Origin: Caldimicrobium thiodismutans
Lineage (GTDB): Bacteria; Desulfobacterota; Thermodesulfobacteria; Thermodesulfobacteriales; Thermodesulfobacteriaceae
Length of the DNA stretch: 36,024 bases
Assembly: GCA_002877875.1 (NCBI GenBank)
Contig: PNIE01000005.1
Span: 1-36,024 of the forward strand
Direction: 5' to 3'
Made by a program: the position numbers and the translations under genes. The first letter of the stretch is position 1, and each line of letters opens with the position of its first letter. Below, in pieces: positions 1-36,024 of the stretch. Under the pieces are notes generated by a model. It worked only from the letters and a program-made list of their open reading frames with translations. It had not been told where the DNA came from and did not search any database.

Positions 1-18
1 AAGCCCCCTCTTTTTTTT
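1..18 (+). terminator. Probable 3' half of a rho-independent terminator of an upstream gene (left arm outside window)
   Basis: AAGCCCCCTC followed by T8 at the window edge; the complementary G-rich arm would lie upstream. Confidence 0.4.
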
Positions 19-20
19 AT

Positions 21-65
21 TTTCAGGATTGAGATTCCTCTAGTCTAGGAATCTCAATCCTGAAA
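21..65. repeat. Perfect 19-bp inverted repeat (hairpin) upstream of qmoA
   Basis: TTTCAGGATTGAGATTCCT (21-39) / AGGAATCTCAATCCTGAAA (47-65), 7-nt loop CTAGTCT; no T-tract follows on + strand. Confidence 0.9.
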
Positions 66-89
66 AAGTAAGTCTTCAAGGAGGTTAAA

Positions 90-1331
90 ATGGGAAACTC
101 AACAATATTGGTAGTTGGTGGAGGAATTAGCGGTGTTACAGCTGCAATTGAGGCAGCTGAGATGGAAACTGAGGTTATATTGGTTGAGAAAGAACCTAGT
201 TTAGGAGGAAGGGTAAGTCAATTAAGGTACTATTTTCCAAAGCTATGTCCTCCAACTTGCGGTCTTGAGATTAATTATAGAAGAATTAAGGCAAATCCTC
301 ATTTAACAGTTTACACTATGACGGATGTGCTTGAAATTAAAGGAGAACCTGGTAATTATCGAGTTAAATTAAGGAAAAGACCTCGTTATGTTAATGAGAA
401 CTGTACTGCTTGTGGAGAATGTGAGAAGGTCTGCGAGGGTGAGGTAGTAAGTGAATTTGATTTCGGTCTTGGGAAAAGAAAGGCTATATATCTTCCTAAT
501 CCTATGGCTTTTCCTTTAAGGTATGTGCTTGATAAGGAGGCTTTAGCGCCAGGTGATTTAGAGAGAATAATGGCAGCTTGTAAATACAATGCTATTGATC
601 CTGATATGAAAGAAGAGATTTTTGAGGTTGAAGTTGGAGCTATTATTTGGGCAACAGGGTGGAAGCTTTATGATCCATCTAAGCTTGATAATCTCGGTTT
701 TGGGAAATATGCTAATGTGATTACTAATATGCAAATGGAAAGAATGGCTTCTCCCTGGGGGCCAACCGGTGGAGATATTATTAGACCCTCTGATGGAAAT
801 TTTCCTCAAAAAGTTGCTTTTGTACAATGTGCTGGCTCACGTGATGAAAATCATTTGCCTTATTGTTCTTATATATGTTGCCTTGCAAGTCTCAAACATA
901 GCTTATATTTAGCGGAAAAATCACCTGAGGCACAGTCTTTAATTTTTTACATTGATATAAGAACTCCTGGTAGATATGAAAAATTCTTGAGAAGGGCTCA
1001 GAATGAGGCTAAAATAACTTTTATCAAAGGTAAAGTTGCAAAGATAGAGGAGGATCCCGAGACAAAAGATCTTATAGTTACAGCAGAAGACACCCTTTCT
1101 GGCAAGAAAATTCATGAAAGAGTAAATTTAGTAGTTTTAGCAATGGGTATGCAACCAAGTATAGCTGGAGAGAAGATTCCTGGGCTACCCGTAGATGAAA
1201 ATGGTTTTGTAATCGAGACAGAGGGGATAATACCTGTTGGATGTGCTAAGAAACCCCTTGACGTTATGACTTCTAATGAGACAGCGACTGGTGCTGTTAT
1301 TAAAGCACTTCAAGTTATAAAAAGGGCTTAA
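90..1331 (+). CDS. qmoA: QmoA, HdrA-like FAD flavoprotein subunit of the quinone-interacting membrane-bound oxidoreductase
   Basis: N-terminal FAD motif VVGGGISGVTAAIEAAE, HdrA-like CPPTCGLE and CSYICCLASLKH; first of an A-B-C gene order; RBS AAGGAGG upstream. Confidence 0.92.
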   Translation: MGNSTILVVGGGISGVTAAIEAAEMETEVILVEKEPSLGGRVSQLRYYFPKLCPPTCGLEINYRRIKANPHLTVYTMTDVLEIKGEPGNYRVKLRKRPRYVNENCTACGECEKVCEGEVVSEFDFGLGKRKAIYLPNPMAFPLRYVLDKEALAPGDLERIMAACKYNAIDPDMKEEIFEVEVGAIIWATGWKLYDPSKLDNLGFGKYANVITNMQMERMASPWGPTGGDIIRPSDGNFPQKVAFVQCAGSRDENHLPYCSYICCLASLKHSLYLAEKSPEAQSLIFYIDIRTPGRYEKFLRRAQNEAKITFIKGKVAKIEEDPETKDLIVTAEDTLSGKKIHERVNLVVLAMGMQPSIAGEKIPGLPVDENGFVIETEGIIPVGCAKKPLDVMTSNETATGAVIKALQVIKRA

Positions 1332-1344
1332 AAGGAGGTAAGAG

Positions 1345-3546
1345 ATGGAAAAAATTGGTGTTTTTATATGTAAGAGCTGTGGAATAGCAGATAGGTTAAA
1401 TATTGAGGAGCTTGAGGCCAAAGCAAGGGAACAGGGAATTAATTCAGTGTATAGTGCGGATTTTCTTTGTTCTAAAGAGGGAAAGGAATTTATTAATACA
1501 AAAATTCAGGAAGATGGTCTTGAGGCCATTTCAATTTGTGCTTGTTCTTTCAGAGTAAATTATGATGTTTTCAATTTTGGAAGAGTAGCAGTGGATAGAG
1601 TGAGTTTGAGGGAGGGTGTTGTATGGAGTAGGTTCCCAGTGGGTGAGAATGGCGAAATCCTTGAGGATTCAGTAGAAATTACAAGTGGTGTTACCTTTAA
1701 AGATGAATTAATGGCACTTGCTAAAGATTATATTAATATGAGTATTGCTAAATTAAGGTCTTATAAATTACCTGAGCCTTTCAAGCCAGAGGAGGAGATT
1801 TCTAAAACTATTCTTGTAATTGGTGGTGGGGTAGCTGGGCTTACAGCAGCACTTGAATGTGCCAAGGCTGGTTATGAAGTTGTCCTAGTAGAAAAGGAAA
1901 AGGAACTTGGTGGTTTTGTAGCTAAGATGAAAGCTCATTGTGAAACCAAGCCACCTTATAGAAATTTAGTTGAACCTGTAGTTAAAGGTTTAATATCTGA
2001 GGTAGAAAAACATGAAAAAATTAAAGTTTATAAAGGTGCAACAGTATCTAGCATTGCGGGTGGTCCAGGACTTTATAAAGTTAAGATTAAAATAAGTGCT
2101 AAAGAAGAAGAAGTAAAGATTGGTGCTGTTGTTCTTGCAGTTGGATTTAAGCCATATGACGCAAGTAAACTGTCACATCTTGGCTATGGAGTAGTTCCCA
2201 ATGTGGTTACTAATGTCGAATTTGAAAAAATGGCAGCTGAAGGAAAGGTTACGAGACCATCCGATGGGGCTCCTATTAAAAGTGTGTTATTTATTCAGTG
2301 CGCTGGGCAGAGGGATGAGAATCATCTTCCCTATTGTTCAGGTTTTTGTTGTTTAGCAAGTCTTAAGCAGGCAAAATATATTAGAGAAGCAGACCCTGAA
2401 GCAAAGGCATACATTGTATATGAATATATGAGAACGATGGGTATCTATGAGAATTTTTATAAAACTCTCCAGGATGATCCTGGTATCTTTTTGACCAAAG
2501 GTGAGGTGGTAAGTGTAGGTGAAGGGGAGAATGGTAAGGTAAAGGTTGTAGTTGATAATACCCTACTTGGTGAAAAGATTGAGCTTGAGGTTGATTTGGT
2601 AGTTCTTGCTACAGGAATGGTTCCAGTTACAGCAACAGAGCCCGTATTGAATTTAGAGTACAGGCAAGGTCCAGCTCTTCCTGAGCTTGAGCTCTTTTAT
2701 GGTTATGCTGATTCTAATTATATTTGTTTTCCTTATGAAACTAGAAGGACAGGTATTTATGCAGCCGGAGCGGTCCATCAACCTATGACCATAGATCAGG
2801 CTATAGAGGATGCAAGAGGAGCAGCTTTAAAAGCCATACAATGTCTTACGGCTATAGAGGTCGGGCATGCTGTGCATCCAAGAACTTGGGATTATGCATA
2901 TCCAGAATGGGATCTTAAGATGTGTACTCAATGCAAGAGATGTACTGAAGAATGTCCTTTTGGTGCTTTAAATGAAGATGAGAAGGCCTTTCCTATACCA
3001 TTTATAACTCGTTGTAGAAGATGTGGAACCTGTTTTGGTGCTTGTCCACAGAGAATTATTAATTTTAAAGACTACTCCATTGATATGATAGGGAATATGA
3101 TTAAAGCAACGGAGATGCCTGAACAGGGATATGAGCGATATAGATTTATGGCTTTTGTTTGTGAAAATGATGCCTATCCTGCCCTCGATATGCTTGCTTA
3201 TAAGAGAATGAGTATACCAGTTAGTTTTAGGGTTATTCCGGTTAGATGTCTTGGAGCGGTAAATGTAGCTTTTGTTAAAGATGCTATGAGTAAGGGATAT
3301 GATGGAATACTTCTTCTTGGATGCAAATTTGGAGAAAATTATCAATGTCACTTTATAAAAGGAAGTGAATTGGCAAACAGACGAATGGAAAATGTTCAGG
3401 AAACTTTACAGCAACTTGCTTTGGAGATGGAGAGAGTTACTATTGACACCGTAGCTATTGATGATTTGGAAAAAATTGTTAAGGTTTCCAGAGATTTTGC
3501 TGAGACTATAAAGAGCTATGGTGAAAATCCATTTAAAGGATGGTAA
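1345..3546 (+). CDS. qmoB: QmoB, HdrA-like flavoprotein with ferredoxin and MvhD-like C-terminal domains
   Basis: FAD motif VIGGGVAGLTAALECAKAGYEVVLVEKE; CTQCKRCTEECPFG and CRRCGTCFGACPQR clusters; MvhD-like C-terminus; follows qmoA. Confidence 0.92.
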   Translation: MEKIGVFICKSCGIADRLNIEELEAKAREQGINSVYSADFLCSKEGKEFINTKIQEDGLEAISICACSFRVNYDVFNFGRVAVDRVSLREGVVWSRFPVGENGEILEDSVEITSGVTFKDELMALAKDYINMSIAKLRSYKLPEPFKPEEEISKTILVIGGGVAGLTAALECAKAGYEVVLVEKEKELGGFVAKMKAHCETKPPYRNLVEPVVKGLISEVEKHEKIKVYKGATVSSIAGGPGLYKVKIKISAKEEEVKIGAVVLAVGFKPYDASKLSHLGYGVVPNVVTNVEFEKMAAEGKVTRPSDGAPIKSVLFIQCAGQRDENHLPYCSGFCCLASLKQAKYIREADPEAKAYIVYEYMRTMGIYENFYKTLQDDPGIFLTKGEVVSVGEGENGKVKVVVDNTLLGEKIELEVDLVVLATGMVPVTATEPVLNLEYRQGPALPELELFYGYADSNYICFPYETRRTGIYAAGAVHQPMTIDQAIEDARGAALKAIQCLTAIEVGHAVHPRTWDYAYPEWDLKMCTQCKRCTEECPFGALNEDEKAFPIPFITRCRRCGTCFGACPQRIINFKDYSIDMIGNMIKATEMPEQGYERYRFMAFVCENDAYPALDMLAYKRMSIPVSFRVIPVRCLGAVNVAFVKDAMSKGYDGILLLGCKFGENYQCHFIKGSELANRRMENVQETLQQLALEMERVTIDTVAIDDLEKIVKVSRDFAETIKSYGENPFKGW

Positions 3547-3558
3547 GGAGGATGTCAT

Positions 3559-4758
3559 ATGAGTAATGAAGTGTTAAAGGTAGATGCGGATCTATCTGCA
3601 GTAAAGGTAATTCAATCAGTAGGTGGAGATACTGTAAAGAGGTGTTACCAATGTGCTACCTGTTCTTCTGTGTGTCCTCTTTCATCTGATGAAGCCCCTT
3701 TTCCAAGAAGGCAGATGATTCTTGCTCAATGGGGATTTAAAGAAAGACTCTTGTCTGATCCTTCAATTTGGTTATGTCATCAATGTGGAGACTGTACAAA
3801 GTATTGTCCCCGAAATGCAAGACCTGGGGATGTTTTTGCCTCTTTGAGGCTTCTTGTTACCAGGGAGCTTGTACCCTTTAGATTTATGCATACTTTTTAT
3901 AATAATCTTTGGGGATTGCCAATCTTGATTTTGATAGCCCTGATGTTTATTTTACCGGTGATGTTTCTTACTTTTAAGGGAGTTCCCAATATATCTGATC
4001 CGGTTAGTTTCCCCTATAATCCCGAATTAAACTACAAGTTAGCTTTCATAGAATTGCCAGCAAGAGTTTTGATGATCGACCTCATCTTTTTGCCTTTGGC
4101 AGTTTTTATTATAGTTATTATGGCTAATGCTGTAAGTCGTATGTGGAATATGTACTTAGATTATTATAAAATTCCTGTGGCATATAGGTCTAGTTGGATA
4201 ACAATTATTAAGACCTATCTTGGTCCGGCGTTTAGAGAAATACTTGCACATAGCAGATTTGAAAAGTGCGGATCCAATTCATGGAGGGCCAATCCTCATA
4301 AAATGCTTCTTTATGCCTTTATTATTCTTTTTATAACTACAGGTACAGTTTTCATTTTAGCTGACATACTTGGAATGCATACCCCCTGGAACCCTTTTAC
4401 TCATCCTGTTAAATGGTTAGGTAATGTAGGAGGAATTCTACTCTTATACGGAATAATTTCTTTAATTACAGGAAGAAACAGAGCAGTCCTTGAAAATTCC
4501 TTAAAAACTGCTTATCCAGATGCCTTCCTACTTTGGTTAATTTTATTTGTAGGTATTTCAGGCTTTTCAATCGAGATTGCTAGAATGATTCCGGTATTTT
4601 ATAACTTTGTAGGTTTTATATATTTATGTCACATTATTTCTGTTTTCCTTTTATTCTTAGCCATACCTTACAGTAAATTTTCTCATCTTGTTTTTAGAAC
4701 TACAGCTATGACGTTTGATCTGTATTATAAGGATATTCTTAAGAAAAAAGATTTATAA
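3559..4758 (+). CDS. qmoC: QmoC, HdrC/HdrE-like membrane subunit
   Basis: CYQCATCSSVCPLS and CHQCGDCTKYCPRN clusters followed by several TM helices; qmoABC order. Confidence 0.92.
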   Translation: MSNEVLKVDADLSAVKVIQSVGGDTVKRCYQCATCSSVCPLSSDEAPFPRRQMILAQWGFKERLLSDPSIWLCHQCGDCTKYCPRNARPGDVFASLRLLVTRELVPFRFMHTFYNNLWGLPILILIALMFILPVMFLTFKGVPNISDPVSFPYNPELNYKLAFIELPARVLMIDLIFLPLAVFIIVIMANAVSRMWNMYLDYYKIPVAYRSSWITIIKTYLGPAFREILAHSRFEKCGSNSWRANPHKMLLYAFIILFITTGTVFILADILGMHTPWNPFTHPVKWLGNVGGILLLYGIISLITGRNRAVLENSLKTAYPDAFLLWLILFVGISGFSIEIARMIPVFYNFVGFIYLCHIISVFLLFLAIPYSKFSHLVFRTTAMTFDLYYKDILKKKDL

Positions 4759-4767
4759 TTTTCTCCA

Positions 4768-4797
4768 GGGCCTTTTTAAAAAGGCCCTTCCTTTTTT
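4768..4797 (+). terminator. Rho-independent terminator after qmoC
   Basis: Perfect palindrome GGGCCTTTTTAAAAAGGCCC then TTCCTTTTTT. Confidence 0.8.
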
Positions 4798-4820
4798 AAA
4801 AAATAGCCTAATTTAGTTGA

Positions 4821-7163
4821 ATGAGATTTAATTTATTTTTCTTTTTGGTTCTTTTTTTGATCTTTTCCTTTTTTATCACCGTCAATCTTTTTTTTGAAAG
4901 ATCCTTTCAAAGAGAGGCTATAGAACTTACTCATAAAGAGCTAGGCTTACTTACCCATAGTCTTTCAGATAGGCTTTCTTTTATACTAAATATTTTGCCA
5001 CAAAAATATATTTCTATAGAAAATTATTTAAAAAATAGAGCCTTTGATTTAGATGAAAACTTTTTTAAAACCATTTTCATTGAAGATTTCGAGAGACTTA
5101 CTCAATTGAGGGTGTCTTATTCTATTAAAAAAGTACCTAAAAAAATAAATCAAGATTTTTTTACAGAGGTTAATATTCCTGACAGAAAGATAATTTATCA
5201 TTTAATTTTTTCAAGAAAAGGATTTATTTATGATTATCAGGTTTTTTTAAGCTTAGATGATATTTTTGAAAAATTTTTAAGGTCATTTAGGTTTAGTGAA
5301 AAAGGCTATGCTTGGCTTATCTCAAAGGATGGAATTCTTATTTACCATTCTACTCAACCTGATATGATAGGAAATAATATTTTTACTAATAATCCAATAT
5401 GTTTTAAGTGTCATAAAGATTTTGAAATAGAAAAGTTAATCTTGAAAAGAGAAATATCAACAGGATATCAATATTATTTTTCGCCTGAAAAAAAAGATAA
5501 AGTAGTTTATTATTCAAAACTTTCTTTATTAGACAAAGAATGGATCTTTTGTATAAGTGTTCCCTATTCTGAATTAATGGCACCTATAAATAAAAGTATG
5601 AAATTACATTCTTTAATTGTTATTTCAATTTTTCTTTCTATGATAATTTTGGGTTTGTTATTTTATTATGTAAACACTAAGCGAATTACAGCTGAAGAAA
5701 AGCTGAAATTTTATTCTTTACTTGAAGGTATTATTGAAAGCACTCAGTCAAAAATAGTAGTTATTGATACAAATTACAATATAATTTTAGCTAATACGCA
5801 ATATGCTAAAATATTAAAAAGAACAAAAGAAGAAATTATTGGAATTAACTTTTTTGATATTTGTCCACAACAACTTTCAGAGTATAGAGATGACTTAAGA
5901 AATATGATAAGTAAAGCTTTTAAAGGAGAGTATGGTGAGCTACTTGGATACCCTTTAAGGGAGAATGGAGAAATAAGATATCATCATATTACAGTCACAC
6001 CTTTGAAGATATCAGGAGAAATAACAGGAGCTGTAATCACCTGTGATGATATTACAGAGGAGATTAATCTTAGAGAACAGATTAAAAATTATGCTAATCA
6101 GTTAGAGGAATTAGTTGCTAAAAGAACAGAAGAATTACGGACTGAAAAAGAGAAATTATCTATAATTATGCAATCGGTTAACTCAGGTATTTCTATCATA
6201 GATGAAGAAGGTAATATTACTTGGATGAATTCTAAAATGGAGGAGCTCTTACAGTTATACAAGAGGAAAACAAATACTAATAAAATTAATCTTTGTGAAC
6301 TTTTTTCTAAAATTGGAGATTGTCTAAATCCGGCACAATCAATGCAATTTGTTCAAGAAATAGTAACTAATGGTCAAAGAAAGATTTTTCAAGTTCAAAC
6401 TACTCCTTTTAAGGTGGCTGATGAAAAAACAAATTATATATGCTTAATTCAAGACATTACTGAGCTTAAACTCATGGAGGAAAGGATTATGCAATCAGAG
6501 AAATTGCAAGCCCTTGCTCGAATTTCAGCTGGGCTTGCCCATGAAATAGGAAATCCACTTACCTCGATCTCTTCTTATGTTCAGGTGTTAAAAGAAATGG
6601 ACCTTGGAGAATTTCCCAACCAAGCTTTAGACGTTATTTCAAGGCACATTTTCCGTATTTCTGAAATTATCAGAAATATTTCTAACTTTGCTAAACCTAC
6701 AAAAGGGGAAAATGTTCCCACTAATGTAAGCGAAGTTTTAGAGAGTAGTTTGAATTTAGTAAAATTTGATAAACGCATGAAGGATATAAATATTAAACTT
6801 GATCTTAAAGAAGTTCCTCAGGTTATGGTAGATCCTAATCAACTTTCTCAGGTTTTTATAAATACAATTTTAAATGCGGCAGATGCTATGCCCCAAGGAG
6901 GAGACCTCATAATTGAGACTAAAGCTACCAATGATTATGTGGAAATAAGTTTTACAGATACAGGTATAGGCATTCCTCCTGAACATCTACCTTACATTTT
7001 TGACCCTTTTTTTACCACTAAAGAAAAAGGAACGGGTTTTGGTCTTTCAGTTTCTTATAGTATTATAAAAAATTTTGGAGGTGATATAGAGGTTAGAAGT
7101 GAAGTGGGGAAAGGGTCTACCTTCATTGTTAAGTTACCAATAAAAAGAAGAAGTGACCTATAA
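4821..7163 (+). CDS. Membrane sensor histidine kinase: Cache-like periplasmic domain with CXXCH, PAS domains, HisKA/HATPase
   Basis: TM helices near residues 5-25 and 265-285; HSTQPDMIG Cache-like motif; CFKCH; H-box AHEIGNPLTSISSYV; N/G boxes NAADAMPQGG, DTGIGIPPE, GTGFGLSVSYSI. Confidence 0.9.
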   Translation: MRFNLFFFLVLFLIFSFFITVNLFFERSFQREAIELTHKELGLLTHSLSDRLSFILNILPQKYISIENYLKNRAFDLDENFFKTIFIEDFERLTQLRVSYSIKKVPKKINQDFFTEVNIPDRKIIYHLIFSRKGFIYDYQVFLSLDDIFEKFLRSFRFSEKGYAWLISKDGILIYHSTQPDMIGNNIFTNNPICFKCHKDFEIEKLILKREISTGYQYYFSPEKKDKVVYYSKLSLLDKEWIFCISVPYSELMAPINKSMKLHSLIVISIFLSMIILGLLFYYVNTKRITAEEKLKFYSLLEGIIESTQSKIVVIDTNYNIILANTQYAKILKRTKEEIIGINFFDICPQQLSEYRDDLRNMISKAFKGEYGELLGYPLRENGEIRYHHITVTPLKISGEITGAVITCDDITEEINLREQIKNYANQLEELVAKRTEELRTEKEKLSIIMQSVNSGISIIDEEGNITWMNSKMEELLQLYKRKTNTNKINLCELFSKIGDCLNPAQSMQFVQEIVTNGQRKIFQVQTTPFKVADEKTNYICLIQDITELKLMEERIMQSEKLQALARISAGLAHEIGNPLTSISSYVQVLKEMDLGEFPNQALDVISRHIFRISEIIRNISNFAKPTKGENVPTNVSEVLESSLNLVKFDKRMKDINIKLDLKEVPQVMVDPNQLSQVFINTILNAADAMPQGGDLIIETKATNDYVEISFTDTGIGIPPEHLPYIFDPFFTTKEKGTGFGLSVSYSIIKNFGGDIEVRSEVGKGSTFIVKLPIKRRSDL

Positions 7164-7165
7164 TT

Positions 7166-8521
7166 ATGGAAAAACCAAAAATTTTAGTGGTTGATGACGA
7201 AGTAGATATCTTAAATATTTTGAAATTTCTTTTAGAAAGAGAAGGTTATGAGGTAGATACCACTTTAAATGGAGAGGAGGCTATTAAGAAAATCGAAAAA
7301 AACTATTACGATATAGTATTAACAGATCTCAGGATGCCAGGTATAAGTGGAATAGTGCTTCTTGAAAAAACAAAGGAACTTAGCCCCTCAACAGAGGTGG
7401 TTATTATGACCGCCTATGCAAGTATTGAGTCAGCTGTTGAAGCTATAAAGAAGGGAGCTGCTGATTACATTGTAAAGCCTTTTATAAATGAAGATCTAAA
7501 AATGAGGCTTCGTCGTATTCTTGAACATAAAAAACTTCAAAGAGAAGTTGAGATTTTAAAATATCAACTAAGTCAAAAAATTACAGGAGATCTTTTTTTT
7601 GGAACCTCTCCTCAAATGCAAGAAATCTTAAAGCTTCTTGAAAGGATAACTCCTACTAAAAGCACAGTTTTAATATTAGGTGAATCAGGAACAGGAAAAG
7701 GAGTACTTGCCGAGTTTATTCATTACAATAGTCCTAGAAAGGACAAACCCTTTATAAGTATAAATTGCTCAGCTATTCCTGAAACTCTGCTTGAATCTGA
7801 ACTTTTTGGTTACAAAAAAGGTGCTTTTACAGGTGCAGTGAGTGATAAAAAGGGCCTTATTGAACTTGCTAATGAAGGAACCCTCTTTTTAGATGAAATT
7901 GGCGATATGCCTCTTAATCTTCAAGCTAAAATTTTAAAGTTTCTTGAATTCGGAGAATTTATTCCCTTAGGGGATACTGTTAAAAAACAGGTTGATGTAA
8001 GGGTTATTGCAGCAACTAATAAAGATCTTGAAGCTTTAATTAAAGAAGGAAAATTTCGAGAAGATCTTTACTATAGACTCAATGTCATTGAAATTAAAAT
8101 TCCTCCTCTTAGAGAGAGAAAAGAAGATATTCCAGCCTTAACTTACTTTTTTATTGATAAGTTAAGTAAAGAACATGGAAAAAAAATTAAGGGTATAACC
8201 AGTGAGGCTCTTACTTGTTTGATGCAATATAATTGGCCTGGAAATGTGCGGGAACTAAAAAATGTAATTGAAAGGGCTATAATTCTTGCAACAGAGGAAT
8301 ATATAACCTTGAATGAACTTCCCGAAAGAATAAAAGGTGAGAAAAATTTATCTCAAAGTTTTAAGCCTTTGAAAGAGGCTTTAGAGGAATTTGAAAAAAA
8401 TATAATTCTTAAAACTTTAAAACAGTGTGCTTATAATAAAGAGAAGGCAGCCCAACTTCTTGGTATTGATTTAGCAACTTTATATAGAAAACTCAAAAAA
8501 TATCAACTGACTGAAGATTAA
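7166..8521 (+). CDS. NtrC-family sigma-54-dependent response regulator
   Basis: Receiver (VVDDEVDI, VLTDLRMPG), AAA+ GESGTGKGVLAEFIH, GAFTGA loop, ESELFG, C-terminal Fis-type HTH; directly follows the kinase. Confidence 0.95.
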   Translation: MEKPKILVVDDEVDILNILKFLLEREGYEVDTTLNGEEAIKKIEKNYYDIVLTDLRMPGISGIVLLEKTKELSPSTEVVIMTAYASIESAVEAIKKGAADYIVKPFINEDLKMRLRRILEHKKLQREVEILKYQLSQKITGDLFFGTSPQMQEILKLLERITPTKSTVLILGESGTGKGVLAEFIHYNSPRKDKPFISINCSAIPETLLESELFGYKKGAFTGAVSDKKGLIELANEGTLFLDEIGDMPLNLQAKILKFLEFGEFIPLGDTVKKQVDVRVIAATNKDLEALIKEGKFREDLYYRLNVIEIKIPPLRERKEDIPALTYFFIDKLSKEHGKKIKGITSEALTCLMQYNWPGNVRELKNVIERAIILATEEYITLNELPERIKGEKNLSQSFKPLKEALEEFEKNIILKTLKQCAYNKEKAAQLLGIDLATLYRKLKKYQLTED

Positions 8522-8524
8522 GTT

Positions 8525-8806
8525 GTGTCCAGACCTTTTAGGCTTGGATTTTTTATAGGCTTTGTTTTGGGTATAGCGATTGCTTTTATCATAGATTTTG
8601 CCTTTAGAGATTATTTTGGAGGTACATGGTTTGATGCTGTTTCACATGATTTGTCAAGATTACTAGGTAGGCCTGTCCCACCGGACTCACCCATAGTTTT
8701 GCTTGGAGTTACCTTTGTGATAATGTTTATTGGGTTAATAGGAGAACTTTTAGGAGGTTTGGCTAGTAAGTTAATTTTTGATTTTCTTGATTCCCTTGAT
8801 TCCTGA
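8525..8806 (+). CDS. Small membrane protein of unknown function, 93 aa (GTG start)
   Basis: Two hydrophobic segments; 3 bp after the regulator stop codon. Confidence 0.65.
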   Translation: MSRPFRLGFFIGFVLGIAIAFIIDFAFRDYFGGTWFDAVSHDLSRLLGRPVPPDSPIVLLGVTFVIMFIGLIGELLGGLASKLIFDFLDSLDS

Positions 8807-8866
8807 TTTTTGCAATTCTGCAAAACAATAATCTTTACAGAAACTGTCTTTTTGCAATTCTGCAAA
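8807..8866. repeat. Two direct copies of a palindromic 18-mer, candidate enhancer/operator
   Basis: TTTTTGCAATTCTGCAAA at 8807-8824 and 8849-8866, 42-bp period; each contains TTTGCA-N4-TGCAAA. Confidence 0.75.
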
Positions 8867-8907
8867 TTAAAGCTCCTAAATAGCAAGAAAAAATCATCAT
8901 CTATTTT

Positions 8908-8923
8908 GGGCATGATTTTTGAA
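8908..8923 (+). promoter_or_regulatory. Candidate sigma-54 promoter (-24/-12)
   Basis: GGGCATGATTTTTGAA versus consensus TGGCACGN4TTGCA: GG-N10-G spacing kept, -12 element is GA instead of GC. Confidence 0.4.
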
Positions 8924-9201
8924 TATAATGATAACAAAAGGTGGTGCTAAAATTAAAGGCTTAGCCGAGAAAACCACAAACAAAGAAATCAAACATATAA
9001 GATTCTATAAATTATTTACTGGTTTTTATGGTTTTCCAAATGAGCATTTATCCGTCTCGGGAAATATTAGGTAGTGAGATTTTAAAGAGGGTTTTATTTT
9101 CAAATAAATATTTTAGTAGTTGCAGGAGTTTTTATAGGTAGTCTTTTTTATTTGATATTTAAAAATCTTAAAAATCAAAAATAAAAAAAGGAGGTGGGAT
9201 T

Positions 9202-9501
9202 ATGTTAGGAAAAGTTGATGTTAAGAGGGGTATTTACATTGGAACAGGGGCTGGTTTGATTCTCTTTGTACTACTTGGATTCTTTCCTAGTGCTATGGTG
9301 GGAGGATATGTGGGATTAAAACTTGCTGAGCTCATGGTGGGGCCTGGTAGCATGGGAGTTATTACGAGAGTTCTTACTGCTATAAGTATGATAGGAACTG
9401 TAATAGTCACAGCTGTAGCCTTCATTCTTGGTGGTGCTCTTGCTGGATATGTTATTTCTCAGAGGCTTGTAACAAGAGTAGAAGCAAAAGTTAAAGTTTA
9501 A
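9202..9501 (+). CDS. Small glycine-rich membrane protein, copy 1
   Basis: RBS AAGGAGGTGG; hydrophobic; aligns with the next ORF. Confidence 0.8.
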   Translation: MLGKVDVKRGIYIGTGAGLILFVLLGFFPSAMVGGYVGLKLAELMVGPGSMGVITRVLTAISMIGTVIVTAVAFILGGALAGYVISQRLVTRVEAKVKV

Positions 9502-9508
9502 ACTTAAA

Positions 9509-9575
9509 GAAGGAACTTCCCTTCCTACCCCATTCCCATTAGCTCCCAAAAAATATTGGTGAGGGAAGCTCCTTC
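9509..9575. repeat. Imperfect inverted repeat between the tandem small membrane genes
   Basis: GAAGGAACTTCCCT (9509-9522) / AGGGAAGCTCCTTC (9562-9575), one mismatch. Confidence 0.5.
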
Positions 9576-9598
9576 CTCCATAAAGGAGGTGATTCTTT

Positions 9599-9895
9599 AT
9601 GACTAGAAAGATTAAAAAGGGAGCTTTTATAGGTGCTTTTGTGGGATTGGTTATTTTTGTAATCCTTGGATTTTTACCTTCTGCTTACACCGGTGGTCTT
9701 ATTGGTTTTAAGCTTGCTGAGATGCTTTTTGGATCTCCTCTTGCCCCATCAACAGGTCCAAGAATCTTGGTTGGAATTTTAATGATTTTAAATGTGATTA
9801 TATCAGGTGCCTTTTTTATAGTTGCGGGAGCTATAGCAGGCTGGATGATAAGTACTCTTTTAGAAAAGAAAAAAATTAAAGAAAAAGTTTCTTAG
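9599..9895 (+). CDS. Small glycine-rich membrane protein, copy 2 (tandem paralogue)
   Basis: GLVIFVILGFLPSAYTGGLIGFKLAEMLFG matches GLILFVLLGFFPSAMVGGYVGLKLAELMVG of copy 1; RBS AAAGGAGGTG. Confidence 0.8.
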   Translation: MTRKIKKGAFIGAFVGLVIFVILGFLPSAYTGGLIGFKLAEMLFGSPLAPSTGPRILVGILMILNVIISGAFFIVAGAIAGWMISTLLEKKKIKEKVS

Positions 9896-9922
9896 GAAAA
9901 TATTTTTACAAGGAGGGGGTGT

Positions 9923-10273
9923 ATGAAATTCATAGTAAGCAGAACAAGGGTTCCTTTGTGGAGTAAGGGGAAACCCTGTGATGAGGCAGTCGAGGAAGAG
10001 TTAACTCCTCTTGATTATAGGATGGTTCCAAGTATACAGGAAGCTAAAAAGAAAATCTGGTTTAAGGAATGGTGGGAGGGAGGTGTTAATCATCGAGAAG
10101 AAAATGGAATGATTGTGTGCGAAAAGAAACAGAAGGAGAAAAACTGGGTGATTGAAATTAATACTCATGAAGATCTTATAAAGTTTCAAGAAAAGTATGG
10201 TGAGATTATGAATCTTGATAGCCCACCCTATAAAGAAGTTAAAAAAGAAATTCGTATATTGAGAGCAAAATAA
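9923..10273 (+). CDS. Hypothetical soluble protein, 116 aa
   Basis: RBS AAGGAGGGGG; 13 bp before the NrfD gene. Confidence 0.65.
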   Translation: MKFIVSRTRVPLWSKGKPCDEAVEEELTPLDYRMVPSIQEAKKKIWFKEWWEGGVNHREENGMIVCEKKQKEKNWVIEINTHEDLIKFQEKYGEIMNLDSPPYKEVKKEIRILRAK

Positions 10274-10286
10274 AGGAGGGGGAGGT

Positions 10287-11522
10287 ATGAGTGAGAAAAA
10301 AAATCCAGTAGTTACAGAAGTTGAAGTAACAACCTTTTCTCAAATCTGGCTGACAAGTTTATTAGAGTTTTTATCAGGCACAAGGGCCTTTTATTTTTTA
10401 GTTGGTATAGCTGCTTTAGTAGTTCTTATAGCTGCTATGTTTGCTGTTAATGCAATGTATACAGGTTATCGCCATGCGTATGGCCTTACTAGAGAAATTC
10501 CCTGGGGAATTTTAATTTCAGGCTATGTATTTTTTGTGCTGACTTCATCAGGTTTATGTATAGTTTCATCTATAGGACATGTTTTTGGGGTTAAATCTTT
10601 CATGCCCATTGCTAAGAGATCTGTTTATTTATCTCTAGTAACTGTAGTGGCAGGATTTACGGTGATCTTTTTTGATTTAGAAAATCCTTTTAGACTTCTT
10701 ATATGGAATATTTTATCTCCTAATCTAACTTCTAATATATGGTGGATGGGAACTCTTTACGGAGCTTATTTATTTTTTATGGCCCTTGAATTTCTATTAT
10801 TACTTCTTGAAAAGCATAGATATGCTATGCTTTCTGGTCTTCTTGGTTTGATTTCTTTGATTGCTGAAGTTGCTGCTTCCAGTAATTTAGGGGCAGTTTT
10901 TGGAATGCTTCATGGAAGAGAATTTTGGTATGGACCTTATATACCAATTTACTTCATTGCCTCAGCTGCAGCCTCTGGGTGCACTGCCATCATCTTCTTC
11001 ACCTATCTTGGATATAAAATTACTGCAGAAAAAATGGACAGAGCTATGGAATTATCTTTACAGGCTGTAGGAAAAATCTGGGCTCTCTTTTTAGCAGTCC
11101 TTATGTTTTTTACTACTTGGAAAATAATAACAGGCTTTGTAGGCGGAGAAGGGAAAGTTCTTGCTTTAAAAGAATGGCTTACAGGTAAATATGCCCTTAA
11201 CTTTTGGCTCTTTGAAGTTGGTTTTGGACTTTTGATCCCCTTCTTTTTACTTCTAATTTCTGGTTTCAAAAATTTGAATCAAATGTTTGTGGCCTCAGTA
11301 TTTGCCTTTATCGGGATCTTCTTTATGAGAGTTGATCTTGTAGTAGTGGGACAGATTGTCTCTCACTATTTTGAATTTAAAGTTACAGATTTTCCAGTGA
11401 TTTTGAGTTATAAACCTAGTATTTATGAAATTATGATAATAGTTGGAGCCATAGCTTTCTGTATGATGGCCTTTTTAGTTGGGGAGAAAGTATTTAAGGG
11501 TCACAAGACAGAAATTCATTAA
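10287..11522 (+). CDS. NrfD/DsrP-like polytopic quinone-interacting subunit
   Basis: 411 aa with about ten hydrophobic segments; YRHAYGLTREIPWGILISGYVFFVLTSSGLCIVSS is NrfD-like; adjacent to FeS and cytochrome genes. Confidence 0.85.
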   Translation: MSEKKNPVVTEVEVTTFSQIWLTSLLEFLSGTRAFYFLVGIAALVVLIAAMFAVNAMYTGYRHAYGLTREIPWGILISGYVFFVLTSSGLCIVSSIGHVFGVKSFMPIAKRSVYLSLVTVVAGFTVIFFDLENPFRLLIWNILSPNLTSNIWWMGTLYGAYLFFMALEFLLLLLEKHRYAMLSGLLGLISLIAEVAASSNLGAVFGMLHGREFWYGPYIPIYFIASAAASGCTAIIFFTYLGYKITAEKMDRAMELSLQAVGKIWALFLAVLMFFTTWKIITGFVGGEGKVLALKEWLTGKYALNFWLFEVGFGLLIPFFLLLISGFKNLNQMFVASVFAFIGIFFMRVDLVVVGQIVSHYFEFKVTDFPVILSYKPSIYEIMIIVGAIAFCMMAFLVGEKVFKGHKTEIH

Positions 11523-11537
11523 GGAGGAGGGGGAAAT

Positions 11538-12296
11538 ATGTTCAAGGGAATAAAAGATTGGCTTTTAAATTTAAAAAACGAAGGAGTTGAAAAAGTTCCT
11601 GATGAGACAAAAAGAGAATTTTTAAAGATTGGCCTTATCATTACAGGAGTTTTTGCCGGAGGTAGCCTTTTTTCTGTAATATCAAGGGTTGCAGAAGGGC
11701 TAGCAAGCTCAGAGGAACTTCATAAGAGCTATCCTTATAAGCCGCATTACTCTATGGTTTTTAAAATTGATAGGTGTATAGACTGTGAACTCTGTATGGA
11801 GGCTTGCAGAAAAACCAATCATGTACCTGATTATGGTTGGAGGACTATGATTTTAAGGAGATATGATGAGAGTGCTCTTGATCAAAAAACCATGTTTATG
11901 CCCATTCTTTGCAATCACTGTAATAATCCTCCCTGCGTCAGGGCCTGTCCTACAAAAGCTACTTATAAAGATAAAAAAACAGGGATTGTAAGAATGGCCT
12001 ATGATAAGTGTATAGGATGTAAAACTTGTATGGTGGCCTGCCCTTATAATGTAAGATATTTTAATGAAGAAAAACATGCAGTGGATAAATGCGATTTTTG
12101 TTGGGAATCAAGACTTTCAAAGGGAATAACCATCACTGCTTGTGCAGAGGCCTGTCCAGCAGGTGTGCGAATTTTCGGTGATCTTTCTGATCCTGGTAGT
12201 GAGGTATATAAATTAGTCCATCAGCTTGCCAAACCTGTTTGGGTTTTAAAGCCAGAAACGGGTGCTAAACCCAATGTTTTTTATACTATTAGTTAG
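11538..12296 (+). CDS. NrfC/DsrO/HybA-like 4x[4Fe-4S] ferredoxin subunit
   Basis: CIDCELCMEAC, CNHCNNPPCVRAC, CIGCKTCMVAC, CDFCWESRLSKGITITACAEAC; Tat-like KREFLKIG N-terminus. Confidence 0.9.
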   Translation: MFKGIKDWLLNLKNEGVEKVPDETKREFLKIGLIITGVFAGGSLFSVISRVAEGLASSEELHKSYPYKPHYSMVFKIDRCIDCELCMEACRKTNHVPDYGWRTMILRRYDESALDQKTMFMPILCNHCNNPPCVRACPTKATYKDKKTGIVRMAYDKCIGCKTCMVACPYNVRYFNEEKHAVDKCDFCWESRLSKGITITACAEACPAGVRIFGDLSDPGSEVYKLVHQLAKPVWVLKPETGAKPNVFYTIS

Positions 12297-12308
12297 GGGA
12301 GGAGAGGG

Positions 12309-12755
12309 ATGCGCAAAGTAAAAATCTTAATTGGGACCTTAATTCTTTTACTTAGCTTTACTGGAATAGCCTTTGTATCTGAAAAAAATAAGGGAGAAAG
12401 TGTAAAGCTTGAAGAGCCACAGGAGGTTATTTATTATGAATCAGAACAATTTGGAGGGCCTGAAATTGTTTATGTTAAACCAGTGAGAGGGGTTCTATTT
12501 AGTCATAAAAAACACGTAGGGGAGCTGGGTTTTCCCTGTGAATCCTGTCATAATTCCCTATTTGAGATGCAAGCTTTGAAATCTCAGGAAAATCCTGATT
12601 TTAAAATGGAGGCCCTTTATCAGGGGAAGTATTGTGGAGCTTGTCATAATGGCCAAGCGGCTTTTGCTTCAAATACCAAATGTGCCACTTGCCACATAGG
12701 GGTCAAAGGCTTAAAAGAGTACATGAGAAAACTTGCAAGTAAAGAAAAGAAGTAA
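12309..12755 (+). CDS. Exported triheme c-type cytochrome (c7/c3-like)
   Basis: Signal peptide MRKVKILIGTLILLLSFTGIAFV; CESCH, CGACH, CATCH with FSHKKH. Confidence 0.88.
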   Translation: MRKVKILIGTLILLLSFTGIAFVSEKNKGESVKLEEPQEVIYYESEQFGGPEIVYVKPVRGVLFSHKKHVGELGFPCESCHNSLFEMQALKSQENPDFKMEALYQGKYCGACHNGQAAFASNTKCATCHIGVKGLKEYMRKLASKEKK

Positions 12756-12760
12756 ATAAG

Positions 12761-12788
12761 AAAAAGGGGGCATTTAGCCCCCTTTTTT
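12761..12788. terminator. Bidirectional-type rho-independent terminator
   Basis: AAAAAGGGGGC-ATTTA-GCCCCCTTTTTT. Confidence 0.85.
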
Positions 12789-13735
12789 ATCTACCCTTAT
12801 GGCAGATTTCATAATTGAAGTTAGTAGACTTATTTTCACCATGACAAGAAAAACAATAGTGATCAGTAAGGTGTGTGTCCATGGTAATTTCACTTGTGCC
12901 TGCTTTCATTTTAAAAAGTGAAGGATGACAGATATTACAATCAAACATCTGCACATGGAAAGTATGAGAGAATTTGGCTGGATTACCTCTTTTGGAAAGC
13001 CAGAGATCACTCATTCGAATAATCTCTTTATTTTTTTCATGACAACTTGAACAAACGCTCTCTCCCTTACAGATATTCTCTGAAGTTAATTGGATTAGTT
13101 CCCCTCTGGGCTACTCTTCTACGACAAAAAGAACAATGAATACTTGCCTTAATGTGTGAGGTATGTTTAGGATCTATAGGATTTCTTCTTACCTTATCTG
13201 TCATAATATCAATCATATTCTTAGAAAGCCGATAATTGGGATTTTTAACCGTATCCATAGGTCTAAAGGTGATTCCAAAAAAGGTCATTATTCTCTCTTT
13301 ACGGATTTTTTGATTATAATAATCTGTGTGACAGAAAAGACAGGATTCCATGGAGACAACTTTTGAGGCATAAATAGGATCATTAAAGGCCTTGTGAAGA
13401 ATTTTTAACATATGTTCCTGACCATGAAAGGCAAAATTAAAAGTATCCTTCAATCCCTTAAGCTTAGCTTTTATATAGTAGAAAAATCCTGGTCTTCCAT
13501 GGCAATCAAGGCAGGCTACATTATTTTGCGAGTGGATATTTTTACCCCAAGTAAAAACTTCTCCTAAGGGACCAGGCTCATTCCTAGGATGACATTTGGC
13601 ACAGAACTGGGGATTACTTGTAAAGTGAAGAACTTCAATATTAAGGTAAACAAACCCTACAAGAAAAAAACAAGAATTACTAAGGTTAAGAGTGGTTTTT
13701 GTTGAACAAAATCTTTAACCCTTGAGATAATACCC
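12787..13735 (-). pseudogene. Degraded NapC/NrfH-like multihaem cytochrome c with c7-like C-terminal part
   Basis: My reverse-strand translation: TM region TLVILVFFL, then FCAKCH, ACLDCH, SCLFCH, CSFCR (broken), CSSCH, CNICH, CFSCH, YEICH (broken), spread over different frames (ORFs 12787..13014 and 13067..13453 are fragments). Confidence 0.75.
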
Positions 13736-14050
13736 CCATTTCCTATAAGCTCCCTCTTTGAAAATATACAATATTAACTAAAAAGCTTTTTTTAGAAGAA
13801 AAATCCTTTTTGACAAGATATTTTGGAAAATTTTAAAAATTAAATACATAGAAAATCACACAAAATATGAAATTGAAAGCTGAAGTTTCTGCCCTAATTA
13901 AGCCAAGAATTGCCAAAGATAAAAGGAAGAAAGAGTAGAATTCTAAAAATTTTTTCATTCTTATAAAATATGGAGGCCTTCCCATCTTGACAGAATGAAA
14001 AAAAGCCTTAGTATTTTAAGTAAATACCAAAATAAAGAAAGGGAAAAAAT

Positions 14051-14077
14051 TAAAGGGGGGCGAAAAAGTGCCGATAA
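14051..14077 (+). promoter_or_regulatory. Sigma-28 (FliA) promoter of flgM
   Basis: TAAAGGGG-N11-GCCGATAA versus consensus TAAAGTTT-N11-GCCGATAA; exact -10 element and spacing. Confidence 0.8.
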
Positions 14078-14106
14078 ATAAAATAAAAAACTTTGAGGGT
14101 ACATAT

Positions 14107-14406
14107 ATGAAAATCAACGAAATTACAGCCCAAAAAACAGGAATAACTAAAGAAAAAGAGGTTAGATCTGAAAGGGGAAAAATTAATGTCACTAATGAAA
14201 AAGAGCCTGTTAGAGCAGAGGATAGAGTAAGAATTTCAGCCAAAACTGTGGTGGAGAGTGCGAAGGCAAAGGCTTCTAATCTTCCTGAAGTCAGAGAAGA
14301 AAAGGTCGCTCAATTAAGAGAAAAAATTCAGAGCGGAACTTATCAGGTATCAAATAGAGAAATTGCGCGCGCTATGATTGGGACTCTTCTTTCTGAGCTT
14401 GCCTAA
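14107..14406 (+). CDS. flgM: FlgM-like anti-sigma-28 factor (track start 14068 probably too far upstream)
   Basis: Small protein ending RVRISAKTVVESAKAKASNLPEVREEKVAQLREKIQSGTYQVSNREIARAMIGTLL, typical FlgM; ATG 14107 after GAGGGT; sigma-28 promoter upstream. Confidence 0.85.
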   Translation: MKINEITAQKTGITKEKEVRSERGKINVTNEKEPVRAEDRVRISAKTVVESAKAKASNLPEVREEKVAQLREKIQSGTYQVSNREIARAMIGTLLSELA

Positions 14407-15626
14407 ATCTTTCTTATTTTTTCAATGATTTTAGAGGTAGATATATCATAACTAAACTCAATTCTTACGACCTTTCCACCATAGGACTTAACCAAAGAAG
14501 CTCCAACGATTTCCTCTTCTTTCCAATCAGCTCCTTTCACCAGGATATCTGGTTTTAAAGCCTTTATAAGATTTTCAGGAGTTTCTTCATCAAACAGAAT
14601 TATATAATCTACACATTCTAAAGCTGAAAGCACCTCTATTCTTAATTCCTGAGGATTAATAGGTCTATAGATCCCTTTTAGTTTACTTACAGATAAATCA
14701 CTATTTAATCCAACTATTAAGAAATCACCAAGTTTTCTTGCCTTTTGTAGATAATCTACATGACCTGCATGAAGAAGATCAAAACAGCCATTTGTAAAAA
14801 CCATTATTTGGCCTTTTTTGCGCCTTTTTTCAGCAATTTCTAAAAGCTCATCAATAGATCTAAGTTTAGGCGTTTTAAATAAGGGAGTTCTAAGAGGGTA
14901 AGGAAGAGAGGGATAATTTAAATCAAGGTTAATTTCTCCAAGAGCTTCTTCATCTTTTAAAGAGAGAACTTCAGAGCCAAAAGGATCAATTACAGAAGAA
15001 CATCCACCAAGACGCTTGTCTCCAATTTTTCCAACTCCATTTATGCCAATCACAAAGATTTGACTCTCAATAGCTCGAGCTTGTAAGAGAGTTTTAAAAT
15101 GCTCGATACGACTCTCTGGCCACTGAGCTGGAACCATTAAACCATCGATACCTTCTCTTAGCCAAGATCTGATTGCCTCAGGACTTCTCAATTCAAAACA
15201 AATGACTATACCCCACTTTGAATGATCCAAAAAGAGAAGCCTCCTTCTTCCCCCTTTACTAAACCCAGAAAGATCGTCAAGCCCAGGGAAGAGAATTTCT
15301 TTTTCTGCAAATATCTGATACCCTTCTGAGGTAATAGTATAATAGGCATTATAAAGATTTTTGCCCTGAATACGGGGAGCACCAAGAAGGATTAATTTAT
15401 CTCCTGCTTTTTTTTGAATTTCCTTAAGAGCCATTATTATTTGAGAATTTATAGAAGGAGTAAAGGCTTGATAACCAGTAAGAGCCAACTCAGGAAAAAG
15501 AATAACCTTCCCTTGGGCCCTCTCTATACACTGAAGAATTTTTTCAAGGTTTTTTTCAATCCAAGGGGTTATTTCGATTTGAGCCAAAGTGAGTCTCAAT
15601 CTTGATTTCATAGTGAACTCCCTCAT
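14403..15626 (-). CDS. Fusion: carbon-nitrogen hydrolase (nitrilase) domain + RfaE/HldE C-terminal-type cytidylyltransferase domain
   Basis: FPELALTGY, EKEILFPG, GIVICFELRSPEAI (E-K-C triad); then VFTNGCFDLLHAGHVDYLQKARKLGDFLIVGLNSD. Confidence 0.88.
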   Translation of the reverse strand: MREFTMKSRLRLTLAQIEITPWIEKNLEKILQCIERAQGKVILFPELALTGYQAFTPSINSQIIMALKEIQKKAGDKLILLGAPRIQGKNLYNAYYTITSEGYQIFAEKEILFPGLDDLSGFSKGGRRRLLFLDHSKWGIVICFELRSPEAIRSWLREGIDGLMVPAQWPESRIEHFKTLLQARAIESQIFVIGINGVGKIGDKRLGGCSSVIDPFGSEVLSLKDEEALGEINLDLNYPSLPYPLRTPLFKTPKLRSIDELLEIAEKRRKKGQIMVFTNGCFDLLHAGHVDYLQKARKLGDFLIVGLNSDLSVSKLKGIYRPINPQELRIEVLSALECVDYIILFDEETPENLIKALKPDILVKGADWKEEEIVGASLVKSYGGKVVRIEFSYDISTSKIIEKIRKI

Positions 15627-18555
15627 ATCTTAAATTATTTCTTAAATTCTTGCAGGGGAATTGATAATTACAATATCTACAGTTTGATTCATCTTCTGTA
15701 AAATAAAAGGCTTCTGAGTTTAAAAGATGGTTAAGTATAAAGATAATTATCATTTCAAAGTCAGTTTCTATAAATTTTAAGAATTGGGTATAGTCCTTAG
15801 GTTTGAGATTTGTGAAAAGATATTTCTCTGGTTTTTCAAGATTAGAAGGAGTAAGATATCCAGCATTTATCTCTACTCTTAAAAAATTATCCTCTTTTAA
15901 AAGATTTTTCCTATTTTTTAAAAAAAGATACAAATAAAAGAGAAGCTGAAAGTTGGTTAGATCCTGTCCAAAAGAATTTTTAACTTTTTGGAGAGCCTCT
16001 TTATCATAGTTTTCGGGAAGATGTAAATTCAACAGAGATTTAAGAGATCTCTCCGCTGGAGTTTTTCTTGGATTAGCTTTAAAGTCAAAGAGATAATATT
16101 TCGTTAATCCTTCTTTGCGCCTAATAAGAAAATCAATCCTTCCCCAAAGATTAAGATTATAAGAATTATAAGGGACTTCTGAAAAAAGTTCCTTTTCAAC
16201 TCCAAGAATTAAGGTTTCTTGAATTCTACCCTCTTTTTCAAGTTGGCTTAAGGCGGTGAAATAATTTTTAATGGAAGAGATGGCTATTTGTTCAGAGATC
16301 CATAGACTCAAAGGGTCAAAGATCTTTTCAAATCCAAAAATTTTCCACAGGTCTTTAAAAAGGGAGAGCCAAAGAGAATTTTCTAAAAGCTCGCTAAAAC
16401 TAACTGGTTTATTCAGATATGATGAAAAAAGGGTTTCAAAGAACTTATGCAGAAAATTGCCAAGAAGTTTGTCTTCTAAAAGGGTTTCTTCTTGAGGTTT
16501 TAAGCCAAGAAGATATTGAAAGTAAAATTTTACAGGGCAGGTGAGATAGGTCTCAAAGAAGCTTCTACTGAGTTTTCCCTGATCTAGGAAAGATAGAATG
16601 GTCATCTGATCCTCTTCACTTTTTGGAAGGGCCTCAAGTTTTTTTGGGCATATCAATCTTTGAGAAAAAATCATTTCCCTAAATTCTTTTTTTTCTTTTT
16701 CTCTTTGCCACTTTAATTTCTGAATAAAGCGTGAGGGCTCCTTAAAGAATTCGGTTTTACCCTTAGAGGTTTTAAAATAAAAAAGGTGAACTCTTTGGGA
16801 AGAATGAATAAGCCTTTCAAAATAATAATCCCAGAGTTCATTCCTATAAACAGGCAATCCTAAATACCTTTTTATTTCTTCAGTCAATAAAGGATTTAGA
16901 GGGGATGAGGGAGGAAGGGATCTTTCATTTACATCAAAAACTATAAGATTTTCAAAGGAAAGAAGTCTTGTCTCTAAAAAACCGAGTATCTGAACTCCTG
17001 CTAAAGGTTCTCCCATAAGTGGTAATTCCCCAGAATTTAAGAGATATTCCAAAAATAAGAGATAAAATTCCTTGTTCTTAGAAAAGGGTAAATCTTCCCA
17101 CAGAAGGGAGATCTCAAAGAGAGGGTAAACCTCCTTTTCAAGAAAAGAAAGATAAAATCTTGTTAAATAGGTATAGAGATTTTCTTCTTCAGAATTCTTA
17201 ATAAAGAGAGGTTTAAAAACCTCTAAAATTTTATTTAAGGCTGATTTAACTTTATCAGGGCTTTCTAAATCCTCCCAGTTTTTGAAAAGTATTTGGTAGA
17301 TACTATCAAAAAATTCTTTTTCTATGGGAGAAAGGATTTCATCAATATCTTCTTTAGATATTTTGAGATATTTTTTAGTTTCTAAAAAATTTTTTAATTT
17401 TTGTAAAAGATGAAAAAAATAAGCTTTTTCTTTAAAAAGAGCTTTTAAAAGTGGATGATCTATGATTTTAAAAAAGTTTTCAGATAAATATTGATTTTCT
17501 ATTCTGTCTTTTTGAGCTTTTAAAAGAGTTAAGATGAATTGATTCAAAGGTAAAAAGGTTGTGGGAAAAGGAAGGGTAATATTTATTTCAATTTCTAAAT
17601 CCTCTAATCTTTGAATAAGAGGTAAAAGGGTAACTCCTTGTGGTAAGACTATTCCAAGATAGTCGGGTTTTGAAGAAAAAGAAATAAGTTCAACTCCCTT
17701 TTCCACCTCGGTTTCAATATCTGAAAAAGGATAAAAAAAGATCTCAGGTTCTTTCGGAGGTAATTCAAGATATTCCTTAGGTAGAGGCTGAAGGTTTATC
17801 TTAAGATCTTTTAGAGTTTCTTCTATTAAAGGATGGGGCGGAAAATCTGTTTCAAAAAAGATATTACAAGGTTTATTAGCTTTTATAAGCGTTTCCATTA
17901 AAATTTGCCAAATATCTCTTTCAGCCTTTCTTAAGGCAGCAAAACCACAAAAATAAAGGCCTTCCATAAACTCAAGGATTTTATTCTTAAAGGCTAAGAG
18001 GAGCTCTCTTACCTCTTTTAATAAAAAAGAAGAAAAAATAATCCCCTTCTCCTTTAAAAGGCTTCTGAATTTAATATAGGTTTGAGAGAGATTTTCAAAA
18101 ATGGCTTTGGCCTGAGTAGGAAGTTCTTCAGGTGGATAGAGAAGATTGGGAGGAATAGTCCCCTCTTTCTCAAATTCCTCAAATACCTCAAGAAATTTGG
18201 AAGCCCAAAAAAACACTCTCAAGGGATCTTTATCCAAACTTTCAGATTTAAGACTCTTTAAAAAGAGAAGAATTTTGGCTGAGTCTGGAAAGATTAAGGC
18301 AGGCTCTGGGGTCAATTCTACGTATAAGAATTGTATAAATTCTTCCCAAGACAAAATTTTGGGGAAGAAAAAAGAGGCTTTTTCAAGTTTTTCTACTAAA
18401 TAATATTTAAAAAAGAAACAGGCCCTTTTAGTTGGAAAGATAAAAAAAATTTTGGAAATTTCAGGTGCTTCAAAGATTAAATTTTTAAGGCAAAAATTAA
18501 CTAAACTTTTCAAAAATTGAGAGCTGGGTGGAATGGAAAAGGCCCTTATTTCCAT
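15556..18555 (-). CDS. AddB-like PD-(D/E)XK nuclease/inactive-helicase protein
   Basis: 999 aa; FIFPTKRACFFFKYYL without Walker A; GRIDFLI...LFDFKA; cysteines YLTCPVKF and CRYCNYQFPC as in the AddB Fe-S staple. Confidence 0.78.
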   Translation of the reverse strand: MEIRAFSIPPSSQFLKSLVNFCLKNLIFEAPEISKIFFIFPTKRACFFFKYYLVEKLEKASFFFPKILSWEEFIQFLYVELTPEPALIFPDSAKILLFLKSLKSESLDKDPLRVFFWASKFLEVFEEFEKEGTIPPNLLYPPEELPTQAKAIFENLSQTYIKFRSLLKEKGIIFSSFLLKEVRELLLAFKNKILEFMEGLYFCGFAALRKAERDIWQILMETLIKANKPCNIFFETDFPPHPLIEETLKDLKINLQPLPKEYLELPPKEPEIFFYPFSDIETEVEKGVELISFSSKPDYLGIVLPQGVTLLPLIQRLEDLEIEINITLPFPTTFLPLNQFILTLLKAQKDRIENQYLSENFFKIIDHPLLKALFKEKAYFFHLLQKLKNFLETKKYLKISKEDIDEILSPIEKEFFDSIYQILFKNWEDLESPDKVKSALNKILEVFKPLFIKNSEEENLYTYLTRFYLSFLEKEVYPLFEISLLWEDLPFSKNKEFYLLFLEYLLNSGELPLMGEPLAGVQILGFLETRLLSFENLIVFDVNERSLPPSSPLNPLLTEEIKRYLGLPVYRNELWDYYFERLIHSSQRVHLFYFKTSKGKTEFFKEPSRFIQKLKWQREKEKKEFREMIFSQRLICPKKLEALPKSEEDQMTILSFLDQGKLSRSFFETYLTCPVKFYFQYLLGLKPQEETLLEDKLLGNFLHKFFETLFSSYLNKPVSFSELLENSLWLSLFKDLWKIFGFEKIFDPLSLWISEQIAISSIKNYFTALSQLEKEGRIQETLILGVEKELFSEVPYNSYNLNLWGRIDFLIRRKEGLTKYYLFDFKANPRKTPAERSLKSLLNLHLPENYDKEALQKVKNSFGQDLTNFQLLFYLYLFLKNRKNLLKEDNFLRVEINAGYLTPSNLEKPEKYLFTNLKPKDYTQFLKFIETDFEMIIIFILNHLLNSEAFYFTEDESNCRYCNYQFPCKNLRNNLRYEGVHYEIKIETHFGSNRNNPLD

Positions 18556-19114
18556 AGGTTGTATGAGTCTCTCCTTCAGCTTTTATTTCCTGTAAAAGAG
18601 TTAATTTGAAAGGCTCAAGGGTAAGAAGGTAAACTTTAATAGGGTTGGAAGGATAAAGCTCTTTTAAAAAAGAGAGATAGAGATTTATTTGTTCTTCCTT
18701 AAGATCCTCTTGGTGAAGTTTTATTTCTATAAGGTATAAAACAGAATTTTTGACAATCAAAAGATCAGGGCGCAATCCCTGATTTTCCTTTTGGTAAAAA
18801 CCTTCAATTTCATAATAAATCTCACTGGGTTCTGAAAGAAGATCTTTTAAAAATTTCCAGGCTTCACTTTTAAGGGCCTTACTTAGAATATTATAAGCTT
18901 TTTCTTCAAAATATTCTCTCTCCGAGAGAAGTTCTTGATTAAAGGAGATAGCTTTTGTGATCAAAATTTTTAATTCTTCCCTTGAAGGATTAAAAATTTT
19001 TTGGTAAAGGAGGTGTTCTATTAAGAAGTGTAAAATTTCACCAAGTCTTTGATAGGTAGTTTTTTCTTGTAATGATTTTGAAATCTCTCTCTTTTGATAA
19101 AATTTTAAAGGCAT
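18497..19114 (-). CDS. Stand-alone RecB/AddA-type PD-(D/E)XK nuclease domain protein
   Basis: RLGEILHFLIEHLL, LRPDLLIVKNSVLYLIEIKLHQEDLKEEQINLYLSFLKEL; lies directly upstream of the AddB-like gene with a 59-bp overlap. Confidence 0.6.
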   Translation of the reverse strand: MPLKFYQKREISKSLQEKTTYQRLGEILHFLIEHLLYQKIFNPSREELKILITKAISFNQELLSEREYFEEKAYNILSKALKSEAWKFLKDLLSEPSEIYYEIEGFYQKENQGLRPDLLIVKNSVLYLIEIKLHQEDLKEEQINLYLSFLKELYPSNPIKVYLLTLEPFKLTLLQEIKAEGETHTTYGNKGLFHSTQLSIFEKFS

Positions 19115-19141
19115 ATAAATAAATTAACATGGAAAAAGAAG

Positions 19142-19168
19142 TTGTCAAAAAATTTAAAAAGGTATAAT
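19142..19168 (+). promoter_or_regulatory. Sigma-70-type promoter upstream of ilvE
   Basis: TTGTCA, 15-bp spacer, perfect TATAAT at 19163-19168. Confidence 0.5.
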
Positions 19169-19201
19169 TTTTAGATTAAGATTTTTTTGAGGGATGAGAA
19201 A

Positions 19202-20290
19202 ATGGAAATAGAACTTAATCTTCTTCCAGAGGAGAAGAGAAAGGCTCCAGACTTTGAAACCCTTAGTTTTGGCCGAGTTTTTACTCCTCATATGTTTTTA
19301 ATGAATTACGATTGTAGTAGGGGGTGGCATTCAGCCAGAATAGTTCCCTTTAGCAAGCTAGAACTTCATCCTGCAGCCATTGTGCTACACTATGCTCAGA
19401 CTATTTTTGAAGGCTTGAAGGCTTATTTTGGAGTTGATGGAAAGATTAGGCTTTTTAGACCCTGGGAAAATGCTAAAAGATTTAATCGTTCTGCTGAGAG
19501 ACTTTGTATTCCTACCATTGATCCTGACTTTTTTCTCAAAGCTATAAAGACTCTGGTTTGGATTGACAGAGATTGGATCCCAAGAAAAAAAGGAGCCTCC
19601 TTGTATATTAGACCTTTTGTTTTTGGAACTGAAGGAACCTTAGGGGTTAAACCAAGTCATGAATATCTCTTTGTGATTATTTTATCACCTGTTGCAGCCT
19701 ATTACGAAGAGGGCTTTAATCCCATAAAAATTTATGTAACTGAGAATTATGTAAGGGCCTTTCCAGGAGGTACAGGGGATGTTAAAGCTGGTGGAAATTA
19801 TGCTGCCAGTCTTAAGGCCCTTGAAGAGGCTAAAAAGAAAGGATATACCCAGATCCTATGGCTTGATGGGCTTGAAAGAAAATATGTAGAAGAAGTAGGA
19901 ACTATGAATATCTTTTTTTACTTTGAAGATGAACTGGTAACTCCTACTTTAACAGGATCTATTCTTCCAGGAATCACAAGAGATTCCGTCTTAAAACTAG
20001 CTCAACATCTCGGAATTAAAGCTGTTGAAAGAAGAATATCTATTGACGAGGTTATTGAAGGTATTGAAACAGGAAGACTCAAGGAATGCTTTGGAACAGG
20101 GACTGCTGCTGTTATCTCTCCTGTAGGTAAAATTTATTTTCGTGAGAAGGAGTATTTGATTAATAACGGTGAAACAGGTCCAATTGCTACAAAGTTTTTT
20201 AATTATTTAACAGGCCTTCAATACGGAGAGATTGAAGATGCTTTCGGTTGGACTATGATTCTTGAAGATCCCTTTAAAAATAAGGATTAA
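19202..20290 (+). CDS. ilvE: Branched-chain amino acid aminotransferase (track start 19187 is a TTG overlapping the RBS)
   Basis: HYAQTIFEGLKAY, FRPWENAKRFNRSAERL, GGNYAASLKA, EEVGTMN, LTGSILPGITRDS. Confidence 0.92.
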   Translation: MEIELNLLPEEKRKAPDFETLSFGRVFTPHMFLMNYDCSRGWHSARIVPFSKLELHPAAIVLHYAQTIFEGLKAYFGVDGKIRLFRPWENAKRFNRSAERLCIPTIDPDFFLKAIKTLVWIDRDWIPRKKGASLYIRPFVFGTEGTLGVKPSHEYLFVIILSPVAAYYEEGFNPIKIYVTENYVRAFPGGTGDVKAGGNYAASLKALEEAKKKGYTQILWLDGLERKYVEEVGTMNIFFYFEDELVTPTLTGSILPGITRDSVLKLAQHLGIKAVERRISIDEVIEGIETGRLKECFGTGTAAVISPVGKIYFREKEYLINNGETGPIATKFFNYLTGLQYGEIEDAFGWTMILEDPFKNKD

Positions 20291-20742
20291 GCAAAATCTA
20301 TTATTTTTTGAGCTTTTGCCATTTCACGATGAGCAGAAACAGCTTTGTCAAGTTCTAAATCTGCAGCCTCTTCAAGCCCCTTATCCCTTAAAACTTGACT
20401 TCTTGCCATATAAGCGGCGGGATACATCGGATTAAGGTCAATAGCTTTAGTAAAGAGTTCTAAGGCCCTATCTAAATCCTTTTTCCTATAATAAATTTGT
20501 CCAAGTCGAAAATAGAGTCTATAGTTTTCAGGTTCAATTTCAAGGGCAAAGTTCAAATCTCTTTCCGCAGCTTCAAGATCCCCTTTTTGAAGATAAATAA
20601 CAGCTCTTGCCTCAAGGGCCTTAACATGCCGTGCATCAAGCTCAAGAATTTTATTAAAATATTCAAGAGCGCTATCAAAATTCTTAACAGCAAGTTCTTT
20701 GGCTCCTTCTAAAAAAAGCTCCTCAAGGTCTATTTCAACCAT
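20287..20742 (-). CDS. TPR repeat protein
   Basis: Tandem TPR signatures: FDSALEYFNKILELDARHVKALEARAVIY, LYFRLGQIYYRKKDLDRALELFTKAIDLNPMYPAAY. Confidence 0.9.
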   Translation of the reverse strand: MVEIDLEELFLEGAKELAVKNFDSALEYFNKILELDARHVKALEARAVIYLQKGDLEAAERDLNFALEIEPENYRLYFRLGQIYYRKKDLDRALELFTKAIDLNPMYPAAYMARSQVLRDKGLEEAADLELDKAVSAHREMAKAQKIIDFA

Positions 20743-20980
20743 CTGAAACCTCCTGAGTTCTTTTTAGTTTCAATATTATATAACAAAATAACATTTCCCT
20801 TATCAAAAATCAAGAGAAGGTATTCCTCTATATCTTCTCATTTTATCCTTAACCACCTAATTCCTTTCCCTCTTTTTGGCATTTTTGGTTTAATTGGAAA
20901 GAACCCAAATCTATGAACTTATGTACTTTTCCACTTTTTATATTGACTTAAGGGAGTTATTGATTAATGTTTTTAAGGTG

Positions 20981-22300
20981 ATGCAGTATATAAAATGTGG
21001 AGCAGAAAAATTTGAATTTGAGATTAAACCCTTAGGGGGGTTATGCAAGCGTTGCCAAAAAGAGATTCCCGTTGTTTCTCTTACTACTCAGAATTTAAAG
21101 CTTTGCAAGTCTTGTTTTAATGCTATTCAAGAAAAAAGAGTTTATGAGACTGTTAAAAAATTTCGTATGTTTAATAAAGAAGATAGAATTGGGATTTTCC
21201 TTTCTGGCGGAAAAGACAGTGCAAGTTTAGCTACCCTCTTAAAGCGACTCTTTCCTGATTATTCCTTTCAAGGAATTTATCTTAATTTAGGAATTGGATA
21301 TTACTCTGAATATGCTGAAAAAACGGTAAGAGAATTGTGCGAAAAAATTGAGCTACCTCTCTTTGTGTATAATCTCCCCAAAGAAGAGGGTTTCTCTATT
21401 GATGAATTTGTTTTTACTAATTTTAGAGATAAGATTTGCTCAGTCTGTGGTGTCATAAAGAGATATTTATTTTCCAAGATGGCTAAGGCCCTTGGTCTTA
21501 CAGTTATTGCTACAGGACATCATCTTGACGATCTCCTCTCCACCTATTTAACCCTTTTTTTCAATGGAGATTTCCTTTCTTTAAAAAGGTTGTCGCCGGT
21601 AAATCTACCCTTGTATCCAGGCCAGGCTAAAAAGGTCAAACCCCTTTGCCAAATTCCTGAAAGGGAGCTTTTTTATTATGCCATTTTGAATGAACTTCCT
21701 TTAGAGGGATGTGCCTGTCCTCACGGAGAAATAACCCCTGCCAAAAAAATAAAATTCCTCATTGAGGAACTTTCGAAAGAGAATAGAACTTTTAAATATC
21801 AATTAATGTCAGTGTTTTTAAATAAATTTTTACCCTTGCTAAAAGAGGAAATTAAGGAAGAGACTCAGTTTAAACCTTGTTTAAGATGTGGTGAACCTAC
21901 AGCCTCAGCCAATGAACTATGTAATCACTGCCGAAGGATTGAACTCTTAGAGAGAGTAAAAGATAGAAGGCTTGAGTTAACCTTTGAAGAGTGGTTGAAA
22001 TATTCTCAAGGGGAATCCAAAGAGAGCTGGGTCATTTTTGATGTAAGAGAAAAGGAGGATTATTTAAAAGGCGCTTTACCTGAGGCTAAGTGGATTTCTA
22101 AAGATCTCCTTGAGAATGAAAGAGAGCTTATAAAAACTTTTAAACCCTTTAGAGATAAAAACCTTCTCTTTTACTGCTATACTGGAAGATTGAGCTATTT
22201 TTTTACCTTAAAATTAAGAAAGTTAGGATTTAAAGCTTATAATTTGAAACATCCTGAGGAAATTTTCAATAAAGTTGATACTTTACAAAAAAATGTTTAA
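20981..22300 (+). CDS. TtuA/TtcA-type tRNA 2-thiolation enzyme with C-terminal rhodanese domain (track start 20894)
   Basis: CKRCQ...CKSC zinc finger; PP-loop SGGKDSASL; ICSVCGVIKRYLF and GCACPHG; second zinc finger CLRCG...CNHC; rhodanese VIFDVREKEDY...CYTGRLS. Confidence 0.88.
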   Translation: MQYIKCGAEKFEFEIKPLGGLCKRCQKEIPVVSLTTQNLKLCKSCFNAIQEKRVYETVKKFRMFNKEDRIGIFLSGGKDSASLATLLKRLFPDYSFQGIYLNLGIGYYSEYAEKTVRELCEKIELPLFVYNLPKEEGFSIDEFVFTNFRDKICSVCGVIKRYLFSKMAKALGLTVIATGHHLDDLLSTYLTLFFNGDFLSLKRLSPVNLPLYPGQAKKVKPLCQIPERELFYYAILNELPLEGCACPHGEITPAKKIKFLIEELSKENRTFKYQLMSVFLNKFLPLLKEEIKEETQFKPCLRCGEPTASANELCNHCRRIELLERVKDRRLELTFEEWLKYSQGESKESWVIFDVREKEDYLKGALPEAKWISKDLLENERELIKTFKPFRDKNLLFYCYTGRLSYFFTLKLRKLGFKAYNLKHPEEIFNKVDTLQKNV

Positions 22301-22332
22301 AATAATTAAAAATTATAAGCAAAGGAGTTGCC

Positions 22333-23670
22333 ATGGTTAGATTGGCTTTGGAAAGAGATTTACAAATCCTAAAAAATTTATTATTGGATATGGCTACCTC
22401 TGTTAGTGAAATGACTAGTGGAGCGATCCTTGCCTTTGAAAAACTTGAGGAATATAAGGCTAAAAAAGTCATAGAATTTGATAATCAAATAGATTATATG
22501 GAACACATGGTAACTCTTACCGCCCTTGAAATTGTTGCACTTCAGCAACCTGTAGCCAAAGATCTGCGGTTTATAGTTAGCTCCATAGATATCGCCAGAA
22601 ATCTTGAAAGACTTGCTGACCAGGCAGTGAATATTGCAGAAAGAGTGGCTAATCTTCTAAAATACAAGGATCATCTTCTTGTTTCTTGTAAGCTTAATAT
22701 TTTGGATATGGCAAGGGAAGCCCTTTTAATGCTTGAAAATGCCATTAATGCTTTTATTTCTGAGGATACAGAAAAGGCAAGAAGAGTTATAGCTCATGAT
22801 GATGTGGTGGATGAACTAAAAAGAGAATATATTAAACAGATAAAAGATTGTATGAGAGGAGATCCTTTACTTGTAGATGCAGGGGTAGAATATATTATAG
22901 TGGTTCAAAATCTTGAGAGAGTGGCAGATCTAGCTTGTAATATTGCAGAGGGTGTGATCTTTACTGTTGAAGGAAAGATGCCCAAGATAGAGAAAGTCAC
23001 TCTTCCCACAGTTCATGAGTTGCTCTTAAAGGAACTTCCTGTCTTTGATTATCTTCTCAAACATGCCAGGCTTGTCCTTGAATGCATAGAAAGACTTCCT
23101 TTAGCTTTTGAGGCCTATTTTAAACAAGATAAATCTCGCCTTGAGGAAATTGTAAGACACATTATCGAAATAGAAAGAGAGGCAGATAAAATAAAAACTA
23201 ATATTAGAGGACACCTTCCAAAGGGCCTTATTTTACCTGTAGAGAAATTTGAACTCTTTCTTTATTTAAAAGAACAAGACGCTATAGCTGATTCTGCTGA
23301 GCAAATCTTAACCTGGCTTTCCTTTAAAGAGATTAAATATCCTGAAGAGTTTTCTCAAAAACTTGAAGACTTGCTTTTGCAGAGTATTGAACCTTTAAAA
23401 TACTTTGAAGATATGATTAAATACTCCGGAGATTTTCTTATTACCTGGAATGAAGATTCAAGAAACCGGGCTAAAGAGCTCATTAGAGCCATTCGCTATA
23501 AAGAATTTTTAACCGAAGAGGCTGGCAATCAATTGAAAAAGTTCACCTTCGAGAGGCTAAGTGATCCAATGGAACTTTTATTTACTCTAAAGCTTATTGA
23601 TCTTATTTGCGATATTCCAGGTCACGCAGAAAATGCTGCTGACCTTATGAGAGCTATGATAGCCAAATAG
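22333..23670 (+). CDS. PhoU domain fused to PhoU_div/DUF47 domain
   Basis: N-terminal PhoU (VAKDLRFIVSSIDIARNLERLADQAVNIAE); C-terminal DUF47-like IEREADKIKTNIRGHLPKGLILPVEKFELFLYLKEQDAIADSAEQI. Confidence 0.88.
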   Translation: MVRLALERDLQILKNLLLDMATSVSEMTSGAILAFEKLEEYKAKKVIEFDNQIDYMEHMVTLTALEIVALQQPVAKDLRFIVSSIDIARNLERLADQAVNIAERVANLLKYKDHLLVSCKLNILDMAREALLMLENAINAFISEDTEKARRVIAHDDVVDELKREYIKQIKDCMRGDPLLVDAGVEYIIVVQNLERVADLACNIAEGVIFTVEGKMPKIEKVTLPTVHELLLKELPVFDYLLKHARLVLECIERLPLAFEAYFKQDKSRLEEIVRHIIEIEREADKIKTNIRGHLPKGLILPVEKFELFLYLKEQDAIADSAEQILTWLSFKEIKYPEEFSQKLEDLLLQSIEPLKYFEDMIKYSGDFLITWNEDSRNRAKELIRAIRYKEFLTEEAGNQLKKFTFERLSDPMELLFTLKLIDLICDIPGHAENAADLMRAMIAK

Positions 23671-23673
23671 CTC

Positions 23674-24279
23674 TCAATTGATCAAATTTCCTATACGAGA
23701 AAATCTTATTCTTCCCTTTTCACTGTCCCAAGAAAAGTAAATTATCAAGGCTTTCCCTTTAAGAGAATGAATAGGAACAAAACCCCAGAATCTACTGTCA
23801 TAACTTTGATCTCTGTTATCCCCCAGCACAAAAATATGACCCGGTGGAACCTTTACTGGCCCAAAATTATCTCTTGGGCTTATCTCTTTGGGATACACAG
23901 TGTTATCCGTAAATTGCACATAGGGTTCACTTAAAGGCCTCCCATTTACAAAAACCTTTTTGTTAATAATTTCTACTGTATCCCCCGGAAGGCCAATTAC
24001 CCTCTTTATGAAATCAAGTTTTTTATCTTCAGGATAGGTAAATACTACGATTTCCTGACGGTGAGGTAACCCCCAGCGATAGAGAAAATCGTCTTTTATG
24101 GGATTTCTGATACCAAAGGAAAGTTTATTGACTAAAAGATAATCCCCAACAAGCAAGGTAGGAATCATTGAGCCTGATGGAATTTTGTAAGCCTGAACAA
24201 TAAAGGTGCGTATAAAAAGAGCAAGAATTAGAGCAATAACTATACTTTTTAACCATTCAGCTATTTTATTCTGGAGCAT
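23674..24279 (-). CDS. lepB: Signal peptidase I
   Basis: TFIVQAYKIPSGSMIPTLLVGDYLLVNK, DFIKRVIGLPGDTVEI, GHIFVLGDNRDQSYDSRFWGFVP. Confidence 0.96.
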   Translation of the reverse strand: MLQNKIAEWLKSIVIALILALFIRTFIVQAYKIPSGSMIPTLLVGDYLLVNKLSFGIRNPIKDDFLYRWGLPHRQEIVVFTYPEDKKLDFIKRVIGLPGDTVEIINKKVFVNGRPLSEPYVQFTDNTVYPKEISPRDNFGPVKVPPGHIFVLGDNRDQSYDSRFWGFVPIHSLKGKALIIYFSWDSEKGRIRFSRIGNLIN

Positions 24280-24302
24280 CTTTCACCTCAGAGTACAAAT
24301 TT

Positions 24303-26111
24303 TTAAATCTTCAAAACCGCAAGAAAAGCCTCCTGTGGTATCTCTATATGACCTATAGCTTTAAGTCTCTTTTTACCCTCTTTTTGTTTTTCAAGGAGTT
24401 TTTTCTTTCTGGTTACATCTCCTCCATAACATTTAGCAAGGACATCTTTTCTTAGGGGAGGAATTCTTTCTCTTGCAATAATCTTACTTCCTATGGCAGC
24501 CTGAATTATTACCTCAAAAAGCTGTCTTGGAATAACCTCTTTTAATTTGGAAACAAGTTCCCTTCCCCTATAATAGGCCTTTTCCCTATGAACAATTAAG
24601 GAGAGAGCATCAACAGGCTGTTTATTTATAAGAATATCCATTTTTACAAGATCAGAGGCTCTATATCCTATAAATTGATAATCAAGGGAGGCATAACCCC
24701 TGGAATAGCTCTTCAATTTGTCATAAAAATCAAGGACGACTTCACTAAAGGGAAGCTCATACACGATAATTACCCGGTCTGGGGAAAGATATTTGATTTC
24801 CTTCTGAATACCCCTTTTTTCTTCACAGAGAGTTAAAAGGGAGCCAATATATTCTTTGGGAGTATAGATTTCGGCACGAATGTAAGGTTCTGAAACCTCA
24901 TCAATGAGTCCTGGATCTGGCCAATGAGCGGGATTTTCTATTTCAAGCTCTTTACCATTTTTCAAGCGAATTTTATACTTCACAGAAGGGGCAGTGGAAA
25001 TCAAATTTAACTTAAATTCCCTTTCAAGCCTTTCCTGAACAATTTCCATATGAAGAAGCCCTTGGAAACCACATCTAAAACCAAACCCAAGGGCTGCAGA
25101 GGTTTCCATTTCATAAGAAAAGGCAGGATCATTTAGCCAGAGTTTTTCAATAGCATCCTTAAGGGCTGAAAAGTCATCACTATCTACTGGGAAAATTCCA
25201 GCAAAAACCACTGGCTTTATCTCTTTAAATCCCGGAAGGGGTTCAACGTTGGCACTAGCCTCTGTAATGGTGTCCCCAATTTTAGCATCTCTTACCTCTT
25301 TAATCCCAGCAGCTATAAATCCTACCTCTCCTGCATATAAACAGTCTAGAGTAGTAGCCTCAGGAGCAAAAACTCCCACTTTGGTGACCTCAAAAACTTT
25401 TCCGGTAGAGAGGAATTTGATCTTCATTCCAGGATAGATTTTTCCATCAACTACCCTTAAAAGCACTACTACTCCTAAATAAGGGTCATACCAGGAGTCA
25501 AAAACAAGGGCCCTTAAAGGAGCCTCTCTTTTTCCCTTGGGAGGAGGAATTTTATTTACGATGGCTTCAAGAACCTCCTTAATCCCAATTCCCTGTTTAG
25601 CACTAACAAGAAGGGCATCCTCTGCAGAAAGCCCAATAATCTCCTCAATCTCTCTCTTAGTTTTTTCAATATCTGCCTGGGGCAGATCAATTTTGTTGAT
25701 TACAGGGATTATCTCAAGATTATTTTCTAAGGCAAGATATACATTGGCAAGAGTTTGAGCTTCAACTCCCTGGGAAGCATCTACGACAAGAAGAGCTCCT
25801 TCACAAGCAGAAAGAGCTCTTGAGACTTCATAACTAAAGTCCACATGCCCTGGAGTATCAATAAGATTTAACTGATAGATTTCTCCATTTTCCCTTTCAT
25901 AATAAAGTCTTACTGCCTGAGCTTTTATGGTAATTCCTCTTTCTCTTTCAAGGTCAAGTCTATCAAGATATTGTTCTCTCATCTCACGGGCAGATACTGC
26001 CCCAGTGATTTCAAGTAGACGGTCTGCAAGGGTAGATTTTCCGTGATCAATATGGGCAATAATACTAAAATTTCTTATCCTCTCCTGAGGAAATACCTTT
26101 TCTCTTTTCAT
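24303..26111 (-). CDS. lepA: Elongation factor 4 (LepA); track start 26150, likely start 26111
   Basis: [49 protein letters not shown]-terminal LepA domain. Confidence 0.96.
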
Positions 26112-26164
26112 AGTTAAGCTTAAAAATAACCAATCTGAAAGAAAAAACAAGATACTATAAGGGT

Positions 26165-26992
26165 CTATTCTCCTATTTTTACCAGCTTTCCTTCCTTTTT
26201 AGCAAGAGAAAAGGCATAGAAAAAGCACAAACTGCTTATTAATAAATATAGAAAAGTGAGAAGATAGCCTTTATAAAGAAGGTTGAAAGAAATTTTTTTG
26301 AAGAGAAGGAGGGTTCTGAAGGTTTCAAAGAAGTAAGAGGGTGGAACCAGGGTAGAGATTTTTTGAAAGGTAACTGGTAAGGCAGATACAGGGTAAAAGA
26401 CTGCGGAAAAGGGGAGAAATAGAAGGGCAAGAGCCCAGGCAAGAATTTCTGCCTCCTGCCCAAGATAAAGAATAAAAGCCATAGTAATAAGCCCTATGGA
26501 CCAGGCAAAAAGGATTAATCCAAAGGTGAGGTAAAAAACCAAAACTCCTTGGGAGAGAAAATTAAAATCAAAAAGTAAGCAGGAAAGCACCGTCATAATA
26601 CCTGAAGCAAGGGTTGCCTTAAAAAGGCTGTAAAGAACCAGTCCTAAAAGGTATTCAAAGATAGTTAAGGGAGAGACAAAAAGATGTAAAAGATTTCTTG
26701 CCCATATATCTTCAAGGAACCCAACAGCAAGTCCCTGCTGAGCTCTTATAAGGATATTCCAAAAAATTAGAGCTCCAAGAAATAGAGAGGGCATATTAAT
26801 CCCTCCCAAATCCTTCTGAAGATAAAGGGTTATAAATCCCCAAAGAAGGAGGTCTACAGTGGGCCAATAAAGTAAATCAATCCACCTACTCAAAGAATGC
26901 TTAAGCAAATAAAGATGTCTTAGTAAGATACCCTTTACTCTTCTGGGGCTAAAGGTTAACATCTCCAAAAACCTTAAAATATAGATCCTCAA
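26165..26992 (-). CDS. ABC-2 type transporter permease
   Basis: Multiple TM segments; overlaps the ATPase gene. Confidence 0.85.
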
Positions 26993-27680
26993 GGTGAGAC
27001 ACAGAAAATTTATGAAAAACTTCCTTTAGAGTTCCGTATCCAATTATTTTTCCCTCTTTCAATAAAAGAATTTTATTAATAATTTTCTCAAGTTCTCCCA
27101 ATTGATGGGAAGTTAAAATAATAGCTTTGCCTTGCTTTTCAGCCCTATCTTTCAGAATAGTTCCTACATATTTAACATATTCTGGATCAAGGCCAGCTGT
27201 AGGCTCATCAAGAAGAAGGATCTCTGGATCAGAAAGATTAGCTCTAACTAAATTTAATCTCATCATTTCTCCAGAGGATAGAGCCCTTGAAAGGACCTTT
27301 TCTTTTTCTTTTAGTTTGAAAAGTTCTAAGAGTTCGTTAATTTTTCTTTCTGGCTCCTCTACCTCATAAAGATGAGAAAAGACCATAAGATTTTCTTTTA
27401 CGGTAAGGGAGTAGGGAAGGCTCACATATTGAGAGGCAAAGCCTACTCTTTTAAGAAGAGAGCTCCTCTCTTGAAAAAAATTTCTTCCAAAATAAAAAAT
27501 TTCTCCCTTTTCAGGAGTAATTATTCCAAGAAGAATATAAAGGAGGGTACTTTTTCCAGCTCCATTGGGACCTATAATACCTAGAATATCCTTAGGGTAA
27601 AGTTCAAATGAAATGTCTTTTAGAACCTCTTTTTTCCCAAAGCGTTTATAGATGCCCTTAACCCTTAAAAGAGGTTCCAT
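26949..27680 (-). CDS. ABC transporter ATP-binding protein
   Basis: Walker A GPNGAGKST, signature LSSGEMMRLNLVRA, Walker B ILLLDEPTAGLD. Confidence 0.95.
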   Translation of the reverse strand: MEPLLRVKGIYKRFGKKEVLKDISFELYPKDILGIIGPNGAGKSTLLYILLGIITPEKGEIFYFGRNFFQERSSLLKRVGFASQYVSLPYSLTVKENLMVFSHLYEVEEPERKINELLELFKLKEKEKVLSRALSSGEMMRLNLVRANLSDPEILLLDEPTAGLDPEYVKYVGTILKDRAEKQGKAIILTSHQLGELEKIINKILLLKEGKIIGYGTLKEVFHKFSVSHLEDLYFKVFGDVNL

Positions 27681-27691
27681 AATGACATAAC

Positions 27692-27719
27692 AAAAGCCCG
27701 CCTACTCTTGTGGGCTTTA
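27692..27719 (-). terminator. Probable terminator downstream of the 78-aa gene (minus strand)
   Basis: Inverted repeat AAAGCCC ... GGGCTTT. Confidence 0.55.
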
Positions 27720-27745
27720 TTAAGAAGGCAGAAGATAATAGGAAA

Positions 27746-27982
27746 TTATTGATCTTGAGGAGTTGGTTGATCACTAATTTTAGCTTTTTCTAAACGAGCC
27801 AGAGCCTGCTCAAGAGTCATTATGCCTTTGGCAACAGCATAAGCTACATAAGAATAAACAGTAGGATCATAACCCTCAGGTCTAGGGAAAAGGCCCTTAG
27901 CACGAAGCTTAGCTAATTTAGCCCTTCTTCTCCTCCTTCTCTCAATCTCCCTGACTCTTTCAATCTTCTTATGCCTTGCCAT
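27746..27982 (-). CDS. Small Arg/Lys-rich protein of unknown function, 78 aa
   Basis: MARHKKIERVREIERRRRRRAKLAKLRAKG; coding-like composition, own downstream terminator. Confidence 0.7.
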   Translation of the reverse strand: MARHKKIERVREIERRRRRRAKLAKLRAKGLFPRPEGYDPTVYSYVAYAVAKGIMTLEQALARLEKAKISDQPTPQDQ

Positions 27983-28040
27983 TGAGAATAAGACCTCCCT
28001 AACTGAATTTTACCTAAATATAAAATGATTTAACTTCTTG

Positions 28041-29189
28041 TCAAGAGGAAAAAACTATCTCTAAAATCTGGCCTTTAATTTTTGCTCCTTCGATCACCTT
28101 ATTGATCAAACTTCTTGGAAGGAAAAAGTGTTTTTTAAAGTTTCTAATTTTAATAATGAGGTCGTCTTCTTTCCTCACAATATCTGGCATTTCTTCAGGA
28201 ATATCTTTTAAATATAGCCTTAAATAGCATTTGCCGTCTCTCTCTAAAATTTCAAAGGGTTTGTCTTTATAAAAGACAAGGCTTGGGTCTTTTTCCCTGT
28301 AAATAGCTCTTCCAAATTCCTTTAGATTTTCTAAACCAAGAATTTCTCTTTCAAAATGGGGAATGAGAAAAACAGGAGTTGGCTCAAAGGTTTTTAAAAT
28401 TCTCTCCACGTAAGTCCTCTGATATTCATAAAAAGGGCTATCTTCCTTTGGGACTCTATTTAAAAAGAGGGCATCTACATTAAATCCAAAGAGGTGAAGA
28501 TAGGTATAGGCCTTTTCTGTTTCTCTTAAAACCATTTTTTCTGGATTGGTAACTAATCTAATACTTGAGATTTCAGGATTTTGAAGGAGATGATAAAGAT
28601 TATAGACCTGTCGGAACAAGTCCTCCAAGGCATCATAGGTCTCCTCTTCAGGAAGGGGCATATCTGATACCATTTTAGCAGCAGGCCTTATGAAACGCAT
28701 AACCTTTCTTTGAAGAGGAAGTATCTTTGTGATCCACCAACTAGCAGCATCAGGAAGACTAAGAAATCTCAAGGTCTCACCGGTGGGTGCTGAATCCACC
28801 ACAATAACCTCATACTCTCCCTCTTCATAATGTTTATTAATCCAAAGAAAGGCACAGACCTCTTCCATTCCGGGAAGGATTGCAAGCTCATCTGCCACAA
28901 TATTGTCTACCCCCTGCCATCTAAGTAAACTCTTCAAGTAATCCTTAAGCTTTCCCCAAAACTTCTCCACAGAAAAATAGACATCTATTTCCTGGGCATA
29001 AAGATTTTTATCTATTTTTAAAGGTTCTGGAGAAAGTTCTCTTTCAAGGACATCTGATAAAGAATGAGCAGGATCCACCGAGACTACAAGAACTTTTTTT
29101 CCAAGTTCAGAGAGAAAGGCAGCTGTTGCAGCTGAAATAGTAGTTTTCCCAACACCTCCTTTACCAGTAAAGAGAATAATCCTTCTCAT
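28041..29189 (-). CDS. ArsA/Get3-family ATPase
   Basis: GKGGVGKTTISAATAAFLSELGKKVLVVSVDPAHSLSD; VVDSAPTGETLRFLSLP. Confidence 0.92.
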   Translation of the reverse strand: MRRIILFTGKGGVGKTTISAATAAFLSELGKKVLVVSVDPAHSLSDVLERELSPEPLKIDKNLYAQEIDVYFSVEKFWGKLKDYLKSLLRWQGVDNIVADELAILPGMEEVCAFLWINKHYEEGEYEVIVVDSAPTGETLRFLSLPDAASWWITKILPLQRKVMRFIRPAAKMVSDMPLPEEETYDALEDLFRQVYNLYHLLQNPEISSIRLVTNPEKMVLRETEKAYTYLHLFGFNVDALFLNRVPKEDSPFYEYQRTYVERILKTFEPTPVFLIPHFEREILGLENLKEFGRAIYREKDPSLVFYKDKPFEILERDGKCYLRLYLKDIPEEMPDIVRKEDDLIIKIRNFKKHFFLPRSLINKVIEGAKIKGQILEIVFSS

Positions 29190-29195
29190 AAAGTT

Positions 29196-29408
29196 TTATT
29201 TTTCCTTTTCCACTTTGATTTTCTTTACTTCCTTTTTTTCTTCTTCAAGATCTTTAATTTTTTCCTCAAGGGCACTTTTAAAAGCAAGCAGAATCTCCTT
29301 TTTGGCATTTTTTAGATGCTTCTTTGTATCTTCAGGAACAAAAGAAAATATGTCTTCTAAAAAAGTATCCCAGGCTTTAATTAAATGTTCTACCCATCGT
29401 GCCTGCAT
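29196..29408 (-). CDS. Small helical/coiled-coil hypothetical protein, 70 aa
   Basis: Ends 6 bp before the ArsA-like start; Lys/Glu-rich C-terminus. Confidence 0.6.
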   Translation of the reverse strand: MQARWVEHLIKAWDTFLEDIFSFVPEDTKKHLKNAKKEILLAFKSALEEKIKDLEEEKKEVKKIKVEKEK

Positions 29409-29497
29409 ATTTTTCCCCCTTCTTGAGCTTCCTTTCCTTTTTATTAATTTTAAAATAATTTTATACTTAGGACAAGGTTTTTTTACGAAAGTTTTTA

Positions 29498-30607
29498 TTA
29501 AAGGTTAAACCTAAAATAGATTAAATCTCCCTCTTGAACTAAATAATCCTTTCCTTCAAGGCGTAAAAGTCCAAGTTCTCTTGCCTTGTGAAAGGATTCT
29601 ACTTGGAGATACTCTTCAAAGGAAATAACCTCTGCACCAATAAATCCCTTTTCAAAGTCAGAATGGATTATTCCTGAGGCTTCTTTAGCTGTTGTGCCCA
29701 CTTTGATAGTCCAAGCCCTAGCTTCATTTTTATTAGCTGTAAAAAAAGTAATTAGGTTTAAAAGCTTAAAACCTTCTCTGATCATTTTATTAAGCCCAGG
29801 CTCCTTAAGTCCATAGGCTTTAAGAAATTCTTCTCTTTCCTCTTCTGTAAGCCCTATCAGTTCAGCTTCAAATTTTCCGGCTAAGGGAATTAAGGGAACT
29901 TCTTCCTTTTCAGCCTTTTCTTTTAAAGCTTTAAAATGGGGATTTTCTAAAGGATTCAGTAAATCCTCTTCCCCAAGATTAGCTATATACATCATAGGCT
30001 TTAGAGTTAATAAAAAAAGTTGTTTTTCTAGAAAAGTGATCTCTTCCTGGGAAAACTGGTCTTTAAAGAGTCTTAAGGGCCTTAAGTCTTGCAAAAAAAA
30101 GAGGGCCTTTTCTATAATTGCCAGTTCTTCTTTAGCTTTTTTATCAGTTTTTCCTAGTTTTTCTGTTTTTTCTTTTCTTTTCTCAAGAGTTTGGATATCT
30201 GCAAGGATTAATTCCAGATCCACAATTTCAGCATCTCTTACAGGGTTAACTGTACCTTCCACATGAATAATATCTTCCTTTTCAAAACATCTCAAAATTT
30301 GAGCTATAGCTGAAACATTGCGAATATGAGATAAAAATTGATTACCAAGCCCTTCTCCTTTGCTTGCTCCCTTTACGAGCCCTGCAATATCAACAAATTC
30401 AATAAAAGCAGGAGTAGCTTTAGCACTTTTTTCCTTTTTAGCAATTATTTCAAGCCTTTCATCAGGAATGCTTACCATTCCAAGGTTAGGCTCTATAGTA
30501 CAAAAAGGATAATTGGCGACCTCTGCCTTAGCCTTTTGAATTAGGGCATTAAAAATAGTTGATTTTCCTACATTAGGAAGGCCAATAAGACCTATTTTTA
30601 AATTCAT
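29498..30607 (-). CDS. ychF: YchF/OLA1-type ATPase
   Basis: GLIGLPNVGKSTIFNAL, NYPFCTIEPNLGMVSIPD, C-terminal TGS domain GTTAKEASGIIHSDFEKGFIGAEVI. Confidence 0.96.
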   Translation of the reverse strand: MNLKIGLIGLPNVGKSTIFNALIQKAKAEVANYPFCTIEPNLGMVSIPDERLEIIAKKEKSAKATPAFIEFVDIAGLVKGASKGEGLGNQFLSHIRNVSAIAQILRCFEKEDIIHVEGTVNPVRDAEIVDLELILADIQTLEKRKEKTEKLGKTDKKAKEELAIIEKALFFLQDLRPLRLFKDQFSQEEITFLEKQLFLLTLKPMMYIANLGEEDLLNPLENPHFKALKEKAEKEEVPLIPLAGKFEAELIGLTEEEREEFLKAYGLKEPGLNKMIREGFKLLNLITFFTANKNEARAWTIKVGTTAKEASGIIHSDFEKGFIGAEVISFEEYLQVESFHKARELGLLRLEGKDYLVQEGDLIYFRFNL

Positions 30608-30628
30608 AAAAAATAATATAAAACAAAA

Positions 30629-31024
30629 TTATTTTTTAAGAAGGTTAATTACCTCGTATGGAAGGCGGACAATTTTCCCTTCTCTATTTATAGGTACATG
30701 AAGCGTTTTTCCCTCACAAAGAAGCTCTCTCTCACGATAAATTTCATAAAGAAAGGTAATTTTGTAAGATTTTACTTCTAAAAGGGCCGTTTTAATAGTT
30801 AGTATATCGTCGTATCTTGCAGGAGCTTTATATTTAGCATAAACTTCAATCACAGGAAGGATGATTGCAAATTTCTCTTCAATTTCACGATAGCTTATCC
30901 CTTTTTTACGGATATATTCCGTTCTTCCTATTTCAAAGAGCCGAAGATAATTGGCATAATACATCACTCCGCCGCAATCGGTATCTCCATAAATAACTCT
31001 ATAAGAAAATTCAATCCAATCCAA
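30629..31024 (-). CDS. YbgC-like acyl-CoA thioesterase (hotdog fold)
   Basis: RVIYGDTDCGGVMYYANYLRLFEIGRTEYIR. Confidence 0.9.
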   Translation of the reverse strand: MDWIEFSYRVIYGDTDCGGVMYYANYLRLFEIGRTEYIRKKGISYREIEEKFAIILPVIEVYAKYKAPARYDDILTIKTALLEVKSYKITFLYEIYRERELLCEGKTLHVPINREGKIVRLPYEVINLLKK

Positions 31025-31068
31025 GTTTTTCCCCTTGCTAAATTTAAAAAGAAAGGTATCTTTAAATT

Positions 31069-31626
31069 ATGGAGAATATTTTATCGCAAAAACCAAAAAA
31101 GGTAATAGCCGGTAGCAAAAGAGTTCAAAATTTAATTGAAAAATTGGCTCAATCTATTTTAAAAAAACATCCCTTTCTCGAGGATGTGGTGCTTATTGGT
31201 ATAAAATGCGGAGGCATTCCTGTTACTAATCGTCTTAAAGAAATCTTTAAAAAAAAGTTTGGAGTTAATCTTCCCGTTGGCTATCTTGATATTACCCTAT
31301 ATAGGGATGATTGGACTCGCATTTCTCAACATCCCGAGGTAAGAAAAACGGAAATAACCTTTTCAATAGAGGATAAATGCATTATTTTAGTGGATGATGT
31401 TATATTTACAGGAAGGACCGTGCGTGCTGCTATGGATGCCCTAATTGATTTAGGAAGGCCTAAAAAGATAGAACTAGCTGTTTTGGTTGATAGGGGAGGA
31501 AGGGAATTCCCTATAGAACCTAATTATTGTGCCTTAAGAATTAAGAAAATTGCTCCTTATGATTATGTATCCGTTTATTTTAAAGAATTACATGGAAAGG
31601 ATCAGATTTGTCTTGAGAGTAAATAA
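31069..31626 (+). CDS. pyrR: PyrR-type regulator/uracil phosphoribosyltransferase
   Basis: GIKCGGIPVTNRL, VGYLDITLYRDD, PRPP motif IILVDDVIFTGRTVRAAMDAL. Confidence 0.93.
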   Translation: MENILSQKPKKVIAGSKRVQNLIEKLAQSILKKHPFLEDVVLIGIKCGGIPVTNRLKEIFKKKFGVNLPVGYLDITLYRDDWTRISQHPEVRKTEITFSIEDKCIILVDDVIFTGRTVRAAMDALIDLGRPKKIELAVLVDRGGREFPIEPNYCALRIKKIAPYDYVSVYFKELHGKDQICLESK

Positions 31627-31647
31627 AGACAAAGAGGGGTAACATAA

Positions 31648-32133
31648 ATGGGTGGAAGATCCAGAAAATCTATTTTAAAACAAAAAATTGCTAAGTATTA
31701 CAGAGAGAGAGAAAATCCACTTGCTCTTCTTGCCCTCCAAGATGAAATAATTCGTCTTAATCAGGATAAGTTAAGGCTTTTTCAACAAAATCTTGAATAC
31801 TTAAGAGAGCTTGATACGAAACCAAGGGAAGAAAAGGTTTCCAAATTGGTCATTCGAAAATACACTCATGAGCTTGATAAAAAATTTGCCAATAAGGCCT
31901 TCTATGAAAGTTTATATCCTATAACCTTAGAATACAAATTTATGCCTCTTCAAGCCATTTTTGTGTGGTATATGAGAAGCCTTGAGATGATTTTTGGAGA
32001 AAAAATTCCTAAGTTGCATCTAAATAGGCTTCAGAAATGGGTAAAATATTGGTTGTCCTGTTTAACACCTGAGCAAGAGCTTCAATTGAAAAGTGCTATT
32101 ATTTCGTGGATTATGAATAGATCATTTACTTAA
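31648..32133 (+). CDS. Hypothetical protein, 161 aa
   Basis: Coding-like ORF between pyrR and the next gene, same strand. Confidence 0.7.
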   Translation: MGGRSRKSILKQKIAKYYRERENPLALLALQDEIIRLNQDKLRLFQQNLEYLRELDTKPREEKVSKLVIRKYTHELDKKFANKAFYESLYPITLEYKFMPLQAIFVWYMRSLEMIFGEKIPKLHLNRLQKWVKYWLSCLTPEQELQLKSAIISWIMNRSFT

Positions 32134-32153
32134 AAATTGAAAGTAATTAAGCC

Positions 32154-32945
32154 TTGCTCTTTTTGTTAAAAATTTTTATTGTTAATTTAATTTTATTAAT
32201 TTCTGTTTCTAATCTGAAAGCCCAGATTTTAATTCTTTATACTGATAACGATTCCTACGGAAAAGTTGGGAAAGAGAAAATCTTTACCCTGGCTGAAGGG
32301 CAACCGGCTTTTGCCAATTTTTTTGATCTAAAGGTACCTTCTCACTTTTTTATTATTACACCTAAGGGAGAAAAACAAAAACTTACTCTACTTCGCAAAA
32401 AGCTCTATGATCCCTGGTTCAACACCCCAAGGATTGCCTATGAAATAAAGATACAACCTAAAGAAGCAGGTGACTATCTTCTCTGCATTGAGGGTGATGA
32501 TACCCTTACTTTAAATGGAACTTTAAAGAGGTCTTATGCCAAAACCCTCTTTCATGTGCAAAAGGAGACCTCTTGGGATAGATTTTGCGCTTTTCCCCTG
32601 GAGATAAAACCTTTAACCAGGCCCTATGGTCTTAAGAAGGGAGTCCTTTTTAGAGGTCAAATTTTCTATGAAGGCAAACCTCTTAAAGAGATTGAAATCG
32701 TGGTGGAAAGATTAAGATTTAAACTCAATCCCTCAGAACTTCCTAAGGATTCCAATGAGGAAATTAATGTGCCTTTATTTTTAAAAAAGTTGAAAACAGA
32801 TAATCAAGGTTTTTTTTACACTAATTTTGAAGAAGAGGGCTGGTGGGTAATAACAGCTAAATTCCCAAGAGGAATTAAACTCTATGGAAATAAACAATAT
32901 CCCTATGAACTTCAAACTCATCTTTGGATCTTTGTTTTTCCATAA
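32154..32945 (+). CDS. Exported protein, possibly DUF4198-like (TTG start)
   Basis: Signal peptide-like N-terminus FLLKIFIVNLILLISVSNLKAQ; beta-rich remainder. Confidence 0.6.
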   Translation: MLFLLKIFIVNLILLISVSNLKAQILILYTDNDSYGKVGKEKIFTLAEGQPAFANFFDLKVPSHFFIITPKGEKQKLTLLRKKLYDPWFNTPRIAYEIKIQPKEAGDYLLCIEGDDTLTLNGTLKRSYAKTLFHVQKETSWDRFCAFPLEIKPLTRPYGLKKGVLFRGQIFYEGKPLKEIEIVVERLRFKLNPSELPKDSNEEINVPLFLKKLKTDNQGFFYTNFEEEGWWVITAKFPRGIKLYGNKQYPYELQTHLWIFVFP

Positions 32946-32978
32946 AAATTTTGAATTTTTATGACTTTTATCTATAAT
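32941..32978 (+). promoter_or_regulatory. Promoter of usp with inverted repeat overlapping the -35
   Basis: TTGAAT (32951-32956), 16-bp spacer, TATAAT (32973-32978); CATAAAAATT-TTG-AATTTTTATG at 32941-32963. Confidence 0.55.
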
Positions 32979-33015
32979 AATTTCTACAGTTTGAATCAAA
33001 TTGCAGGAGGGAAAA

Positions 33016-33882
33016 ATGAAGACTTATTGTAAAATTTTAGCCTGTATTGATGGTTCAGAGGTATCCTTCAATGCCTATAAAAATGCTTTATGGTTAGCTA
33101 AAAGTCTCAATGCGGAAGTATTAGTTATGACTGTTCTCCCTGTAGGACAAGCCCTAAGTAGTGCCCTTTCTCTTTTTATTGGTATGAAAGATACCCTTAG
33201 AAAGGGGGCTGAAAAGATTTTAAAGGAAGCTTCTTTTATGGCTGAAGAAGAGGGAGTTAAGGTCAAAGAGATCCTTGAAGAGGGGGAGCCTTTTCAAAGA
33301 ATCATTGATACTGCTTATGCAGAGGAAGTAGATCTTATAGTGCTTGGAAAAACTGGAAAGAGTGGCTTAGCTAAAGGAATCCTTGGAAGCACTGCTACGA
33401 GAACTATAGGTTCAAGTCCTGTGGATTGTTTAGTTATCCCTAAAGAGGCCACTTTAAGAATAAGAAAACTACTTTTGCCAGTAGATGGATCTCCCTATTC
33501 AGAAAGAGCTAATGAGAGAGCTCTCTTTTTGGCAAAAGCCTTTAAGGCATCCGTTAGCATTCTCTTTGTAGTTGAACTTCTCTTTGAGCTTTATGAAACT
33601 CCGGCTGAATTAGTTAATCTTATTGAAACTTTAAGAAATGAGGGGGAAGAAATTGTCAGAAAAATGAGACTTAAATTTAAAGAAGAAAATATCCCATCTG
33701 AGGCTTTTGTAGTTCAAGGAAATATAGCAGAACAAATTATAGAATTCTCCAATAAAGAAGAGGCTGATTTAATTGTGATGGGGTCCCATGGAAAAACTGG
33801 CTTGAAGAGACTTTTACTTGGAAGTGTAACCGAGAAGGTTATAAATTTTGGAAACAAACCTGTATTAGTAGTAAAAATTTAG
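33016..33882 (+). CDS. Universal stress protein with two UspA domains (track start 33001)
   Basis: ILACIDGSEVSFNAYKNAL; LLLPVDGSPYSERANERAL; IVMGSHGKTGLKRLLLGSVTEKV. Confidence 0.93.
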   Translation: MKTYCKILACIDGSEVSFNAYKNALWLAKSLNAEVLVMTVLPVGQALSSALSLFIGMKDTLRKGAEKILKEASFMAEEEGVKVKEILEEGEPFQRIIDTAYAEEVDLIVLGKTGKSGLAKGILGSTATRTIGSSPVDCLVIPKEATLRIRKLLLPVDGSPYSERANERALFLAKAFKASVSILFVVELLFELYETPAELVNLIETLRNEGEEIVRKMRLKFKEENIPSEAFVVQGNIAEQIIEFSNKEEADLIVMGSHGKTGLKRLLLGSVTEKVINFGNKPVLVVKI

Positions 33883-35246
33883 GGATTCTCTTCTAGGCCA
33901 TACTTTTTTAATTTTCTCCAAAGGGTAGCTCTATCTATACCAAGTATTTGAGCAGCAAGACTTTTATTCCAGCCAGTTTCCTTTAAAACAAATTTTATAT
34001 ATTCTTTTTCTTGCTCCTCTAAGGTCAAAAGTTTTTGTTCCCTTTTACGAAAGGTAAAGATTTTAAATTTCCTAAATTCTTCAGGAAGGTGATGAACCTC
34101 AATTTTTTCGCTGGTAGTTAAAGCTACTGCTCGGGCCACTATGTTTTCAAGCTCTCGTATATTTCCGGGATAATCATACTCCATTAAAAGTTTCATAGCA
34201 TCTTCGTCTATTTCGGTAACTTTTTTGTGCATTTCTTTTGCATATTTCCGGAGAAAATGATAAGCAAGAAGAGGGATATCTTCTTTTCTCTCACTAAGAG
34301 GAGGAAGTTTTAAAGTTACCACATTTAGACGGAAGTAGAGATCCTCTCGAAAATAACCTCCTTCAATTTCCTTACGAATATCTTTATTTGTTGCGGCAAT
34401 GAAACGAACATCTACCTTAATAGGTTCGGTGCCACCAATTCTTAAAAACTCTTTTTCTTGTAAAACTCTTAAGAATTTCACCTGCATTGTAGGACTCATT
34501 TCTGTTATTTCATCAAGAAAAAGGGTGCCACCATCAGCAATTTCCAAAAGTCCTTTTTTGGTTGTCACTGCCCCAGTATAAGCTCCTTTTTCATGCCCAA
34601 AGAGCTCATTGGCAAGCAACTCCTCCGTAAAGGCACCGCAATTAATAGCCAGAAAGGTTTTATTCCGGCGATGGCTCTTTGAATGAATATACCTTGCCAG
34701 GAGTTCTTTCCCTGTCCCAGTCTCACCTAAAATAAGAACTGGACAATCAGTAGGAGCAATCTTTTCAGCTATATCAAGAATCCTTTTCATTTCTGGATTT
34801 TTGGTTATTATCTTGACCTCCTCTTTATTTTTTTCAAGTTCTTCCTTTAATTTTTTGTTTTCTTTTTTTAAATACACTTTTTCAACCGCTTCCTTTACCA
34901 CTTTTCTTAATTCTTCTAATTTAAAGGGTTTCATAATGTAATAATAAGCACCCTTTTTCATAGCCTCAATGGCAGAATCTACTGTGGCATAAGCAGTTAT
35001 TATGACTACTTCAGTATCAGGCCACCATTCCTTACACTTTTCAAGGACATCCAGCCCTGTTACTTTCTCCATTTTTAAATCGGTAATCACTACATCAAAT
35101 TCCTCTTCCTGAAGATATTTTAGAGCCAAGGTACCACTCTCAGCTGTTTTTACTTCATATCCCTCTTTACTTAAAACATAACTTAAATTTTTTAAAGTTA
35201 ACTTTTCATCATCCACAACAAGAATTTTAGGAGTTTTCTCTATCAT
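33879..35246 (-). CDS. NtrC-family sigma-54-dependent response regulator
   Basis: Receiver VVDDEKLTL, VITDLKMEK; GETGTGKELLARYIHSKS; GAYTGA; Fis-type HTH. Confidence 0.95.
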   Translation of the reverse strand: MIEKTPKILVVDDEKLTLKNLSYVLSKEGYEVKTAESGTLALKYLQEEEFDVVITDLKMEKVTGLDVLEKCKEWWPDTEVVIITAYATVDSAIEAMKKGAYYYIMKPFKLEELRKVVKEAVEKVYLKKENKKLKEELEKNKEEVKIITKNPEMKRILDIAEKIAPTDCPVLILGETGTGKELLARYIHSKSHRRNKTFLAINCGAFTEELLANELFGHEKGAYTGAVTTKKGLLEIADGGTLFLDEITEMSPTMQVKFLRVLQEKEFLRIGGTEPIKVDVRFIAATNKDIRKEIEGGYFREDLYFRLNVVTLKLPPLSERKEDIPLLAYHFLRKYAKEMHKKVTEIDEDAMKLLMEYDYPGNIRELENIVARAVALTTSEKIEVHHLPEEFRKFKIFTFRKREQKLLTLEEQEKEYIKFVLKETGWNKSLAAQILGIDRATLWRKLKKYGLEENP

Positions 35247-36024
35247 TTATTACCTTTCCCTCCTCTTTGGGTAGATTTATAATAAAGGTGGTCCCTTTTC
35301 CTACTTCACTTTCAATTTTAATACTACCCTGATTGTTTTTAATTAAATTATAAACTATGAAAAGACCTAATCCATAGCCTTTATTTCCTTTGGTTGTAAA
35401 GAAGGGATCAAAGATATGGGGAAGATCTTTGGCGGGAATGCCAGGTCCTGTATCAGAAAAATAAATGGTGTTATAATCTTTATTTTCTAAACCTTTAACA
35501 ATTATTTTCCCTTTAGACTCTCCTATGGCTTCGAAGGAATTTTTAAAAAGGTTAATAAAAACTTGTTTTAGCTGTTGAGGATCAGCAAAAACCATAAAAT
35601 CCTCAGGAATTTCCAAATTAATCTCTATTTGAGGAGGAATTTTTCCTCTTAAAAGATAAAGGGTCTCGTTTAAGAGATTTTTAAGCTTAATTTTTTCTTT
35701 TTGACCTGGTTTAGAATAATCAAGAATACTTCTTATAATTTTTTGGACCCTTTCAATTTCCTTTTCAATTTCTAAAAGGAGTTCACGTTTAAATTCAAGA
35801 TTTTCTCCTTCAAGTTCTTCAAGAAGAATTTGACAACTTGTATAAATATTGTTTAAGGGGTTATTTAATTCATGGGCTAAACTAAAAAGAAGAGTTCCGA
35901 AAGTAGCCAGCCTTTCAGTCTGAATAAGATATTCCTTTCTCTTATTTAGTTCCTCCAGCATTTTATTTATAGCTTCAACTAGTAAAATCATCTCTTTATC
36001 TTCAAAATCCGGAGGAACGGCACA
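35227..36024 (-). CDS. Sensor histidine kinase, N-terminus truncated by the window edge
   Basis: LAHELNNPLNNIYTSCQIL, DTGPGIPAKDLPHIFDPFF, GYGLGLFIVYNL; frame stays open to 36024 (CAVPPDFEDKEM). Confidence 0.92.
   Translation of the reverse strand, partial: CAVPPDFEDKEMILLVEAINKMLEELNKRKEYLIQTERLATFGTLLFSLAHELNNPLNNIYTSCQILLEELEGENLEFKRELLLEIEKEIERVQKIIRSILDYSKPGQKEKIKLKNLLNETLYLLRGKIPPQIEINLEIPEDFMVFADPQQLKQVFINLFKNSFEAIGESKGKIIVKGLENKDYNTIYFSDTGPGIPAKDLPHIFDPFFTTKGNKGYGLGLFIVYNLIKNNQGSIKIESEVGKGTTFIINLPKEEGKVINDRENS

Follow-up and report, generated by a model that had tools for sequence, protein, structure and literature searches.

Paired palindromic boxes and a predicted sigma-54 promoter: a probable enhancer circuit for an NrfD-type redox operon in Caldimicrobium thiodismutans

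The stretch of DNA analyzed here (the window) comprises 36,024 nucleotides of Caldimicrobium thiodismutans, and the genes listed below with their coordinates are read from its forward strand. A terminator-like hairpin (4767–4788, forward strand) separates an upstream qmoABC group, whose QmoC was matched by NF038018 at 348.6 bits (cut-off 300), from the genes for a kinase and a regulator. The sensor histidine kinase (4821–7163) has, based on Pfam, two transmembrane (TM) segments, a periplasmic dCache region, PAS domains and HisKA/HATPase domains, with the motif CFKCH at residues 194–198. It is followed by an NtrC/AtoC-type response regulator (7166–8521), the presumed binder of the palindromic boxes described below, for which Pfam and NCBIfam identified a receiver, an AAA+ domain with GAFTGA and a Fis-type HTH. 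Its matches to PF00158 (239.7 bits), PF00072 and PF02954, together with GAFTGA, are those of an NtrC-family activator (bEBP), and both GAFTGA and the receiver Asp are intact. The best NCBIfam match of the regulator was AtoC (NF008469), but since the score of 477 bits lies below the equivalog cut-off of 714, we conclude that it is not AtoC. Directly after the regulator gene, in both of the phyla considered below, there is a gene for a 93-aa protein with two TM segments and no Pfam or NCBIfam match (8525–8806), orthologs of which were found in two congeneric genomes (G001 and G005) and at eight Nitrospirota loci, making this protein a candidate accessory of the kinase/regulator pair.

The predicted target operon begins with a leader ORF (8950–9184) in which a three-frame comparison revealed two or more frameshifts in the window; the small membrane protein to which it corresponds is intact in G001 and, it appears, in G005 too, where the contig end cuts it. 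The broken leader ORF reflects either true decay or an assembly error. There follow a small membrane protein of 99 aa (9202–9501), homologs of which follow the boxes in Nitrospirota, its paralog of 98 aa (9599–9895), a conserved protein of 116 aa (9923–10273), an NrfD-type integral membrane subunit (10287–11522; PF03916, 95.6 bits versus a cut-off of 25.8), a DsrO/NrfC/QrcC-like 4Fe-4S subunit (11538–12296) with NCBIfam scores below the equivalog cut-offs, and a c7-type triheme cytochrome (12309–12755; TIGR04257, 81 bits versus a cut-off of 40). The complex was assigned to neither QrcABCD nor DsrMKJOP, as the NrfD subunit scored 36.6 versus 350 for DsrP, the FeS subunit 173.5 versus 200 for DsrO and 106.8 versus 400 for QrcC, and the cytochrome 22.1 versus 180 for QrcA. 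Membrane complexes of the NrfD type have a central part in how sulfur-cycling bacteria conserve energy, and the switches that control them are rarely known.

Between the 93-aa protein gene and the leader ORF, the 18-mer TTTTTGCAATTCTGCAAA occurs twice, as the original prediction had claimed, at 8807–8824 (the distal box, UAS1) and 8849–8866 (the proximal box, UAS2), with a start-to-start distance of 42 bp. Both copies, to which no strand was assigned, contain the dyad TTTGCA-N4-TGCAAA (8809–8824 and 8851–8866). The -24/-12-like element proposed downstream of them was likewise confirmed: GGGCATGATTTTTGAA occupies 8908–8923 on the forward strand, with GG at 8909–8910 and G-A at 8921–8922 (GG-N10-GA), and the predicted transcription start near 8934 agrees with the -12 position. 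The positions of -127 and -85 that had been given for the repeats are those of the starts of the 18-mers, and the centers of the palindromes are instead at approximately -117 and -75 relative to the predicted start. Genome-wide statements in this study are based on pattern searches, and in the host assembly (1.30 Mb, 84% complete) exact TTTGCA-N4-TGCAAA was matched twice, both times at this locus, with 0 matches for the reversed pattern. A search of the window alone that allowed two mismatches gave no excess (3 found versus 3.4 expected), and the significance of the boxes therefore comes from the exact matches, their pairing and their conservation. Exact boxes within coding genes have no suitably spaced promoter and appear to be fortuitous.

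The whole arrangement was identified in G001, a complete genome, with protein identities of 64–91%, and in G005, where it is spread over two contigs. Both genomes have the two boxes at the identical 42-bp spacing and a promoter, GGCAT-N5-TTGA, at the same distance, and since the DNA between the boxes and the promoter has diverged among the three congeners while the elements have been kept, their recurrence is beyond what would be expected by chance. The palindrome copies are identical in the window and non-identical in G001 and G005, yet their symmetry and spacing are retained. Paired boxes were present in three of the 30 genomes of the family, the same three that carry the 93-aa cassette marker (smORF93; Fisher, 0.00025), a count that includes close relatives, such that there are fewer independent events than genomes. 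In three other family members (G007, G023 and G028) the NrfD operon lies directly behind qmoABC, and there is no kinase, regulator or boxes. Separately, G005 was found to contain two slightly different enhancer-promoter-leader copies, L057 (on contig C29) and L216 (on C23), both of which run to a contig end and stop there at the same base, and its operon has probably been duplicated.

A scan with NrfD located counterparts in the Nitrospirota, in which the same operon of small membrane protein, 116-aa protein (o116), NrfD, FeS and c7 subunits was found, with boxes, paired or single, before its first gene in about a dozen cases. The spacing between boxes in that phylum is 20, 29 or 30 bp versus 42 bp here (approximately two, three and four helical turns). 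Of 21 orthologous or paralogous sites from both phyla, 19 have the proximal box 57–61 bp before the GG of the -24 element (dinucleotide shuffles, 1/6300). Orthologs of the kinase, regulator and 93-aa protein are usually located downstream on the opposite strand, and at most of the Nitrospirota loci the regulator gene again adjoins the box-bearing operon. Given that the boxes are still before the operon where the regulator genes have moved elsewhere or to the other strand, they stay with the target operon, which supports the earlier proposal that the small-membrane-protein/NrfD/cytochrome operon is what the circuit drives. The conserved geometry in two phyla also supports the earlier description of the paired sites as enhancer-like; as in a bacterial enhancer (UAS), paired dyads precede a predicted sigma-54 promoter at a fixed distance and are conserved together with the presumed activator. 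In addition, 15 of 16 sites in Nitrospirota (loci L111–L126 and L219–L222) have an IHF-like WATCAA-N4-TTR 18–19 bp upstream of the -24 GG. Most of these sites are not significant individually against shuffles, so that the fixed offset is the one feature that speaks for the element, which is absent from the genus of the window.

By the usual definition a sigma-54 promoter has GG and GC doublets approximately 10 bp apart (TGGCAC-N5-TTGC), and the promoter in the window departs from this consensus twice, having GA at -12 and G instead of T as its first base. That GA had originally been taken to make the promoter call weaker than the repeat call, a reservation that appears unnecessary because GA is kept in all three congeneric genomes (the counterparts in G001 and G005 are TGGCATATTTTTTGAT and TGGCATGGTTTTTGAT) and typical of the sigma-54-type sites of the genus. 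The homologous Nitrospirota promoters have GG-N10-GC (TGGCATGGAATATGCT, TGGCA..TGC) where the three congeners have GG-N10-GA. Supporting the sigma-54 designation was that Nitrospirota orthologs have the canonical TGGCATGNNNNNTGC at the homologous position and that RpoN is encoded in both sister genomes, G001 and G005; a search of the host assembly, which is 84% complete, did not find it. Among 17 predicted sites matching TGGCAYRNNWNTTG[AC]W in the three congeneric genomes, 13 have GA at -12, and those with GA are located upstream of flgB in three genomes, of a flagellar rod-type gene, and of a small c-type cytochrome gene in two genomes. The formate-THF ligase promoter has GA in one congener and GC in its sister, and the glnA promoter has GC. 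All of these downstream genes were named from sequence and not by family search. With a broader -24/-12 pattern, the base at the -12 C position, counted manually from the list of matches, was A30/T24/C20/G0 over the predicted sites of the Thermodesulfobacteriaceae versus A3/T7/C11/G8 for the rest of the order; A or T is thus frequent in the former, in which G was never found with the pattern searched. Because this pattern was enriched over its reversed control, GA at -12 looks to be tolerated in the Thermodesulfobacteriaceae, and searches restricted to GG-N10-GC would overlook many of the family's sigma-54 promoters.

The designation of the adjacent NtrC-type regulator as the predicted binder, which was part of the original prediction, is supported by the co-occurrence of its orthologs with the boxes and by a distinct, shared recognition helix. 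Regulator orthologs with 56–87% identity were found in the box-bearing genomes, compared with ≤50% for the best activator in related box-free genomes; in two Nitrospirota genomes with boxes, G065 and G066, there was no clear ortholog, and G065 has a fragment of 54% identity at a contig end (locus L123). The recognition helix is GIDLATLYRK in the window and G[IV]D[LI][AV]TLYRK throughout the orthologs, and it differs from the helices of the other activators read in these genomes, such as GISRKTLWQK and GITERMLRYK. It would be conceivable for the boxes to bind some other NtrC-type activator, as the host assembly encodes several further sigma-54 activators, and G001 more than a dozen. We consider this very unlikely, however, because the 7166–8521 regulator is the only one to come and go with the boxes, has a helix unlike those of the others and is again encoded beside the box-bearing operon at most of the Nitrospirota loci.

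A role for the palindromes as sites through which a CRP/FNR-family regulator acts on the operon had to be considered for the reason that FNR/CRP boxes are 16-bp TTNNN-N4-NNNAA dyads, of which TTTGCA-N4-TGCAAA has the same size and symmetry, and that CRP-family proteins occur in the sister genomes. CRP-family genes are, however, equally present in box-free relatives (G002, G004, G006, G007, G023 and G028), whereas the distribution of the response regulator matches that of the boxes, and the fixed 57–61 bp to the -24 element is typical of a sigma-54 enhancer, which leaves very little probability for this alternative. Even less can be attached to the notion that the palindromes are RNA hairpins for termination or processing after the regulator genes: although each could form a stem of 6–7 bp and the first begins just past the stop codon at 8806, the predicted folding is weak (-3.5 to -7 kcal/mol, z -0.5 to -1.5), no terminator-like site was listed at the boxes, and the Nitrospirota boxes are upstream of the operon with conserved promoter spacing even though the regulator genes are elsewhere. 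The identity of the two 18-mers in the window would also fit a chance repeat or a mobile duplication without function, but the copies in G001 and G005 differ while keeping symmetry and spacing, and the arrangement recurs in another phylum, such that we view this explanation as exceedingly improbable. All four of these alternatives were thus tested and rejected.

We consider it highly probable, based on these sequence comparisons, that the locus encodes a dedicated enhancer–sigma-54 circuit driving the small-membrane-protein/NrfD/FeS/cytochrome operon. Points that count against it are the failure to find RpoN in the incomplete host assembly, the two departures of the promoter from consensus, the broken leader ORF and the lack of a clear regulator ortholog in G065 and G066. 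In the mechanism that we infer, which extends to regulator binding, phosphorylation, looping, the start site and the signal, the partner kinase (4821–7163) would sense a periplasmic signal, possibly via covalently bound heme c, and the 7166–8521 regulator, once phosphorylated, would use the palindromes as its enhancers (upstream activating sequences). Regulator dimers on both boxes would assemble an AAA+ hexamer that, by DNA looping, would contact RNA polymerase–sigma-54 held at 8908–8923; the promoter would then open and transcription would proceed from near 8934 through the small-membrane-protein/NrfD/Fe-S/triheme-cytochrome operon.

This kind of switch is textbook. In the NtrC enhancer of glnAp2, paired dyads lie approximately 75–120 bp upstream of a -24/-12 promoter that is activated by looping, as we propose here, whereas the dyad sequence, signal and target differ. 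The AtoS-AtoC system of Escherichia coli similarly combines a two-component NtrC-type activator with a pair of palindromic sites preceding a sigma-54 promoter, and the AtoC site upstream of atoDAEB has TGCA-rich half-sites, GCTATGCAGAAATTTGCACA (PMC3118216). In contrast to the two inverted 20-mers of AtoC, the sites here are 16-bp dyads spaced 20–42 bp apart, and the target is an NrfD redox complex. A likeness of organization can be seen in DVU3142-ohcBAC of Desulfovibrio vulgaris, a circuit conserved by comparative genomics in which a sigma-54 activator with a small dedicated regulon adjoins a membrane electron-transfer operon (PMC4641369); unlike here, DVU3142 is a one-component regulator and its target, the Ohc complex, includes an octaheme cytochrome together with a haem-b protein. 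In the open-licence literature searched, we found no description of the motif, of a CbcBA/BccR-type precedent or of a Thermodesulfovibrio/Caldimicrobium circuit, and the circuit itself is thus without description in that literature. With a defined operator, a defined regulator and a kinase that may be a heme sensor, all kept in two phyla, both the signal and the target are directly testable.

The NrfD tree bears on the origin of the operon, as the sequences from the host genome (G000), G001, G005, G007, G023 and G028 fall within a mostly Nitrospirota clade (100/100), apart from those of the family members G009, G010, G012 and G018. The simplest reading, with the direction taken from this nesting only, is that the circuit and operon were probably acquired horizontally from Nitrospirota. 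A more elaborate scenario, possible but on balance doubtful, is that thermophilic Thermodesulfobacteriaceae received an entire module (a heme-c-bearing dCache kinase, AtoC-like activator, two-TM protein, paired enhancers and NrfD/FeS/c7 operon) from Nitrospirota, after which its promoter was re-tuned, from GC to GA at -12, from 30 to 42 bp in box spacing and with loss of the IHF-like site, its kinase being a heme-c Cache type outside PF11845 that switches a respiratory complex in response to periplasmic redox state or NO.

The dCache region of the kinase contains HPTQ..M.G.N-Y..C..CH, and the CXXCH was kept in 13 kinase orthologs from both phyla (including L035, L057, L112–L115, L117, L119, L126 and L189–L191), and is a likely heme-c motif. 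The sCache_heme sensors (PF11845, the Tll0287/GSU0582 family) also carry CXXCH in their periplasmic sensor domain, which is of Cache type (PMC12889525). The kinase, in contrast, had no match to PF11845 even at E values up to 10 and matched dCache_1/dCache_2 weakly, such that it may possibly be a new type of heme-c sensor outside the described heme-Cache family; that it binds heme c and senses redox state or NO is our hypothesis. The CXXCH pattern was not found in the kinase copy of one genome, G062, where a box pair and a -24/-12 promoter are located upstream of the kinase gene itself (L218, 5254–5298), an arrangement that suggests autoregulation of the kinase gene in that genome.
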